A stretch of 64,000 nt of DNA from an uncultured Granulosicoccaceae bacterium (GTDB lineage Bacteria; Pseudomonadota; Gammaproteobacteria; Granulosicoccales; Granulosicoccaceae): positions 1 to 64,000 of the forward strand of contig CALKXD010000007.1 in assembly GCA_938003855.1 (NCBI GenBank). The letters are read 5' to 3'. The position numbers and the translations under genes are program-made. Below the pieces are notes generated by a model. It saw only the letters and a program-made list of their open reading frames with translations, ran no database searches and had not been told where the DNA came from. Positions 1 to 64,000 of this stretch are shown here, piece after piece; positions within the stretch are counted from its first letter, which is position 1; every line of letters starts with the position of its first letter.

Positions 1-86
1 GCTCAGAGTGGTGCAGTGCAGTAAACAAGTGATATTCCGTGCAATCTCTCTGGTCAGAGAAAAAACATTAATCTCAGGAGCCACGT

Positions 87-644
87 ATGAAAAAGCAACC
101 GTATCGGCAGATAATATTCTCTTTGTCCACGTGCAGCATTCCCGTAATGCTAGCAGTGCTGGGCTCTGGCGCTCATGCCTCTGAGTTGCGTGTCAGTGGT
201 GAGTTGGCTGGTGAGGCGTCGATCAAATCGATGCCTGAGGATCGCGATCTGCTCATCACTAGCCGCGAGGATCAAATGCTGGATGCCATACTCGACAAGG
301 CGTTGCTGCCGGCGACTAACGACCATAGAGCGCAACGTCTGTCCAGTTGGCTTTGTGTGGCGCCGGATCAGCAACACTTCTGGGTGTCCGATGGTACGGA
401 CACATCAATATCAACTTACCGGTTTAGTGATCAGAACGGATCCATAAAATTTATCGAAAAGACGGCGTCGATTACCACTGATTTCCCGACCGTTACAGCA
501 GAGGATAGCTGGGTAGATCTGATGGTAAGTGATGATGGTGATACGCTCTATCAGGTGCTCGGCGAGAGCGGTGATGTTGCGGTCTATGACATAGACGGTG
601 AGTCATTGTCGCTGCTTGAAGTGTTGTCTGCGACTGATGGCTGA
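87..644 (+). CDS. Short exported beta-propeller-like protein
   Basis: The 185-residue product starts with a Sec-type signal (basic MKKQ, then a hydrophobic stretch ending near GAHA-SE). The mature part from about residue 85 carries two repeats of the form 'PDQQHFWVSDG..ISTYR' and 'SDDGDTLYQVLGESGDVAVYDI', which resemble blades of YncE/lactonase-type beta-propellers. Full propellers need six or seven blades, so this is either a small relative or a truncated remnant. An AGGAG site lies at 76-80, six bases before the ATG. The next gene converges on it. Exported location is inferred from the signal; no specific function can be assigned. Confidence 0.6.
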   Translation: MKKQPYRQIIFSLSTCSIPVMLAVLGSGAHASELRVSGELAGEASIKSMPEDRDLLITSREDQMLDAILDKALLPATNDHRAQRLSSWLCVAPDQQHFWVSDGTDTSISTYRFSDQNGSIKFIEKTASITTDFPTVTAEDSWVDLMVSDDGDTLYQVLGESGDVAVYDIDGESLSLLEVLSATDG

Positions 645-669
645 ACGAACCCCAAATGCAGAGTCTGGG

Positions 670-1395
670 CTAGAAGTTCTCCAGATGGGTGCGAACATCG
701 AGTTCATGGGTCCATGCGTTGCGTGGCTGATGATGGAGAAACAGATAGAGATCGGCCAGCCCTGACAGCCCGACAAAAGCGTCGGGGTTTTCAACAGGTT
801 GGTCTCCCAGGCGTTCGCGCAGGCGGGCACCGTTGATGCCGCCGTCGATCATCACCTGAGCCACGTGGATGCCCTGTGCACCATATTCCTTTGCCAGACT
901 TTGCACCATAGTACGCAAGCCTGCTTTGGCTGCGGTGAATGCGGCAAAGCCGGGTTTGCCGCGCAGTGATGCGCTGGCGCCGGTAAACAGCAGTGTGCCG
1001 GTTGCGCGCGGTGTCATGGTGCGAAGTGCGGCCCGTGCAAAAAGAAAACCGCCAAAACATCCCACCCGCCAGGCACGCTCGAAATAGTCAGCTTCCATTT
1101 GCAGGAAACTGCCGGGGAAATTATTACCTGCATTATAGATGCAAAGCTCCAGTGGGCCGATAGATTCGCAGTGCGCAATCAGTGCGTTGACATCGGTCTC
1201 CTGCGTGGCATCAGTGACAAAGGTGCTGGCCTGACCGCCATTATTTTTTATAGCCAGGGTTACGGCGTCAAGGGCATCAGGGGTCCGTCCTGCGGCAACC
1301 ACATGAAGCCCGCCCTGTGCTGCACGTTCACAAAGCGCTCCACCGAGCCCGTCCAGTGGTCCAACACCGAGTATCACTGCGGTAGAAGTTGTCAT
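670..1395 (-). CDS. SDR family oxidoreductase with Phe in the catalytic Tyr position
   Basis: A 241-residue Rossmann protein of the short-chain dehydrogenase/reductase superfamily. Visible are an N-terminal glycine-rich turn (GVGPLDGLGG, residues 10-19), an adenine-pocket D62 region, the NAG motif (88-90), a Ser at 141 and a Lys at 157. The residue four before the Lys, normally the catalytic Tyr of YxxxK, is Phe153 (codon TTC), so the motif reads FTAAK. Some divergent SDR groups have the same replacement and may work with another proton donor or have lost the classical reaction. It converges with the upstream gene and stands alone. Substrate unknown. Confidence 0.85.
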   Translation of the reverse strand: MTTSTAVILGVGPLDGLGGALCERAAQGGLHVVAAGRTPDALDAVTLAIKNNGGQASTFVTDATQETDVNALIAHCESIGPLELCIYNAGNNFPGSFLQMEADYFERAWRVGCFGGFLFARAALRTMTPRATGTLLFTGASASLRGKPGFAAFTAAKAGLRTMVQSLAKEYGAQGIHVAQVMIDGGINGARLRERLGDQPVENPDAFVGLSGLADLYLFLHHQPRNAWTHELDVRTHLENF

Positions 1396-1639
1396 TGTTT
1401 GTTCTCAAAGGGGGGTGAGCCGGTTACGATATCTTTTGTTGTCTCAATCGTCCAGCGTCGATTGAGTATCGCGCGATTCTATAGACCGTGTCTGTAGAGA
1501 ATCAGGTGTTTTAGCAACGGATGACTAACTGTATTGATCTGCTTAAAGGTCGTCATTAACGGTAACATTATAGGGTTTTTCGAACTCTTTGCCGCTTACA
1601 ACGTCTGAATTAAAAATCACCTTCGGCGAGACGCTATCC

Positions 1640-3025
1640 ATGATTATATCTGTTGCCAATTTAATACCGCGAGCGGTACTTGTATTGTTGATGGTACACA
1701 CTTCAATATTTGCGACTGCGGCACAGGCCGTCGATTCGAAGCCGCTGCCCGACTATGTTATCGAGCGCTTTGGTGAACCCCCGGTCATCCCGCAGGGGGC
1801 CTTTAGCAACGAGGTACGTGGCGCTGTGCAGACGCTGTTTGTTGACAGTATGCGCTCATCCAGTTGGGGACCTGATCAAACTATCGCGTTATCTGTCATC
1901 GCCGGGTCGGAGGATCCACGTCTGGCGTGGCTGCTCAGCGACCTGATGCGGTTTGTCACTGACCGGGAACTCGCTGGTGCATTAGCGAACACTGCTTTTA
2001 AACTGCTCGATATAGAGTTTGAGCAAAGTGATTACTGGCGTCAGGTTACCAACCATCTTATGGCCTGGGATATCCCCGCGCCACCCGACTATCTATCGGT
2101 CAAGCGTGCAATTTTCACCGCTGCGGTGCCTGGCTGGGATAGCATTTTTGTTGAAGGGGATATCGACTGGCGGCATGTTTCGTGGGGTGGGGTACTCATC
2201 GATGACAGACCATTCGATACAACAGATGACCCTTGCAATTGTATACCTGCTGCCGATAATCCTGCCGTGACCAGTGCGACACAGGCAACGTGGATTAAGG
2301 AAGACGATATTGTTTTTGGTGTTGAGGTAAATGGCGAATATCGTGCTTATCCGCGACGTATCATGGAAGTCAGGGAAATGGTGAATGACACGCTTGGTGG
2401 ACGAGATCTGGGTATTCCGTACTGTACCTTGTGTGGCTCGGCGCAAGCCTATTTTACCGATCAGTTACCCGACGGTATAGACCGCCCGGTGCTTAGAACC
2501 TCGGGTTTATTAATCCGCTCCAACAAGGTTATGTACGACATAAGCAGTCAGTCGGTATTCGATACCTTTCGTGGTACTGCCGTCACCGGTCCGCTGGCGA
2601 AGCGCAACATTAAACTGTCGCAGGCAGGGGTGGTTACCGCCACCTGGGGAGCATGGAAAAAAGCGCATCCGGAAACCACCGTGCTTGCCGAATCACTGGC
2701 GCTGGGTCGTGACTTTGACTTTCGCAATAACCGCGACGCCAATGGTCCGATCTTCCCGGTCGGTGATGTTGATCCCCGGCTGTCAGTGCATGAAGACATC
2801 ATCGGGCTGTTGTCTGCCTCTGGTAAGCCGGTGGCATTTCAGCGCAGTAAAGCGTATCTGGCGCTGAGTAAAGGGGAGAAAATAGAAATTGGAAATATTC
2901 GTCTGGTACTGGATGGCGGTGGCATCAGAGCGCTCGATCGCGAAGGTGCTGATCTGGGGGCGCATCAGGCGTTCTGGTTTGCATGGTCGCAGTTCTATCC
3001 GGATACCTTGCTCTGGCCGCTCTAG
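1640..3025 (+). CDS. DUF3179 domain-containing exported protein
   Basis: Matches the DUF3179 family by its core 'GVEVNGEYRAYP', 'VNDTLGGRDL', 'YCTLCGSA', 'VMYD' and 'TWGAWKKAHPETTVL' segments. The conserved YCxLCG pair of cysteines is reminiscent of metal or thiol chemistry, but the family function is not established. I chose the ATG at 1640 because it gives a clean signal sequence (MIISV...ATAAQA-VD); the frame is open back to a TTG at 1589 without a useful start. The product is about 461 residues, with an extra ~170-residue alpha-helical N-terminal part before the domain. It converges with the TssBC-like gene. Confidence 0.85.
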   Translation: MIISVANLIPRAVLVLLMVHTSIFATAAQAVDSKPLPDYVIERFGEPPVIPQGAFSNEVRGAVQTLFVDSMRSSSWGPDQTIALSVIAGSEDPRLAWLLSDLMRFVTDRELAGALANTAFKLLDIEFEQSDYWRQVTNHLMAWDIPAPPDYLSVKRAIFTAAVPGWDSIFVEGDIDWRHVSWGGVLIDDRPFDTTDDPCNCIPAADNPAVTSATQATWIKEDDIVFGVEVNGEYRAYPRRIMEVREMVNDTLGGRDLGIPYCTLCGSAQAYFTDQLPDGIDRPVLRTSGLLIRSNKVMYDISSQSVFDTFRGTAVTGPLAKRNIKLSQAGVVTATWGAWKKAHPETTVLAESLALGRDFDFRNNRDANGPIFPVGDVDPRLSVHEDIIGLLSASGKPVAFQRSKAYLALSKGEKIEIGNIRLVLDGGGIRALDREGADLGAHQAFWFAWSQFYPDTLLWPL

Positions 3026-3035
3026 AATTTTATCG

Positions 3036-3056
3036 GGCGTTGCCTTTTGCAGCGCC
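3036..3056. terminator. Hairpin between convergent genes
   Basis: GGCGTTGC, a five-base loop (CTTTT) and GCAGCGCC form an eight-pair stem with one G-U pair, located in the 60-base gap between two convergent stop codons. There is no long T-run, so a bidirectional terminator role is inferred from position. Confidence 0.4.
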
Positions 3057-3085
3057 TTAGCGGTTGACTGGTACAGGTCAGATCA

Positions 3086-4573
3086 TCAATCCCACGGCCC
3101 GGCGAGTGGCTTGCCCGGCGATGCCACGGACTGGAATCGAAACACACGCGCAGCATTGCGGTTCTTGTAACTGAGTACAGGCATCACTCCGCGCGATAAT
3201 ATTTCTTCTGCAGATCGATCCGTCAGATTTACCTCGGCAACCGGCATCAACCCGCGTTGCCCGTCGTGTGTCACTGTGACAGCAGGCAGATCAACGATAT
3301 CAGTATGGTCACCTGGCTTCATACGCCATTGTTGTGCACAGTAGGAGGTTGCCAGCAATGCAGCACTGGCGATAGAAGCGGGTCCCCAGAGTAGATCTTC
3401 GTGGTGACCTGTCTCGAATTCCTCGTAGGCAAACGGGCTGATCGGATCGGTCTTAGCGCCGTACGGCATGCGTTGCAGCAAGCGTGCAGAGCACAGACCA
3501 ATCCAGGGCGCGATAGCTGACTCACGTAACTTTTGCCAGTTCGACAATGATGGGTCAGTCGCGGGCCGCCAGTCGTCGGCGTCCGTAGTGGTGGCGAGCG
3601 GTGCATCGCATCCGTACAGTGATGGTGATGCGCATGCCAGCAGCGGGCTGCCAAACTGATTGGTGACGGATGCGAGCCCGGCGATTAACTGTAAGTCTGA
3701 GTGATCGGGCGTGACGGTCAGGTCAGAGGCGACAACAGACCATCTGCCGGCCGCGTCATTGCCTGCCATCAGCTTTGCCGCTGCTGAGGCCATCGGGTCC
3801 TTTGGCGGGTGCTCCAGCATTGCCTGCAGGTTCTCGCGATTGGTATCCCAGATCGCCACCTCGATTCGGCTGTCTAACTCAGCGTTTGAAACCACCGCGT
3901 ACAATGCCCGCCATCGGGCTTCGAGTGCCTGCAGGGCTGGCACATGCAATACCTGGCTCATCAGTGCCGCAATCGAGGCATCTACGCTACGCACCAGGCT
4001 TGCCTGTTGTGGATTTTTGCCAGGCGTGATGTGCGGTGCGACGATGGCGTGAATCAAGCTGTCAAAACCGGATTCAGGTTTTGCCGCCGGTACGTCTTCA
4101 CTGGCAGGCCGACCCAGCAGGCGCTCGATGGTGTCATCGTCGCTTTCACCGGAGCTATGGTCGGTCACTTGTTTCGCTGGTGGGGCGGCCGTGTCCGGCA
4201 GATCTGCCGTCATCTCTGCCGCAGCCTGACTGAAAGTTGCGGGGTTCTGCAGGCGTCGGCGCAGATCGCGCAACTCGCCGAAAGGTGCCAGTTTGTCGAT
4301 CAGCTCGTCGGGGTGAAAGTCATCCAGTGTGAAAGCCTGCACGCGTGTGGCCGTTCCACCGTGTGACGCGACGGTGATAATGGGAGCGATCCGATCCAGC
4401 AGATCATCGAAGTTGTCGATGTCGACGCTGTGCAGGCGTGGCTTGGTGCTGCCGGCAGTGTTCTCACCACTGAAGTCGCCAACGATCAGCAGGCGAAATG
4501 GTTGGTCCGGCTGCCGCGGTTTGCCTGTGGGTTGGAAATCAAAGGAAAACTCCAGCCTGGCTTTGTCTGTCAA
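3086..4573 (-). CDS. Orphan TssB-TssC (VipA-VipB) fusion-like sheath protein
   Basis: The 495-residue protein has two T6SS sheath regions. Residues ~10-120 match the TssB/VipA family (PFRLLIVGDFSG, KPRLHSVDIDNFDDLLDRI, LDDFHPDELIDKLAPF). After a ~55-residue Ala/Asp-rich linker, residues ~175-480 match the TssC/VipB N-terminal domain (LEARWRALY, YGCDAPL after LACASPSLYG, LQRMPYGAKTD, LLWGPASIASA). It stops at 'VFRFQSV', where ordinary TssC proteins continue into their ~110-residue C-terminal sheath domain. The start is TTG with an upstream purine-rich GGATGGAA; the nearby ATG closes after three codons. No other T6SS gene is nearby. Function unknown; a contractile role is doubtful. Confidence 0.8.
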   Translation of the reverse strand: MTDKARLEFSFDFQPTGKPRQPDQPFRLLIVGDFSGENTAGSTKPRLHSVDIDNFDDLLDRIAPIITVASHGGTATRVQAFTLDDFHPDELIDKLAPFGELRDLRRRLQNPATFSQAAAEMTADLPDTAAPPAKQVTDHSSGESDDDTIERLLGRPASEDVPAAKPESGFDSLIHAIVAPHITPGKNPQQASLVRSVDASIAALMSQVLHVPALQALEARWRALYAVVSNAELDSRIEVAIWDTNRENLQAMLEHPPKDPMASAAAKLMAGNDAAGRWSVVASDLTVTPDHSDLQLIAGLASVTNQFGSPLLACASPSLYGCDAPLATTTDADDWRPATDPSLSNWQKLRESAIAPWIGLCSARLLQRMPYGAKTDPISPFAYEEFETGHHEDLLWGPASIASAALLATSYCAQQWRMKPGDHTDIVDLPAVTVTHDGQRGLMPVAEVNLTDRSAEEILSRGVMPVLSYKNRNAARVFRFQSVASPGKPLAGPWD

Positions 4574-4637
4574 GGTTCCATCCTAGGGTTGATTTACCTC
4601 CGTGAACACTAGCACAAAGCCGGTCGCTGTTTTAACG

Positions 4638-5180
4638 TCACTCCACAGTTAGTTTCTGCAAATGCCCGAACAGATTACTGCCGGTATGTGCAAGGCTGTA
4701 AATTACTGCGGGCGGCGACTGTCGAGTCAGTACCTGCCGTGATATCCATCGCCGCTCGGTAAGTTGCCCAAGGCTTCGTGACAGCGCTCTGTCGGTGACA
4801 GGGTTTAGCTGGCGGCGTAGCTCACCGTAGCGTGTGTAGCCGGGCAGGCAGCTGATCAGCGGGAGGGACCACTTGCTGCGCAGTAACTGCCGATCTGCTC
4901 CGGGTGTAACGAGTTGATTGAGTTGGGAAGCCCATTGGGCCAGGTGCATTCCTTGTTCGGTTAACCGGTACGCTGACCGCATCGGGTGCCCGTAGCCTGC
5001 ATTCTTCTCCAGTAGGTTGAGTTCCACCAGATGGGCAACACTTGCCTGCATAGCCGTGCGACCGCAACCGGCTGCCGCGGCCAGTGGCGATGTTCGTCCG
5101 GCAATGCCATCGGCCATCAACCCCAGGGCGGTGAGTGACCAGGTGCGGGAACATAGCTTGACGAGCGTACTTTTGTCCAT
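4638..5180 (-). CDS. Tandem winged-helix HxlR-type transcriptional regulator
   Basis: The 180-residue protein contains two consecutive HxlR-like winged-helix units. The first half has 'RTWSLTALGLMADG...LVELNLLEK...YRLTEQG'. The second has the better match: 'RSKWSLPLISCLPGYTRYGELRRQL...LSRSLGQLTERRWI...YSLAHTG'. HxlR proteins are normally ~110-residue homodimers, so a fused tandem could bind DNA as a pseudo-dimer. It is divergent from a VOC gene with only 46 bases between starts, and a 13-base palindrome lies in that gap, suggesting autoregulation and control of the neighbour. Ligand not identifiable. Confidence 0.75.
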   Translation of the reverse strand: MDKSTLVKLCSRTWSLTALGLMADGIAGRTSPLAAAAGCGRTAMQASVAHLVELNLLEKNAGYGHPMRSAYRLTEQGMHLAQWASQLNQLVTPGADRQLLRSKWSLPLISCLPGYTRYGELRRQLNPVTDRALSRSLGQLTERRWISRQVLTRQSPPAVIYSLAHTGSNLFGHLQKLTVE

Positions 5181-5184
5181 ATAG

Positions 5185-5197
5185 TATAGTAACTATA
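5185..5197. promoter_or_regulatory. Palindromic operator between HxlR-type regulator and VOC gene
   Basis: TATAGTAACTATA is a perfect 13-base palindrome around a central A, five bases from the regulator start codon and 30 from the VOC start. The AT-rich arms also overlap possible -10 sequences. Binding by the adjacent regulator is inferred. Confidence 0.5.
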
Positions 5198-5226
5198 TTT
5201 TTGTGGTTTCTGCAACGGAGGGATTC

Positions 5227-5595
5227 ATGTCTACTATCACACCAGATGATAAAATCACCATCGCATTTTCTGTCACTGACCGGGGAGCCACCTCGGCGTG
5301 GTATCAGAAGCACCTTGGATTCAACGAGATTTTTGCAGTCGACGAAGCAGGCTGGACGGAGCTGTCGACCAATACACCCGGTGTGACGATCGGGCTCGGA
5401 GACGCTGAGTCCATTGATCGGGCCAGTACCACACCGGTGTTTGGTGTTGCTGATTTTGACTCAGCACGCGCGGCGCTGGAGAAACAAGGTGTCAAGTTTG
5501 ATGGTGACACCATTGAAGTAGAAGGTATGGTGAAAGTAGCCACCTTTTTTGACCCGGACGGCAACGCCTTGATGATCGCTCAGGATCTCTCGTAA
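5227..5595 (+). CDS. VOC superfamily (glyoxalase/dioxygenase-fold) protein
   Basis: A 122-residue single-domain vicinal oxygen chelate protein: 'ITIAFSVTDRGATSAWYQKHLGF' opens the first beta-alpha-beta-beta-beta unit, and 'VATFFDPDGNALMIAQD' is the typical C-terminal strand with the usual acidic metal position near the end. The ATG at 5227 is preferred over an in-frame GTG at 5203 because GGAGGG at 5217-5222 directly precedes it. It is transcribed divergently from the HxlR-type regulator and is its likely target. Substrate unknown; family members include glyoxalases, resistance proteins and ring-cleavage enzymes. Confidence 0.8.
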   Translation: MSTITPDDKITIAFSVTDRGATSAWYQKHLGFNEIFAVDEAGWTELSTNTPGVTIGLGDAESIDRASTTPVFGVADFDSARAALEKQGVKFDGDTIEVEGMVKVATFFDPDGNALMIAQDLS

Positions 5596-5741
5596 GGTGA
5601 TTTGCTGCGGCACCGGTCAGGCCGTGTGTTCGGCTGATGATGTCTGACGGGCTAATGTGGTATCAGACAAGCACGGCAATTAAATCGCGTTACGGTCTCC
5701 ATTACACGCGATAATCCCTGATCGGTATCGCAGGAGACACC

Positions 5742-6656
5742 ATGAGCAACACAAACTGGTCCGCCGGAGCAGCCTGGATGCGTGGGCGGGTAATGCCAAT
5801 TGCCGAGGCATCGCTGCCCGTCACTGACTGGGGCTTGACCCACTCAGACATCACCTACGATGTCGTTCACGCCTGGGATGGTCGCTTTTTTCGACTGGAT
5901 GATTATCTATCGCGGTTTGAACGCAGTCTGGAAAAATGTCAGTTATCGATTGACCAGTCCCGAGACGATATCCGCCGCATTCTGCACCGGATTGTCGGCC
6001 AGTCCGGGTTGCAACGCGCTTATGTATCGTTTGTTGCCAGTCGTGGCCAGCCAGCGATTCCCGGCAGTCGCGATCCACGGGATTGCGTCAATCATTTTTA
6101 CGCCTGGTGCGTGCCGTTTATCTGGGTGTTCTCCGAACAAGTAATGCAGCGCGGCGCTCATCTTTTTGTCCCTGATGACTTGCACCGGATCAGCCCTGAC
6201 TCGGTCGATCCGACAGCAAAAAATTATCACTGGGGTGACTTTACCCGTGGACTCATCGCGGCTAAAGATGCTGGCTACGACAACACCGTGCTTATCGATA
6301 ACAATGGCCATGTGACTGAGGGGCCGGGATTTAATTTGTTCATCATCAAAGACAATCAGGTCATCACACCCGGGTCCGGCGTGCTGGAAGGCATTACGCG
6401 CAAGATTGCGATGGAGTTGTGCGCGCATCAGGGCCTGTCGGTGTTGCAGGCCGATGTATCGCTTGCGCAACTGCTGGCGGCAGATGAGGTTTTTGCGACC
6501 ACAACCGGTGGTGGCATTGTCCCGGTCAGCCGCATCAACCAGCACTCATTTTCCAACGACGGTGCCGGTGAGGCGACCCTTGCGCTAAAAGACCTGTACT
6601 GGCAATGGCATGCAGACGATGCCATGAGTGAAGCGGTAGATTACGCACCGGCGTGA
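5742..6656 (+). CDS. Class IV PLP aminotransferase, likely (R)-selective amine transaminase type
   Basis: A 304-residue fold-type IV PLP enzyme. Lys160 in 'DPTAKNYHWGD' should form the internal aldimine, and Glu193 in 'TEGPGFN' should bind the pyridine nitrogen. The segment HSDITYDV (His34, Tyr39, Val41), 'WDGRFFRLDD' (45-54), 'CVPFIWV' and the C-terminal 'YWQWH' closely follow the known (R)-amine transaminases of Aspergillus terreus and Arthrobacter, as I recall those sequences, more than IlvE or D-alanine transaminase. It should transfer amino groups between chiral amines and ketones or keto acids. A strong AGGAGA site precedes the ATG. A P450 gene follows 142 bases downstream. Branched-chain transamination is the alternative. 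Confidence 0.8.
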   Translation: MSNTNWSAGAAWMRGRVMPIAEASLPVTDWGLTHSDITYDVVHAWDGRFFRLDDYLSRFERSLEKCQLSIDQSRDDIRRILHRIVGQSGLQRAYVSFVASRGQPAIPGSRDPRDCVNHFYAWCVPFIWVFSEQVMQRGAHLFVPDDLHRISPDSVDPTAKNYHWGDFTRGLIAAKDAGYDNTVLIDNNGHVTEGPGFNLFIIKDNQVITPGSGVLEGITRKIAMELCAHQGLSVLQADVSLAQLLAADEVFATTTGGGIVPVSRINQHSFSNDGAGEATLALKDLYWQWHADDAMSEAVDYAPA

Positions 6657-6798
6657 CCATTTGCCGCACCAAAGCGCCTGCCTGTCGCAGGCGATGTGTT
6701 AATACTGCTGTAGCGAATCTGTAAGACCGGCCTTGACACCCGGCAGCTCGCGACTGCTAAGCTTCTGACTGAAAGCCTGTGACCGCAAGATACCCTCT

Positions 6799-8010
6799 AT
6801 GACATCTAAAGACGCATTGTCCTTTGACCTGAATGCAATAGACCGGGCATTTATCGATGATCCGTACCCTGTGCTTGCCAATCTGCGTGAGCACGACCCC
6901 GTTCACTGTAACCCTGATGGATCGCTCTACCTGACCCGCTATAACGATGTACGCGCGGTATATCAGGATCGCACCATGGTGTCTGAGAAAACCAAAGCTT
7001 TTGGAGAAAAATTTGGCGAGGGGCCACTGTATACCCATCATACCACCAGCCTGATCTTCAACGATCCGCCTTATCATACGACCGTCAGAAAGCTACTGGC
7101 GTCTGCGTTTACACCACGCAAGCTGGCCGAGATGGAGCCGTTGATCGCAGGCATTGTCGATACTCTGCTCGACGAACTCGACGGTGCCGGTGATGTAGAT
7201 TTCGTGACCGCATTTGCCATGCGCCTGCCCACCGAAGTGATTTCATTTATGTTGGGCGTGCCGCGTGAGCATCGGCACAAGCTGCGCGGTTTTTCATTGG
7301 CGATACTCGGCGCACTTGATCCGGTCATTTCGCAGTCCAGACTCGATAGTGGCAATCAGGCTGTGGCTGAATTTGGTGCGCTACTGGGGGAGCTCATTGA
7401 TCACCGCCGTGCCAACCCTGAAGGGGCCGGGCAGGGTGAAGTGCTAGAGGCGCTGATCTTCGGCGAATTTGATGGCCGCAAGCTAACCCGTGATGAACTC
7501 ATCCAGAACTGTATATTCCTGCTTAATGCCGGCCATGAGACGACCACCAGTCTGATGGCCAACGGAGTCGGTATGCTATTGGAGGCACCGGACCAGTATC
7601 AACTGCTACGTGAACAACCGGAATATATGGCAAGCGCCGTCGAGGAAATTCTCCGGTTTGAGAGTCCGCTGCAAATTGGCAATCGCCTGACCTCATGCGA
7701 TACCGTGATCGGCGGCACAGCGGTGGCGGCCGGCACCTATATTCACACGTCTATTGCAGCCGCTAATCGGGATCCCGAGGTGTTTGCGCGGCCCGACGAA
7801 ATAGATTTTACCCGCAAGCCCAATAAGCACATTTCGTTTATTACCGGTATTCATGTGTGCCTTGGCGCAACACTGGCGCGCTATGAAGGTAAAATAGCGT
7901 TTAGTCGACTGATTAAACGCTTCCCGAATATGCAGGCTGCCGGAGCATCTGAGCGTATGCCCCTGGCAAGATTCCGTGGTTACAGCAATCTGCCGGTACG
8001 GTTTGTCTAG
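6799..8010 (+). CDS. Cytochrome P450
   Basis: A soluble bacterial P450 of 403 residues. It has the I-helix oxygen-activation motif AGHETT, the K-helix ExxR (EEILR), and the haem-binding loop FITGIHVCLG with Cys354 as thiolate ligand. The missing N-terminal anchor and the length fit class I enzymes that need a separate ferredoxin and reductase; neither is encoded nearby. It lies on the same strand as the amine transaminase gene, so a shared pathway is possible but not shown. No strong ribosome site is visible before the ATG. Substrate cannot be read from sequence. Confidence 0.93.
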   Translation: MTSKDALSFDLNAIDRAFIDDPYPVLANLREHDPVHCNPDGSLYLTRYNDVRAVYQDRTMVSEKTKAFGEKFGEGPLYTHHTTSLIFNDPPYHTTVRKLLASAFTPRKLAEMEPLIAGIVDTLLDELDGAGDVDFVTAFAMRLPTEVISFMLGVPREHRHKLRGFSLAILGALDPVISQSRLDSGNQAVAEFGALLGELIDHRRANPEGAGQGEVLEALIFGEFDGRKLTRDELIQNCIFLLNAGHETTTSLMANGVGMLLEAPDQYQLLREQPEYMASAVEEILRFESPLQIGNRLTSCDTVIGGTAVAAGTYIHTSIAAANRDPEVFARPDEIDFTRKPNKHISFITGIHVCLGATLARYEGKIAFSRLIKRFPNMQAAGASERMPLARFRGYSNLPVRFV

Positions 8011-8357
8011 AGAGTTGGTTGGCGCATATCTATCCAGTGCCTAGCCGGAAACAGGGCGTCGCGAGGATCATTCAGGTGCGTGAGATTTGGCCTGCCACAT
8101 GTGCGCTTAGTAGTTCTTAAGTAATTACCTGTGGTCGGCAAAAGATGGCGTGCCTGAGTAGTACGCAGTAGCGCTTGTTTCTGGATGGGCATTATCTAGT
8201 GTAGCGGTGAACCAGCGACTTGCGTAGTGGTGGCACAAGTCCGTTGAATTGTGAGTATCACGACCACGGGATGCAGGCTGTTATGTGCCAGCCATACGTT
8301 ATTTCCGGTGATAGCGTTTTGCCGACGAGGTTTGTTAAAAATACTGAGTGTTAGCAG
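8011..8357. other. Intergenic region, no gene recognised
   Basis: A 347-base gap between the convergent P450 and PhyH genes. No convincing coding frame, RNA or clear terminator hairpin was seen. Confidence 0.4.
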
Positions 8358-9191
8358 TCAAGGGCGGTTATAGATTATCGGAAACTCCTCAGCCTGCATC
8401 GGTGACCCCGGCGTCAGGCGTTGCGAGAGCCCAGGAAACGGTGGCGACATCTCACCACTGCGGATGGCATACACAGCATCATCGCCTAATAACCTGGCAG
8501 AAAATGCACGCCTTCTGTTTGGTGACAAGTTTTCAGGGGCACCGTGGACGGTCATAAAATGGAACGCAATGGCATCACCGGGAGCGAGATCCCAGGCTAG
8601 AATGTCATAGTCGTCGCGGCGCGCGTCGATGTCGGGTAGTTTCTCCAGTTTCTCGGCCGGACGCTCATAGGCTACGCCGGAAAATTTAGTTGGCAGGAAT
8701 GACTGATTCCACAAATGTGAGCCTGCAATAAACTCGGCGCAAACAGAGCGGTCAACCGGATCGAGCGGAATCCACAGGCTGCATAACTTGCTGCCGTCTA
8801 CGCAGTAGTAAGGTTGATCGTGATGCCAGGGGGTTTTGCGTGCAGTGCCGGGTTCTTTAACGAGTACATGCTCATGGAAAATACGCATACTGGATGAGTC
8901 GACCAGTTGCGCGGCTATCTGTCCGGCAGCAGACTCAAAGAAAAACTGCCGGTAGGGATCGATGCGCTGCCAGTTGCAGTAGTCGCCGAAAAACCGGCCT
9001 TGCTCACCTTCCGTGGTGTACACCTTGCCGAAGTCACCGGGGGTGGCAATATTCTGCTCGACACCGTCGCGCAGTGTGTCCATCCAGTCGCTAAAGACGC
9101 CACGCAGCACCACCGCGCCGTCGCGATTAAAATCAGCTATGGTGCTGTCGGACAGCGTGACTCCATGCTCGGTCAATTGCTGATCACTCAT
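8358..9191 (-). CDS. Phytanoyl-CoA dioxygenase (PhyH) family oxygenase
   Basis: A 277-residue Fe(II)/2-oxoglutarate dioxygenase of the PhyH family. The iron ligands are visible as His123-x-Asp125 in 'PWHHDQPYY' and the distal His216 in 'TVHGA', followed by the Arg-rich segment 226-233 that should bind 2-oxoglutarate. 'HEHVLVKEPG' and 'PGDAIAFH' are typical of the family. PhyH proteins hydroxylate acyl-CoAs and many small molecules (ectoine, for example), so the substrate is open. It is a single gene facing the P450, with the HD-GYP gene upstream on the same strand. Confidence 0.9.
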   Translation of the reverse strand: MSDQQLTEHGVTLSDSTIADFNRDGAVVLRGVFSDWMDTLRDGVEQNIATPGDFGKVYTTEGEQGRFFGDYCNWQRIDPYRQFFFESAAGQIAAQLVDSSSMRIFHEHVLVKEPGTARKTPWHHDQPYYCVDGSKLCSLWIPLDPVDRSVCAEFIAGSHLWNQSFLPTKFSGVAYERPAEKLEKLPDIDARRDDYDILAWDLAPGDAIAFHFMTVHGAPENLSPNRRRAFSARLLGDDAVYAIRSGEMSPPFPGLSQRLTPGSPMQAEEFPIIYNRP

Positions 9192-9306
9192 GGCCTGGCT
9201 CCGGTAACGTGGCGAGTACTGTCGTCATTATTACCCAATAGGCGTGAGTTTTCAGCATGTCGGCTGCACAGCTTGAGGCAATCGCTCTGGTGATTCAAAA
9301 GCACTC

Positions 9307-9323
9307 AAACGGTCAGGCCGTTT
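9307..9323 (-). terminator. Hairpin downstream of HD-GYP gene
   Basis: AAACGG and CCGTTT pair around a five-base loop. On the minus strand it follows the HD-GYP gene by about 50 bases and is followed by GAGTGCTTTTG, a weak T-tract. Possible terminator. Confidence 0.35.
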
Positions 9324-9331
9324 AGTTTCGC

Positions 9332-9367
9332 CCGGCGTTAGTGCGGAAGCCGGTTGTTTAACGCCGG
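9332..9367. repeat. Nine-base inverted repeat after HD-GYP gene
   Basis: CCGGCGTTA and TAACGCCGG are perfect reverse complements separated by 18 bases, a few bases beyond the HD-GYP stop. No T-run follows, so it may stabilise the transcript end rather than terminate it. Confidence 0.5.
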
Positions 9368-9373
9368 TTACCG

Positions 9374-10795
9374 TTAAGGTGCCGGGCGATTTTTTAACTG
9401 CTCAAAAAGGTTGCAGCTATCCTGATAGTGCGCAAATGCCTCGACGACTTCGGGGCAAAACGCGCTGCCACTGTCTGCGGTGATGATCGCCAGTGTCTGT
9501 TCAGCGCTCATGCCTTCGCGGTAGGGACGGTCGGCGGTCAATGCCTCGCAGACATCGGCCACTGCCAGTATGCGTGCTTCCAGTGTGATCTCCCCGCCCT
9601 TTAACCCGCGGTGGTAGCCAGTGCCGTCCAGTCGCTCGTGGTGTGCGCTCGCATAGTCGGCAAACCGCTCGAACACCGAAACCCGTTTTAGCAGGGATTG
9701 TGTGTACCGTGTGTGCGACTGCATTTGAGAAAACTCTTCATCGGTCAGCTTGCCTGGTTTATCCAGTACCAGGTTTGAGACACCGAGTTTGCCTATGTCA
9801 TGCAGCAAACCAGCTCGGTGTATCTCTTTGGCGTGTACACTGGAAAGTCCCAGTGTGTCTGCGATACCGACGGCGATCATTGCCACCCCTTCGGAGTGTC
9901 TCAGTGTCCACGGTGATTTGGCGTCGATCACCTGAGAAAAAGCCAATGCAACGCGGTCGTATTTTTCCTCATCTACCCAGCGCACCTGATTGTGCGGCTC
10001 CAGCGACTGGAGTACCTGACGGGAGTCTGTATGGTGGATGGCGGCGAGAAATTCCGGCGCGCGCGCTATGGCGGAAAATGCGCTGACTATCTCCGGATCG
10101 AACCACTTGCCACGGCGTTGTGTGGCTACCCGGCAGGCCGCATCGATTCCGTGTTCGGTGATGAATACTTCCAGCGTTTGTGACAGTGAACATATCCTCG
10201 CCACCAGTGGAATACTACTGCCGCTTAATCCTAATGGCTGACCATTGCCGTTCCAGTGTTCATCAAGCGCAAGTATTGCGTCGGCCGTTTGCTGCGGAAA
10301 GCCGAGCATGGAGGTAATGTCGGCGCCACGCTGGCAGCGAACGTTAATCAGGCCGCGACTGGCCTCCTCTTTGTTAACCGCAATACCCAGCACCGCTTTC
10401 AAGCGCTCAGTAAAGCTGCCGCCGCGCCTTGCGTTACTCATAGAAAATCGGGCGGTAGTCAGCTGGCTGGTCCAGTCGATAAGGCGGATGTCGTGCTTTA
10501 TTTTTCGTTCATCGGCCTGAAACAGGGAGCACATGCGCGCGGCATTGCTGGAGCACCCGAGGTCTTTCAGCAGTGCGGCGTAGAACAGGGCGCTTTGTGT
10601 GTCGGTGTCGAGCTTGAGTTGCATTGCCAGGTGCTGGCCGATGATGGCCGTTCTGACAGCGTGGTTTTCGCGGTGGCCTCCAACCAGGTCAAGCGCATAG
10701 GACATGGCGGAGATGACCTCCGATAAGCGTATTGCCGAGTCATTGGCGCATTCACCTGGAGCGACGTAGGGTTGTTTTTTTAGCGGGGCTGGCAT
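9374..10795 (-). CDS. Double HD-domain protein with C-terminal HD-GYP
   Basis: About 473 residues with two HD-type halves. The N-terminal half has degraded metal and GYP motifs (ALLKDLG in place of HD; GNGQPLG). The C-terminal half keeps H332-D333 in 'LLHDIGKLG', then 'HHERLDGTGYHRG', where GYP reads GYH (393-395), and the 'ILAVADVCEALTADRPYR' helix. HD-GYP proteins hydrolyse cyclic di-GMP; activity of this variant is plausible but not certain. I chose the ATG at 10795 because GGAGAA lies five bases upstream; the frame is open to an ATG at 10888 with a Ser/Pro-rich extension and no ribosome site. Confidence 0.85.
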   Translation of the reverse strand: MPAPLKKQPYVAPGECANDSAIRLSEVISAMSYALDLVGGHRENHAVRTAIIGQHLAMQLKLDTDTQSALFYAALLKDLGCSSNAARMCSLFQADERKIKHDIRLIDWTSQLTTARFSMSNARRGGSFTERLKAVLGIAVNKEEASRGLINVRCQRGADITSMLGFPQQTADAILALDEHWNGNGQPLGLSGSSIPLVARICSLSQTLEVFITEHGIDAACRVATQRRGKWFDPEIVSAFSAIARAPEFLAAIHHTDSRQVLQSLEPHNQVRWVDEEKYDRVALAFSQVIDAKSPWTLRHSEGVAMIAVGIADTLGLSSVHAKEIHRAGLLHDIGKLGVSNLVLDKPGKLTDEEFSQMQSHTRYTQSLLKRVSVFERFADYASAHHERLDGTGYHRGLKGGEITLEARILAVADVCEALTADRPYREGMSAEQTLAIITADSGSAFCPEVVEAFAHYQDSCNLFEQLKNRPAP

Positions 10796-11417
10796 TGCGT
10801 TCTCCAGGCCAGGGGCCTGCCTTGTGGAAGGGTGCTGTGGCGAGGGTGTTTTTACTGATCCGCTAGACGCTTTGCTATTCCATAGCATCGGCCGTGATCG
10901 TCCAACCCTGCTGTCACCGCGTGTTCGTCAACGACGCCGTTGCGCCGAGCCGGTACACCGTTTGTTTATCCAATCAGAGAATTGCTATCCGTCTGCTATC
11001 GGCACCGATAGTGTGACCCTGAGGGAGTGCCGCATTGCATTGGTATTTACAGCTACCGCGTTAATCCGGGTTCGGTCAGCGACGGACCAGTGCTACGAAT
11101 ACGGGTTTGCGACAACGATCATCGGACCCGCCTGGCATCGTAGCCGCAGCCACAGTGCCGGGTGTCGCCGGTGTCCTGCAAAATCCCATCAGCGGTTGTC
11201 CAGTGATGGCGGCGGATGCGGCAGGGCGAGTTGCTTCATTGATCAGCTGATCAATTAGAGGGTGGGTGTAGGTTTTTTTCTGTGCCCGTCTACTGACGAG
11301 GGTGTTTTATGGTGACGGGGATTATTCAGCGACTGCAAGGCTAACTTTAACAGCGGAGTGGACAGAAAAATGATTAAATAGAGCGCTTTTGCTTTTCATC
11401 GTAGCGGGGGATTTACT
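10796..11417. other. Intergenic region between divergent HD-GYP and dehydrogenase genes
   Basis: About 620 bases without a supported gene. Reading frames here look like chance frames. It should hold both promoters; the only clear element seen is the 18-base palindrome at 11238-11255. Confidence 0.4.
11238..11255. promoter_or_regulatory. Perfect 18-base palindrome upstream of dehydrogenase
   Basis: ATTGATCAGCTGATCAAT reads the same on both strands with no spacer. It sits 162 bases before the D-2-hydroxyacid dehydrogenase start and could be an operator for a dimeric regulator. No regulator gene is adjacent. Confidence 0.45.
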
Positions 11418-12413
11418 ATGGCGCATGTGGTTTTACAGGGGCGTATTGCGGCGGAGCAGGTGGCTTATTTCAAGGCTTGCGCCGATAGCGACTGGACAAT
11501 CTCGGTGTGGCACCCGAGCCACAACACGCCAGAGGAATTCATCGACCTGGCTGCCACCGCTGATGTGATTGTGGGTGGCAACATACCACTCGAGCGATGG
11601 CCTGCCGCGCCTCGATTAAAGCTGTTTCAAATTCCCTGGACCGGCTACAACTTCACGACCCCGGCGCAGATGCCTGCCGGTGTGCCGGTGGCCAATTGCT
11701 TTGAACACGAAACGGCCATTGCCGAGTATGTGCTTTTAGCGATGCTGGAATGGCAAATAGGTCTGCGCAAAATGGACCAGCGGGTGCGAAGTTCCGGGTG
11801 GAACGGCATGTTCCCGGGGGCTGGCTTATTTCATCACGAGGTCAAGGGCACCACACTTGGTATTGTCGGTTATGGACACATCGGTGAAGAGGTAGCGCGC
11901 CGTGCCGCTGCGTTCGGTGTTCGCTGTATTGGCACACGGCGGCGCCAGATGCCGACACCTCCCGAACTCAACTGGTTGGGGGGAGAGTCACAATTGCCTG
12001 AATTACTGGCGCAAAGTGACTTTGTATTAATCGCCTGCGATCTGAATGACGCCACCGCCAATCTGATCAATGAAAAAACACTGGCGCTGATGAAAAGCAA
12101 CGCTGTCCTGATCAATGTGTCGCGCGGCGGTGTGGTCGATGAAAAAGCGCTCTACCAGGCGCTGAAGTCGCAAGCGATTGGCGGTGCGGTGATTGATGTC
12201 TGGTACAACTATAATCAGCCCGGTGAGGCGGAGGTCTGGCCGGCGAATTTTCCATTTCAAGAGCTCGACAATTGTATCCTCAGCGGACATGAGAGTGGCT
12301 GGACTGAGCAACTTCTAGAGCGTCGCTGGCAGGTGGTAGCTGACAATGTTCAACGCGTTATGCGAGGCAAGGATGCGCAGAATATTGTGTTTACCGGTGA
12401 GGCGCGGCAATAA
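11418..12413 (+). CDS. D-isomer-specific 2-hydroxyacid dehydrogenase
   Basis: A 331-residue NAD(P)-dependent dehydrogenase of the D-2-hydroxyacid family. It has the dinucleotide motif GYGHIG (151-156), the catalytic Arg236 in 'VSRGGVVDE', and His291 in 'SGHESGW'. 'KTTLGIVG'-like 'KGTTLGIVG' marks the start of the NAD domain. No ACT or other regulatory domain is present, so it is not a classical SerA; glyoxylate/hydroxypyruvate reductase-like activity is possible. GGGGGA precedes the ATG. The broken GFA-family gene begins 13 bases after its stop on the same strand. Confidence 0.87.
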   Translation: MAHVVLQGRIAAEQVAYFKACADSDWTISVWHPSHNTPEEFIDLAATADVIVGGNIPLERWPAAPRLKLFQIPWTGYNFTTPAQMPAGVPVANCFEHETAIAEYVLLAMLEWQIGLRKMDQRVRSSGWNGMFPGAGLFHHEVKGTTLGIVGYGHIGEEVARRAAAFGVRCIGTRRRQMPTPPELNWLGGESQLPELLAQSDFVLIACDLNDATANLINEKTLALMKSNAVLINVSRGGVVDEKALYQALKSQAIGGAVIDVWYNYNQPGEAEVWPANFPFQELDNCILSGHESGWTEQLLERRWQVVADNVQRVMRGKDAQNIVFTGEARQ

Positions 12414-12426
12414 CGGACAGGCCCCA

Positions 12427-12837
12427 ATGAAACTTGAAGGGCGTTGCTTTTGTGGCGCGTGTAGCTGGGCAAGTGATGCATAACCCAACTGGGTCTGCAT
12501 CTGCCACTGCAGCAGCTGTCGTCGCAACTGTGCGGCGCCGTTTACGACTTTTTTCGGTATCAATAACACCGGCTGGCGCTGGACCGGCAAGCGTCCTGCC
12601 ACCTTGCAGTCAAGTGCCGGAGTCACGCGCTTTTTTTGCGGCAGCTGTGGCACGCCAATGGCCTACCGCAATGCAAAGTGGGATCACGAAGTACATTTTT
12701 ACGTCGCCAGCCTGGCAGACCCCGACCAACTATCGCCGCAATTCCACGTGCATTGGGACGAACGACTGGCGTGGGTGTCGAATGCTGATGATCTGCCCCG
12801 ATACGCCGCTAGTGCCGATGGTAACGAACCTCTATAG
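12427..12837 (+). pseudogene. GFA/CENP-V family gene interrupted by one in-frame TAA
   Basis: Read from the ATG at 12427, the frame encodes a recognisable glutathione-dependent formaldehyde-activating (GFA) family protein: 'GRCFCGAC' (6-12), 'CICHCSSCRR' and 'GVTRFFCGSCGTPMAY', the zinc-binding Cys clusters in family order, total 136 codons. Codon 19 (12481-12483) is TAA. The frame resumes directly after it with no shift, so a single nonsense change explains the break. No good start codon follows before the second Cys cluster; an in-frame TTG at 12604 would give only 77 residues lacking most zinc ligands. Sequencing error is possible. Confidence 0.8.
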
Positions 12838-12850
12838 CGGGGTAATCCGG

Positions 12851-14137
12851 TTATAGTTCGTAGGTCGGGGTCTGTGCATAAGATTCCATCCGGCAATTGC
12901 GTTCGTTAGCATCAGCGGCATCCTCCGGGCGCACTGCCGCCAGTATTTTATAGTAATCTCTTTCTGTCGCAGGGTTGTCGTTGTTCGACGCAATATACAC
13001 GGTCTGTTGCAGGTGATGAGACGCGGGGTCCATATAAGCATCGTAGTGCTGCATACGGTCGCGTGCGGGTAGGTAAGTCGCCTCCAGTTGCTTTATGACG
13101 GCAATATTGTTGGTTGTACCGGCTTTTCTGATTGCATCAAAGAGTGTCTGCATGGCGGTATAGCCGTTATAGTACACGTTGCCCGGTACGGTTATGGCAG
13201 CGTCAGGCCAGTGCTTTTTATATTGTTTGACAAATTCCGTGACGCCCGGCAGCTTCAGGCCGTGATACCAGGTCGTACCAAAAATACCAAACAACGCGGC
13301 TTCACTCATCGCAAAATGATCCGGCCAGTCCTGTTGATTATTTAACCAGGCCGGGCGCTTGTGCAATCCCATGTCGACGGCCTGAGCGCGTAACGGGATG
13401 CTGTCGTCGCCGCCGATGGCGGTGGCTACTACGTCAGGTTTTGTGTTGGCAATTTTTTTAAGTATGCCGATATAGTTCCGGGTACCTACCGGAACCAGTA
13501 TTTCATCGATAAAATCAACGTTGAATTGGCTGCCAATCGCTCTGATCGCTTTTGCTGTATGGTGCCCCCAACCGTAGTCGTTGGTAAGCAGCAGCCACCG
13601 GGTGCCAAAGTTTTTCGCGGCGTGGGCGGCTGTTGCCTTGGCGAAATTAAGTCCGTGAGCATCGTAGACAAATTTTACCCGGTGGCAATCTGCAGCTGAC
13701 TCGGTTGGTGAGCTGGAGTTGGTGTTAAGGTAAATACAGCCGAACTCCTGGGCAACCTCGCTGACTGCCTTGGCAACACTTGAGTGAACTGCACCAACCA
13801 AAAAAGACACTTCGTTTTCGACTATAAACCGTTGAGTATTAAGCCTCGCGGTGTGTGCATCGGTTTGCGAGTCAGCCCAGATCGTCTCGAGCTTGCGTCC
13901 CAGCAATCCGCCATCGGCATTGGCTTGTGCGATGGCGGTAGTTGTTCCGCGCATTTCGGCTTGCCCTGATACTCCGTATTGACCGGTTGCCGAGTGGAGC
14001 AGGCCGATTCTAATGGGTTTGTCAGTGCTACTGGCATAGACGCGGTTTGCCCGCCATGGGCCAAAGAATGGGGCCGCTGCGGCAACGCCTGCTATGGACT
14101 TGCAGAGTAAGGTTCGACGCGTAATTCCCTGACCCAT
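12851..14137 (-). CDS. Tat-exported periplasmic binding protein, urea/amide ABC type
   Basis: A 428-residue type I periplasmic binding protein of the branched-chain amino acid/urea/short-chain amide group (UrtA/FmdD/AmiC-like): 'IRIGLLHSATGQYGVSG', 'ANADGGLLGRKLE', 'VGAVHSSVAKAVSEVA', 'LLTNDYGWGHHTAKA'. The N-terminus has TRRTLL followed by an Ala-rich hydrophobic segment, a twin-arginine signal. No permease or ATPase gene is adjacent, so it either serves a remote transporter or acts as a sensor component. It is divergent from a GGDEF-EAL protein that carries another binding-protein domain, which supports a sensory link. Ligand not determinable. Confidence 0.85.
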   Translation of the reverse strand: MGQGITRRTLLCKSIAGVAAAAPFFGPWRANRVYASSTDKPIRIGLLHSATGQYGVSGQAEMRGTTTAIAQANADGGLLGRKLETIWADSQTDAHTARLNTQRFIVENEVSFLVGAVHSSVAKAVSEVAQEFGCIYLNTNSSSPTESAADCHRVKFVYDAHGLNFAKATAAHAAKNFGTRWLLLTNDYGWGHHTAKAIRAIGSQFNVDFIDEILVPVGTRNYIGILKKIANTKPDVVATAIGGDDSIPLRAQAVDMGLHKRPAWLNNQQDWPDHFAMSEAALFGIFGTTWYHGLKLPGVTEFVKQYKKHWPDAAITVPGNVYYNGYTAMQTLFDAIRKAGTTNNIAVIKQLEATYLPARDRMQHYDAYMDPASHHLQQTVYIASNNDNPATERDYYKILAAVRPEDAADANERNCRMESYAQTPTYEL

Positions 14138-14297
14138 CTCTATTCCCTTCTATTTCATCTGGTCTATTCTAAATAGACAGGTCAATTAAATATGGCACAT
14201 ATGCAGCTGACGTCCAGTGCATTTTTTTTGAATGGCTAAATAGGATGTTTCGTTAATTTAATGGCAAGAATGAATTCCAGAAGCTTATACATGGTGA

Positions 14298-16778
14298 GTG
14301 CGTGGTCGTGATGTCGTGAATACCCGCTCGCTCCTGTGTATCGCCTTGCTGTTCGGCTCGCTTCAAGCCATCGCTGATAAGAAGCGGGTGGTGCTGCAGT
14401 TGGACGGCGATCATCAGTTTCGATACGCCGGATTTTATGCGGCACAGTGGAATGGTTTGTACGAAAAAGCCGGGTTGGATGTTGTTATTCGCAGTGCGGC
14501 CAGTGAAAACGGGCTGCGGCCATCGGTGGTGGAGCGGGTTACCAGCGGCGAGGCTACTTTTGGCATCGGGGGGGCGGAACTGTTATTAGCGAAAGACACA
14601 GGGGCTCCGGTGGTTGTGCTGGCGGTTATACTTCAGCGCAGCAGCATCGAGCTCTATGCGAAAGCCACTGACGTGGTGTCTATGCCAATTGATATTGCGC
14701 ATATTCGACTGCAGCAAGTGACCGATCCGCTGTATAAATTAACGCGGGAATTACTTTATGACATGCATGGTTCGGCAGACGAACCCGACTCCCGTGTTTT
14801 AGATTTGCCTGCCGAAGCCAGCCGTTTAGGGAAAGTGGATGTGGCATTGGGAGACAGTCTGATGTTTCCTTATGAAGCGATACAGTCGCAACAGGATTTT
14901 GTCCCCGTTAAACTGAGTCATCGCGGAGTGGACTTGCCGGGCAGTTCGATCTTTACGTCGCAGAAGACGCTCGCTGAAAACCCTGATTTGATAGAAGCGT
15001 TTGTGCTTGCCAGTCTGGAAGGCTGGCGTGATGCTCTGCAGGATAGCGACGCTGTGGCGATGCGATTGACTCGTGACCGGTTGGCGGTAGGGCGGCATCG
15101 TGAGTTGTTCGGGGTGAATTTCTACCAGATTGATAAAGTCCGGGAGCTAGCGATGTTCCCGGTGGTACCGCTTGGCAACAACAGTGCTGATCGATGGGAG
15201 CGCGCGCATCAGCAATTGACCGCAGCGGGTATGTTGAACAATCCGTTTTCAGCTGCTGAGTTTATCTATGATCCGGTGAAAATACTGAAAGAAGATGCAG
15301 CGCGAACTGCATGGTGGATCAAGCATGGTGTGCCATCACTGATTGCCTTGCTATTGCTTGCTGCCACCGCCTATATATATTACTGGCGTCAGCAGAAGCG
15401 ATCTGCAATGCGGCTTTACCGTGAAGCCAATTATGACGCGATCACCGGGTTGCCGAATCGCACATTTGCTTTGCGGCTTTTGTCGGATGCGATCAATGAT
15501 GTGCAGATATCGGGTGTTGATCTCTATGTCCTTTTTATTGACCTGGACGGCTTTAAGCGTGTTAATGATAATTTCGGTCACGATATAGGAGACCAGCTAT
15601 TACGTGCGGCCAGCGAGAGATTGCGTTATGTCTGTGCTGATCATTCCCATGTGGCGCGGTTGGGGGGTGACGAGTTTTTGATTATCGCCCCGCAATTTTC
15701 TAATGCCGGGGTTATCGAAATCGCCGAGGCGGCACTTCACCAGATGAATACGGCATTCAAGATTAAGGGTAAGGAGGTCCATATTGGTGCAAGTGTCGGA
15801 ATCGCTAACCGATGGACCTACCATTGCACCAGCGACAAACTGTTGCAGAGAGCCGATGCTGCAATGTACCTGGCAAAATCCACGGGTAAAAATCAGTACC
15901 GGTTCTATGACTCGGGACTCGGCGAGGCATTACGTGAGAAAAATGATATTGAACTGCAGCTTGCCAATGCTATTGACCGTGGTGAGTTGTCTGTACATTA
16001 TCAGCCAATTGTCTCTGTCTATAACGGGCGTTGTGTGGGAGCAGAGGCGTTGCTTCGGTGGGACAATGGCAAGTTGGGGCAGGTGTCGCCGGAGCGGTTT
16101 ATTCCTGTGGCTGAAGAGTGCGGATTAATTGGTGATATCGGGCGTTGGGTATTGGAAAAATCTGTGCAACAGCTAACTCTGTGGCAAGCGCAGCACGACC
16201 AGACCTTTGAACTTGCTGTAAATGTTTCGCCGCGCCAGTTTCGCGACAACGAGTTGTTTGACCGTATGGTTCAATACACGAGTGCGGCCGGTGTCGCACC
16301 AGCCACAGTGAAAATAGAAATCACGGAAGGGTTGCTGGCATCGTCAAACAGGGACACCACGGTGTTGCTGAAAAAGATTTCTGAAGCAGGTTTTGGCATT
16401 TCGATTGACGATTTCGGGACCGGTTATTCCTCACTCAATTATCTGCGTCATTTTCCAGCTAATACGCTTAAAGTGGATCGATCCTTTGTATCAGATATAT
16501 TTAAGGATCAACGCAATCAGGCTTTGGTCCAGGCTATTGTCAGAATGGCTCACAGTCTAGGTATGGCCGTGGTTGCGGAAGGCGTAGAGACCCGTGGGCA
16601 GGCAGATTTTCTGGGCCTGCAGCGCTGTGATTATGTGCAGGGTTATCTGTACAGCAAGCCGGTCTCAGCGGATGAATTTACGCAGTATCTGGCAACACAA
16701 CGTCGGCAGTTTCAATTGACCAAGCGGCATCGTCTAAAGACAAAATCAATGTCTGTGGCGAGTGTCGTCGACGTTTAA
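14298..16778 (+). CDS. THI5/NMT1-like periplasmic sensor fused to GGDEF-EAL
   Basis: An 826-residue inner-membrane c-di-GMP protein. After a signal segment, residues ~28-310 resemble ABC binding proteins of the NMT1/THI5-like type ('DHQFRYAGFYAAQWNGLYEKAGLDV'). A transmembrane helix lies at ~345-365, then GGDEF with the intact motif at 456-460 and EAL with E583 in 'AEALLRW' plus 'DDFGTGYSS'. Both catalytic motifs look intact; the inhibitory RxxD site before GGDEF is absent (ADHS). It probably converts ligand binding in the periplasm into c-di-GMP change. The start is GTG; a second GTG at 14316 gives a tighter signal peptide and is a fair alternative. Confidence 0.88.
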   Translation: MRGRDVVNTRSLLCIALLFGSLQAIADKKRVVLQLDGDHQFRYAGFYAAQWNGLYEKAGLDVVIRSAASENGLRPSVVERVTSGEATFGIGGAELLLAKDTGAPVVVLAVILQRSSIELYAKATDVVSMPIDIAHIRLQQVTDPLYKLTRELLYDMHGSADEPDSRVLDLPAEASRLGKVDVALGDSLMFPYEAIQSQQDFVPVKLSHRGVDLPGSSIFTSQKTLAENPDLIEAFVLASLEGWRDALQDSDAVAMRLTRDRLAVGRHRELFGVNFYQIDKVRELAMFPVVPLGNNSADRWERAHQQLTAAGMLNNPFSAAEFIYDPVKILKEDAARTAWWIKHGVPSLIALLLLAATAYIYYWRQQKRSAMRLYREANYDAITGLPNRTFALRLLSDAINDVQISGVDLYVLFIDLDGFKRVNDNFGHDIGDQLLRAASERLRYVCADHSHVARLGGDEFLIIAPQFSNAGVIEIAEAALHQMNTAFKIKGKEVHIGASVGIANRWTYHCTSDKLLQRADAAMYLAKSTGKNQYRFYDSGLGEALREKNDIELQLANAIDRGELSVHYQPIVSVYNGRCVGAEALLRWDNGKLGQVSPERFIPVAEECGLIGDIGRWVLEKSVQQLTLWQAQHDQTFELAVNVSPRQFRDNELFDRMVQYTSAAGVAPATVKIEITEGLLASSNRDTTVLLKKISEAGFGISIDDFGTGYSSLNYLRHFPANTLKVDRSFVSDIFKDQRNQALVQAIVRMAHSLGMAVVAEGVETRGQADFLGLQRCDYVQGYLYSKPVSADEFTQYLATQRRQFQLTKRHRLKTKSMSVASVVDV

Positions 16779-16787
16779 CGTTGCGAT

Positions 16788-17462
16788 TTACTCGGCGTCG
16801 AGTAGCCGCTCCAGTCCATCCAGGATCAGTCGCAAGCCGAATTCAAAGTCATTCACACCGCTGTGTTCACCCTGGCTGATCAGCGTTGCCATTGCGTGCA
16901 GGTGCGGGTATGTGGTAGCCGGGATGACCGGCAGGTAGTGCTCTGCGGCTGCCGCGTACTGATCCTGATCAACAGGTGCGCTAACCGCTTGCAGGGTAAA
17001 GCCGAAAATGTGGTTGTCGATAGCGTTCCATGCGTGGTCTGCCATCGGGTAACTGAAGCCCGCATGATGGAGGCAGGCTATGGTCGCCTCGGTCCATGCC
17101 AGTCGCGCCGGGTTAACTGTCACCTGTGAAATCATCAACATGGCAGCCCACGGATGCTCCAGCAGTACCTGGTGCGCGGACAGCGCGCGCTGATGCATGC
17201 TGACTTTCCAGTGATTTTCGATTGCAGGCAACTCAAACTGGCTGACCACCAGGCCCAGAATGCCGTCAATGACGGAATCTTTGTTCTGCACGTGGTTGTA
17301 CAGCGACATTGCCTCTACATTCAGTGACAGAGCAATTTTGCGCATCGACAATGAATCCACCCCATGGGCATCTGCGAGCCGCAGGGCCGCTTCGAATATT
17401 GCCGTAGCGCTAAGAGGTTTTCGACCTTTGCCAGTGCGGGTGGTTTTTTTTCGGCGTACCAA
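16788..17462 (-). CDS. TetR family transcriptional regulator
   Basis: About 224 residues: N-terminal TetR helix-turn-helix ('SMRKIALSLNVEAMSLYNHVQNKDSVIDGIL') and a C-terminal ligand domain like the tetracycline-repressor type. I chose a TTG at 17462 preceded by GGAGA at seven bases; the frame stays open upstream to 17576 but that would cross both operators and overlap the divergent gene. Two 15-base inverted repeats lie in the 90-base gap to the oxidoreductase gene, so it very likely represses itself and that gene. The inducer is unknown, perhaps an electrophile or quinone given the target. Confidence 0.85.
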   Translation of the reverse strand: MVRRKKTTRTGKGRKPLSATAIFEAALRLADAHGVDSLSMRKIALSLNVEAMSLYNHVQNKDSVIDGILGLVVSQFELPAIENHWKVSMHQRALSAHQVLLEHPWAAMLMISQVTVNPARLAWTEATIACLHHAGFSYPMADHAWNAIDNHIFGFTLQAVSAPVDQDQYAAAAEHYLPVIPATTYPHLHAMATLISQGEHSGVNDFEFGLRLILDGLERLLDAE

Positions 17463-17475
17463 TAAAAGTCTCCAG

Positions 17476-17502
17476 TTGACGAACTTACACTGTAAGTATA
17501 GT
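17476..17502 (+). promoter_or_regulatory. Candidate promoter of quinone oxidoreductase-type gene
   Basis: TTGACG (17476-17481) and TATAGT (17497-17502) resemble sigma-70 -35 and -10 boxes, with a short 15-base spacer filled by operator 1. Repressor binding would block polymerase directly. Confidence 0.4.
17483..17497. promoter_or_regulatory. TetR operator 1
   Basis: ACTTACACTGTAAGT: seven-base perfect arms around a central C. Almost the same sequence occurs 34 bases downstream as operator 2. Position between the divergent TetR and oxidoreductase genes supports binding by that TetR protein. Confidence 0.7.
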
Positions 17503-17516
17503 CTTGTTGCAAGTAA

Positions 17517-17531
17517 ACTTACGCTGTAAGT
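17517..17531. promoter_or_regulatory. TetR operator 2
   Basis: ACTTACGCTGTAAGT differs from operator 1 at one base; the outer six-base arms are perfect. The 34-base spacing is roughly three helical turns, so two dimers could sit on the same face of the DNA. Confidence 0.7.
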
Positions 17532-17551
17532 AAAAGGGACTTCCACTGAAA

Positions 17552-18541
17552 ATGACTTCAACCAGCGAAACGACAATGAAAGCGGCGTGCTACCAGAGCT
17601 ATGGTGGTCCGGAGCAGTTATCTATTCGGCAGATTGCCATCCCATCCGCGGCGCGCCACGAAATATTGATTCGAATCCATGCATCCACAGTCAACCGTAC
17701 CGATTGCGGTTTTCTGCGTGGCAAGCCGTATATAGTGCGCTTTTTCAGCGGGTTGCGAAAACCGAGGGCAACGGTTCTGGGTTGCGAATTTGCCGGTGAA
17801 GTGGTCGCTCTCGGGGACGATGCAACCGGGTTTGCGATTGGCGATCGCGTGGTTGGGTTTAAAGATGACGACTTCGGTTTCGGTGGGCACGCCGAATACA
17901 CCGCGATGCCGGCTGACGCTATGGTGGCGCGAATTCCGGATCATCTGTCCTATCTTGAATCTGCCGGTGCACTGGAAGGCGCACACTACGCGTTGCACTA
18001 CATACGTGCTGCAGGAATCCATGCCGGTTCGAGTGTGCTGATAAATGGGGCGACCGGCGCTATCGGGTCTGCGGCGCTGCAGATTATCAAGCACATCGGT
18101 TGCCGGGTGGTTGCGGTTTGTGCCACAACACACCTCGATACGATTAAAAATCTGGGGGCTGACAGGGTCATTGACTACACCAGCGAAGACTTCACTGAGT
18201 GCGGGGAGACATTTGATTTTGTGTTTGATGCGGTCGGTAAAAGCGATTTTTTCAAATGCCGGAAGTTAATGATTGAGGAGGGGTGTTATGCATCAACGGA
18301 GTTGGGACCGTATTGGCAAAATCCGTTTCTAGGTCTATGGTCCAAGTGGTTTGGACAAAGAAAGGTGTTGTTCCCGATACCGGTTAACCGTAAAGCAGAT
18401 GCTGAGTATTTGTGTGATCTGCTGCAAAAAAAACACTATCTGCCGATGGTCGACAGCACCTATGAGCTTGATGATATTGCCGCAGCTTACCGGTATGTCG
18501 AGACAGGTATGAAAGCCGGCACGGTAGTGATTACTCTGTGA
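17552..18541 (+). CDS. Zinc-free MDR oxidoreductase, quinone oxidoreductase-like
   Basis: A 329-residue medium-chain dehydrogenase/reductase. The N-terminal GroES-like domain ('ILIRIHASTVNRTDCGFLRG') lacks the zinc cysteines. The NAD(P) domain shows 'VLINGATGAIGSAALQIIKH' and the usual 'GADRVIDYTSEDF' strand. Members reduce quinones, enones or nitroaromatics with NAD(P)H. The twin TetR operators upstream make it the probable target of the adjacent regulator. The ATG at 17552 is used; a second ATG at 17576 (MKAACYQ) is equally consistent with family starts. Confidence 0.87.
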   Translation: MTSTSETTMKAACYQSYGGPEQLSIRQIAIPSAARHEILIRIHASTVNRTDCGFLRGKPYIVRFFSGLRKPRATVLGCEFAGEVVALGDDATGFAIGDRVVGFKDDDFGFGGHAEYTAMPADAMVARIPDHLSYLESAGALEGAHYALHYIRAAGIHAGSSVLINGATGAIGSAALQIIKHIGCRVVAVCATTHLDTIKNLGADRVIDYTSEDFTECGETFDFVFDAVGKSDFFKCRKLMIEEGCYASTELGPYWQNPFLGLWSKWFGQRKVLFPIPVNRKADAEYLCDLLQKKHYLPMVDSTYELDDIAAAYRYVETGMKAGTVVITL

Positions 18542-18917
18542 CGGTTAGCGATCACCCACCTCAATGAAGGTCGGGTGCCCTGGATCTGGCAGCGGTTGCT
18601 TGCCGTCGAGACCCGGGTCTGGTGGCTATTTCCCCGACTTGCGATAGCGGTTCTATCGAGCGACTGCCACTGACATGCTTTTGCCTGCGCTCACGGGCGG
18701 CGAATGATCCCATAGGATAGCGGGTGCTGTGGTATTGAATAGACACCCGGGGGTTTGCGTAGTAACGTAAAGTAGCCGTCAAACACGGTAAATATTGCTT
18801 GATACAAAAACAGAATGGCCGCCTCATGGATAGTGCGGACTGGCGGTGTGTGGAGCACAGTCGCTTGCCGCAACGGCGGTGTAGCATCGGTGAGAACGGT
18901 GGGAGGACAGCGGTGCC
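18542..18917. other. Intergenic region before cyclic-nucleotide-binding gene
   Basis: About 375 bases with no supported gene or RNA. It should contain the promoter of the downstream two-gene unit. GGAGGA near 18902 is the probable ribosome site of the next gene. Confidence 0.35.
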
Positions 18918-19478
18918 GTGAAAGCGTTGTTTAAAAAAATGCTGCAACCGGCGATGCGGATACCGGCGAAAGTCGCTGCAGACCCGGATTTCCAGTTTTT
19001 GCAAAGCAATAAACTGTTGGCTGAGCTATCTGTGCCGGCACTCTTGTTTTTGTTTTCGCGGGTGGTGCAGCGCCGCTATTCACGCCGTGAAATGATCTTC
19101 CGCGATCGCAACCCCGGTGTTTGCATGTTCCTGATAAGAAAGGGCGGGGTAGAGTTGTTTGTCGAGGATGATGATGACGTTCATATTCATCTGGCAGAGT
19201 TGCCTGAAGGCGTGTTGTTTGGGGAGATCGCCACGGTGACCGGGTATTCGCGTACCGCCAGTGCCAGAGCCAGCAACAACGATACTCTGTTGTTCTCTAT
19301 TTCGCGTTTTGATCTCGACGACCTGAACAAAAACTACCCGGTGGATGCCTTGTGTATTCAGCGCGGGATTACCATGTCGGTTGTCGATAGCCTCATCGCC
19401 ACCACTGATCAACTGCAAATAGCACAGAGTAAAGTGGAAGAGCTAAACCGCCAGATAGCATTGCATGAACGACAATAG
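18918..19478 (+). CDS. Cyclic-nucleotide-binding domain protein
   Basis: A 186-residue protein with one cNMP-binding beta-roll: 'RYSRREMIFRDRNPGVCMFLIRKGGVELFVED' and the phosphate-binding-cassette-like 'LPEGVLFGEIATVTGYSRTASARA'. The C-terminus ends in a helix likely to form a short coiled coil (ITMSVVDSL...VEELNRQIALHERQ). There is no helix-turn-helix, so it is not a CRP-type regulator. Start GTG with GGAGGA about ten bases upstream. It overlaps the following AI-2E-type permease gene by 14 bases, which suggests coupled translation and that it gates or partners that membrane protein. Confidence 0.8.
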   Translation: MKALFKKMLQPAMRIPAKVAADPDFQFLQSNKLLAELSVPALLFLFSRVVQRRYSRREMIFRDRNPGVCMFLIRKGGVELFVEDDDDVHIHLAELPEGVLFGEIATVTGYSRTASARASNNDTLLFSISRFDLDDLNKNYPVDALCIQRGITMSVVDSLIATTDQLQIAQSKVEELNRQIALHERQ

Positions 19479-20541
19479 TCTGTTTTTCAGCCGGGTGGTG
19501 ATCGTGCTTGCTATCGTTGCGGCTGTGACGTTGGTGAACAGCGTGTCGCATCTGTTGCCGCCGATCGTGCTCGGCCTGCTGCTGGGCTATGTGCTGTATC
19601 CGGTGATCCGGCTGTTTGATCAATTCGGTTTGTCGAAAGGGCTGGGTGTGTTGCTGATTTTCATCGCGGCGACCTGGGGGCTTATCTACAGTATCTATAC
19701 CGGTCTGCCTTTGGTGCGGACTGAAATCGAGCTGATTACCGGGGACCAGAATCCGCGGGCAGGTGAGTCGCGAATCTATGGCATCATCGATGAAACCTCC
19801 AGTCAGCTGTACCGCTATGGACTGATTGCCGAACGACTCGATGCGCGCGAAGTGATCGACCAGCTCAGAGTATTTTTCAAAGAGAAAAGTGTACAGTTTA
19901 TCGACTCGCTGGGTGGTGTGGCGGCGCAGGCAGGGCGCTTTGTGATGATTTTTCTGTTTGTATTTACCTATGCGCTGCTCGATGGTCACAAGTTCCACCG
20001 CACTATTATCGGGTTTATACCCAATGCGCTGTTTGAACCCGGCACACTCATGCTGCGGCGCACCACTGAGCTGTTTGGAGCCTACCTGCGGGGTCTGGTC
20101 ATTGAAAACGTCCTGTTGGGGCTGGCTGCATTTTTGTTACTGGTGATTCTGAGTGCTTTTACCACCCTTAGTATTACGCTGTGCGTGCTGATTGCGCTGG
20201 CGATTGCGGTGACCAATGTTGTTCGAATTGTCGGGCCCTTTGCGGGAGCGGCCATCGGTGTGGTACTGATACTGGTGTCTGACCCCGATCTGATCGCCGT
20301 GATCGGGGTGCTCGCCGTAGCGGTGGCTATTCAGTTGCTGGATAACATTATCGTTCTGCCATTGATCATGAAAGAGCAGGTAGATGTCCATCCGGTGGTG
20401 TCGTTGTTGAGCGTTATCGCCGGTGGGTCGATTGGTGGCATCCTCGGTATGATTATCGCCATACCGATCGCGGGCGCTATAAAAATTGTCTACCATATTG
20501 TGACGGTTGAGCAGAAACGCTTTCAGCTGGGGCGTGCTTAG
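19465..20541 (+). CDS. AI-2E family transporter (PerM-like)
   Basis: A 358-residue polytopic membrane protein with the AI-2E/PerM family layout: two or three helices at the N-terminus ('LPPIVLGLLLGYVLYPVIRLF'), a soluble region ~85-145, then five or more helices including 'GAYLRGLVIENVLLGL' and the conserved 'LLDNIIVLPLIMKEQVDVHPVVSLLSVIAGGSIGGILGM'-like block. The family name comes from one member linked to autoinducer-2 export; others are Na+(Li+)/H+ antiporters or of unknown role. Translational overlap with the cyclic-nucleotide-binding gene suggests ligand-controlled transport. Confidence 0.88.
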   Translation: MNDNSLFFSRVVIVLAIVAAVTLVNSVSHLLPPIVLGLLLGYVLYPVIRLFDQFGLSKGLGVLLIFIAATWGLIYSIYTGLPLVRTEIELITGDQNPRAGESRIYGIIDETSSQLYRYGLIAERLDAREVIDQLRVFFKEKSVQFIDSLGGVAAQAGRFVMIFLFVFTYALLDGHKFHRTIIGFIPNALFEPGTLMLRRTTELFGAYLRGLVIENVLLGLAAFLLLVILSAFTTLSITLCVLIALAIAVTNVVRIVGPFAGAAIGVVLILVSDPDLIAVIGVLAVAVAIQLLDNIIVLPLIMKEQVDVHPVVSLLSVIAGGSIGGILGMIIAIPIAGAIKIVYHIVTVEQKRFQLGRA

Positions 20542-20881
20542 ACGTATGTGCAGCGACCTGGCCGCTAATGGCGTCAGCATGCCGGGATAGCACCCCCGGG
20601 CGGTTGCAATGACCCACAATCAATTACTCGCATTCAGTAATTAAGTTGCACCCATCGCTCCGGTGCCGTTACAGCAGGCGGGATTCTACCGTTGTGCGGA
20701 GTCAGTGCTATAACTCCAGCGGATATGATGTTCAGGGGGACCTGTCGGGTACAGAGGTTTGTCGCCAGACAAACCAAACGTAGTTCCCGCGGGGCGGCAG
20801 GAATTGGCAGTGAAACGATCTGACCGTGAAGCGCCGCAGTATTAGTAGGCCTGACGCAACACGGTTGCTATCGCGGCATAG
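20542..20881. other. Intergenic region between convergent genes
   Basis: A 340-base gap between the AI-2E-type gene and the thioredoxin-like gene. It holds the hairpin at 20756-20775 and no supported gene. Confidence 0.4.
20756..20775. terminator. Perfect eight-pair hairpin
   Basis: GGTTTGTC-GCCA-GACAAACC forms a perfect stem with a four-base loop between two convergent genes. There is no T-run on either side, so terminator function is inferred from position only. Confidence 0.4.
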
Positions 20882-22021
20882 TTAATCGAATATATTCACT
20901 GATCCACCCCTCTCACGAATCGCGTCAGTGCGGGCGGTCAGGTAGCGCTGAAAGTTAGGTTGCTGCTGCCAGGCACCGGATTGCACGTAGTCGAGAATAG
21001 ACTGGGTATGGAAGCGCTTAAGCCACGACTCAGATCTTATGACTTCCGTATGATCGGCCGCATAAAGTACCATCGTGGGTGCGTAGCTTACGCCGAGTTG
21101 TTGTGCGAGTTGTTTGCCGGTTACGGTCTTGCCATCGCGTAGGGTGATAGGGTCTTTGCCCCACATATTGATCCGTATTACGCTGAATTGACTCAGGAGC
21201 TTGTGCGATGCGTCGCGGGTAAAAACGTTGTCATGCAGCAGCTTGCAATTGCTGCAGTCGTGTTGCTCAAACAGTAGAATATAGGGTTGATCATTGTCAC
21301 TGCCCGGCAGTGCCTGAGCGTCGCTGGTGTTGAAATCGTCGCTGTCGATATAGGCGTGTTTAGCGACTGTCTGTGTTGATGTATTGGCTGCAATGCTTTC
21401 TGGCTGGTTGGCAAGGTACTCGGTAAACGACTGCGCAGCCGTATTTTCGTTCAGGACATAGTCCAGGGCGTGGCGGAACTTGTCGGGCGGAAAGTAACCG
21501 TTGATACGTAGTGCCAGGCCGCCGGTGGCGTCGAACATCAGCACCGTCGGAGTAAATTGTACGTTGAGTTCTCTGGCAAAGGTTTTCTCGGTGAATTCCC
21601 CGCCGCTGACCGAAGTGACTTCTCGATCCCCGTATATATTTATTTCTATGGCGTCGAAATTATCCCTGACGGTATTTTCGATATCCTTCTGAGCCAGGTT
21701 GCGTTCGATAAAGTAATTGCAATAAGGGCAACCGGGTTGATGAAATACCAGCATCAGGCGCTTACCGGCTTCCTGAGCTTCCAGAATATCGTCCTCCAGT
21801 TCGAGAAAACTGGTCTTGAACCAGTCAGGGTATTCGGTGTCCATTGCGCCGAGGTAGCTGCCGGCCTCGACCTGAGTGGCAGCGGTGGTATCGGCAGCTA
21901 TACTGTGCGGCGGGTAGAACAGGGTGAGTAGAGCGAGTGCGGCCAATGCCAGCAGACCGGACCTGCAGTTCGGACCAAAGAGTGGCAGGACAACGATGTT
22001 ACGTGGGCGGCAGTGTTCCAT
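20882..22021 (-). CDS. Exported protein with two thioredoxin-like domains
   Basis: A 379-residue protein with an N-terminal signal or anchor (hydrophobic ~22-42, ending IAADT) and two thioredoxin-fold domains. The first has CPYC (Cys98/Cys101) and cis-Pro loop 'FTPTVLMFD'. The second has CSNC (Cys256/Cys259) and 'YAPTMVLY'. Each resembles SoxW/DsbD-C-like thioredoxins ('VFHQPGCPYCNYF'). It should act in the periplasm on disulphides or as a reductant carrier. The domains are clearly related to each other, so an internal duplication is likely. It stands alone between long gaps; no partner DsbD-type gene is adjacent. Confidence 0.85.
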   Translation of the reverse strand: MEHCRPRNIVVLPLFGPNCRSGLLALAALALLTLFYPPHSIAADTTAATQVEAGSYLGAMDTEYPDWFKTSFLELEDDILEAQEAGKRLMLVFHQPGCPYCNYFIERNLAQKDIENTVRDNFDAIEINIYGDREVTSVSGGEFTEKTFARELNVQFTPTVLMFDATGGLALRINGYFPPDKFRHALDYVLNENTAAQSFTEYLANQPESIAANTSTQTVAKHAYIDSDDFNTSDAQALPGSDNDQPYILLFEQHDCSNCKLLHDNVFTRDASHKLLSQFSVIRINMWGKDPITLRDGKTVTGKQLAQQLGVSYAPTMVLYAADHTEVIRSESWLKRFHTQSILDYVQSGAWQQQPNFQRYLTARTDAIRERGGSVNIFD

Positions 22022-22595
22022 TGCTAGAATCTCTAGGTTTCCCGGATTAGTTATTTTGCTCTGTTCCTACGCGGTGGGTCAACTGCCGCTCGACAGCCTG
22101 TAAAAACACGTCCGAATCGCTCACCCGGGGAGTAATTGTCTGACCCGGCACTGTCGCCGGCAATCTATTTGCGTCGCTAAAAAAGCGCTGGATCATCAGG
22201 CTGGTCGCAAAGAAAACACAGTGCCGGTGAAGCGGGTGTCAATTCGCGGGGAAGAGCGTCGATAAAGCCACTATGTCCCGGGTTTCGCGACAACACACGA
22301 GTCGGCTGCGGCAGTGCATGTGGTTTGCATCGAGGCTAATCGGGGTTCGGGGCGGCAACAGGCTGTCGAGTTCGGGCCGACGGCAGTGATTCAGCGGTGT
22401 GCAGGCCCGACTTGTGCACCTGTGGATTTGTCGACCTGAAATCCGCGGGCATGTAGTCGGTGTCTGAGACGTGATAAATTAATCAATTCTGTGTCTCGAT
22501 TGTCCCAACAGCGAATTTTCGGGATGAGCGGACAAGCCAGGGCCGGTTATCCATTAGCCGACCAGAAATCGCTGCAAAACTAACGTAACTGCAAA
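22022..22595. other. Long intergenic region
   Basis: About 574 bases between divergent genes. No reading frame with family resemblance, no tRNA and no riboswitch was recognised. A small CCGGC/GCCGG inverted repeat lies near 22144-22160. It must contain two promoters. Confidence 0.4.
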
Positions 22596-23369
22596 ATGAC
22601 AAAACCAGTGGTAGGGATCATCGGCAACGCCTATTTGCTTGAGGATCGATTCGACATACAAATGACCGGGTTGAACAACTTTCACGCGGTAGATCAGGTA
22701 GCCGGTGCATTGCCGTTGATGTTTGCGGGGGTTCCTGAATTATCTGATATCGGCGCCCTGTTGGAGGTCTGCGATGGCATTCTGCTGACTGGCGCGCGTG
22801 CCAATGTGCACCCGGAATTGTTCGATACCGAACCGCATGAAAGCTACGAACCCTATGACCGTCAGCGCGATGACACAGCATTGCCACTGATCAGAGCTTG
22901 CGTCGACCGGGGCGTTCCGCTGTTGGGAATTTGCCGTGGATTTCAAGAAATGAATGTCGCTTATGGCGGTACACTGCATCCGGAAATTCGTGATGTACCC
23001 GGCCGTATGAATCATCGCATGCCGCGGCTCGAGACCGGTGAAATACACCCTGACCCCTGCGTTGTTTTCGGTGAACGACACAGCGTCAAGCTTACCGCCG
23101 ACGGGGTCTTTGAAAAGATGTACGGGCAATCGTCGATCAGAGTAAATTCATTACATGGTCAGGCTATTCTGCAGGCCGGGCAGCGAGTTGTGGTGGAAGG
23201 CGTCGCTGAAGATGACACAGTCGAAGCGATTCAGATTGCGGACGCCTCTGGTTTTGCACTGGGGGTGCAATGGCACGCGGAGTATGACACCGGCAATAAT
23301 CCGGTAAACCGGGTGGTGTTTGAGGCGTTTGGGCAGGCATTGGCCGGTTACCGGCAGCAGAAATCCTGA
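22596..23369 (+). CDS. Class I glutamine amidotransferase-like hydrolase, PuuD type
   Basis: A 257-residue peptidase C26/PuuD-family protein. The nucleophile Cys113 lies in 'LLGICRGFQEMN', the catalytic His-x-Glu in 'VQWHAEYD' near residue 225, and 'NSLHGQ' is the conserved family turn. PuuD hydrolyses gamma-glutamyl-GABA in putrescine breakdown; other members act on gamma-glutamyl amides. No other puu genes are nearby, so the physiological substrate is not certain. Confidence 0.88.
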   Translation: MTKPVVGIIGNAYLLEDRFDIQMTGLNNFHAVDQVAGALPLMFAGVPELSDIGALLEVCDGILLTGARANVHPELFDTEPHESYEPYDRQRDDTALPLIRACVDRGVPLLGICRGFQEMNVAYGGTLHPEIRDVPGRMNHRMPRLETGEIHPDPCVVFGERHSVKLTADGVFEKMYGQSSIRVNSLHGQAILQAGQRVVVEGVAEDDTVEAIQIADASGFALGVQWHAEYDTGNNPVNRVVFEAFGQALAGYRQQKS

Positions 23370-23536
23370 ACACTGACAGTAGACGTTTGCCCTGACTGAT
23401 TTTTCGGGCAATGCACTGACCTTCTAAATGTCGGGTGGCAACCGGCCTGACAGTGCCTCTGACTGTGTGGCTGTTACCCTGTGTACAGCGCTCTGCCTTG
23501 TTATAGTAGTGAATCCCCAATCGAGCCCTATAGCCC

Positions 23537-23965
23537 ATGACCAGTAACGAAGAACCAACCACCGAGGATCCCGGACGACGCTATGCGACTACCCGGACGG
23601 TAGCGATGCCGTCAGACACGAATCCATCCGGCGATATTTTCGGTGGCTGGGTACTGTCGCAAATGGACATCGCCGGAGGCATTGCTGCAAGTCAGCGGGC
23701 ACAGGGCCGGGTAGTGACCGCTTCCATCGACGGCATGAGCTTTATCAAACCGGTCAAAGTGGGTGACATACTCGGTGTCTATACCGAGGTAACCCGTACT
23801 GGCCGTTCCTCTATGGACATATTGGTTGAAGCCTGGGTGCGACGGGACCAGATAGGCTTGCGTGAGAAAGTCACAGAGGCGACATTTACCTTTGTGGCCG
23901 TTGATGAAGACGGTAAATCAAGAGCGTTGCCGGCGGAGCATGCGCTGCCGAACTATGTCAAGTAG
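23537..23965 (+). CDS. yciA: Acyl-CoA thioesterase, YciA type
   Basis: A 142-residue hot-dog-fold thioesterase closely following YciA: 'TRTVAMPSDTNPSGDIFGGW', 'QMDIAGGIAA', 'GRVVTASIDGMSFIKPVKVGD' and 'ATFTFVAVDEDGKSRALP'. It should hydrolyse acyl-CoAs of broad chain length in the cytosol. Convergent with the rhodanese gene. Confidence 0.9.
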   Translation: MTSNEEPTTEDPGRRYATTRTVAMPSDTNPSGDIFGGWVLSQMDIAGGIAASQRAQGRVVTASIDGMSFIKPVKVGDILGVYTEVTRTGRSSMDILVEAWVRRDQIGLREKVTEATFTFVAVDEDGKSRALPAEHALPNYVK

Positions 23966-24017
23966 GGTTTAGAGTCCGGGCCATACCCGCAAGGGCGTTG
24001 TAGCGCGCTAAGCCGGT

Positions 24018-24042
24018 GTTTTTAACGGACCCGTTTTTAACG
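24018..24042. repeat. Direct repeat of GTTTTTAACG
   Basis: The ten-base sequence occurs at 24018-24027 and again at 24033-24042 in the gap between convergent yciA and rhodanese genes. Role unknown. Confidence 0.4.
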
Positions 24043-24056
24043 ACGCGGACGCTTTT

Positions 24057-24449
24057 TTACAATTGCTGCCAGGGCAGGCCGGCATGGCGCCAGCCGTTCA
24101 TTGCACTGCGATGGTGGTTGTCGTCGAGTTCGCCTTCGAAGCCGTGCAATACGTTATAGACCTTGTTGAAACCGGCCTCTATAAGCGCGGTTCCAGCATC
24201 GACCGAACGATTACCACTGCGGCAGATCAGTACCACCGGTCGTTGTACGGAATGGCCTGCCAATCGTCGTACCTCCCCGATAAAATGCGGGTTGAGATCC
24301 CAGTCTTCACCATCCTGCCATGCGACGTGCATGGACCCGACTGGATGGCCGACGAAAAAGTGCTCGGCATCGCTGCGGCAGTCGATAAACAGCGCGTCCG
24401 GGTTTTCATCGAGGAAGCTCTTGGCTTGCTTGGGTTTGAGATGCTTCAT
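24057..24449 (-). CDS. Single-domain rhodanese-like protein
   Basis: A 130-residue rhodanese: 'ALFIDCRSDAEHFFVGHPVGS', active-site loop CRSGNRS with the persulphide cysteine, and 'GFNKVYNVLHGFEGEL'. It should carry or transfer sulfane sulphur in the cytosol. The ATG at 24449 is chosen because the domain begins there; the open frame extends to 24674 but would cross the start of the divergent RidA gene and adds no family sequence. No clear ribosome site precedes it. Confidence 0.88.
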   Translation of the reverse strand: MKHLKPKQAKSFLDENPDALFIDCRSDAEHFFVGHPVGSMHVAWQDGEDWDLNPHFIGEVRRLAGHSVQRPVVLICRSGNRSVDAGTALIEAGFNKVYNVLHGFEGELDDNHHRSAMNGWRHAGLPWQQL

Positions 24450-24605
24450 GTGTGGCAGGTCTGTGAGGTTAGTATAATTGTGGTTGCAGATACTGGTTTT
24501 CGCAACGTAAATGTTGTCTGTCGGGGGGAGCAACGCAGCATCGATCACGGCATTTAATTGCATGGATCGCTGCCATGCATCTGATACACTCGCTTTTTTA
24601 ACCAA

Positions 24606-24974
24606 ATGTTGAGAATGCAGATGACGATTACCCGAATTCAAAGCGGCGACAGAATGAGCCAGGCGGTGGTTCACTCCGGCATGGTTTATACCGCAGGTCA
24701 GGTAGCGCAGAATGCCAAGGGCGGTACGGTTGCTGAGCAGACGACTGACATATTAAATGCCATTGATGGCTTACTGGCTGAAGCGGGCACCGACAAATCC
24801 AGGCTGTTGACAGCCACGATATGGGTATCGGATATCTCGACGTTTGCAGAAATGAATAGTGTCTGGGATGCATGGGTATCAAAAGGCAATGCACCGACGC
24901 GCGCCTGTGTTGAGTCAAAACTGGCGCACCCTGACTTCACCGTTGAAATTGCTGTAACCGCGGTTGTGGGCTAG
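24606..24974 (+). CDS. RidA family enamine/imine deaminase
   Basis: A 122-residue RidA/YjgF-type protein: 'MVYTAGQVAQ', 'DILNAIDGLLAEAG', 'TATIWVSDISTFAEMNSVWDAWV', and the substrate-binding Arg in 'PTRACVE'. RidA enzymes hydrolyse reactive enamines and imines formed by PLP enzymes. ATG codons at 24606, 24615 and 24621 are all possible; GAGA upstream slightly favours 24621. The maleate-isomerase-like gene follows at once, so the two are probably co-transcribed in one catabolic step or clean-up pathway. Confidence 0.88.
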   Translation: MLRMQMTITRIQSGDRMSQAVVHSGMVYTAGQVAQNAKGGTVAEQTTDILNAIDGLLAEAGTDKSRLLTATIWVSDISTFAEMNSVWDAWVSKGNAPTRACVESKLAHPDFTVEIAVTAVVG

Positions 24975-24984
24975 GCACTGCACG

Positions 24985-25782
24985 GTGAGCAATCCGACAG
25001 ACCAGCCGGACGACTGGACGCTAATCGAAAACCTGCCGTTTTCGACAGATGCGGGTTATGGTGCATCGGCCAAAGTCGGTGTGGTGGTGCTGGCGTCTGA
25101 CTACACTCTGGACCACGAATTCCGTCAGGTGTTTACGGCACCTGACGTGCAGTTCTACCAGGCGCGTATAGAGAATTCACCTCGCGTTACACCGGCAACG
25201 CTGGCAGCTATGGAGGCTCGAATTCCCGATGCGCTGCGGTTGATATTGCCGGGCGAGGCGCTCGATGTGGTCGCCTACGGTTGCACATCAGCGACCACCA
25301 TCATGGGCGAAGACACCATCGTGCGGAAAGTTCGTGAGGTCCACCCTGAGGCAAAAGTAACCACACCGATCACTGCCGCGTTTGCGGCTTTCGACGCACT
25401 TCAAGCGCGACGCATTGCGGTGCTGACGCCATACCGAAGTGATGTCAATAAAGCCGTGCGGGCGTACATCACACAGGCGGGGTACGAGGTTCCGGTGTTT
25501 GGTTCGTTCAATGAAGAACTCGACCCGGTGGTGGCAAAAATTGACTTCGACAGCATTGCAGCCGCGGTCGAACGTCTGCTGGCCGGGCACGATGTCGATA
25601 TGGTGTTTGTCTCATGCACCAGCGTCCGGCTGATGGACTCTGTCACGCAACTGGAGCAACGCGTCGGTTTGCCGGTAACCTCATCCAATCATGCTATGGC
25701 CTGGCATTGTCAGCGACTGGCCGGCGTTACCGATGCGCGGCCGGCGTTAGGCCGGTTATACGAAAAGCAACTTCGATGCTGA
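24985..25782 (+). CDS. Asp/Glu racemase superfamily, maleate isomerase-like
   Basis: A 265-residue member of the maleate isomerase/arylmalonate decarboxylase branch. It has the two active-site cysteines in repeated settings: Cys100 in 'AYGCTSAT' and Cys211 in 'VSCTSVR'. Maleate cis-trans isomerases turn maleate into fumarate in nicotinate-type degradation; EutA-like members act in ectoine use. I chose the GTG at 24985; a TTG at 24964 overlapping the RidA stop is possible. It is likely an operon partner of RidA. Confidence 0.8.
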   Translation: MSNPTDQPDDWTLIENLPFSTDAGYGASAKVGVVVLASDYTLDHEFRQVFTAPDVQFYQARIENSPRVTPATLAAMEARIPDALRLILPGEALDVVAYGCTSATTIMGEDTIVRKVREVHPEAKVTTPITAAFAAFDALQARRIAVLTPYRSDVNKAVRAYITQAGYEVPVFGSFNEELDPVVAKIDFDSIAAAVERLLAGHDVDMVFVSCTSVRLMDSVTQLEQRVGLPVTSSNHAMAWHCQRLAGVTDARPALGRLYEKQLRC

Positions 25783-25940
25783 TTTTTCCGGTCAGTGTCG
25801 GATGAGAAATTCGGCATTAAATTTGGTGCTAATTTGCCGATAGCCTGTCGCAGGACAGGAAAATTACATTAACGGGCATGTGGGCATTTACAAACGCTCT
25901 GTGTTCGCCATACACTAAAGCTGCCGGGCTTTTCCGGCAA

Positions 25941-26104
25941 CGTTCTCGGGGCGGGGTGCAATTCCCCACCGGCGGTGTTGGTACTTGGGTACCTAAGCCC
26001 GCGAGCGCGCGTCGTTATTCGGTGCGGTCAGCAGATTCGGTGTGATTCCGAAGCCGACGGTAATGCTTGCAATTGCAGGCTGAAAGTCCGGATAAGAGAG
26101 AGCG
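25941..26104 (+). ncRNA. FMN riboswitch (RFN element)
   Basis: The conserved RFN landmarks appear in order: 'GGGGCGGGGTGCAATTCCCC', 'ACCGGCGGT', the variable arm (GGTACTTGGGTACC), 'GTCAGCAGATTCGGTG', 'GAAGCCGACGGT' and 'GAAAGTCCGGATAAGAGAG'. The closing stem pairs CGTTCTC (25941-25947) with GAGAGCG (26098-26104). It lies 70 bases before a lumazine synthase gene. FMN binding should reduce expression. A CAGGCA/TGCCTG hairpin just downstream may be part of the expression platform. Confidence 0.95.
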
Positions 26105-26173
26105 GGAAATACCAGGCATCTGTTTGCCTGCCCGTCACGCCCTGATTCTGGTCAACCGTCTATGGAGACAACC

Positions 26174-26668
26174 ATGAATCAGCCAAGTATTGCGCCACAA
26201 ATCGGTGGTGATTTTTCAAATGCCCGTATCGCGTATATCGAAGCCAACTGGCACAATGATATCGTCAGCCAGGCGCGAACCTCCTTCACCCGGAGTTTGA
26301 ATGCCCGCGGAATCACGGACATCCAGCTGTCGACTGTGCCCGGAAGCCTTGAAATTCCGTTGCAAGCCAAACTACTGGCCAAAACGGGACAATTCGACGT
26401 CATTGTGGCCGCTGGTCTGATTGTCGATGGTGGCATTTACCGGCACGACTTTGTCGCCAGCACCGTGCTCGATGCAATGATGCAGGTATCGCTGGACAGC
26501 GAAGTGCCGATCTTGTCTGTCGTTCTCACACCGATTCATTTTCACGAACATGAAGAGCACCATACGTTTTTCTTTAACCATTTTTTGAAGAAAGGCGAAG
26601 AGGCCGCAAACGCCTGCCTTATGACTCTTGAAAATATGGAAGCACTGGGGAAAGCCCGGACCGGCTAG
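26174..26668 (+). CDS. ribH2: 6,7-dimethyl-8-ribityllumazine synthase, type II (RibH2)
   Basis: A 164-residue lumazine synthase. It joins the ribulosamine pyrimidine and dihydroxybutanone phosphate to form the riboflavin precursor. The segments 'VPGSLEIPLQAKLLA', 'DGGIYRHDFVA', 'MMQVSLDSEVPILSVVLTP' and 'HFHEHEEHHTFFFNHF' match the decameric type II enzymes (RibH2) of Brucella and Mesorhizobium, not the icosahedral type I form. I use the ATG at 26174 because GGAG at 26164-26167 is correctly spaced; an ATG at 26162 is in frame. It stands alone behind the FMN riboswitch. Confidence 0.92.
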   Translation: MNQPSIAPQIGGDFSNARIAYIEANWHNDIVSQARTSFTRSLNARGITDIQLSTVPGSLEIPLQAKLLAKTGQFDVIVAAGLIVDGGIYRHDFVASTVLDAMMQVSLDSEVPILSVVLTPIHFHEHEEHHTFFFNHFLKKGEEAANACLMTLENMEALGKARTG

Positions 26669-27127
26669 GCGGCACCTGAGTACAGTTTTGTCCAAATCAG
26701 CTGGCCAATTTAACGGCCAGGTAGGGGGACCGACGGACCAATCAAGCGGTCCGGAAAAACCGGTTAGTGTGTGTTAGCAGCCGACGGGTTCCCGCGGCCT
26801 ATGCATCACAGCTGACTGTGTCTGATTCGTCCGTCACGCTAACATCGCAATCGTATCCGGGGGCTGCGCAAGCCCGCGTCATGGTATGGCTATGCTGTGC
26901 ACTCTTGGCTCTGTCCGGGTAACGCACATAAACCTGCACCTTGGATCCTGCCGGGTTTTTCACCATGTCAGGTCTGTTGCTGTGTACGGCGTTTCGCAGG
27001 CGACGAGAGAATAAAACCGCATTACCCATGGCGTAGACTGTCTGCAGTGATGCCGCAGGCCTGCGCGGGTTTTTATGAGCGGGTGCAGCGAGGTATAGTG
27101 TGGGCGGGTTGATCGCGGAGAGGGTAC
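26669..27127. other. Intergenic region after ribH2
   Basis: About 459 bases. It begins with two hairpins (26701-26753). Beyond these no gene or RNA was recognised; a 76-codon minus-strand frame has no family resemblance. GAGAGG just before 27128 serves the next gene. Confidence 0.4.
26701..26753 (+). terminator. Two consecutive hairpins after ribH2
   Basis: CTGGCC (26701-26706) pairs with GGCCAG (26715-26720), and CGGACC (26734-26739) pairs with GGTCCG (26748-26753), which is followed by GAAAAACC. No T-run. They may end or stabilise the ribH2 transcript. Confidence 0.35.
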
Positions 27128-28249
27128 TTGGCGGAGTCAGAGCGCAAGGCGTTTAAAGACTGGTTTGACAAGGATGCAGCGAAGCTGCTGGCCGGGCAGT
27201 TCAAGCGGGTGCACAAGACGTTTGATGAAAAACGCTTTGCGCAATTGGCGGGCGCCGGCTTACAGAAGCTTGAGTTTAACGACCGCATCAGGCAATTCTC
27301 GGACGCTATGGCCGCCACGCTGCCGATGCCGTATCCCAAAGCGATTGCGGTGGTGGTTAACAGTCTTCCTGCGGCACAGACGAATTGCGATGACAGCATC
27401 AGCGACGGCTGGCTGCAGTGGCCGGTCGGACAATTTATTGCCGATCACGGATTGGATCATCCGCAGATCTCCCTGCCAGCGATGATAGAACTGACGCAGC
27501 GGTTCAGTGCCGAGTTTGCAGTGCGACCGTTCGTCGAGCGCTATCCTGATTATATGTTTGAGCAGATGCTGGCACTGGCGCATCACGAGAATCCACATGT
27601 TCGACGCTGGTGTTCGGAGGGCACACGAACACGCCTGCCATGGGGTAAAAAATTATTTGCATTGATCGATGACCCGTCGCCGGTATGGCCGATTCTGGAT
27701 GTGCTCAAGGATGATCCGGAGCTTTATGTGCGTCGCTCTGTCGCGAACAATATTAATGATCTGGCCAAGGACCATCCAAAGCAGGTGATTACGACGTGTA
27801 AGGCGTGGTCGACCGGTGGCGGTGCCGATCGAGCCTGGCTGATCAGGCACGGGCTGCGCACATTGATCAAGGACGGTGACCGTGGCGCACTGGCGCTGCT
27901 CGGGTATAGCAAACCGCAGGGCTTACTGGCAAATCTGACAGTCAGTCCCAAAACCATAGCGGTAGGGCAGGCGGTAACTCTGTCATTGGCGCTTAAAAAT
28001 ACATCGGCTAAGAAGCAGCAGCTTATGCTCGATTACGTTGTGCACTACATACGAAAAAACGCGGTGGTCAATGCCAAGGTGTTTAAGTGGAAGGCGGTTA
28101 CCATTAATGCCAACAGTACAGTGGTTTTTGAGAAGCAGCATCCGATGAAAGTGACCACGGTACGAGCGTTGTATCCAGGGGTACACCGGCTTGATATACA
28201 GGTCAATGGTGAGTGTCTCGCGAGCGGGGAGTTCAAGTTGACCTCCTGA
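27128..28249 (+). CDS. AlkC-like DNA alkylation repair glycosylase with Ig-like tail
   Basis: A 373-residue HEAT-like repeat protein matching AlkC/AlkD alkylpurine glycosylases: 'WPVGQFIADHGLDH', 'ALAHHENPHVRRWCSEGTRTRLPWG', 'LKDDPELYVRRSVANNINDLAKDHP'. AlkC-type enzymes remove 3-methyladenine and related lesions without base flipping. Residues ~270-373 form a beta-rich region ('LTVSPKTIAVGQAVTLSLALKNTS...HRLDIQVNG') fitting the Ig-like domain seen in the Pseudomonas AlkC group. Start codon is TTG with GAGAGG close upstream. A possible alkylation-repair partner (Ogt) lies elsewhere in the window, not linked. Confidence 0.85.
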   Translation: MAESERKAFKDWFDKDAAKLLAGQFKRVHKTFDEKRFAQLAGAGLQKLEFNDRIRQFSDAMAATLPMPYPKAIAVVVNSLPAAQTNCDDSISDGWLQWPVGQFIADHGLDHPQISLPAMIELTQRFSAEFAVRPFVERYPDYMFEQMLALAHHENPHVRRWCSEGTRTRLPWGKKLFALIDDPSPVWPILDVLKDDPELYVRRSVANNINDLAKDHPKQVITTCKAWSTGGGADRAWLIRHGLRTLIKDGDRGALALLGYSKPQGLLANLTVSPKTIAVGQAVTLSLALKNTSAKKQQLMLDYVVHYIRKNAVVNAKVFKWKAVTINANSTVVFEKQHPMKVTTVRALYPGVHRLDIQVNGECLASGEFKLTS

Positions 28250-28292
28250 CGTTTAAACGGGCAATCGCATGTTCTGCAAGGGGCAAAGTAAA

Positions 28293-29159
28293 ATGAGTGA
28301 TTCCAGACAGTTGGCGTTTCATGAGGTTGTTCGCCGTCGCCGCAGTGTGCGGAAATTCGAGCCAGGTAAAACGGTATCGCGAGAGGTACTGGCCGGTATT
28401 GTTGATTGCGGTCGCTGGGCACCGTCCGGTGCTAACGTGCAGTGCTTCGATTTCATTGTCGTTGAAGACGCTGCGATGCGTGAGGCAGTAACCGGCGTGT
28501 TTATGCGTCAGGCGCAAAGACTGGTTGACCACGCCAGGGGATTTCCAGCGGTTAAGAAATCCTACCTGGCCAATACGGTTGCCATTATTATAGTGCTGGG
28601 CGATCCACGCTGGAAAGTGTGCTTTCCGCAGTCGACCACCGATGAATACAATGCCGAGTATCAGGATAACAACGAAGCAATCTTTCTTTGTTCTCTGGGC
28701 GCCGCGATTCAAAATATCCAGCTTGGAGTAACCGCAGAGGGGCTGACCAGCGCCTGGCTGTCCGGTGGCGGCGAAGATCAGACCAATGCAGAACTCGCAG
28801 AACTGCTGGGTTATCCCTCATGGATGAAAGCCTATGGCACCATACCGATAGGGTATCCGCAGGCAACTCAGCACCGGCGTTATCGGCGTCCGCTTGATCA
28901 GTGCCTGCACTGGAACAGCTACCAGCCAACACAGTACCGAACGCATCAGCAGCTTGATTTTTACGAGAGTACCTTGCGACCCTTTGCGATGTATCGTGAT
29001 GCTGAAGACATCAATGACTGGCCGGACAAGCAAACCAGACTCGGCGATTGGCAGCGCGCTTTTACAACATCGGAGGCGAATCCCGAGGGGCAGTTGCAGG
29101 CAGAGGAGGATTTTTCAAAGCCGAGGGTTACCGGCAGATCTACGCGGCGCAGGCAATGA
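28293..29159 (+). CDS. Nitroreductase family flavoprotein
   Basis: About 288 residues. The N-terminal 'VVRRRRSVRKFEPGKTVSREVLAGIVDCGRWAPSGANVQCFDFIVV' is the FMN-binding start of the nitroreductase family, and 'AAIQNIQLGVTAEGLTSAWLSGG' is its central helix. It should be an FMN-dependent NAD(P)H oxidoreductase. A ~90-residue C-terminal extension rich in Arg, Gln and Trp goes beyond the usual ~200-residue length and has no recognised domain. The ATG at 28293 is used; another at 28269 adds eight residues. It sits downstream of the AlkC gene on the same strand. Confidence 0.85.
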   Translation: MSDSRQLAFHEVVRRRRSVRKFEPGKTVSREVLAGIVDCGRWAPSGANVQCFDFIVVEDAAMREAVTGVFMRQAQRLVDHARGFPAVKKSYLANTVAIIIVLGDPRWKVCFPQSTTDEYNAEYQDNNEAIFLCSLGAAIQNIQLGVTAEGLTSAWLSGGGEDQTNAELAELLGYPSWMKAYGTIPIGYPQATQHRRYRRPLDQCLHWNSYQPTQYRTHQQLDFYESTLRPFAMYRDAEDINDWPDKQTRLGDWQRAFTTSEANPEGQLQAEEDFSKPRVTGRSTRRRQ

Positions 29160-29299
29160 TTTTACGCTGTTGCTGCAGCGATAAATCCCACAGGCGTAGG
29201 AGATTGTGACTGTAATTTCTGTCGCAGGGGGTAACGGTATGACCGCGCTGTGGAACTACCAGGCGCTGTCATTGCAATATACTCGGCCTGTTTACTTCA

Positions 29300-30025
29300 A
29301 TGAGAATGCTATTGATCACGCTCTATTATGCGCCCGACAACGCGTCACTGATTATCCGGATTATTCTGGAAGAGCTTGGCCTGCCCTATGATACTGTGCT
29401 GGTTGACCGCAGTAAGCAGGAGCAATTGAGTGACGCCTACGCGAAATTAAATCCCAAGCGATTGATTCCGGTTTGTCTGATTAATGGCAAGCCGGTTTTT
29501 GAGACGGCGGCAATCGCACTGGCTCTGGCCGATCGGCATTGCCCGGGGCAGGGCGCGCGCTTAGCGCCAGAGGTGGCAGATAATGCTCGCCCGCAATTTT
29601 TAAAGTGGCTGTTTTTTCTTAGTAATACGCTTCATCCGGATCTGCGTATGTTGTTTTACGCAGAAAAATATGTCGGGCACAGTACCAACGCTATCGATAG
29701 CATACGCGCCTGCACACGGCAGCGCCTATATGAGAGCTTTGCTATTCTTGACGCGCACTATGCAGGCCTGGGAACAGACTATTTGCAGGGTGATACACCG
29801 TGCATCGTCGATATCTATATTGCAGTGTGTATGCGATGGGCGCAATTGTATCCAGCCAACGCTACAGAGCACTTAAAATGTGCGCAGTATCCGGTGCTCT
29901 CTCGATTATTGCAACGACTGGAGTTGCGTCCCGCCGTGATCAGCGCTTGTCAGGCCGAGGGCATTACACAGCAGTTTTTCAGCAACCCCGACTACGCCAA
30001 CCCGCCCGAAGGATCGGCTACCTGA
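29300..30025 (+). CDS. Glutathione S-transferase family protein
   Basis: A 241-residue GST-like protein. The N-terminal thioredoxin-like domain shows 'LYYAPDNASLIIRIILEELGLPYD', 'LNPKRLIPVCLINGKPVFETAAIALALAD' with the cis-Pro and Glu-Thr glutathione-binding segment, and an all-helical C-terminal domain follows. ATG codons at 29300 and 29306 are both possible. It converges on pqqE with a seven-base gap. Substrate unknown. Confidence 0.82.
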   Translation: MRMLLITLYYAPDNASLIIRIILEELGLPYDTVLVDRSKQEQLSDAYAKLNPKRLIPVCLINGKPVFETAAIALALADRHCPGQGARLAPEVADNARPQFLKWLFFLSNTLHPDLRMLFYAEKYVGHSTNAIDSIRACTRQRLYESFAILDAHYAGLGTDYLQGDTPCIVDIYIAVCMRWAQLYPANATEHLKCAQYPVLSRLLQRLELRPAVISACQAEGITQQFFSNPDYANPPEGSAT

Positions 30026-30032
30026 ACGGACA

Positions 30033-31160
30033 TCAGTTGCTGGTGTCGACAAAGAATTTTTTTGAGTTCTTTGCATTGCGAAATACCAGTGGTTTGGTGT
30101 CTTTAGTAGTGATGGAACTTTGCGTGATTGCAGCGTCGACGAGGTGGCGATTGGGCGACTTGTCGCAGACAGGATCAGTGGCGGCAGCATCACCGGTCAG
30201 CATAAACGCCTGGCAGCGGCAGCCACCGAAATCTTTTTCTTTCTCGGAGCAGGAACGACAGGGCTCTTGCATCCAGTCGAATCCACGAAATTTTTGAAAA
30301 GCGTCTGAGTGCTTCCAGATGTCACTCATGCTGGTATCTTTAGCATTGGGAAACTCTATGCCCGGAAGTTGCCGTGCCGAGTGACAGGGTAATGCGGTAC
30401 CGTCTGGTGTTACCAGCATAAACAGACTTCCCCAGCCGCTCATACAGGGCTTGGGACGGTTTTCGAAGTAATCCGGTACGACGTAGAAAATTTTCATCGC
30501 GTCGTTTTTGTTTTCGTCCCGAAAACGCGTAATGCAGGCTTCGGCGGACTCGAGCTGATCGCGGGTTGGCATTAGAACATCGCGGTTGATAAATGCCCAG
30601 CCATAGTATTGTGTGGTGGCGAGCTCGACGTAGTCGGCCTCGAGCCGGGTGGCGAGTTCAAGGATATCGTCGACCTGATCGATGTTCTCTCGATGCGTAA
30701 CAAAGCAGAGCACCATCGGGAAGCCGTTGGCTTTCACGGCGCGAGCCATCTCGAGCTTGTGTTCGAAAGAGTCAGTGCCGGCGATCCAGTTGTTAAGCTC
30801 ACTGGAGCTGGCCTGAAAGCTCACCTGGATGTGATCCAGCCCCGCTTCCTTCAGGCCTGCAACTCTGTCAGCGGACATGCCAATGCCAGAGGTAATCAGG
30901 TTGGTGTAGTAGCCGAGTTTGTGTGCCTCTGCAACGATGATTTCTAGATCTTTTCGTACGATCGGCTCACCGCCGGACAGTCCAAGCTGCGCGGCCCCCA
31001 GTTCACGTGCTTCACGTAGAATGCGAATCCAGTGATCGGTGTCGAGCTCAGCGCCGGTGGTGCTGGCAAAGTCGACCGGATTGCTGCAGTAGGGGCATTG
31101 CAGCGGGCACTTATAGGTGAGTTCCGCCAATAGCCATAGAGGTGCGTTGACGTCAGACAT
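30033..31160 (-). CDS. pqqE: PqqA peptide cyclase, radical SAM/SPASM
   Basis: A 375-residue radical SAM enzyme. The 4Fe-4S motif CPLQCPYC gives Cys18, Cys22 and Cys25, 'LSGGEP' is the SAM-binding turn, and the C-terminal SPASM region has the auxiliary-cluster cysteines ('ALPCHSAR', 'CRSCSEKEKDFGGCRCQAF'). PqqE joins Glu and Tyr of the PqqA peptide by a carbon-carbon bond, the first step of PQQ synthesis, while PqqA is held by PqqD. It overlaps pqqD by eight bases. Length and motifs are normal; it is the last pqq gene of the operon. Confidence 0.97.
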   Translation of the reverse strand: MSDVNAPLWLLAELTYKCPLQCPYCSNPVDFASTTGAELDTDHWIRILREARELGAAQLGLSGGEPIVRKDLEIIVAEAHKLGYYTNLITSGIGMSADRVAGLKEAGLDHIQVSFQASSSELNNWIAGTDSFEHKLEMARAVKANGFPMVLCFVTHRENIDQVDDILELATRLEADYVELATTQYYGWAFINRDVLMPTRDQLESAEACITRFRDENKNDAMKIFYVVPDYFENRPKPCMSGWGSLFMLVTPDGTALPCHSARQLPGIEFPNAKDTSMSDIWKHSDAFQKFRGFDWMQEPCRSCSEKEKDFGGCRCQAFMLTGDAAATDPVCDKSPNRHLVDAAITQSSITTKDTKPLVFRNAKNSKKFFVDTSN

Positions 31161-31416
31161 TAAGCCAGCCTTCGGCGCATGAGGTGGTCATGAAGTCGAT
31201 AACATCCTGTCGTAAGTCTGCTTCGGGGAACTTTTTTTCAAGTGTCGCAACAATCTGTTCAATGGTATCAGTACCGTTTATCAGTTCGATGATTGCTGCA
31301 GCACTTTCACTGAGTACTTTCATGCCTTCAGGGTACAGTAATACGTGGCTGTTCTGTGCCGGTTCCCATTGAAAGCGGTAGCCGTTGGCAAGCTTTGGTA
31401 CATCGGTTGATTCCAT
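31153..31416 (-). CDS. pqqD: PqqA-binding chaperone PqqD
   Basis: An 87-residue RiPP-recognition-type protein of PqqD family: 'KLANGYRFQWEPAQNSHVLLYPEGMKVLSESAAAIIELINGTDTIEQIVATL'. It binds the PqqA peptide and presents it to PqqE. Two bases separate it from the pqqC stop and it overlaps pqqE, so translation is coupled. Length is typical. Confidence 0.96.
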   Translation of the reverse strand: MESTDVPKLANGYRFQWEPAQNSHVLLYPEGMKVLSESAAAIIELINGTDTIEQIVATLEKKFPEADLRQDVIDFMTTSCAEGWLNV

Positions 31417-31418
31417 GT

Positions 31419-32168
31419 CTAGTCACTGACCGGTGTTGATGAATTAATATTGAAGTACGGTGGCATCTCTTTTATGTACGCCAGATACATCGCGTCCAGC
31501 ATGCTCCATAGTACGTCGAGCTTAAATTGCAGTATTTGCATTGCGCGATCCTGCTGCTCGCGCGTGGTGAAGTGTTCTAGTGTGATAGACAGTCCGTGTT
31601 CGACATCGCGGTGTGCTTCTTTGATGCGATTTTTAAAATAGTCCAGTCCCTGATTTTCTATCCATGGATATTTGTCCGGCCAACTCGAGATTCGTTGTTT
31701 GTGAATGGTGGGTGCAAACATCTCAGTGAGCGAGGAGCAGGCGGATTCCTGCCAGCTGGCTGTAGCGACAAAGTTCACGTAGGCGTCGACAGCAAAGCGC
31801 ACTCCCGGGAGTACCAGAGACTGATCGATTACCTGTTCGCGTTTAAGTCCGGTGGCTTCTGCCAGCCGTAGCCAGACTTCTATGCCGCCTTCACTGCCGA
31901 CGGTGCCGTCGTGATCAATGATGCGTTGCACCCACTGCTGACGAATCAGGCGATCAGGACAATTCGCCAGGAATGTGGCGTCTTTACGCGGGATGGTAAT
32001 CTGGTAGTAATAGCGATTGGCTACCCAGCCCTGAATCTGTTCTTTTGATAACTCTCCATTGTGCATCATTACCTGAAACGGGTGATGAATGTGATAGCGG
32101 GCACCGAGAGAGCGGAGGTTTTTCTCGAAGAGTTCGGCTGACCAGGCAGTGCTGCGGTTTGTTGTCAT
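31419..32168 (-). CDS. pqqC: Pyrroloquinoline-quinone synthase PqqC
   Basis: A 249-residue helical cofactorless oxidase. Family signatures include '[32 protein letters not shown]', '[12 protein letters not shown]' and 'RIIDHDG' with the His/Arg/Tyr-rich active site. PqqC performs ring closure and the eight-electron oxidation that ends PQQ synthesis. Its ATG overlaps the pqqB stop (ATGA), so it is coupled to pqqB. Full length; no odd features. Confidence 0.97.
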
Positions 32169-33079
32169 AGTACTATCTGCATGCCGTCTTCAGCGACTTC
32201 AATACCGGCGTCCGCCAGGGCGGTGCGTTGACTGGAGTCTTCATCCAGAATCGGGTTGGTGTTATTGATATGGATTAGAATTTTACGGCAGGACAATGGT
32301 TGAAGCTCTTCGATCATACCGCCGCTGCCGGACTGCTGGAGATGGCCCATTTCAGACGCGAGTTTGCTGCCGACACCACGGGTTTGCATTTCTTCATTGG
32401 TCCAGGTAGTTCCATCGACCAGCAGGCAGTCGACGCTGCGCATCACCTCCCGGGTGCGCTCCTGTAAGCCACCGAGACCCGGTGAGTAAAAGACGCTGTG
32501 CCCGCTGCTGGTATCGCGGATGGTAATGGCGATGTTGTCGCCAGGGTGTGGATCATGCCGATGTGGTGAGTACGGCGGGGCTTTGCTGTCGATTACCAGT
32601 GGCCGGAATTCCAGGTCTGTGATGCCGGGGACGGTAAACCAGCTTTCATCGATCGCGATCTCGTGCCAGTCGACGCCGCAGTAGTGCTCAAGCATGGTCA
32701 GCACAGGAAACCCGCTGGTGAGATCGTTGTGTACCATCTGCGTGCAGTAAAGTGGTAGCCGGGTATTGTGTTCCCGCAAACTCAGTAGTCCGGTGGTGTG
32801 ATCGATCTGGCTATCCATCAGCATTACCGCGGTAATGCCGGTATCGCGCAATGAGCGTGCTGGTTGCAGCAACTGTTGCTCGCGTAATTGCTGACCAATG
32901 TCCGGTGAGGCATTCACCAGTAACCAGCAAATACCGTCACTGCTGACGGCTATTGAGGATTGTGTTCGGGGAGTCGTCCGGATTTTACCGGTGCGAGCAC
33001 CGCTGCAGGTTTCGCAGTTGCAGTTCCACTGTGGGTAACCCCCACCGGCAGCAGAACCAAGGACCAGTATTTTTAACAT
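32165..33079 (-). CDS. pqqB: PQQ biosynthesis hydroxylase PqqB
   Basis: A 304-residue metallo-beta-lactamase-fold protein with family segments '[24 protein letters not shown]', 'SSIAVSSDG', '[17 protein letters not shown]' and the C-terminal '[16 protein letters not shown]'. PqqB is an iron-dependent hydroxylase acting on the Glu-Tyr-derived intermediate. The CNCETC zinc site at the N-terminus is intact. It follows pqqA after 98 bases that contain a small hairpin, and overlaps pqqC by four bases. Confidence 0.97.
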
Positions 33080-33133
33080 AGCGCGCTGTAGTTCAGCAGA
33101 AGAGGTAACGTTGAGCGGGATAGCGCAGAGTCC

Positions 33134-33156
33134 GGGCGATCTCTTATGAACCGCCC
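33134..33156 (-). promoter_or_regulatory. Hairpin between pqqA and pqqB, possible attenuator
   Basis: In the minus orientation GGGCG and CGCCC pair around a 13-base loop directly downstream of the pqqA stop. PqqA is needed in much larger amounts than the enzymes, and partial termination here would fit. The stem is only five pairs, so this is tentative. Confidence 0.35.
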
Positions 33157-33177
33157 AGTCCCATCAGCTAATGATTG

Positions 33178-33249
33178 CTAGCGGTTGTAGCAGTACATAG
33201 TGATTTCAAATCCAAGACGGATATCAGTAACTGTAGGTTTAGTCCACAT
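33178..33249 (-). CDS. pqqA: PQQ precursor peptide PqqA
   Basis: A 23-residue precursor peptide beginning MWTKP and ending YCYNR. Glu15 and Tyr19 in 'FEITMY' are the two residues cross-linked and converted into PQQ, spaced ExxxY as in all PqqA peptides. A strong GAGGAG site (33257-33262) lies seven bases upstream of the ATG. A longer frame running upstream of this ATG is only chance read-through. It is the first gene of pqqABCDE. Confidence 0.97.
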   Translation of the reverse strand: MWTKPTVTDIRLGFEITMYCYNR

Positions 33250-33636
33250 AAATATTCTCCTCACGTTTATGTTGCGTGGCGCTATGCGCCGCGTTGATGT
33301 AGCCAGAATGCTACAAGGGTTAACAATACACAACTTGTTGCTAAGAATACAGAGCAACTCGCTTTGCGCAACAAAGCGATTGTTCCAACACGCGATCGTC
33401 GTGTTTCCAGGCGGGTAGGTTCGTCTGGTAGTGCTACTTCTGTAGTAGCGTTGGCGGTACGGGGTTTCAGCGCTGTTTATGGCGCAGTGCATTGTCGGCG
33501 ATTGGTTTGGCTTTGCGGCATAAAATGGTAACGTGTGCTGGCCTGGATGAATGTCCGGATGCAAAATCAGGATTGAACGTGACCGAAAGTCGAGACACCG
33601 TGTTTTTGATGAACAAGCCTAACTGCAGGTGGAATA
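33250..33636. other. Divergent promoter region of pqqA and the ABC exporter genes
   Basis: About 387 bases. It holds the pqqA ribosome site, an eight-pair hairpin TCGCTTTG-CGCAA-CAAAGCGA (33359-33379), and AGGTGG before the ABC gene. No further gene was seen. Promoters for both directions must lie here. Confidence 0.45.
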
Positions 33637-34383
33637 TTGAGTAGTGCAGACGCACTGTCGTTGCGAGTCGATAGCGTCGATTTCAGCTACGGGCAGATAA
33701 AAGCGCTTGATCGCGTTTCGCTAAGCGTGCAGCCGGGGCGTTTTGTGGCGTTGCTCGGGGCCAACGGGGCGGGTAAAAGCACGTTGTTTTCTATCATCAC
33801 CGGGCTTTATTCAGCGCACGGCGGGACGGTGTCGATTATGGCGCATGATCTGCGCGCGGAGACGCTTAGAGCACTTGCCTGTATGGGGGTTGTGTTTCAG
33901 CGTACAACCCTCGATATGGATCTCACCGTTTTTCAGAATCTGCGTTATGCCGCTGAATTGCAGGGGTTGAGCCGCAAGCAGGGCCGGCAGAAAATAGCCG
34001 GTGCCATTGCACAGCACGGGTTGCAGGAGTATGAGTCCAGAAAAGTCGCGGCACTCAGCGGTGGTCAGCGACGCCGTGTAGAGCTTGCCCGCGCACTGTT
34101 GCACAACCCGACCTTATTGCTGCTGGATGAACCAACGGTAGGCCTTGATCTGGGTAGTCGTGCGGAGTTTGTCGAGCATGTGAAAACGCAGTGTAGAGCG
34201 CACCGGACCGGTGTGTTGTGGGCCACCCATCTGATGGATGAAGTCAGCGTAGATGACGATGTCTATATTCTTGATAAAGGCACCATAGTTGCCGAGGGTC
34301 GGGTGAGTGATCTATTGGCCAGCCACCAGGTCGCAGATGTTACCGCTTTGTTTAATGCCATCGTTAAGCGTGCAGCACCATGA
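33637..34383 (+). CDS. ABC exporter ATPase, PQQ-linked alcohol-oxidation type
   Basis: A 248-residue ABC ATPase: Walker A GANGAGKST, signature LSGGQRRR, Walker B 'LLLLDEPT' and the H-loop 'WATHLMDE'. It belongs to the ABC-2 exporter type and resembles the ATPases found with PQQ-dependent alcohol dehydrogenase loci (ped/exa). The start is TTG with AGGTGG five bases upstream. Its stop overlaps the permease ATG (ATGA). Divergent arrangement with pqqABCDE supports a role tied to PQQ or its enzymes; the transported molecule is not known. Confidence 0.9.
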   Translation: MSSADALSLRVDSVDFSYGQIKALDRVSLSVQPGRFVALLGANGAGKSTLFSIITGLYSAHGGTVSIMAHDLRAETLRALACMGVVFQRTTLDMDLTVFQNLRYAAELQGLSRKQGRQKIAGAIAQHGLQEYESRKVAALSGGQRRRVELARALLHNPTLLLLDEPTVGLDLGSRAEFVEHVKTQCRAHRTGVLWATHLMDEVSVDDDVYILDKGTIVAEGRVSDLLASHQVADVTALFNAIVKRAAP

Positions 34384-35192
34384 GTCCAGCACATGCGTTT
34401 CGTTGTTTACGAGGGGTCGTCACGCGGGAGGCGCTGCGCTTTGTTAATCAACGCGGTCGCTTTCTCTCTGCGCTGGTCAGGCCGCTCGTCTGGTTGTTTA
34501 TTTTTGCAGCGGGCTTCCGGTCGGTGCTCGGCGTATCGATCATTCCACCTTATGAAACCTACATACTCTACGAAGAATATATAACTCCCGGCTTACTGGG
34601 CATGATTCTGCTGTTTAATGGTATGCAGAGTTCATTGTCGATGGTCTACGATCGTGAGATGGGTAGTATGCGTGTGCTACTGACCAGCCCGTTACCGCGC
34701 TGGTATCTGCTGTTGTGTAAGTTGCTGGCCGGAGTCTTTGTCGCGGCTTTGCAGGCATATGTGTTTTTGGCGATTGCCTGGTTCTGGGAGATTCGACCGC
34801 CGCTCTCCGGGTATCTGCTGGTCTTTCCGGCGCTGCTGTTCGCCGGGTTGATGCTGGGTGCTCTGGGGTTGTTGTTGTCGTCGTTTATCAAGCAGCTGGA
34901 GAATTTCGCCGGGGTGATGAATTTTGTTATCTTCCCGATGTTTTTTGCCTCGTCTGCCTTGTATCCGCTATGGAAAATACTCGATTCCAGTGTGGCGCTG
35001 TATTGGATTTGCCGCATTAATCCGTTTACCCAGGCAGTCGAACTGATTCGCTTTGCGTTGTACGGCAAAGTTCATTGGCTGGCGTTGCTCATTGTGATCG
35101 TCTGTACGTTGGTGTTTCTGGGGGCCGCTGTGATCGGTTATGACCCGCTGCGCGGATTTCTGTCACGCAAGGCTGGCGGTCCTCCGCGATAG
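34380..35192 (+). CDS. ABC-2 type exporter permease
   Basis: A 270-residue membrane protein with six predicted helices in the ABC-2 pattern. Family landmarks are 'YITPGLLGMILLFNGMQSSLSMVYDREMGSMRVLLTSPLPRWYLL' at the first cytoplasmic coupling segment and 'FPMFFASSALYPLW' near the fifth helix. Overlap of four bases with the ATPase gene shows they form one transporter. As with its partner, this subtype is usually found beside PQQ-dependent alcohol oxidation genes, though no quinoprotein dehydrogenase is in the window. Confidence 0.9.
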   Translation: MSPAHAFRCLRGVVTREALRFVNQRGRFLSALVRPLVWLFIFAAGFRSVLGVSIIPPYETYILYEEYITPGLLGMILLFNGMQSSLSMVYDREMGSMRVLLTSPLPRWYLLLCKLLAGVFVAALQAYVFLAIAWFWEIRPPLSGYLLVFPALLFAGLMLGALGLLLSSFIKQLENFAGVMNFVIFPMFFASSALYPLWKILDSSVALYWICRINPFTQAVELIRFALYGKVHWLALLIVIVCTLVFLGAAVIGYDPLRGFLSRKAGGPPR

Positions 35193-35291
35193 CCCCTGTC
35201 TTGAATCCATGGTCTGGCTGGCGATACGGGTAGGTTGTGCTTGCAAATTATTAAAACCAAGGTAAAATTAAAATTACCCTGATAATAATAT

Positions 35292-35924
35292 GTGAATTTA
35301 CTAATGAAGCTCGAAAACGCAAGCCATATTGCCTTTGCCGGAGGGGTAGCGCTGGTCGCCGGCGATTTGTACTCGGTTGCCACAAAGGTAAAGCGCGATT
35401 CAGCAACGTTGCAATCGATCCTGGTCTTTGAAACAGACAGCGGCCGACAGGTTGATCTTGACATCAGTGGCTCTGACGAGGATCTGCGCCACCGCTACTC
35501 AGAGTCAATCAGCCCGGAGTCCGACACGCCTCCCACTAACGTGATGGCAGACGAAGCACCTGTGCGGCGCCGTGGGCGGCCTAAGCTTGGAGTGGTCGGC
35601 CGCGAGGTAACCCTGCTACCACGGCACTGGCAGTGGCTGGATACACAATCGGGAGGTGCATCAGCAGCGCTGCGGCGACTGGTTGAGCAAGCCAAAAAGG
35701 AAAACAGCGTACGCGATGCGATTCGGCAGGCGCAGGATTCGACGCACCGTTTTATGACGGCGATTGCCGGTGATCAGGTCGGGTTTGAAGAGGTGGCAAG
35801 GTCACTCTTTGCGGGTGACCGGGACGGCTTTACCAGACACATGAAAGCCTGGCCTGCAGACGTGCGGAGTTGCGCGATGCATTTGTCTGCTGATGCCTTT
35901 CCAGCACCTCACGTGTCAAATTGA
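35292..35924 (+). CDS. DUF2239 family protein
   Basis: A 210-residue DUF2239 protein: N-terminal 'HIAFAGGVALVAGD', 'ILVFETDSGRQVDLDISGSDED', a basic 'RRRGRPKLGVVGREVTLLPRHWQWL' segment and 'SGGASAALRRLVEQAKK'. The RGRPKLG stretch looks like an AT-hook and the following helices could bind DNA, but the function is unknown. GTG start at 35292; an ATG at 35304 is also possible, with no clear ribosome site for either. The AT-rich upstream region has a GGTAA/TTACC inverted repeat near 35261-35278. Confidence 0.85.
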   Translation: MNLLMKLENASHIAFAGGVALVAGDLYSVATKVKRDSATLQSILVFETDSGRQVDLDISGSDEDLRHRYSESISPESDTPPTNVMADEAPVRRRGRPKLGVVGREVTLLPRHWQWLDTQSGGASAALRRLVEQAKKENSVRDAIRQAQDSTHRFMTAIAGDQVGFEEVARSLFAGDRDGFTRHMKAWPADVRSCAMHLSADAFPAPHVSN

Positions 35925-36018
35925 TTGAGGCCGTTTGCCAGTCCATTGTACTCGTCAGGTAGTGCAGGGTATGTGAAGAGCGGCCTGCGGTGAAAATCTG
36001 CTAACTCCGGAGAACCAA

Positions 36019-36381
36019 GTGAGCAACCCACCTGCAGTTTATAGTGATGATCAAGTCCGCCAGCGTCTTGCCGGGCAACTGTCGAACTGGTGGCTGGAGT
36101 CTGGCATGATCCAGCGCCGTTTTGCCTGCAATGGTTGGAAATCCAGCTTGTTGATCGCCAATGCCGTGGGGCATCTGGCTGAAGCGGCGTGGCATCATCC
36201 TGAGTTGCATGTTGCCTTTTCGTCGGTGCATATCACGCTCTCGACGCACTCGGTTAATGGTATTACTGACCTGGATTTTGAATTGGCTCAGCAGATAGAG
36301 GCGTTTGTGTTGTGGCGGCCCGTGCATGGGTCGGGAACACCCAATACTGACCGGCATCGATATCTGGTGTACGACGAATAA
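36019..36381 (+). CDS. 4a-hydroxytetrahydrobiopterin dehydratase
   Basis: A 120-residue pterin-4a-carbinolamine dehydratase (PhhB/DCoH type). The active-site pattern E-A-A-W-H-H-P-E-L-H with the later His in 'VHITLSTH' and 'LDFELAQQIE' is characteristic. It dehydrates the carbinolamine formed by phenylalanine hydroxylase or takes part in pterin recycling. The GTG start has GGAGAA seven bases upstream. No phenylalanine hydroxylase is nearby. The ~20-residue C-terminal tail after 'QQIE' is longer than usual. Confidence 0.88.
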   Translation: MSNPPAVYSDDQVRQRLAGQLSNWWLESGMIQRRFACNGWKSSLLIANAVGHLAEAAWHHPELHVAFSSVHITLSTHSVNGITDLDFELAQQIEAFVLWRPVHGSGTPNTDRHRYLVYDE

Positions 36382-36491
36382 AAAGACTTGCTGACTCAGG
36401 GGGGGGCGCGCTGGCGGCAATAGTGACTAAATGTGGCAGATTGGCGCTGAAGCAGTTATCAGCGCTTGTTTGTCGATGGTTGCTTTTGGAT

Positions 36492-37604
36492 TTACGCGAG
36501 CTGAAGCAGCGGCCGTGCATCTCTGAAGGAGATCAATCGTCTGGCTTGTTCATCCCACAATGCCAGTGGTATGCATTTCAGGCTCTCGATAAAAGTCAGC
36601 CGGCCAACGTCTTGTAATTCCGGATGCGATTGCAGCACAGCGGGTAGCTTGTGGAACGGAATGCGACTCGATAAATGATGCACATGGTGGATACCGATAT
36701 AGCCGGTCAGCCACATGATCGGCTTGGGCAGATCGTAGTAGGAACTGCCATGCAATGCGGCGTGCTCGTGCGTCCAGCCGGGTTTGACGTCCCAGTAGGT
36801 TTCATCAAACTGGTGTTGCACATAAAACAACCAGACCCCGATTGATGCGCCGAGTGCCACGATGGGGAGTTGTACAGCCAGAAAAGCGACCCAGCCAAAA
36901 GTGTTGATCAGTAATGCGGCGACGATGATGATGCAGAGGTTGGTGCCCATCACGCACAGCCAGGCGGAGGGTTTGCTCATCATGCCAACCGGCAGGCGAT
37001 GGCGGAACAGGAACATGTAGGCTGGTCCTAGTACAAACAATACAAACGGGTTGCGGTAGAGACGGTAGCGAAGCTTACCGCCCGCACTTAAGTTTTTGTA
37101 TTCGTTGACGGTTAGTGTGTCGATGTCACCCATACCGCGACCGTCGAGGTTGCCGGAAGTAGCATGGTGGGCGGCGTGCAATTTTCGCCAGTAGTCGTAA
37201 GGGGTAAAAGTGAACACACCCAGTATGCGGCCAACCCAGTCGTTGGCCTGTTTGCTACTGAACATCGAGCCATGGCCGCAGTCATGTTGAATTATGAACA
37301 GCCTTACCATCAGGCCGGCGCCGGGAACAAGCAATACAGCACCAGCCAGATAGCCGAGTAGTGTGCCGGTATTGAAGAGCCCCCAGATGGCGAGCCAGGC
37401 AATGATCAATGGGCCAACAGTGGCAATGATTTCAAGTATCGCTTTGTTGTTGTCAGCTGCTTTGAATGGGGCAAGTCGAGCCGACCACTTTTGTGTGTTG
37501 GTATCCAAGAGTGTAAGCCTGTTGATAAATGGATTTATGCGGTGAGATATTGAGTCGTTAACGTGGCCACGAGTATATCGGCGTACAACAATTGCACCAG
37601 GCAC
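36492..37604 (-). CDS. Membrane fatty acid desaturase
   Basis: A 370-residue integral membrane di-iron desaturase/hydroxylase. The three histidine boxes are visible: HDCGH (107-111), HAAHH (143-147) and HHVHH near 300. Four or more transmembrane helices surround them. It should introduce double bonds into acyl chains of membrane lipids. The GTG start at 37604 is the outermost; internal TTG starts are possible. It converges with the dehydratase gene. Confidence 0.9.
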   Translation of the reverse strand: MPGAIVVRRYTRGHVNDSISHRINPFINRLTLLDTNTQKWSARLAPFKAADNNKAILEIIATVGPLIIAWLAIWGLFNTGTLLGYLAGAVLLVPGAGLMVRLFIIQHDCGHGSMFSSKQANDWVGRILGVFTFTPYDYWRKLHAAHHATSGNLDGRGMGDIDTLTVNEYKNLSAGGKLRYRLYRNPFVLFVLGPAYMFLFRHRLPVGMMSKPSAWLCVMGTNLCIIIVAALLINTFGWVAFLAVQLPIVALGASIGVWLFYVQHQFDETYWDVKPGWTHEHAALHGSSYYDLPKPIMWLTGYIGIHHVHHLSSRIPFHKLPAVLQSHPELQDVGRLTFIESLKCIPLALWDEQARRLISFRDARPLLQLA

Positions 37605-37840
37605 ATAGCGTCTGCATCGGAACAGGACTGCAAAGCGGGCCGGAGTTGTGGAGGGTCGTGGGAGTCAATTAAATGTCACTCAAATGGGTTTGTGTATCTG
37701 TGCGCCTGGTGTGAGCGGTAGGATACCAGTTTTACTGGAAAATGCTTTGCTTCTTATAGGCACTGCAATGGTGTCCCGGCGGCGGTTACTGCGGCGAATG
37801 GCGCCGCAGTTGTGGTTGCCAATTGTCAGTCATGGCACTG

Positions 37841-38554
37841 CTAGACCGCGACGGACAGGTCTTGCAGCCAAACCGGCATGATATCGAGCAGCCAGATATC
37901 CAGAGCCTGGTTCCAGTGAAACAGCAGCGTAAAGCCGACCAGTAACAGCGCCACACCCATGATCGGTTTTGCCCACGGCATCCATTTCATCAGTCTGTCT
38001 TTTCGAGCGGTGAGTAGTTCCCGTGAGCCATACGACAGCAGCAGCAGAATGGAAGAAACCCCGAGGCCGAAGAAAATCATGGTGAACGTCGCCTGCAGCA
38101 GGCCCTCGCCGGTCGCGGCTAAACCGATGGCACCACCGAGCGTCGGACCGACGCAGGGCGACCAGACTGCACCAAGCAGCAGACCGATGTAGAACTGGCC
38201 ACCAGCACCCTGTGCATTTGCACTGTACATGCGGTTGTTGGCTCCAGAGGCGAGCGGAGCGGCGGCAGTTGCCAGGGTTTCCTGTGCCCTTGGGATCAGC
38301 AGAATAATCCCGAATATGATCATCATGATCGCTGCAATGCGATTGATCATCTCTTCGCTTAAGCCGATCAAATGGCCAAATGCCGTGACCAGTACGCCCA
38401 CCAGAGTGAACGATACCGTGAGCCCGAGCGCCATATAGATCGGCCCGTGTCGACTACCCTGAAAAGCCCCGGCGATTATCACCGGCAGCAGTGGCAATAC
38501 ACAGGGGTTGATCAGTGTCAGTACGCCAGCTACCCAGGCCCAGAAAAATGTCAT
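37841..38554 (-). CDS. CcdA/DsbD-type transmembrane thiol transporter
   Basis: About 237 residues, six transmembrane helices with the CcdA hallmarks: Cys in 'LINPCVLPLLPV' and Cys in 'AVWSPCVGPTLGG'. These cysteines pass reducing equivalents across the inner membrane for cytochrome c maturation or periplasmic thiol systems. The ATG at 38554 is used; a TTG two codons earlier is possible. The exported double-thioredoxin protein elsewhere in the window could be a client, but they are not linked. Confidence 0.9.
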   Translation of the reverse strand: MTFFWAWVAGVLTLINPCVLPLLPVIIAGAFQGSRHGPIYMALGLTVSFTLVGVLVTAFGHLIGLSEEMINRIAAIMMIIFGIILLIPRAQETLATAAAPLASGANNRMYSANAQGAGGQFYIGLLLGAVWSPCVGPTLGGAIGLAATGEGLLQATFTMIFFGLGVSSILLLLSYGSRELLTARKDRLMKWMPWAKPIMGVALLLVGFTLLFHWNQALDIWLLDIMPVWLQDLSVAV

Positions 38555-38603
38555 TGTCAAAACCGTTATTTATCAATTCGGTTTTTATAGACTATTCAGG
38601 TCT

Positions 38604-39188
38604 TTAAAGTTCAGTGGATATCTGCATTTTTGCCTCAACAACATACCGCAGCGGGCCGCCACTGCTGAGTGCGTCAAACGGATAGCAGGTCACCAGTAAT
38701 AGGGTCGATTCGTCAGTGTCGTTGGTAATGGATTCGGTGCGAGCGTCGGCAACGGTAATTGACGATACCGCGTAGCGATGCCAATGACGATCAAGTCCCT
38801 GCAAGTCAATGACATCGCCTTGTTCAAGATGCTGCAGCGGTTTGAAATGCGTATCGCGGTGCCCGCCGATCATGGTGACACCCCGATTACCAGCGCCGCT
38901 TGATCCGCTCGCCATCCCGGGTGCAAATGCCAGTACGTTGCCGGTTGCACCGTTCAGCACCCATGCCTCCATGTCGAGACGTTCAATAACGAGCTTTGCT
39001 ACGGGGCGGGTATCGGCCCAGGGCCAGGGTTTGGTCTGGTTTTCTGAGCTAACCCAGGCGCGCATGATCAGAAGCTGTGCGAGCTCGGCCTTGGCCAGCA
39101 TATAGGTGGCATCGGCCGCTGGCAGGATCGCGCAGAACATCAGTACCGCGATGACGGTTTTTTTTATTCGTTGGGGCGGAAGCTTCAT
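38604..39188 (-). CDS. Class GN sortase
   Basis: A 194-residue sortase of the class found in Gram-negative bacteria. An N-terminal membrane segment (~10-30) is followed by the sortase barrel with His110 in 'IGGHRDTHF', Cys168 in 'LLVTCYPF' and Arg181 in 'GGPLRYVV', the catalytic triad. It should cleave and process a C-terminal sorting signal of its dedicated partner. The ATG at 39188 is chosen because the membrane segment starts there; the frame is open to 39308. It follows the vWA target gene by 67 bases on the same strand. Confidence 0.92.
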   Translation of the reverse strand: MKLPPQRIKKTVIAVLMFCAILPAADATYMLAKAELAQLLIMRAWVSSENQTKPWPWADTRPVAKLVIERLDMEAWVLNGATGNVLAFAPGMASGSSGAGNRGVTMIGGHRDTHFKPLQHLEQGDVIDLQGLDRHWHRYAVSSITVADARTESITNDTDESTLLLVTCYPFDALSSGGPLRYVVEAKMQISTEL

Positions 39189-39255
39189 GGTATTGCTGCA
39201 TCTGTCGGTGGCGAAACGAGGATAGTGGTTGCAAAAAGGGGCATTATGCCGGCCC

Positions 39256-41397
39256 TTAGCGCAACTCCTGAACCTGCCGCAGGGTTGCAAGGCTGAACAC
39301 AATAGCAAGTACCGAGAACATCAGGGTGAGTAGCAGACGCATACCTATTCCAAGGCTGCCCTGCGGGAAATGCATGGTGTTTCCTGCTGGCATTATCGAT
39401 GGCACTGCCGCGGTATCCAGCCGGTGCAATGCGGTGTCTCGGGTTATTTCCTCTTCAACCGCGACCAGGCTGGTGTAACGGGTGACCAATCCATAGTCGA
39501 GCGCAGTCTCAGTGACTTCTGTTTCTACCTGCTCGTGGTCGGTACCGAAAAGCAGGCTGTTTTCCAGATCATCGATTTTACGTCGAGCCCACAGTTTATA
39601 GAGGCCTTTATCTTCTTTTGGCGTGGCTGCGGCCTTGCCTGTCACAGGGTCGATGTCTGTGTTACTTGCTGCGATCTGCAGGCGACGACTCCAGGGCTGG
39701 CCGGCGTGATAGCCACTGACAATCAGATCAGCAGCGCCTATCGCGTGTGACCATCTGGCGTCGGCCAGCACAGGTTCTCCGGCGTATAGATCCGGTACCG
39801 TTCGAGGATAGATTTCCGGTGCGCTCACCCCTTCCCAGTTGAGCGACAAATCTGTTAGTACCGGGCTTTCCAGCTTATGAAACAGCGCCAGCATTTTTTC
39901 CTGCACTTCGTTGTCGCGGGCAATATAGGTGTAGCTACCACGTCCGATCTCCGCAGCCTTGCGCATAAACCAGGTATTGGGTGAAGAGCCGATGCCAATG
40001 GTAAACAAGCGGTTTTGACCCAGTTGCTGTTGCAGTTGATGAAAGATTGCCTCTTCGTTGCCAACGCTGCCGTCGGTGATAAAAACAATCTGTCGTATCT
40101 GGCTTTCATCTTGTGTCGCAGTGTGCGTGTGTTGTTGGTTCAGCGCGGCGTTTATCGCGGCGCTGATTTCAGTGCCTCCGTCGGCGTTTAAATTTTGCAC
40201 CCACTGATTGGCGTAGCGGAGGTTTTCGTCGTTAGCCGGTTGTGCGGAGGCAAATAGTTTGTGTGGCGAGTCGTTAAATTCGATGACGTTAAAGGTATCG
40301 GTGAGCTCGAGTCGATCGATCCCCAACTGCAGCGCCTGACGTGCCTGCACAATGGAATTACCCTGCATTGACCCTGACGTATCTATAACGAAGATCACCT
40401 CACGACCGGTGCTAACGCTTTCGAAAAATTCCTGTGGTGGTATCAGCATGATCGATGCAAATGTCTCACTGCCTGAGTCACTGGTGTGGTCTTCCCGAAA
40501 CACGGCGGCGTGAGGGCTGGCACCGGGCGCAGGCGTCCAGAGAAGCTCGAAGTCCCGATCCATAGCCGTGCGCTGGTTTGCCAGAGTAACCTTCCAGATG
40601 TCTGCGATCAGCGTGCTGGTTATCGCGTGGGACGGACTTTCCACGGACTCAAGGTCAATACCCGAATCGATGGACAAGGTTATTTCGGTGGTGTTCGGAA
40701 AACCGGCTGCGGCCATTGGCGGGGTGATTTCGTCAGCATCTGTTACCTGATCCGTCGGTCGCGCCCAGCCACTGCTGGTCGCCTCATAAGCGAGGTGTTC
40801 AGTGTCCGGCATTGATTGAAGTCGCTGCCCCGGGATGTAGCGCTGTGTCATAGTCAGCGGAATGCGAAGATTAAACTGGCCGTCTGAGTATCGCGGTGCA
40901 GACTGATACGCGATCATCACGTCAATTTTTTCACCGGGTGGGATGTTTGCCACACGTGAGGTGAACAGGTTGGCTCGCTGCTGCTCCAGAAGGCTGGTGC
41001 GCTTGCCGCTGTCTTTGGCTTGCTGGTAGGTCTTTCTGGCTTTGCTGCGGGTTTGCAAAATGCCTTTGATGGTGCGCTCGCCAATGGTCATTTCCAGCGT
41101 GTCTACGCTGGCGTTATCCGGAAGCGGGAAAACATACACCGCCTCCATCCACGAGGGGCTGTCATTTTGAAACGACTGCTGTACCTCGACCCGCGTCGAC
41201 ATGCCAGAGACACGGGCGTTGATTCGACTGCTGACCGGTTGCAGCCGGGTAAAGCGGCCGGCGTTGCCGGCGGGTATCAGTAGAGCGGCGCTGTCCACTT
41301 GCTGCAGGGATATTTCATTACCGGTGGCAGGCTGCTGCAGGGTCAGGATAAGCAGCGCCAGGTTCAGGATGGCAATAGAGGTGAGGTTGTGTTTCAT
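39256..41397 (-). CDS. Marine proteobacterial sortase target: VIT and vWA domain protein
   Basis: A 713-residue exported protein. After a signal peptide (to ~26) it has a VIT domain ('SSRINARVSGMSTRVEVQQSF...EAVYVFPLPDNASVD') and a von Willebrand A domain with the MIDAS motif DTSGS starting at Asp339. The C-terminus has FPQGS (677-681), a hydrophobic helix (~688-705) and a short basic tail, the layout of a sorting signal. The gene is directly upstream of the class GN sortase. It is probably processed by that sortase and displayed at the envelope; the biological role of these pairs is not established. Confidence 0.9.
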   Translation of the reverse strand: MKHNLTSIAILNLALLILTLQQPATGNEISLQQVDSAALLIPAGNAGRFTRLQPVSSRINARVSGMSTRVEVQQSFQNDSPSWMEAVYVFPLPDNASVDTLEMTIGERTIKGILQTRSKARKTYQQAKDSGKRTSLLEQQRANLFTSRVANIPPGEKIDVMIAYQSAPRYSDGQFNLRIPLTMTQRYIPGQRLQSMPDTEHLAYEATSSGWARPTDQVTDADEITPPMAAAGFPNTTEITLSIDSGIDLESVESPSHAITSTLIADIWKVTLANQRTAMDRDFELLWTPAPGASPHAAVFREDHTSDSGSETFASIMLIPPQEFFESVSTGREVIFVIDTSGSMQGNSIVQARQALQLGIDRLELTDTFNVIEFNDSPHKLFASAQPANDENLRYANQWVQNLNADGGTEISAAINAALNQQHTHTATQDESQIRQIVFITDGSVGNEEAIFHQLQQQLGQNRLFTIGIGSSPNTWFMRKAAEIGRGSYTYIARDNEVQEKMLALFHKLESPVLTDLSLNWEGVSAPEIYPRTVPDLYAGEPVLADARWSHAIGAADLIVSGYHAGQPWSRRLQIAASNTDIDPVTGKAAATPKEDKGLYKLWARRKIDDLENSLLFGTDHEQVETEVTETALDYGLVTRYTSLVAVEEEITRDTALHRLDTAAVPSIMPAGNTMHFPQGSLGIGMRLLLTLMFSVLAIVFSLATLRQVQELR

Positions 41398-41625
41398 AGC
41401 GGTTCCGGCGGTGGGTTGCGTGTACCGTTATTAAAACCGGTGAACATGGCATCCCGTCACCGCCGTTGTGATCAATCGGGGTGAATTCTGACAAAAAATG
41501 GCAGTCGAAGCCGCCAGAGGGTTGGGGGCGATATCCTGCGGTGCCGTCACCAGCCATCCGTGTTCAGCGTCAGGGCAATAGTGTATCTTGGCCTGCTTTA
41601 TCCTTAATCTTTATCTGTGATAGCT

Positions 41626-42540
41626 ATGCTCAAAAGCCTGACTTACCCGCGCGTATTGTTGCCGACTGCAGTCTGCCTGATCGGTCTGGGGTCTCTGCTG
41701 ACAACGGCATTAGCGGCGGCTGAAACAGCGCAACCAACGCCAGCGCGAGATTCATTTGTGCAAAAGCCCCGTTGGGAGGTCGGTGTTGCCGCCGCGGCAC
41801 TTAGCGTACCTGCCTATCCGTCGTCAGCGGTGGCCAACAAACGCAATTTTCTGGTGCCCTGGTTTATTTATCGCGGTGATAAAGTGCGCTTGCAGGACGG
41901 TGGGATCAAATTGATTGCACTTGAAAATGAACGGCTGACAATCGATGTCTCTTTGGGCGCTTCTCTCAGTGCTAACTCCGATGAAACACCTCTGCGCGTA
42001 AACATGCCCGATCTGGACTACCTGTTCGAGTTTGGTCCGAAGATCGACTACCGCTTTTGGGATCGTGATCTGGAAACCGGTCAGCGCACGCGGCTGAGTT
42101 GGCAGACGGCGCTGCGCTTTGCCGTATCAACAGACTTTTCCAGTGTCAGTTCCCGTGGACTGGTGCTGGGTTCCGAGCTGTCCTATCGGCGCGACAATCT
42201 ATTTGGTACGCCCGTGTCTCTGTCGTTGTCTGTAGGGCCAACCTGGGCGACGGAGAAACTGATGGATTATATCTATGAGGTCGACGCGCCGTTTGCGACT
42301 GACCAGCGTGCTGCTTACGATGCCAGCGCCGGCTATCTGGGGACCGATGTATTTATCGGTCTGAGTTCCAAACTCGGCCGCAAGGGACGTGGATTTATCG
42401 GTCTTGGAAAAAATATCCATGGTGGTGCCGAGAACAACGACAGCCCCCTGTTTGAAAAGAACGCTACCGAGTCAATTATTATAGGTCTAAGCTGGCAGCT
42501 TAAGCAGAGCCGCGACTCAATACGAGTCATAGAGCAGTAA
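41626..42540 (+). CDS. MipA/OmpV family outer-membrane protein
   Basis: About 304 residues with a signal peptide ending TALAAAE, followed by alternating beta-strands typical of MipA/OmpV: 'WEVGVAAAALSVPAYPSS', 'FLVPWFIYRGDKVRL', 'DYLFEFGPKIDYRF', and the C-terminal aromatic-rich strand 'SIIIGLSWQLK'. It should be a small outer-membrane barrel; MipA links MltA with PBP1B in E. coli, while many homologues have no known role. ATG at 41626 is used; GTG at 41617 is possible. Divergent from the sortase target gene. Confidence 0.88.
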   Translation: MLKSLTYPRVLLPTAVCLIGLGSLLTTALAAAETAQPTPARDSFVQKPRWEVGVAAAALSVPAYPSSAVANKRNFLVPWFIYRGDKVRLQDGGIKLIALENERLTIDVSLGASLSANSDETPLRVNMPDLDYLFEFGPKIDYRFWDRDLETGQRTRLSWQTALRFAVSTDFSSVSSRGLVLGSELSYRRDNLFGTPVSLSLSVGPTWATEKLMDYIYEVDAPFATDQRAAYDASAGYLGTDVFIGLSSKLGRKGRGFIGLGKNIHGGAENNDSPLFEKNATESIIIGLSWQLKQSRDSIRVIEQ

Positions 42541-42893
42541 CGAGGCGACCGGTCTGCTTCAACTCACCTGACCAGCTGTCGGGCGCTGCCGGGCAGTACT
42601 GAGACGCAGTTCCGATCCTGACACCTCAGGTGAGGTTTGGCAGCGTGACAGCGCCCGATGGCTGTGCAATTTCGATGGCGCGATTAGTATTTTGTAGGGC
42701 GCATTGGAACTCGGTGTCGGTTGGTCGATGGGTGTAAAAGGAGGGTATAGCGGGGAACAGACAACCTTCGCGACAACAAAACCGTCCGTCCTCTGAAGTA
42801 AGAAACCGGTCGTGCATAAAAGTGAACCGGGTGATCGGACACATGCTCAAACCCGGCTGTCGAAACAGCTACAGTGCCTGAGAGGTGTGTGTT
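42541..42893. other. Intergenic region before GST gene
   Basis: About 353 bases without a recognised gene or RNA. GAGAGG (42881-42885 region) near the end is the ribosome site of the next gene. Confidence 0.35.
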
Positions 42894-43502
42894 ATGCCAA
42901 TTGTCTATGGGGATATCGGTTCCGGCAATTGCTATAAAATTGCGCTGCTTTTGTCGCAACTCGGGATCCAACACGAATGGCGTGAGACGCTGGTAACCCG
43001 TGGCGATACACGTACTGATGATTTCCGGGCTATGAACCCTGCCGCACAGATTCCAGTGGTGACGCTGGATAACGGCACTGTGCTCACTCAGTCCAACGCG
43101 ATCTTGTATTGGTTTGCGCACAACACGGCACTGGCGCCATCAGATCCGCTGTTGATGACGCGTGTTCTGGAATGGCAGTTCTTTGAGCAGTATAGCCATG
43201 AGCCCACTATAGCGGTCAGACGTTTTATTAAAAAATACCTGAATCTGCCGGCAGACAGAGTACAGCAGTTTGAGCAACTGGAGGAGGGGGGCTATCGGGC
43301 ACTGGGTGTGCTGGAGTCACGATTGTGCGATCACGACTATCTGGTCGGAGAGTCCTACACGCTGGCTGATATCAGTCTGTATGCCTACACTCATGTGGCC
43401 GACGAGGGGGGCTTTGATTTATCGTCCTACCCGGGAATCAATCGCTGGTTGTCCAGGGTTCGCAATGAACCGGGCTACATCAGTATGGATGGTGGAAAGT
43501 GA
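42894..43502 (+). CDS. Glutathione S-transferase family protein
   Basis: A 202-residue GST: N-terminal thioredoxin-like domain ('VYGDIGSGNCYKIALLLSQLGI', 'NPAAQIPVVTLDNGTVLTQSNAILYWFA') and helical C-terminal domain with 'YTLADISLYAYTHVADEGG', the N-capping box. Start at 42894 is set by a GAGAGG site; the frame opens three codons earlier at GTG. Its stop overlaps the Rieske oxygenase start (GTGA), so both are one operon. Confidence 0.88.
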   Translation: MPIVYGDIGSGNCYKIALLLSQLGIQHEWRETLVTRGDTRTDDFRAMNPAAQIPVVTLDNGTVLTQSNAILYWFAHNTALAPSDPLLMTRVLEWQFFEQYSHEPTIAVRRFIKKYLNLPADRVQQFEQLEEGGYRALGVLESRLCDHDYLVGESYTLADISLYAYTHVADEGGFDLSSYPGINRWLSRVRNEPGYISMDGGK

Positions 43503-44623
43503 GCGTCGCGCTACACGAGCTCGTGAACAATATAGCCGCCGTGTGTGCCGGTCAAAACCAGTCGTTGCCGGCGGCGTGTTATCACCGTGACGATTTCCTC
43601 GGGCTTGAGATCGAGGCCGTGCTTAGTCCCGGCTGGCATTGCCTCGGACGTGAGGATGAAATTGCCAGTGAAGGTGATTTTTTTACCGCAGCAGTGCTCA
43701 ATGAACCGGTTATTGTAGTGCGTGGCAGCAATGCAGGTATCCAGGTACTGTCGAATGTATGCAGGCATCGTGCAGCACCAGTGGCCAGTGGTAGCGGCAA
43801 TGCGAGCGCTTTCCGCTGCCCCTACCATGCCTGGACTTACAACATCGATGGCAGCCTCCGTGGTGCGCCGCTGGTGCCTAAACATAAGCTCAAAGAATGC
43901 CGCTTGCCGGCGATCCGCTCCGAGTGCTGGGGTGGGTTTGTCTTTGCGACGCTCGATGATACCGTCGCTCCGTTGCATGAGTCTTTGTTCGAGTTAAACG
44001 CCCAGATAGCAAACTATAATATGGCGCAAATGCATCACGTCGTTTGCTTCGAGGAAACCTGGGACTGCAACTGGAAATCATTGGTTGAAAATTTTATGGA
44101 TGGCTATCATTTGTCCGTGGTGCATCCCCAGACGTTGCGTCCGTTAACCCCCACCCGCCTCTGCGAACCGATGATCAGCGGTCCGGCCTTTACCGGCTAT
44201 ATTGCCAACTATGCGAAGTCCGCCCCACGGCGTAAGAATCATTCCCAAACGCTGACCGACGCTGAAAAACGCCAGTCAAAACTGTTCTGCATCTATCCGT
44301 CGATGGTCGCCTCGGTCTCGCCGGACACGCTGGTGTACCTGGCCCTGCAACCTGACGGCACTAGTGCCGTTAAGGTTAAATGGGGCTTGTCTGTAGTGGA
44401 GCCTGATCTGCCTCCTTCCGAGAAAATCAGCCGGATAGAAAAATGGCAGGCGATTAACGCTGAGGATCACGCGTTGCTAAGCTCATTGAACCGTGGGCTG
44501 CAGTCAAAGCTGTATCATGGCGGTGCGTTGGCGCCGGCTAACCTTGAAGGGACAGTAAGTGATTTTCACAACTACTTAACCGGCCGGTTAAGTGGATATT
44601 TGAGTGCGTCTGCCTTAACCTGA
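43499..44623 (+). CDS. Rieske non-haem iron oxygenase, large subunit
   Basis: A 374-residue ring-hydroxylating-type oxygenase alpha subunit. The Rieske 2Fe-2S ligands are Cys88-x-His90 and Cys107-x2-His110. The mononuclear iron ligands His204 and His209 lie in 'DGYHLSVVH'. It should hydroxylate an aromatic or quaternary amine substrate with electrons from a reductase, which is not encoded here. GTG start overlaps the GST stop by four bases, so the products are translated together; GST partners occur with some aromatic degradation oxygenases. Substrate unknown. Confidence 0.9.
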   Translation: MSVALHELVNNIAAVCAGQNQSLPAACYHRDDFLGLEIEAVLSPGWHCLGREDEIASEGDFFTAAVLNEPVIVVRGSNAGIQVLSNVCRHRAAPVASGSGNASAFRCPYHAWTYNIDGSLRGAPLVPKHKLKECRLPAIRSECWGGFVFATLDDTVAPLHESLFELNAQIANYNMAQMHHVVCFEETWDCNWKSLVENFMDGYHLSVVHPQTLRPLTPTRLCEPMISGPAFTGYIANYAKSAPRRKNHSQTLTDAEKRQSKLFCIYPSMVASVSPDTLVYLALQPDGTSAVKVKWGLSVVEPDLPPSEKISRIEKWQAINAEDHALLSSLNRGLQSKLYHGGALAPANLEGTVSDFHNYLTGRLSGYLSASALT

Positions 44624-44847
44624 AGCGCGTTGTGTTGGTGCGTCGTCTTTAACAGAAACCCGTTGATCGCTCATGTTCTGCAAATGGCCGGTTGCCAGCC
44701 GTTACGGGGCTGCGATATACCAGTGCTCTGCAGTAATCTATTGGACGGCTGCCTGCCCGTGACGACGGCCACAGAGCGACGCTATGGCACCTGATCGCAA
44801 CGCTGCGATACAAGTCTCCCCCACCGCTGGTAACACGGAAAAACCCG

Positions 44848-45603
44848 ATGCTTGATTGGCAAATAATACTGGCGGTGTTGCCAGTGGTTATCTTTGCAGG
44901 ACTGGTGCATGGTGCGCTGGGGTTGGGGTTTCCCATGGTGGCGACGCCGCTGATTGCCGTTTTTCTGGATGTGAAGCTGGCGATCTTTGTCACTGCGCTA
45001 CCGACTGCGGCGGTGAATATAGCCAGCGTTCTGAGCAGTCCCACGGCACTGGCCACCTTGCGTAAATACAGCCCGCTGGCAGGTGCCGGCGTGGTGGGGA
45101 CCGTAGCGGGGTCATTGGTGCTCGCCGTTTCAGATCCGGATCCGTTCCGATTGCTACTGGCGATATTGATACTGTTTTTTCTATGGACCAGTCATCAGGG
45201 ACACTGGCCAAAAGCGTGGGTGCTCCGCAATGGCTTGCTCGCTATGATGCTGGTGGGTTTCTTCAGTGGAGTCTCGGCCGGTACCACTAATGTGATGGTG
45301 GCCGTGTTGATTGTCTATTTTCTCACGCTGGAGGTGCCACGCACTGAAATGGTACCGGCCATGAATATGTGCTTTTTACTGGGCAAATTGTCGCAGATCG
45401 GGGTGTTTCTTTGGGTCGGTGTTATTGGTGCCGGGTTGCTTGTCTCAACGATACCGCTGGCGGTCTGTGCGCTGGCGGCATTGTTTGCGGGCCAGCGCAT
45501 TGGAAAGACCATACCGCAACAGCGGTATCGGAAGATTCTTCGATGGCTACTGGGCGGGCTGGCGGTGGTCCTGTTGGTGCAGTATTTTAATTCAGGCGGT
45601 TAA
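44848..45603 (+). CDS. Sulfite exporter TauE/SafE family permease
   Basis: A 251-residue membrane protein with about eight helices in two related halves: 'LVHGALGLGFPMVATPLIAVF' and 'GFFSGVSAGTTNVMVAVLIVYFL' are the repeated family motifs. Members move sulfite, sulfoacetate or other organic anions. GGAAA precedes the ATG. Convergent with the MBL hydrolase; no sulphur gene is nearby to define its substrate. Confidence 0.88.
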   Translation: MLDWQIILAVLPVVIFAGLVHGALGLGFPMVATPLIAVFLDVKLAIFVTALPTAAVNIASVLSSPTALATLRKYSPLAGAGVVGTVAGSLVLAVSDPDPFRLLLAILILFFLWTSHQGHWPKAWVLRNGLLAMMLVGFFSGVSAGTTNVMVAVLIVYFLTLEVPRTEMVPAMNMCFLLGKLSQIGVFLWVGVIGAGLLVSTIPLAVCALAALFAGQRIGKTIPQQRYRKILRWLLGGLAVVLLVQYFNSGG

Positions 45604-45625
45604 GCCGTCCTGCTAGAGGCTGAGG

Positions 45626-46303
45626 TTAATCGTGGCTGCCTGCCAATACAGAATCGGCGACAAAATTATTGGTCTGTCTTTCCTGCTCGAAAGTGGAACC
45701 CGGTCCGTGACCCGGCACAAAAGATACCGCGTTGCCGAGCGGCCATAATTTGTTGGTAATCGAGTTGATCAATTGTTGATGATTGCCGCGTGGCAGATCA
45801 GTACGGCCGATTGAACCCTGAAAAAGCACATCGCCGACGAACGCTAATCCCAGTTGTGGCTGATGCAATACCACCGAGCCGGGTGAATGGCCGGGGCAAT
45901 GCAGTATGTTGAAGGTAAGGCCCTCGAAGTCCAGGGTGTCTCCGTCGCTTAAGTATTTGTCGGGGGTGAAACTTTCCGCTTCGGCGATACCATAAGTCCC
46001 CGGTGTCAGGTCATCGAGCAGGAACTGATCGTCGGCATGCGGGCCGATAATGTCGCAATTGAGACGACGCTTCGATTCTGCGGCTCCACCTGCATGGTCA
46101 ATATGTCCGTGCGTCAGCCAGATTTGCTCGATAGTGACATTCAAGTCATTGATCACCTGCATCAACCGGTCAACCTCTCCACCGGGATCAATCAGCACGC
46201 CACGCATTGATTCGGTTGACCAGAACACCATGGCATTCTGCTGTAGTTGCGTGACCGGAACTATCTTTAACTGGAACCCGGGGGCGCTGTCGTTTGATGT
46301 CAT
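45626..46303 (-). CDS. MBL-fold hydrolase, glyoxalase II-like
   Basis: About 225 residues with the metallo-beta-lactamase-fold motif THGHIDHAGG (HxHxDH), then 'HCPGHSPGSVVLH', 'FVGDVLFQGSIGRTDLP' and 'FVPGHGPGST'. The set of metal ligands is complete. Such YcbL-like proteins hydrolyse S-lactoylglutathione or other thioesters. ATG at 46303 is preferred; the frame is open to a GTG at 46354. Divergent from a VOC gene, which fits the glyoxalase theme but does not prove it. Confidence 0.87.
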   Translation of the reverse strand: MTSNDSAPGFQLKIVPVTQLQQNAMVFWSTESMRGVLIDPGGEVDRLMQVINDLNVTIEQIWLTHGHIDHAGGAAESKRRLNCDIIGPHADDQFLLDDLTPGTYGIAEAESFTPDKYLSDGDTLDFEGLTFNILHCPGHSPGSVVLHQPQLGLAFVGDVLFQGSIGRTDLPRGNHQQLINSITNKLWPLGNAVSFVPGHGPGSTFEQERQTNNFVADSVLAGSHD

Positions 46304-46378
46304 TGCACTGGTGTTCCTGAAGTTAATCGATTGAGATAGTAACCTATACCGCACACAATCCAGAATGTCAGGGTTGTT

Positions 46379-46774
46379 GTGTCACTAGAGCACAAACCAG
46401 CCAGAGATGATCCATTGAAACCAGTCGCTGTTTTAATCTATGTGCACGATGTCAGTCGGGCGATGGCCTGGTATGCCAGTGCACTCCCTGAAACCCGCCG
46501 GCATGCGGTCGCCGAAGCCAGTGTCGCAGCGTTGAACGTGGGTGGAGTTATCCTTGAATTTGTCGCCGCCGATGAGAAGGTGGGCTGCGGGAAATCCGGC
46601 ACGGTGGTGTATTGGTCGGTCCCTGTGTTAAGGCAGGCGATAAGCCACTTTGAAGATCTCGGTGCCACTCTATATCGCGGTCCGATGGCCATCGAGGATG
46701 GCCAGGGCATGTGCCAGTTAGAAGATCCATTCGGCAATCTTATCGGTTTGCGTGGCTGCTACCCTGATCACTGA
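46379..46774 (+). CDS. VOC superfamily protein, glyoxalase-like
   Basis: A 131-residue single VOC domain: 'PVAVLIYVHDVSRAMAWYASAL' and the C-terminal 'MCQLEDPFGNLIGLRG' with a probable metal-ligand Glu/Asp. Start GTG, 75 bases from the divergent MBL hydrolase. Lactoylglutathione lyase-like or aromatic dioxygenase-like roles are possible; the substrate is not evident. Confidence 0.78.
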   Translation: MSLEHKPARDDPLKPVAVLIYVHDVSRAMAWYASALPETRRHAVAEASVAALNVGGVILEFVAADEKVGCGKSGTVVYWSVPVLRQAISHFEDLGATLYRGPMAIEDGQGMCQLEDPFGNLIGLRGCYPDH

Positions 46775-46886
46775 CTGCCTCCGGTAGCCAGACGACTGTT
46801 TCACGTAGCCAGCGGGTGATCCCTTGCGTCACTGCTGTGGATAGGTTGCCGTTTAGAGCTATCAGGGTAGTGTTATTTGTGAGTTA

Positions 46887-47492
46887 CTACCATTCCACGG
46901 AGTCGGCAAATTTTATCATTCGCGGTACCCGGGCCTGATATTCCACAATGCTATGACCGCAATTATCCATGTGCGGCAATGCCCATATATCATTCAGTGG
47001 CCGACCGGCATACTCTATTAACAGCGATTTCAAAAAAGCACCGTGACTGACAATCAGGACTTTCTCTGCATTGCCTTCGCACTCATCGAGAATTTCATTG
47101 ATGGCGTTGCGTGCGCGTTGCTGGAGTTGGTGAAATGTCTCTGCGCCGTCAAGCGCAAATTTTTCGGGTTCATTGCGGAATTGACCGGTCTCGACGGGAT
47201 ACTGTTCAGTGGCCTCAGAGAGCAGTACGCCTTCCCAGGGGCCGAGGTGAATCTCCCTCAGTGACGGACGGAAATCAACGTGATCAATGTTGCCTTCGAG
47301 TATATTGCTGGTGGTCTGGCGGGTGCGGGCCAGATCACTGGAGTAGACACGATCAAACTGTGGCAGTTTGCCGACCAGCGCCTGTGCCTGCGAGATGCCC
47401 AGTTCCGAGAGATCCGGGTCAGAGGTGCCCTGGATCCGGATCTCTGCATTCCAGATGGATTGGCCGTGGCGCACGAAGTGGAGGACGGTCAT
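46887..47492 (-). CDS. Histidine phosphatase family protein
   Basis: A 201-residue phosphoglycerate-mutase-like phosphatase. Arg8-His9-Gly10 in 'FVRHGQSIWN' carries the phosphorylated His, 'SSDLARTRQT' and 'EIHLGPWEG' hold the Arg and Glu, and 'LIVSHGAFLK' the second catalytic His. It is closer to cofactor-independent phosphatases (GpmB/CobC-like) than to GpmA. Single gene. Confidence 0.88.
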   Translation of the reverse strand: MTVLHFVRHGQSIWNAEIRIQGTSDPDLSELGISQAQALVGKLPQFDRVYSSDLARTRQTTSNILEGNIDHVDFRPSLREIHLGPWEGVLLSEATEQYPVETGQFRNEPEKFALDGAETFHQLQQRARNAINEILDECEGNAEKVLIVSHGAFLKSLLIEYAGRPLNDIWALPHMDNCGHSIVEYQARVPRMIKFADSVEW

Positions 47493-47729
47493 AGGTTACA
47501 GTCGCTTGATTGAAGTTATAAAGGGTGCGGTTGCGAGGGTGGCAATGTAACAAGCCGACGAGTGCAAGGCAATTCGAGTGATGGGCATCTCTGGTGCTCA
47601 GTGTTGCTCCGGGGTCATTGCTCTGTTTAGCACCCGGTGCACAATGGCTGAGATGACTGCCTGCAACATAGTCAGTGCTACCGGCGTTGACTTCTGGCAG
47701 CATACTGCAGACAGTCTGGAGATCATCAC

Positions 47730-48938
47730 ATGCAACCGTTCGAAGGTATTCGCGTACTGGATTTCACTCACGTGCTGGCTGGGCCGTTCTGCACTTACCA
47801 ATTGGCGGTGATGGGTGCGGATGTCATCAAAATAGAGTCGCCCACACGCCCGGACATGATGCGTGAGGAGTCGGTCAGTGAAACGCTTGCCGGGCAACAA
47901 CGTGGCACGCAGTATCTATCGCAAAGCGCTGATAAACGGTGTATCGCGATTGACATCGATACGCCGGACGGGGCTGACCTTATCCGGCGGCTGGTCGTCT
48001 CTGCCGATGTGGTGGTGGAAAATTTCAGGGCAGGGGTGATGGCGCGTGCAGGGCTCGATTATGAATCACTGGCTGCGGTTAATCCGTCGTTGATCTATTG
48101 TTCAATGACAGGCTTTGGTCAAACCGGACCGAAGGCAACACACCCAGCCTACGACAATGTGATTCAGGCGTTTTCCGGTCTGATGGCCGCGACCGGCAGT
48201 GTGGAGACGGCACCGGTCAGGGTGGGGCCGCCAGTGCTGGATTACGGCACTGGCGCGCAGGCAGCCTTTGCCATTTCGTCAGCATTGTTTCAGCGCAGCA
48301 GAACAGGCACTGGACAATACATCGATGTCGCTATGCTGGATGCGGCGTTGATGCTGATGTCGACCAGTGTGGTCGACACCCAGGTCACCGGCAGTGCTCC
48401 GGTGCCACCGGGAAATTCCAGTTTGGTGAATGCCGGTTATGCCTGCTTCGAGACGCGAGACGGCTTGATTATGATCGGTGCGTTTACCATCAAGCAGCGC
48501 GCTGATCTGTGGCAGGCGCTGGATCAGCCGGAGCTTGCGCAACGCTGCCGGAGTATGCCCCGCTCCGATCTGGCGCGGCGCCTGGACGAGGACACCGCGC
48601 TGCTGGCTGAGCTGTTGATGGGGAAAACAGCGCAGCAATGGGAAGACCTTTTAAATGATTGCGGAGTGCCGGCAGCACGCGTCAGAACGCTGGATGAAAC
48701 CCTCCAGCATCCGCAGGTTGCATCACGGAGGGGACTTCAGCCGGCCGATGGGCTGCCACCCGGGAATTCTGCGTTGCGCATGCCTGTTGCGGCGTTTTCC
48801 TTCCAGCACGATGGTCCGGAAATTCATCGTCACGCGGCGCGGCATGGCCAACATACCCACGAAGTATTGCAGCAAATGGGTCTCGATGACGCCGAAATAT
48901 CGGCGCTGGAAAAGTCCGGTGCGGTTGTACAGTCCTGA
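47730..48938 (+). CDS. CaiB/BaiF class III CoA-transferase
   Basis: A 402-residue formyl-CoA-transferase family protein. Segments 'GIRVLDFTHVLAGPFCTYQLAVMGADVIKIE', 'VVENFRAGVMARAGLDYESL', 'YCSMTGFGQTGP' and the catalytic Asp142 in 'PAYDNVIQAFSGLMAATG' are all typical. It moves CoA between organic acids (for example carnitine, oxalate, bile acids). A GST gene follows on the same strand. No partner ligase or dehydrogenase is next to it, so the acid cannot be named. Confidence 0.92.
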   Translation: MQPFEGIRVLDFTHVLAGPFCTYQLAVMGADVIKIESPTRPDMMREESVSETLAGQQRGTQYLSQSADKRCIAIDIDTPDGADLIRRLVVSADVVVENFRAGVMARAGLDYESLAAVNPSLIYCSMTGFGQTGPKATHPAYDNVIQAFSGLMAATGSVETAPVRVGPPVLDYGTGAQAAFAISSALFQRSRTGTGQYIDVAMLDAALMLMSTSVVDTQVTGSAPVPPGNSSLVNAGYACFETRDGLIMIGAFTIKQRADLWQALDQPELAQRCRSMPRSDLARRLDEDTALLAELLMGKTAQQWEDLLNDCGVPAARVRTLDETLQHPQVASRRGLQPADGLPPGNSALRMPVAAFSFQHDGPEIHRHAARHGQHTHEVLQQMGLDDAEISALEKSGAVVQS

Positions 48939-49022
48939 ATCCCGCCCGGCGAACAAAATCTACCGTGTGTTTCAATGGGCTGGTGGTATTATTTATTCCT
49001 TCGAAAAACTGTGGGAAAAAAC

Positions 49023-49658
49023 GTGATTGATCTTTATAGCTGGACAACCCCCAACGGACGCAAAGTATCAATAATGCTGGAAGAATGCGGGCTCGAGTAT
49101 GAGTGCCATTCGATTGATATCACCACTAACAAGGATCAGTTTGAACCCGGGTTTTTGAAGATCAGCCCGAACAACCGTATTCCCGCTATTGTGGATAGAG
49201 ACACTGGCACTAGCATGATGGAGTCGGGCGCGATTCTTATGTACCTGGCTGAAAAAACAGGTAAGTTTCTATCGACAGATCCCGCCGTCCGCTGGAAAAC
49301 CATTGAGTGGCTGATGTGGCAAATGGGCGGCCTGGGACCCATGGCCGGTCAGACCCATCACTTCGTCAAGTTTAATCAAGGCAAGTCTGCTTATGCGGAG
49401 GAGCGCTACACCAACGAGACGCGTCGCTTGTACGGTGTGCTTGATCGACAACTGGCCGACAACGAATACATTGCCGGTGAGTACTCCATAGCAGATATGG
49501 CAACCTGGCCATGGGTGTCCCGCTTCGAATGGCAAACGATGGATCTGAATGAATTTGCCAATGTTAAGCGGTGGTATTTGAGTATTGCCGGACGTCAGGC
49601 GGTACAGAAGGGATATCACGTGCCTAAATTTACCATGGATATCCCGATGCCGGCATAA
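49023..49658 (+). CDS. YfcG-like GST/disulfide-bond oxidoreductase
   Basis: A 211-residue GST closely resembling E. coli YfcG: 'IDLYSWTTPNGRKVSIMLEE', 'ISPNNRIPAIVD', 'MMESGAILMYLAEKTG', 'WQMGGLGPMAGQTHHF' and 'YSIADMATWPWV'. YfcG reduces disulphides with glutathione. GTG at 49023 is taken as start since family proteins begin at this residue; the frame is open to an ATG at 48975. Confidence 0.87.
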   Translation: MIDLYSWTTPNGRKVSIMLEECGLEYECHSIDITTNKDQFEPGFLKISPNNRIPAIVDRDTGTSMMESGAILMYLAEKTGKFLSTDPAVRWKTIEWLMWQMGGLGPMAGQTHHFVKFNQGKSAYAEERYTNETRRLYGVLDRQLADNEYIAGEYSIADMATWPWVSRFEWQTMDLNEFANVKRWYLSIAGRQAVQKGYHVPKFTMDIPMPA

Positions 49659-49766
49659 TCCGGGGGCTTGCGGTCAGCCGCTGTTCACAGAGGGTATAGG
49701 TCAGCGGCTGCGCGTAGTGGTTGCTGTCCCGGGCCTGAAGAGTGTTAAAGGACCGGGTTAAACCGG

Positions 49767-50288
49767 CTACCAGGGCAGGGTGAGCTGCTGCCGGTTTTCT
49801 ACCTCAATTAAAAAACTTTTTACCGGAAGACCGCCGCCAAAGCCGGTTAATGTGCCATCGCGTCCAATCACCCGATGACAGGGAATAATGATCGGGATCG
49901 GATTGCGTCCGTTGGCATTGCCAACCGCCCGGACCGCGAGCGGGTTGTTGATTGCTCTGGCGACAGCGCCGTAGGAGGCGGTTGTGCCGTAGGGGATGTC
50001 GATCAGTGCCTGCCAGACCTGCTTTTGAAATGCCGTGCCGGCGGGAGCCAGTGGCAGGTCGAAGTGAGTAAGCCGGCGATCAAAATAACTGTCCAGTTGA
50101 AGCAGAAGCTGGTGGAATGGTTCTGCGGTTTCCTGCCAGCTTTCGTCGATTGACGCTTTTTTACCCTGACCTTCAGGGAACACCACATGCGTAATGGCCT
50201 GCCGGTTTCCGGCGCACAGCAACGGGCCCACCGGGGAGTCGTGCCAGCAGTAGCTGTCTGTTGCGGTACTGAGTTGATCGTTTAACAT
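49767..50288 (-). CDS. ogt: Methylated-DNA-protein-cysteine methyltransferase
   Basis: A 173-residue O6-alkylguanine-DNA alkyltransferase without an Ada domain. Cys137 in 'IIIPCHRVIG' is the acceptor, with 'FQKQVWQALIDIPYGTTASYGAVA' and 'GNANGRNP' before it and 'FGGGLPVKSFLIEVE' after. It moves alkyl groups from guanine or thymine O-positions to itself once. Start ATG. Stands alone. Confidence 0.93.
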   Translation of the reverse strand: MLNDQLSTATDSYCWHDSPVGPLLCAGNRQAITHVVFPEGQGKKASIDESWQETAEPFHQLLLQLDSYFDRRLTHFDLPLAPAGTAFQKQVWQALIDIPYGTTASYGAVARAINNPLAVRAVGNANGRNPIPIIIPCHRVIGRDGTLTGFGGGLPVKSFLIEVENRQQLTLPW

Positions 50289-50528
50289 GACGTGTAGGCG
50301 TTGGCGGGTAAAAAAGGAATTGCGCTGATTCGGTATAGCCCAATACTACCCGCCAAAGTGCGTCGATGGTATTTCAAAATGGTGTAGATGCTTGCGCCGC
50401 TGGACGCAAGACAGAGTAGACTATTGATAGTCGATATTTACGCGGCGATCGTCAGCCGGAAATGGTTGTGTCTGCTCAACGCGGGCTGGCTGGCCAGCGG
50501 GATTTGCACAGAAAATATAAGGAAACTC

Positions 50529-51437
50529 ATGACTATTTCGTTCAATGACCGTGTTGCAATTGTGACCGGCTCGGGCAGTGGTTTGGGCCGGTCCCATGCG
50601 TTACAGCTTGCAGCACGCGGTGCGCGAGTGGTGGTTAACGACTTTGGTGGCAGTCGGGATGGCCGCGGTGGCTCGGCGACCGCCGCAGAGCAGGTTGTGG
50701 CCGAGATTATCGCGGCGGGTGGTGAGGCGATAGCTAACACCGCAAATGTGACCAGTGAGGCCGATGTGCAGGCGATGGTTGAACAAACCATGGATAGCTG
50801 GGGCCGGGTCGATGTGCTGGTAAACAATGCCGGTATCCTGCGTGATAAGTCTTTTGCAAAAATGCAGGGTGATGACTGGCGAGCCGTGGTGGATGTGCAT
50901 TTGAACGGCTCGGCCAATTGCAGTCGGGCGGTGTGGCCGATAATGCGTGAGCAACGCTATGGTCGTATCGTGATGACAACCTCGACTTCCGGCATCTACG
51001 GAAACTTTGGCCAGGCTAATTACGGAGCCGCCAAAACCGGTGTGGTGGGTTTGATGAACGTACTGCACATCGAAGGCGAGAAATACGATATACGGGTAAA
51101 CTGCCTGGCACCAACGGCGGCCACGCGCATGACTGAAGACATCATGCCAGAGGAAATACTCGGCACTATTGCACCGCAGAATGTTACACCGGCGGTGTTG
51201 TTTCTGGCATCGCAGGACGGCCCCAGTCGCACTTTGCTGCTGGCCGGTGCGGGGTGCTTCACCGTGGCAAAATTAATCGAAGCCGAGGGCATCTACCTCG
51301 ACGAGCAGCAGCGAACACCAGAGAAAATTGCCGAGAACTTTGACCAGATGTGTGACTTGTCGTCAGGGCGCGAGATCCTCACTGGCAGTGAGCACGTTGA
51401 AAAAATTATCGATAGGGCAAAGCAGCACAACCGCTAG
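50529..51437 (+). CDS. SDR dehydrogenase, MFE-2/hydroxyacyl-CoA-like
   Basis: A 302-residue classical SDR. TGSGSGLG (13-20), NNAG (99-102), Ser152/Ser154, Tyr165 and Lys169 (YGAAK) are intact. The early 'VVVNDFGGSRDGRGGSATAAEQVVAEI' and the C-terminal 'IYLDEQQRTPEKIAENFDQM' segments resemble the (3R)-hydroxyacyl-CoA dehydrogenase part of peroxisomal-type multifunctional enzyme 2. ATG at 50529 has AAGGAAACTC before it; the frame runs back to 50388 without family sequence. A nitroreductase follows. Confidence 0.88.
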   Translation: MTISFNDRVAIVTGSGSGLGRSHALQLAARGARVVVNDFGGSRDGRGGSATAAEQVVAEIIAAGGEAIANTANVTSEADVQAMVEQTMDSWGRVDVLVNNAGILRDKSFAKMQGDDWRAVVDVHLNGSANCSRAVWPIMREQRYGRIVMTTSTSGIYGNFGQANYGAAKTGVVGLMNVLHIEGEKYDIRVNCLAPTAATRMTEDIMPEEILGTIAPQNVTPAVLFLASQDGPSRTLLLAGAGCFTVAKLIEAEGIYLDEQQRTPEKIAENFDQMCDLSSGREILTGSEHVEKIIDRAKQHNR

Positions 51438-51583
51438 GCTGTGTTGGTACTTGGTGATGTCGCTGGTGGCCTCTGCAAAAAAAGTTTCAGGCTGGCCGCT
51501 GGTGCAGAGTACGGTGTGGTCACTTGCAGTGATGGCAACAATTTCTATAGAAAATATGGTCTAACGGATTTAAGGATTAAACA

Positions 51584-52279
51584 ATGAGTCAAACCGATTT
51601 ATCTGCGGCATCGACGACAGTTACCGATGCGGTCGTCAGTCGTCGTTCCCTGCGGGCATTTACCTCTCAATCGGTCGACGATGACGTACTTAAATCAATT
51701 TTTACCAATGCTGCACGCGCACCCAGCGGAACCAACATGCAGCCGTGGCGTGTGCATCTTCTAACCAACGATGCGCTGACCAATGTAAGTGCAAAAGTCC
51801 TTGAAGCTTACGATAACGATGTACCATTCGAGGCGGAAGAGCCCTATTACCCGGATAAGTTCTTCGAGCCCTTTCTGAGTCGCCGCCGTAAAGTGGGGTG
51901 GGATCTTTACTCGCTGGTTGGTATAGAAAAGGGCGACAAAGAAAAAATGCGCGCGCAGCACCGTCGCAATTTTGAGTTTTTTAATGCCCCGGTCGGAGCT
52001 GTTTTTACGATTCACCGCGATCTCAATACCGGCAGCTGGCTGGACTATGGGATGTTTTTACAGAATGTGATGGTGCTTGCGCGGGAAGCCGGTTTGCACA
52101 CCTGTCCGCAAGCCGCTTTTTGCGGATATCACAAAGCGATTCGCAGTGCCTTGCCGTTAGACGAGTCGGAAGTGGTTGTGTGCGGAATGTCCATTGGCTA
52201 CGCGGATTTTTCTGCGGTTGAGAACTCCCTGGAAACAGAGCGCGCATCATTTGACGAATTTGTTGTGGTTTATAATTAA
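51584..52279 (+). CDS. Nitroreductase family protein
   Basis: A 231-residue FMN-dependent nitroreductase: 'VVSRRSLRAFTSQSVDDDVLKSIFTNAARAPSGTNMQPWRVHLL' is the flavin-binding start, 'GMFLQNVMVLAREAGLHTCPQAAFCGYHK' the central motif, and 'VVCGMSIGYAD' the C-terminal strand. It reduces nitro compounds, quinones or enones with NAD(P)H. Same strand as the SDR upstream and the ABC importer operon downstream. Confidence 0.9.
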   Translation: MSQTDLSAASTTVTDAVVSRRSLRAFTSQSVDDDVLKSIFTNAARAPSGTNMQPWRVHLLTNDALTNVSAKVLEAYDNDVPFEAEEPYYPDKFFEPFLSRRRKVGWDLYSLVGIEKGDKEKMRAQHRRNFEFFNAPVGAVFTIHRDLNTGSWLDYGMFLQNVMVLAREAGLHTCPQAAFCGYHKAIRSALPLDESEVVVCGMSIGYADFSAVENSLETERASFDEFVVVYN

Positions 52280-52421
52280 GCAGCCGCAGTGAGGCGCAGG
52301 TGGGGGTCACACGGTACCGGTGTTAAGCGCTGCCGGGGTGCGGCAGTGTTGTCGGATAATACCGGAGCATGGGCTGCTTTGTGGTAGATTTGCAATCTGG
52401 GGATTTTTGGAGCTAATCACT

Positions 52422-53894
52422 ATGAAACGAACTTTTTCGATCCTGATTGCGGCTTATTCAATTTTTTGCGGCGTCGCAAACGCAGCGCGCACCGATATTG
52501 TTGTCGGGATGCAACTCGAGCCACCTAACCTCGATCCGACGGCCGCCGCCGCAGCGGCTATCGATGAGGTAGTTTACGCCAATGTTTTTGAGGGGCTTAC
52601 CCGCTTCGCGTCTGATGGCAGTGTTATCCCTGCACTGGCGAAATCATGGGAAATCTCTGAAGACGGACTCGCCTACACGTTTACCCTGCAGTCGGGTGTG
52701 ATGTTTCATGACGGCAGTGTGTTTGATGCCAATGACGTGAAATTTTCACTTGATAGAGCGCGTGCCGATGATTCCACCAACGCGCAAAAGCAATTGTTTG
52801 CCGGTATTACCGACGTGGTGGTGGTCGATCCCGCGACGGTAACTCTGACCCTAGAAAAGCCCAACGGCGCGTTGCTTTTTAACCTGGCCTGGGGGGATGC
52901 GATTGTGCTGTCACCAGACTCCTTCGACAAGGCTAAGACCGCTCCGGTGGGTACCGGGCCGTTTATCTTTAGTAAGTGGGTTCAAGGTGATCGCATTGAG
53001 CTTTCCAGAAATACCGCCTATTGGGGTGAGCCTGCCAAACTAGACAAGGCCACTTTTAAATTTATCTCTGAGCCTACCGCAGCATTTGCAGCGCTGATGG
53101 CAGGAGACGTTGATGCCTTCCCGGTGTTTCCAGCACCCGAAAACCTTGCCCAGTTTGATGCTGACCCGCGCTTTACCGTGGTTGTAGGATCGACAGAGGG
53201 AGAGACAATTCTCTCAACCAATAACAAACAGCCTCCCTTTGACAACAAGCTGGTGCGACAGGCACTGGCGCACGCGATTGATCGCAAAGCCATCGTAGAC
53301 GGTGCGATGTTTGGTTTTGGCACACCGATCGGGACGCACTTTGCACCGCACCATCCGGCCTATGTCGACTTAACCGCCAATTCCAGTTACGACCCCGAGA
53401 AATCCAGGGCACTGCTGAAAGAAGCCGGTTTTACAGAAGGCTTTAGCACCACACTGAAATTACCACCGCCGTCGTATGCTCGCCGTGGTGGGGAAATTAT
53501 AGCGGCACAGTTGCGAGCGGTGGGCATTGACGCTGAGATCAGCAATCTGGAGTGGGCACAGTGGTTGGAGCAGGTTTTTCGAGGCAAAGACTTTGGTCTG
53601 ACAATTGTGTCGCACACCGAACCGATGGACATAGGTATCTATGCCAAGCCGGATTATTATTTTCAGTACGACAACACCGGCTTCCAGGCGCTGATCACTG
53701 ATCTTGAAGCAGAAGCGGATCCGGCCAGGCGCACTGAGATGATGCAACAGGCGCAGCAGATGATTTCTGATGACTACGTCAATGGTTATTTGTTTCAACT
53801 GGCCAAGACCGGCGTTGCCAATGCGGATATCGTAGGCTTGTGGGAGAACTCACCAACGCAGGCCAATGACCTGACGGCGGTTCACTGGAAGTAA
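52422..53894 (+). CDS. ABC transporter substrate-binding protein, dipeptide/oligopeptide family
   Basis: A 490-residue family 5 extracellular binding protein. Signal peptide MKRTF...GVANA-AR; then 'GMQLEPPNLDPTAAAAAAIDEVVYANVFEGLTRF', 'LAKSWEISEDGLAYTFTLQSGVMFHDGS', 'VGTGPFIFSKW'. It should deliver peptides or similar ligands to the membrane complex encoded just downstream. ATG at 52422 follows TGGAGC at proper distance; the frame opens earlier at 52320. A strong hairpin separates it from the permease genes, probably giving higher levels of this protein. Confidence 0.92.
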   Translation: MKRTFSILIAAYSIFCGVANAARTDIVVGMQLEPPNLDPTAAAAAAIDEVVYANVFEGLTRFASDGSVIPALAKSWEISEDGLAYTFTLQSGVMFHDGSVFDANDVKFSLDRARADDSTNAQKQLFAGITDVVVVDPATVTLTLEKPNGALLFNLAWGDAIVLSPDSFDKAKTAPVGTGPFIFSKWVQGDRIELSRNTAYWGEPAKLDKATFKFISEPTAAFAALMAGDVDAFPVFPAPENLAQFDADPRFTVVVGSTEGETILSTNNKQPPFDNKLVRQALAHAIDRKAIVDGAMFGFGTPIGTHFAPHHPAYVDLTANSSYDPEKSRALLKEAGFTEGFSTTLKLPPPSYARRGGEIIAAQLRAVGIDAEISNLEWAQWLEQVFRGKDFGLTIVSHTEPMDIGIYAKPDYYFQYDNTGFQALITDLEAEADPARRTEMMQQAQQMISDDYVNGYLFQLAKTGVANADIVGLWENSPTQANDLTAVHWK

Positions 53895-53901
53895 AACCGG
53901 T

Positions 53902-53927
53902 GGCAGGCCCCGGTTTCGGGGCTTGCC
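53902..53927 (+). terminator. Strong intra-operon hairpin after binding-protein gene
   Basis: GGCAGGCCCCG, GTTT, CGGGGCTTGCC: eleven pairs with one G-U and a four-base loop, starting eight bases after the binding-protein stop. No long T-run follows, so it may act as partial terminator or 3' stabiliser, as often seen between binding protein and permease genes. Confidence 0.6.
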
Positions 53928-53985
53928 ATTTGTGCCTCTATAACCGTTTAGGAACCACCACTTGACTCCACACGGCGACTAGCCA

Positions 53986-54930
53986 GTGCTGCGCTATATT
54001 CTCAAGAGACTGGTGTCACTGGCGATGACACTGCTGGTCGCGAGCATTATCGTTTTTCTGGTGATTGAAGTACTGCCAGGTGACCCTGCCAGCTATATGC
54101 TGGGCCTCAATGCGCAGCCTGAAACCGTGATGGCACTGCGCGAGGAGCTAGGCCTGAACGCCTCTAAACCGGTGCGCTATTTCACCTGGATCAGCGGTTT
54201 GGTAACCGGGGATTTCGGTATCTCCTATACGTATCGCACACCGGTGGCGGAAATGATTGCGGATCGCGCAGTGATCTCGCTGCCGCTGGCCGTGTATGCG
54301 CTGGTGCTGTCAACCCTTATTGCGTTTCCGGCGGGCATTATTGCCGCTACCCGGCGTGGGTCGGCTGCCGACGTGTCTATTATGGGTTTTTCGCAGCTGG
54401 GGGTGGCTATTCCCAACTTCTGGTTTGCGATGATTCTGGTAACCGTGTTCGCAATCAATCTGCGTTGGTTCTCGGCCGGCGGTTTTCCGGGCTGGGAGAC
54501 CGGTTTTTTCAACGGCCTGAAAGCACTAACGCTGCCGGCTATTGCGCTGGCACTGCCGCAAGCTTCCATACTGGCGCGAGTGATGCGGTCGTCGCTGCTG
54601 GATACACTGGGTGAGGATTTTGTTCGCAGCGCGCGGGCCAAGGGGCTCAGCGTTCGTCAGACGTTGTGGCGGCACGCATTGCGCAATGCCCTGATTCCGG
54701 TGTTAACGATTATTGGTTTGCAGTTTTCCTTTCTATTGGCTGGCGCCATTATTATAGAAAATGTTTTTTTCCTGCCCGGTCTGGGTCGGTTGATCTTTCA
54801 GGGTATCTCGCAACGTGACCTGATCGTTGTGGAGAGCGTTGTCATGCTGCTGGTGTTTGCGGTAGTCGTAGTGACCTTTCTTGTCGATGTTGCTTATGCG
54901 GTGGCTGATCCCCGCCTGCGCAGTCGCTGA
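53986..54930 (+). CDS. Dipeptide-type ABC permease, DppB-like
   Basis: A 314-residue inner-membrane permease. 'MLRYILKRLVSLAMTLLVASIIVFLVIEVLPGDPA' is the DppB-type N-terminus, and the EAA coupling loop reads 'DFVRSARAKGLSVRQTLWRHALRNALIPVL'. Start is GTG. Its stop overlaps the next start (TGATG), so it is coupled to the DppC-like gene. Confidence 0.93.
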   Translation: MLRYILKRLVSLAMTLLVASIIVFLVIEVLPGDPASYMLGLNAQPETVMALREELGLNASKPVRYFTWISGLVTGDFGISYTYRTPVAEMIADRAVISLPLAVYALVLSTLIAFPAGIIAATRRGSAADVSIMGFSQLGVAIPNFWFAMILVTVFAINLRWFSAGGFPGWETGFFNGLKALTLPAIALALPQASILARVMRSSLLDTLGEDFVRSARAKGLSVRQTLWRHALRNALIPVLTIIGLQFSFLLAGAIIIENVFFLPGLGRLIFQGISQRDLIVVESVVMLLVFAVVVVTFLVDVAYAVADPRLRSR

Positions 54931-55754
54931 TGCTGCGCCATCGCAATCTGGTGATCGGTGCGGTTCTGGCGCTGGCGTTTCTACTGGCGGCGGTTGTTTC
55001 GCTTTTCTGGACGCCGTTTGATGTTGCCGAAATCGATATCGCCAATAAGCTAAAAAAACCCGGTGACAGCATTTACTTGTTTGGTACCGACCATTTCGGT
55101 CGGGATATCCTGTCGATGATCATGGTCGGGGCGCGAACCTCTATCGCGGTTGCGCTGGTGGCTGTTGGCATCGGTATGCTGTTTGGTGTGCCACTTGGAT
55201 TGGCTGCGGCGTCGCGACATGGCGGCGTGCTAGATGAATTAATAATGCGTACCAACGATCTGGTATTTGCGTTTCCCGCGCTGTTGATTGCAGTGATGAT
55301 CACGGCGGTGTTCGGGCCGAGTGCGATCAATGCGATTATCGCCATTGGTATTTTTAATATTCCGGTATTTGCGCGTCTGACCAGAGGGGCGGCGCTCAGC
55401 GTCTGGCAGCGTGACTTCATTCTGGCTGCCCGGGTAGCTGGTAAAACAGCAACCCGTATTTCTCTGGAGCACATATTGCCCAATCTGCTGAATTTACTGA
55501 TTGTGCAGGGGACGATTCAATTTTCACTGGGGATTCTGGCTGAGGCCGGATTGTCTTACGTCGGGCTGGGTGCCCAACCACCCACACCCAGCTGGGGGCG
55601 CATGCTTGCCGAGAGTCAGACTATGATCAGCTTCGCACCACACCTGGCGTTGTTTCCCGGCTTTGCAATCGTGCTGACGGTGCTTGGGCTGAATTTATTT
55701 GGCGACGGATTGCGTGACTATTTTGATCCTCGTATCAGGCGTGGTAGCCGATGA
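54930..55754 (+). CDS. Dipeptide-type ABC permease, DppC-like
   Basis: A 274-residue permease pairing with the preceding one. 'LFGTDHFGRDILSMIMVGARTSIAVALVAVGIGMLFGVPLGLAA' is the DppC signature and 'DFILAARVAGKTATRISLEHILPNLLNLLIV' its EAA loop. Six helices. It overlaps both neighbours by a few bases, showing coupled translation in the operon. Confidence 0.93.
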   Translation: MLRHRNLVIGAVLALAFLLAAVVSLFWTPFDVAEIDIANKLKKPGDSIYLFGTDHFGRDILSMIMVGARTSIAVALVAVGIGMLFGVPLGLAAASRHGGVLDELIMRTNDLVFAFPALLIAVMITAVFGPSAINAIIAIGIFNIPVFARLTRGAALSVWQRDFILAARVAGKTATRISLEHILPNLLNLLIVQGTIQFSLGILAEAGLSYVGLGAQPPTPSWGRMLAESQTMISFAPHLALFPGFAIVLTVLGLNLFGDGLRDYFDPRIRRGSR

Positions 55755-57340
55755 CGTTGTTGCATGTGCAGGATCTGGCGTTGTCGATCAATGGCACCCC
55801 TATTTTACGCGATATAGATTTTTCGCTAACGGCGGGTCAAGTGCTGGGAATCATTGGTGAGAGTGGCTCAGGTAAGTCCCTGACTGCTTTTTCAATCATG
55901 CGACTATTGCCGCCCGGGTCTCTGGTTAGTGGCCGGATCGCGCTCGATGGCGATGATCTTGGCGCTCGCACGGAAACGCAGATGTGTGAGCTGCGCGGCA
56001 ATGATATCGCAATGATCTTTCAAGAGCCGATGACCGCGCTCAATCCGGTGCAAACCATTGGTGACCAGGTGGCAGAGACGGTCCGTATTCACCGTCAGGT
56101 CAGTCGTGCGCAGGCCAGACAGATTGCTGCAGCAACGCTCGAGCGCGTAGAGTTGCCGAACGATCAATTCCCGTTGTCTCGTTACCCGCATGAGTTGTCC
56201 GGCGGGCAGCGGCAGCGCGTTGTGATCGCAATGGCTATCGCATTGCGGCCGCGTTTGCTGATCGCTGACGAGCCGACCACAGCGCTCGATGTCACGACAC
56301 AGGCTCAGATTCTTTTACTATTGAAGAAGCTGGTAGCGCAAGACGGCATGAGTCTTATTTTAATCTCGCACGATCTGGCGGTGGTAGCCCACACAGCGGA
56401 TACGATTGTGATCATGCGTCAGGGACGGGTTGTGGAGGCGGGTGACACGCAGCGCGTGCTGGCTGAGATGCAACACCCCTATACACGCCAACTATTTGAT
56501 GCTTCCGGTCATGTGCCTGTGCGCAGTGCCATGAGCACAGGTCGTGAGGTATTGCTGAAGGTGCAGGGTGTGTCACGGGACTACCCGACGCCGCGTAAAA
56601 CGTTGTTGGGCAAGCCGGGTTTTTTTCGTGCGCTCGAGCGCGTCAGTTTTGAGTTGTATCGCGGAGAGAAGCTCGGGTTAGTCGGCGAGAGCGGTTGTGG
56701 TAAGTCAACGTTAACCAGAGCCATACTCGGGCTGGAAGCTTGTCAGGAAGGTTCTATATCAATTGGTGGTGATCAGATAGCGGCTGGCCAATTAATGCCG
56801 CGCGCAGTGCGGCGCAAAATGCAGGTGGTGTTCCAGGATCCCTATGGCTCATTCAACCCCCGCCATAAGGTGGGGCGCTTGGTAGCCGAACCGTTTTACA
56901 TTCTCGATCAACAGCCCCGTGGGACTGCCCGGCGGGCTGCCGTCTCCGCTGCGTTGGAAAGCGTCGGGCTCACGGCAGACGATGCCTCGAAATACATACA
57001 CGAATTTTCCGGTGGTCAGCGTCAACGTATTGCCATTGCCCGGGCATTGATTACCCGACCCGAGTTGATCGTTTTAGATGAGGCTGTCTCCGCACTGGAT
57101 GTTTCTATAAGAGCGCAGATACTCGATCTGCTTAGTGAGTTGTCAGCGGACCATGAGCTATCTTATCTGTTTATCTCTCATGACCTGACCGTTGTTCGTG
57201 CGGTAACGGACCGCATCCTGGTGATGAAAGACGGGGTTATTGTAGAGCAGGGCACTACTGAAGCCGTTTTTCAGAAGCCTCAGCATCCCTACACCCGTGA
57301 GCTTATCGCAGCAGTCCCGGTGCTTGAGCCAGCAAGCTGA
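55751..57340 (+). CDS. Fused dipeptide ABC ATPase (DppD-DppF type)
   Basis: A 529-residue protein holding two full ABC ATPase domains. The first has Walker A GESGSGKS and signature LSGGQRQR; the second, from about residue 270, has GESGCGKS and FSGGQRQR, each with Walker B and 'ISHDL'. The oligopeptide C-terminal segment 'HPYTRQL/HPYTREL' follows each domain. It powers the importer formed with the two upstream permeases. Fused versions occur in a subset of such systems (YejF/GsiA-like). Confidence 0.94.
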
Positions 57341-57562
57341 TTGCTAAGGATTTCTGTACGTTTAGTGAAGTCGGTCTGATTATCAGGGTGAAGCCGGTAC
57401 AGTATCTTGAGATGTCCCCTAAATGCTATTTTAATCAGTTGTTTAGGCTCAAGCTTGAACTGCGATGGTCGTTGTTACTTAACGTACTGGTATTTCTTTA
57501 CATTTCATCTGCCTTTTGATGTGTTGGGGCACAAATTCGCTTTCCTCTGTGCAGGGGGCCGT

Positions 57563-59845
57563 ATGGGCAACACAACAGTTTCACGTCTAGAGTCGATAAG
57601 ACACAATCAAAATATATTGCTTTACCAAGGCGTGAAGTTTTCGGCGGCCGGTACGTTTGCCGCGGCTCTGGTTGTGGTGCTAACCTTTGGACCCATATCC
57701 GACCAGCTTACTGCATGGCTTTGGTTCGGGATGATCAGTGTGGTCTATGGTGCTCGTCTGATCGACAGCTATTTGTTCCATAATTCTACGACAACCGCAG
57801 AGCACATACATCGATGGCACAGGCGCTTCAACTTCGGTGCGCTGGTGTCGACCTGTGTGTGGGCCTCCGCAATGTGGTTGATCTACCCCCAGGACCCGGC
57901 TTACGAAGTGCTGTTGATCCTGGTGCTGGGCGGGGTTGCCGGCGGTGCGCTTGCGTCGCTGCCGTACGATAAAACGATCAGCAATGTTTTCCAGCTTGTT
58001 ATTGTTATATCGGTTGAAACACGGTTGCTGCTGGACGGTGACAAGTTCTCATTGCAATTGGCGGTGTTCAGCTTGTTTGTGTTTGGGTTTCTTTTGAGTT
58101 GTGGTCGTGAGGTCAGTCGTAACTACTGGGATTTGCTGCGCTTGCGGCAGGATTCACAGGAAAATAACCTGGCAGTGATTCGCACCACAGAACGAATGGC
58201 GCGGATGGGCTACTGGCAGTGGGATATGGTGTCTGACGATCTTGAGTTGTCTGAGAATCTGGCACGTATGTGGGGTTTTGCTGATCGACGTGTCAAGCAG
58301 GATGTCTGGTTGGCCTGTGTGCATGCTGAAGATGTGCGGCGTGTGAAACGGGTGATGGCATCGGACCACAGTTCTGATGATGAATCGGCGATTGAGTACC
58401 GGATGCTCGGGGCCGGCAGTGGTTTGTACCGGGACATGAACCAGATAACCAAGCGTATTAGCGATAGCACCGGCAAGTCGTTCCTGCTCGGTACGGTTCA
58501 GGATATTTCGGCGATAAAATCAGCTGAGCAAAAGATCTATAAAATGGCCTACTACGATGAGCTGACCGGCCTGTCGAATCGCAGTCATTTTCATGAGCAA
58601 CTGCGTCAGCAAATCAGGCATGCTCAACGAAAGAACGAGTTGTTTGCCGTCATCTACGTTGACCTGGATGATTTCAAAGGCGTTAACGATTCCTATGGCC
58701 ACGAATGCGGGGATCAATACCTGAAGGCTTTCTCCGACCATTTGCGAAAATCAGTACGCGGAAATGATCTGATTGCGCGTTTGGGTGGGGATGAGTTTTG
58801 TCTGGTTCTGAACGATGTCTCTGATCGCGAAGAGGTGACCAAAACCACCGAGCGGTGTTTTGAGTTTACCAAGCGCATCGTTGAGATTGGCCATCATCGG
58901 GTTAGCCCGAAGCTGAGCCTGGGTATTTCGATGTATCCCGAAGATGCTCAGGACCCCGATGATCTGTTAAAAACCGCAGACATGGCAATGTATTCTGTCA
59001 AGCAGAACGGCAAGCACGGTTTTGCCTTTTATCACGCCCAGATGGCATCGGATACCATAGAACGCGTGAAGATGGAGGCGAGCCTGCGTGAGGCGATTGA
59101 TAATGATGAATTCGAACTCTGGTACCAGCCCAAGGTGTCTTTGCCGGACTACCGGTTGAGCGGCGTTGAGGCGCTGATCCGCTGGCGCCACCCGGTACGA
59201 GGGTTGGTGCCGCCTGATCTGTTTATTACCACCGCCGAAAGGGTTGGTATGATCAAGGAGATTGGCGAGTGGGTACTGGCAACCGCCTGCAGGCAACAGC
59301 AGGAGTGGAAATCCATGGGGCACAATCTGCAAATGGCAATCAATATATCAGGCAGCCATTTTGTGGCGAAAGACTTTGGTGGCTTCGTTGCGAAGCATGT
59401 CGAGGCCTGCGGTGTTGGACCCAATGAACTGGAGATTGAGATAACCGAGAGCATGACGCGCGATGCCGATCAGCACAGCGCTATTTGCCGATCACTGCGT
59501 CAGGCGGGTGTGCGCATTGCCATTGACGACTTCGGGACCGGGTACTCGTCGTTGTCGGTGCTGGACAAGCTGGAGGTGGATACCTTAAAAATAGACCGGT
59601 CTTTTATCACGGGCTTGCCGGGCGATCCTTCATCCAGACTGCTGGTGCAGGCGATTATGGAATTATCACTAGGCCTGGGTTATGACGTCGTGGCTGAGGG
59701 AGTAGAGACGGTCGAGCAGTTGGATTATCTGGCCTCCCTGAATTGTCCTTACATACAGGGATATTACTTTAGCAAGCCGGTAGTAGCCGACGAAGTGTTA
59801 AAAATGGCAGGTGGTTTTGGCCCGGAGCAGCAGCTCGTCGCATAA
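57563..59845 (+). CDS. Membrane PAS-GGDEF-EAL protein
   Basis: About 760 residues. The N-terminus has roughly six transmembrane helices (residues ~20-185), then a PAS-like domain (~200-315; 'MGYWQWDMVSDDLELSENLARMWGF'), GGDEF with intact motif at 408-412 and an intact inhibitory site R399-G-N-D402, and EAL with E536 ('EALIRW') and 'DDFGTGYSS'. It should both make and break c-di-GMP depending on signals. ATG at 57563 follows AGGGGG; the frame runs back to 57407 without family sequence. Downstream a hairpin precedes the radical SAM gene. Confidence 0.9.
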   Translation: MGNTTVSRLESIRHNQNILLYQGVKFSAAGTFAAALVVVLTFGPISDQLTAWLWFGMISVVYGARLIDSYLFHNSTTTAEHIHRWHRRFNFGALVSTCVWASAMWLIYPQDPAYEVLLILVLGGVAGGALASLPYDKTISNVFQLVIVISVETRLLLDGDKFSLQLAVFSLFVFGFLLSCGREVSRNYWDLLRLRQDSQENNLAVIRTTERMARMGYWQWDMVSDDLELSENLARMWGFADRRVKQDVWLACVHAEDVRRVKRVMASDHSSDDESAIEYRMLGAGSGLYRDMNQITKRISDSTGKSFLLGTVQDISAIKSAEQKIYKMAYYDELTGLSNRSHFHEQLRQQIRHAQRKNELFAVIYVDLDDFKGVNDSYGHECGDQYLKAFSDHLRKSVRGNDLIARLGGDEFCLVLNDVSDREEVTKTTERCFEFTKRIVEIGHHRVSPKLSLGISMYPEDAQDPDDLLKTADMAMYSVKQNGKHGFAFYHAQMASDTIERVKMEASLREAIDNDEFELWYQPKVSLPDYRLSGVEALIRWRHPVRGLVPPDLFITTAERVGMIKEIGEWVLATACRQQQEWKSMGHNLQMAINISGSHFVAKDFGGFVAKHVEACGVGPNELEIEITESMTRDADQHSAICRSLRQAGVRIAIDDFGTGYSSLSVLDKLEVDTLKIDRSFITGLPGDPSSRLLVQAIMELSLGLGYDVVAEGVETVEQLDYLASLNCPYIQGYYFSKPVVADEVLKMAGGFGPEQQLVA

Positions 59846-60286
59846 TGTCAAAAAACCGACGATCTATTGTATTGTCGGTGATGCTATTTTTCGCCAACCA
59901 GCTGTCACGTGTAGTGTTCACCTGCTGACGTTAGTGACAGTCGAGCCCGTCAGCCGGGATAATTTCCGGCATCATTATAGGGCGGGTAAATTTTAGATTG
60001 CCGATTAATCTGTCGTGAGGCCGCGTGCGGTTGGAAAGCGTGGTCGTCATTTGCCCCTGAAAATAGCGCTATTTGGTGTAATGCAAGGTGCCATCTGAGT
60101 TGCAGTAGTGGGTGTCTGGTTATGCAACATCTTACTACCGATCTCTTTTTGAATTCCTTCCTGCGATACTGTATCTCGAGTGTGTCTGCGCCAAGAATCA
60201 GGCACGATACCCGTGAGGCCAGAGCAGTAAAGCCCCTCAATAAGAGATAACGCGAAGGGAGATGCAAATTAGTTTAGGAAGAAAAA
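59846..60286. other. Intergenic region before radical SAM gene
   Basis: About 441 bases. It starts with the hairpin at 59855-59879 and must contain the radical SAM promoter. A purine-rich AAGGGAG near 60254 is the only ribosome-site-like sequence, and is rather far from the start. No gene or RNA recognised. Confidence 0.4.
59855..59879 (+). terminator. Hairpin after GGDEF-EAL gene
   Basis: ACCGACGAT pairs with ATTGTCGGT (nine pairs, one G-U) around a seven-base loop, ten bases after the stop, then GATGCTATTTTT. A plausible rho-independent terminator. Confidence 0.55.
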
Positions 60287-61789
60287 TTGAGAACCATCGA
60301 ACCCCCTCAGATAGAAGCATCCGCTGAGGCAGATTTCACGGCGACTGAAGTCAGTGAATTTATAAATCGCGAGAGCGAACGGCGACAATCAAATAAGGTA
60401 CTTCACGGACACCCGTCACCGATGTACTGGAAGCCGCTTCCAGAACCTGTCGAAACCCTGTTAGAAAAACGCGCAGACTATGCACGCGACAATGACTTTG
60501 CCGTAAATCTGTATGTCGGAACGCCGTTTTGTCTCAAAACTAAACCTGCACGCTGCGGATTTTGCTTGTTTCCCAGCGAAGACTACCGCGGCAACTCCGG
60601 TGTAGAAAGTTATCTTGCTCTGCTTGAGCAAGAGTTCGAAATGTACAAGCCCTACTATGGACAAGACAAGCTGTCGAGTATTTATTTTGGCGGTGGTACA
60701 CCTAACCTGTATCGGCCGGAGCACTACGGAAGGCTGATGGGCTTTGTTGACAAGCTGTACGGTGGTGTACCGGATGATATCGAAATTTCGCTGGAAGGTA
60801 TTCCGCAGTTATTTAACGAAGATAAGATCAGGGCGATCAAAGAAGCCGGTTTCAACCGCGTCAGTATGGGGGTGCAACAGCTCAATGATAACCTGATCAA
60901 GTACAGTGGCAGAAAGCAGACCCGACAACAGGTTTATAATGCACTGGAGAATTGCCACAAGTACGATCTGGCCAGCAGTATTGATCTGATCTACGGATGG
61001 CCGGAACAGACAATGGACGATATGCTCGAAGATCTGCGTATTGCCGTCGATGCCGGTGTCCATCACCTGACTCACTATGAGTTGAACGTTGCGGGCCGAA
61101 GTGACTTTGCCTCCAAGGCCAAGCGCGATCTGCTGCCGACGATTCAGACCAACAAGGAGATGTATCGTCGCGCTAAAGACTACCTGCAATCCCAGGGCTT
61201 TGAGCAGGTAACGGTTTATGACTGGAAGCGCACGCCTGCATCAGAAGCTAATCAGCGTGCTGATCGCTATGATTACGAGCACAATATGCATGACTTTGTG
61301 GATCATGATCACGGCGATATCAAACGCACGCAGCAGGTCTGTGGGATTGGCTTTGCGGCGGTAAATTTCCATGTTAACGGTGTTGACCCACAGACCGATA
61401 GCTGGATCTACATGAACCATACATCGCTCGCCAGGTACACGGAGAAAATGGAGCAAAAGCAGTTTCCGGTGGACCGTGGCTTCCACTACAATCCGCACGA
61501 TGTTAAGTTAGCCTGGCTGTTTCAGTCGATGCAAACGATGAAGATCGATTTCGTTGACTATCGGCAGATATTCAATGAAAACCTTCTGGACAGCTACTCA
61601 TCGATCTGGATGGAAATTGACAAGCGTGGCTGGATAAAAACAACCGATCGTGAATTGCAGTTTGTCGATGACGGACAGTACTATATCCCTATGCTTCAAT
61701 CTCTGGTCGCAAGTAAGCGGCTTGAGCAAATTCGGTCTGAACGGAAACAGACACTGCAAAATATCGAGGTAGTGACCGAAGTCGGATAG
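60287..61789 (+). CDS. HemW/HemN-like radical SAM enzyme with CX7CX2C motif
   Basis: A 500-residue radical SAM protein of the coproporphyrinogen-oxidase-like superfamily: 'NLYVGTPFC', 'YFGGGTPN', 'EISLEGIPQLF', 'GFNRVSMGVQQLNDNLIKYSGRKQT' and 'DLIYGWPEQTMDDML'. The cluster-binding cysteines are Cys82, Cys90 and Cys93, spaced CX7CX2C in place of the usual CX3CX2C, through an insertion (LKTKPAR). The C-terminal ~200 residues end in a HemN-like helical region. It is followed 14 bases later by an alpha/beta hydrolase, so the two probably act together. No haem gene is nearby; the substrate is unknown. Confidence 0.85.
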   Translation: MRTIEPPQIEASAEADFTATEVSEFINRESERRQSNKVLHGHPSPMYWKPLPEPVETLLEKRADYARDNDFAVNLYVGTPFCLKTKPARCGFCLFPSEDYRGNSGVESYLALLEQEFEMYKPYYGQDKLSSIYFGGGTPNLYRPEHYGRLMGFVDKLYGGVPDDIEISLEGIPQLFNEDKIRAIKEAGFNRVSMGVQQLNDNLIKYSGRKQTRQQVYNALENCHKYDLASSIDLIYGWPEQTMDDMLEDLRIAVDAGVHHLTHYELNVAGRSDFASKAKRDLLPTIQTNKEMYRRAKDYLQSQGFEQVTVYDWKRTPASEANQRADRYDYEHNMHDFVDHDHGDIKRTQQVCGIGFAAVNFHVNGVDPQTDSWIYMNHTSLARYTEKMEQKQFPVDRGFHYNPHDVKLAWLFQSMQTMKIDFVDYRQIFNENLLDSYSSIWMEIDKRGWIKTTDRELQFVDDGQYYIPMLQSLVASKRLEQIRSERKQTLQNIEVVTEVG

Positions 61790-61803
61790 GCGGTTGGTCG
61801 CCA

Positions 61804-62676
61804 TTGGTGATCCAGGAATTTATCACTAACAGCCACGGCACGAAGATCGGTTTGCATCGTGTACCCGCCGTGGATGTCTGCGTCGGGACGGTGATCCTGG
61901 CGCATGGCACGTTCTCAAACTACAGATCCTGCCGCGGGTTGGCAAAGCATCTGTCTGTGAGAGGCTTTGATTGTTGGTTGCTGGATTTTCAGGGCCACGG
62001 TATCAGTGCCGTGCCTGATGTCGAACCCGACTTCGAAACCATGTGCCTGCAGGATACCGGGGCCGCGATCAAGCATGTGCAGGCGGCCAGCGCTGACGGG
62101 AAGGTCTGGTGGGTCGGGCACAGTGGTGGCGGCCTGGCGATTCTGATGTACCTTGCCCGAAACCCGCTGCAACAACAATTGGTGCATGGCCTGGTGATGC
62201 TTGCAAGTCAGGCCACGGATGCGGCGATATCGCGACGCAACCGGTTGCTTATCTATGCCGCTGCGATGGCGACGTCCGTGTTGCGGGTAGCGCCTGGGAA
62301 GTATCTCGGGATTGGTCCGGAGAACGAATTCGCGGCAGTGATGATGCAATGGTATCGCTGGAGTCTGGCAGGGAACTGGCGCGGGAAGGACGGCTTTGAC
62401 TACCTGGCTGCTCTGGCCTCTGTAACGGTACCCAGCTGTACTTTCAGTGCGGCGGCGGATCATTTTATCGCGCCCCCTTCCGGCTGCAAAAAGCTCCATG
62501 AGTTACTGGGCGGCAGCGATAAAATCTACCGGCTTTGTGGCCGGCAGAGTGGGGATAGCGAAGACTACACGCACCCCAGAATAGTCAGTTCACGAAGTGC
62601 TGCGGTGGACATTTGGCCGAGGGTGGCCGATTGGTTGATCAGCCGCCGGACCGCAGTGCCAGATAAACACGACTGA
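61804..62676 (+). CDS. Alpha/beta hydrolase
   Basis: A 290-residue alpha/beta-hydrolase with oxyanion region 'ILAHGTFSNYRSCRGLAKHL', nucleophile Ser107 in GHSGG, 'DHFIAPPSG' as acid site, and a late His ('YTHPRIV'). The monoacylglycerol lipase/esterase group fits best. Start TTG at 61804 or GTG at 61807, without a clear ribosome site; the 14-base gap after the radical SAM gene implies translational coupling. It may hydrolyse the ester or amide made or altered by that enzyme. Confidence 0.85.
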   Translation: MVIQEFITNSHGTKIGLHRVPAVDVCVGTVILAHGTFSNYRSCRGLAKHLSVRGFDCWLLDFQGHGISAVPDVEPDFETMCLQDTGAAIKHVQAASADGKVWWVGHSGGGLAILMYLARNPLQQQLVHGLVMLASQATDAAISRRNRLLIYAAAMATSVLRVAPGKYLGIGPENEFAAVMMQWYRWSLAGNWRGKDGFDYLAALASVTVPSCTFSAAADHFIAPPSGCKKLHELLGGSDKIYRLCGRQSGDSEDYTHPRIVSSRSAAVDIWPRVADWLISRRTAVPDKHD

Positions 62677-62772
62677 TCAACTTGTGCCGGTGAAGCACAT
62701 TGTCAACAGCCGTAGCGATTGCTGGATCGACGGGTTGCTGATCGGAACACCGGGTGTCCGTTTAGGCGCGGG

Positions 62773-63321
62773 CTATCCCTTGCTGGTGATCTCGGGGGGC
62801 GGTGGCATTGTCGGCTTTGTATCGTTGATATGGTTGGTGATATTAGTAAAGAATATCGTGCTGACGGCCATGGTGATGTCAACCAGGTTTGCGTCGGTCA
62901 GGCCGTTGGATCGGGCTTGCTGAAGGACACTGTCATCGAGCACACCGGGTTTTTCAAAGAAGGATCGAACGATACGGGTGATGCTGTCGATACGCGGATC
63001 GTCGGTGCTGCGCCCATCACGAATCGCCAGTTGCGTGCTGGCATCGAGCCCTGCCTTGCGTGCTTTCATGGTATGCATCGACAGACAGTAGTCACAACCC
63101 GTTATTTGGCTGACCAACAGTTTTACGGTCTCGATTTCGCGGTCTTGCAGAGAGCCGGAGCGCAGGCTTTGCTCCATCGCGAAGTAGCCGGCCAGTGCGG
63201 CTTCACTGTTGGCAAATTGCAGATACACCTCTGCAATGTTACCGCCGATGCGGGTCGGCTCCAGCAAAGCCAATGATGTTGCAGAGAGTGCTGTCTCGGG
63301 GATACTTGACAGGCGCGCCAT
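62773..63321 (-). CDS. Carboxymuconolactone decarboxylase/AhpD-like protein
   Basis: About 182 residues of the CMD/AhpD family. 'ITGCDYCLSMHTMKARKAGL' carries Cys76-x2-Cys79 and His83, the AhpD thiol-disulphide motif, and 'REIETVKLLVSQ' is the preceding helix. It may be a peroxidase-linked oxidoreductase. ATG at 63321 is taken; the frame opens eight codons upstream at GTG. Convergent with the hydrolase. Confidence 0.85.
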   Translation of the reverse strand: MARLSSIPETALSATSLALLEPTRIGGNIAEVYLQFANSEAALAGYFAMEQSLRSGSLQDREIETVKLLVSQITGCDYCLSMHTMKARKAGLDASTQLAIRDGRSTDDPRIDSITRIVRSFFEKPGVLDDSVLQQARSNGLTDANLVDITMAVSTIFFTNITNHINDTKPTMPPPPEITSKG

Positions 63322-63420
63322 AGTTCGGTCTCTAGTAGTGGACACCGAAAATTATACCGGCAAGGGAGATCTCGTGTAATGTTTCGCGGCTCGAGCAGAG
63401 CAGCGAGGAGCCGCAGTGCG

Positions 63421-64000
63421 CTACGGGCTTGTCAAGGGCCCCACCGTGCTGGTGTGCATGTATCCGTGTCGGGGAGAGTCGCCGAGAGTTTTAATGTGTA
63501 ACCAGCGGCCGCTAGCCCCGGTGACGGACACGATTGTGCCCTTGGCCAGCGATACCAGAATATCACTGTCGCCATCGGGTTGTGTGCGCAGGTTGCTCCA
63601 GTTCAGCTTCACCATCAGTTGCTCGTCCTGGATCAGTGGCTCGTTTCCTGATCCTTCATAGGCGTCAGAGTTAACCAGTACGGCTGGAATTTCCCGGTAT
63701 TGTTCGGTGGCGTTGTCATTGGGTTGCACGACGGCGAGCGGCAGTGTGTTGCCGGCTTCGGCGTTTGGCTGGCTACAGTCTGTGGACTGTCCGCAGGGGA
63801 GTTGGCTGGAGTAGAAAATCTGGCGGACGCTTTGCTCACCATAGCCGTCCATTTGGACTATATCGACTTTGGATAACTCGGGTTGGGCGGTGAGGTACAC
63901 CATCACCGACAGCGCAGCGGCGAGCACAACACCACTGCAGATCATCGCAAATTTTTTCAGGTTGTCCCGATTCGGTAGCGGCCGGGCTTCAATGAAATCG
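63421..64000 (-). CDS. Membrane-anchored SH3-domain protein, partial at window edge
   Basis: The frame is open to the right window edge, so the N-terminus may lie outside. From the edge inward it reads about 18 polar residues (…RPLPNRDNLKKFA), a hydrophobic helix (ICSGVVLAAALSVMVYL), a ~90-residue spacer, and a C-terminal bacterial SH3 domain ('WSNLRTQPDGDSDILVSLAKGTIVSVTGASGRWLHI'). An internal ATG at 63945 would start inside the helix. It is probably a periplasmic, inner-membrane-anchored protein. Function unknown. Confidence 0.65.
   Translation of the reverse strand, partial: DFIEARPLPNRDNLKKFAMICSGVVLAAALSVMVYLTAQPELSKVDIVQMDGYGEQSVRQIFYSSQLPCGQSTDCSQPNAEAGNTLPLAVVQPNDNATEQYREIPAVLVNSDAYEGSGNEPLIQDEQLMVKLNWSNLRTQPDGDSDILVSLAKGTIVSVTGASGRWLHIKTLGDSPRHGYMHTSTVGPLTSP

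What the first reader, a model, noticed from the sequence alone, without database searches (positions are those of the whole stretch)
3086..4573. Orphan TssB-TssC fusion lacking the C-terminal sheath domain
The sequence shows a VipA-like block (GDFSG, VDIDNFDDLLDRI) joined by an Ala/Asp-rich linker to a VipB-like core (EARWRALY, RMPYGAKTD), ending at VFRFQSV. In known T6SS sheaths the two are separate proteins, and TssC continues into a C-terminal domain that helps interlace subunits. Here fused, shortened, and with no other T6SS gene within the neighbouring kilobases. It may form a different filament, a regulator, or a remnant.
Basis: partly seen in the sequence, partly recalled or inferred. 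Interest (0 to 1): 0.7.

Follow-up and report, generated by a model that had tools for sequence, protein, structure and literature searches.

The report
Fused sheath-derived T6SS accessory protein
This gene joins the two sheath proteins of the bacterial type VI secretion 'harpoon' into one shortened protein that cannot interlock like a normal sheath subunit; it belongs to a widespread, conserved and apparently undescribed family that accompanies, rather than replaces, the normal sheath.

Summary
The ORF at 3086-4573 (minus strand, 495 aa) is a TssB (PF05591) to TssC N-terminal domain (PF05943) fusion that lacks the TssC C-terminal interlocking domain (PF18945). It is not a remnant or a local oddity. 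I recovered about 95 full-length relatives in at least eight phyla. All 62 scanned have the same two domains and no PF18945, dN/dS is 0.1-0.28 in 11 pairs, and they form one clade apart from canonical TssC and TssB (SH-aLRT 100).

'Orphan' is only local. The genome has a T6SS on other contigs; contig ends fall at tssA|tssB and hcp|tagJ, so canonical tssB-tssC-hcp are missing from the assembly. In relatives, 52 of 80 loci carry T6SS genes within 10 kb, 45 of them VgrG, often head-to-head. Where checked, an intact TssC was usually elsewhere in the genome (15/17 gammaproteobacteria; 28/32 loci lacking a full local cluster).

The linker holds a conserved helix resembling TssC's ClpV-binding helix, and its type matches the local ClpV class (16/16, not phylogenetically independent).

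Best reading: a non-polymerising sheath-subunit mimic acting in trans with the canonical sheath, most likely at its end, with a ClpV handle. Association with T6SS is well supported; the exact mechanism is inferred.

The parts
3086..4573 (-). CDS of the TssB-TssC(N) fusion, 495 aa, TTG start
   Evidence: relatives with the same architecture
4581..4584 (-). AGGA, possible Shine-Dalgarno 7 nt upstream of the TTG start
   Evidence: sequence read directly; not tested further
4532..4561 (-). N-terminal strand segment (aa 5-14, ARLEFSFDFQ) aligning with the inter-subunit linker strand of TssB (RVQIEYDVE); the roughly 15 residues before it in TssB (the TagJ-binding segment) are absent
   Evidence: alignment; Pfam VipA match starts at profile position 6; TagJ segment from PMC4239648
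4244..4564 (-). TssB/VipA domain, PF05591 (aa 4-110), including the helix equivalent to the TssC-binding helix of TssB (aa 96-109)
4112..4141 (-). conserved helix in the linker (aa 145-154, DDDTIERLLG), TssC N-terminal (ClpV-binding-like) motif
3125..3997 (-). TssC/VipB N-terminal domain, PF05943 (aa 193-483)
3086..3124 (-). conserved terminal tail (aa 484-495, ASPGKPLAGPWD, then stop) in place of the TssC C-terminal domain
4638..5180 (-). HxlR-type regulator gene just upstream, same strand, 64 bp away; association with the fusion not shown in relatives
   Evidence: Pfam PF01638; not among recurrent neighbours
1589..3025 (+). DUF3179 gene, convergent neighbour, not part of the system
   Evidence: Pfam PF11376; present without the fusion in same-genus genomes

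Best explanation
The protein is a T6SS accessory component derived from the sheath. One chain folds as a TssB/TssC-N unit, that is, the outer part of a sheath protomer pre-joined. It lacks the TssC C-terminal 'handshake' domain that receives and gives the strands linking one sheath ring to the next, but keeps the TssB N-terminal linker strand and a TssC-type ClpV-recognition helix. It should therefore be able to associate with a canonical sheath or its subunits but not extend it. The most likely action is as an end-binding, non-polymerising subunit (cap or chain terminator) that limits or stabilises sheath assembly and can be removed by ClpV. Shown here: architecture, conservation, missing domain, linkage to VgrG and T6SS, co-occurrence with canonical TssC, and the match of linker motif type with ClpV class. 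Inferred: the fold (predicted model only), sheath binding, end position, ClpV binding and the regulatory outcome. My split: T6SS accessory acting in trans 0.85; ClpV-readable handle 0.5; sheath-end terminator or cap 0.35. The confidence below is for sheath-interacting accessory, end-binding preferred.
For: Domains; all 62 family members have PF05943 and PF05591, none PF18945. AlphaFold2 model pLDDT 87.8, pTM 0.85, with a helix at 145-152 inside a low-confidence tether; the best solved matches are TssC/VipB sheath chains. T6SS linkage: (45/80 loci with VgrG, 52/80 with VgrG or another T6SS structural gene within 10 kb); 20 divergently oriented VgrG ORFs 50-670 bp away; operon position between clpV and vgrG in complete plasmid clusters. 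Co-occurrence with PF18945: 15/17 fusion genomes vs 55/352 others in the class, Fisher p 4e-10, and 28/32 further genomes chosen because their locus showed no complete local cluster. Linker motif: LLDxI(I) type with aliphatic-groove ClpV 7/7, xLLG type with Arg6 ClpV 9/9; this parallels the TssC/ClpV classes in PMC4239648. One clade for both halves. Purifying selection, dN/dS 0.105-0.278 in 11 pairs. Literature: the TssC N-domain suffices to bind TssB and self-interacts (PMC3840085); rings are linked through TssB N- and TssC C-terminal strands, and each ring sends its linkers to the ring nearer the baseplate (PMC5813253; PMC5924787).
Against: No physical interaction was tested or predicted; only a monomer was modelled. 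The Fisher test counts genomes as independent, and the motif/ClpV match follows two large clades. The N-terminal strand is only weakly conserved in sequence. VgrG linkage points to the spike or baseplate end at least as much as to the distal end. The window's own copy sits alone, on a long branch (1.34), and no canonical TssB/TssC/Hcp could be seen in its draft genome, so its partner sheath is inferred from the contig gap and from relatives.
Confidence: 0.5

Rival explanations
1. A ClpV-directed regulator: a soluble sheath mimic that occupies or recruits ClpV through the linker helix (multivalently in some relatives), tuning sheath recycling without joining the sheath.
For: TssC-type helix conserved in the linker and matched in type to the local ClpV; some relatives carry arrays of LDDLL motifs, 11 in a 500-aa N-terminal extension against a shuffle mean of 0.9 and maximum of 5.
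Against: A short linear motif alone would not need both sheath domains to be conserved for TssB-TssC packing; the LDDLL arrays occur in one subclade only; in the Arg6 ClpV class the TssC helix did not bind isolated ClpV-N in P. aeruginosa (PMC4239648).
Confidence: 0.2
2. A VgrG- or baseplate-end adaptor: a sheath-like piece that helps couple a particular VgrG spike, or its cargo, to sheath initiation.
For: Closest and most frequent neighbour is VgrG, often divergent by 50-220 bp, with DUF4123 adaptors and PAAR nearby.
Against: It lacks the gp25-like/handshake domain that TssE and the sheath use to connect; many copies are far from any VgrG, including the window's own.
Confidence: 0.18
3. A decaying remnant of a tssB-tssC pair.
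For: Window copy is alone, absent from the 13 same-genus relatives searched, and on a long branch.
Against: Intact ORF; a family of about 95 full-length members with the same end point and dN/dS 0.1-0.28; tree separates it from TssC and TssB by one long supported branch.
Confidence: 0.05
4. A separate sheath or filament built from the fusion alone, working without canonical TssB/TssC.
For: TssC N-domains self-interact in two-hybrid tests (PMC3840085); no canonical TssB/TssC in the assembled genome.
Against: No handshake domain in any member; canonical TssC present in 15/17 and 28/32 carrier genomes; in the window's genome the missing genes, including hcp, fall exactly between two contig ends.
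Confidence: 0.05

Closest known systems
Canonical T6SS sheath proteins TssB/VipA and TssC/VipB
   Same: Both domain folds, TssB-TssC packing surfaces, TssB linker strand, TssC N-terminal helix
   Different: One chain instead of two; no TssC C-terminal domain (PF18945); no TagJ-binding segment of TssB; below both NCBIfam equivalog cut-offs; separate clade
Second TssC homologue of Agrobacterium (TssC40/ImpD, Atu4340)
   Same: An extra, non-redundant TssC-type gene beside the canonical one, needed for secretion there (PMC3702570)
   Different: No TssB fusion is described for it. In genome G099 two full TssC with PF18945 coexist with the fusion, so the fusion is a third kind of gene. Atu4340 itself was not aligned
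TagA / TssA-family sheath-end proteins
   Same: Proposed analogous job: controlling the sheath end (PMC6745524)
   Different: No ImpA_N domain; unrelated in sequence; derived from the sheath itself
TssE/gp25 sheath initiator
   Same: Single small accessory unit at a sheath end
   Different: TssE consists of the handshake-like domain that the fusion lacks

Membership tests
TssC/VipB (TIGR03355) | N-terminal sheath domain PF05943 | tested here: met
   E 4.6e-41; 62/62 members
TssC/VipB (TIGR03355) | C-terminal domain PF18945 | tested here: not met
   absent in P0001 and in all 62 members; no hit anywhere in the assembly
TssC/VipB (TIGR03355) | NCBIfam equivalog cut-off 271.5 bits | tested here: not met
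   139.7 bits
TssB/VipA (TIGR03358) | PF05591 domain | tested here: met
   42.1 bits, cut-off 24
TssB/VipA (TIGR03358) | NCBIfam equivalog cut-off 97.25 bits | tested here: not met
   38.5 bits
TssB/VipA (TIGR03358) | N-terminal TagJ-binding segment in TagJ-type systems | tested here: not met
   fusion N-termini begin after it; the own genome has TagJ
T6SS-associated accessory protein (Tag) | Gene linked to, and co-occurring with, T6SS core genes | tested here: met
   window copy itself unlinked
T6SS-associated accessory protein (Tag) | Effect on T6SS function | not testable with these tools
   needs mutants
TagA/TssA family | ImpA_N domain PF06812 | tested here: not met
   only two Pfam families hit
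ClpV substrate | TssC-type N-terminal helix motif of the class matching the cognate ClpV | tested here: met
   16/16 loci with a classified ClpV; own ClpV starts MTEISRANLFGKLN (Arg6 class) and the own motif is xLLG
ClpV substrate | Physical binding to ClpV | not testable with these tools
   none

The most novel reading that the evidence does not exclude
A previously undescribed class of T6SS component, present in about a fifth of T6SS-bearing gammaproteobacterial genomes sampled and in at least eight phyla: a one-chain sheath-subunit mimic that ends or caps the growing sheath and carries its own ClpV release handle, giving systems without TagA a way to control sheath length. Public annotation records it as ordinary TssC.
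Probability: 0.3. Interest if true: 0.8.

Novelty: new variant of a known kind. Interest (0 to 1): 0.6.

Why it matters
How sheath length and sheath ends are controlled in T6SSs that lack TagA is open, and the protein make-up of the sheath's distal end was unclear in the V. cholerae cryo-EM study (PMC5813253). A conserved natural truncation of the sheath protomer, beside VgrG, is a direct and easily tested candidate. It also shows that automatic annotation files a distinct protein under 'contractile sheath large subunit', which hides it in T6SS gene counts.

Tried and rejected
Full-length TssB-TssC fusions were suspected from 670-aa open frames, but reading the loci showed separate TssB and TssC. 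The first alignment was too diverse for a collection scan, so a closer set was used. The idea that the organism lacks a T6SS was rejected: TssA, TagH/FHA, TssJ, TssK, TssL, TssM, TagF, phosphatase and kinase genes on C243, and TagJ, TssE, TssF, TssG, ClpV on C163. PADLOC gave no hit and PHROGs only a marginal one (E 0.017). The fusion being the ImpD/TssC40 type was judged unlikely because it coexists with two full TssC in G099. ORF-based neighbour counts undercount in GC-rich loci, so tblastn counts were used. Literature searches for a natural TssB-TssC fusion found none in the held library; this is a limit of the library, not proof of novelty.

Full report
What is there. The ORF at 3086-4573 on the minus strand encodes 495 residues. 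Pfam finds T6SS_VipA (aa 4-110, 1e-10) and VipB, the TssC N-terminal domain (aa 193-483, 4.6e-41), and nothing else. It is well below both curated NCBIfam cut-offs for true TssB and TssC. The stop lies 60 bp from the end of a convergent DUF3179 gene, so no C-terminal domain can be hidden in that gap. AlphaFold2 with 61 relatives gives a confident single fold (pLDDT 87.8, pTM 0.85), and its best solved matches are TssC/VipB chains from sheath structures.

A conserved family, not a remnant. Searches of 143 and 369 genomes and of the GTDB contig collection recovered about 95 full-length fusions. They come from Gamma-, Beta- and Alphaproteobacteria, Acidobacteriota, Thermodesulfobacteriota, Myxococcota, Nitrospirota, Planctomycetota, Gemmatimonadota and single contigs labelled Rokubacteria and Anaerolineae; single MAG contigs may be mis-binned. 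Most end within a few residues of the same point with a tail like RFQSxAxPxxxLAGxW. All 62 scanned have both domains and none has PF18945. Eleven close pairs give dN/dS of 0.105 to 0.278. In trees of the TssC-N part (67 fusions against 23 TssC) and of the TssB part (67 against 19) the fusions are one side of a single branch with SH-aLRT 100. The trees are unrooted quick searches with long branches, so a single origin is compatible with the data rather than proven.

It lives with a T6SS. In the window's own genome, contig C243 carries TssA, TagH/FHA, TssJ, TssK, TssL, TssM, TagF, a PP2C phosphatase and a kinase, and contig C163 carries TagJ, TssE, TssF, TssG and ClpV. C243 starts just after the end of tssA and C163 just before tagJ. 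In relatives the genes between are tssB, tssC and hcp, and exactly these three give no hit other than the fusion in the assembly. The simplest reading is an assembly gap; a real deletion is not excluded. A VgrG cut by a contig end lies on C312. Among 80 relatives, 45 have VgrG and 52 have VgrG or another T6SS structural gene within 10 kb; 12 of them show a separate TssC in the same stretch. Where ORFs could be mapped cleanly, 20 VgrG genes lie head-to-head with the fusion at 50-670 bp. In Rhodobacterales plasmids the fusion sits in a complete cluster between clpV and vgrG. Canonical TssC (PF18945) is found in 15 of 17 fusion-bearing gammaproteobacterial genomes against 55 of 352 others (Fisher p 4e-10, genomes treated as independent). 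It is also found in 28 of 32 further genomes whose fusion locus showed no complete cluster nearby. The exceptions are drafts, so absence there is weak.

The linker is not just filler. It contains a short conserved helix (aa 145-154 here). Forster et al. (PMC4239648) showed two classes of system: ClpV with an aliphatic groove and TssC with an LLDEII helix, and ClpV with Arg6/Asp87, a TssC of FASLL type and usually TagJ. In fusion loci the helix follows the same division: LLDxI(I) in 7 of 7 loci with aliphatic ClpV and xLLG in 9 of 9 with Arg6 ClpV. Two Rugamonas copies read GDFASLLG or SDFASLLG, close to the TssC1 motif itself. Because the two types largely follow two big clades, this is consistent with, but not independent proof of, recognition by the cognate ClpV. 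The fusion also starts after the TssB segment that binds TagJ, and ClpV-N binding by the TssC helix was not seen in the Arg6 class, so the handle may work differently there.

How it may work. Published structures say that sheath rings are held by the TssB N-terminal strand and the TssC C-terminal strand, which pair with the handshake part of TssC in the ring nearer the baseplate (PMC5813253; PMC5924787). The TssC N-domain alone binds TssB and itself (PMC3840085). The fusion has the TssB strand and the outer domains but no handshake domain, so it could add to a sheath end but not accept the next ring. This leads to the cap or terminator model, with ClpV able to remove it. The model is inferred from anatomy; nothing here shows binding, position or effect. 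A ClpV-directed decoy and a VgrG-end adaptor remain serious rivals.

The window's copy. It is the only fusion found in 14 genomes of its genus; a same-genus genome (G012) keeps the neighbouring lactonase-like and DUF3179 genes with an unrelated gene in its place. It is thus a patchily present, locally isolated copy on a long branch, and its own activity is uncertain. The nearest named relative in the family is a Granulosicoccus MAG (L106).

Comparison and verdict. It works like a piece of the sheath but is not TssB or TssC by the features that define them. Records annotate it as 'type VI secretion system contractile sheath large subunit'. No paper in the held library describes a natural TssB-TssC fusion, but that library is incomplete. 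I rate it a new variant of a known kind, interest 0.6.

Noticed in passing
L168:6513-9704 (Qingshengfaniella plasmid NZ_CP042263.1): Fusion with a roughly 500-aa N-terminal extension holding 11 acidic LDDLL-type motifs (shuffles: mean 0.9, maximum 5), with more in the C-terminal tail. Phaeobacter, Eleftheria and G259 copies have shorter C-terminal tails with similar motifs.
   Followed up: partly
G000 contigs C243, C163, C312 (L023, L055, L161): The T6SS of the window's genome is split over contigs whose ends fall exactly at tssB-tssC-hcp and inside vgrG.
   Followed up: yes
L078, L079, L094, L102-L104, L120 and similar loci, e.g. L120:6044-6880: A roughly 280-300 aa protein without a Pfam match lies near VgrG/DUF4123 in 11 fusion loci.
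   Followed up: no
L161:8205-8804 and L166:17922-18548: DUF6931 proteins sit directly beside VgrG in the window's own genome and in a Phaeobacter fusion cluster.
   Followed up: no
L071, L073, L106, L109, L115: Isolated fusion copies often have a PpkA-like serine/threonine kinase within about 7 kb.
   Followed up: no
window 30033-33079: Three adjacent minus-strand genes look like pyrroloquinoline quinone (PQQ) synthesis genes (radical SAM, PqqC-like, PqqB-like) by eye.
   Followed up: no
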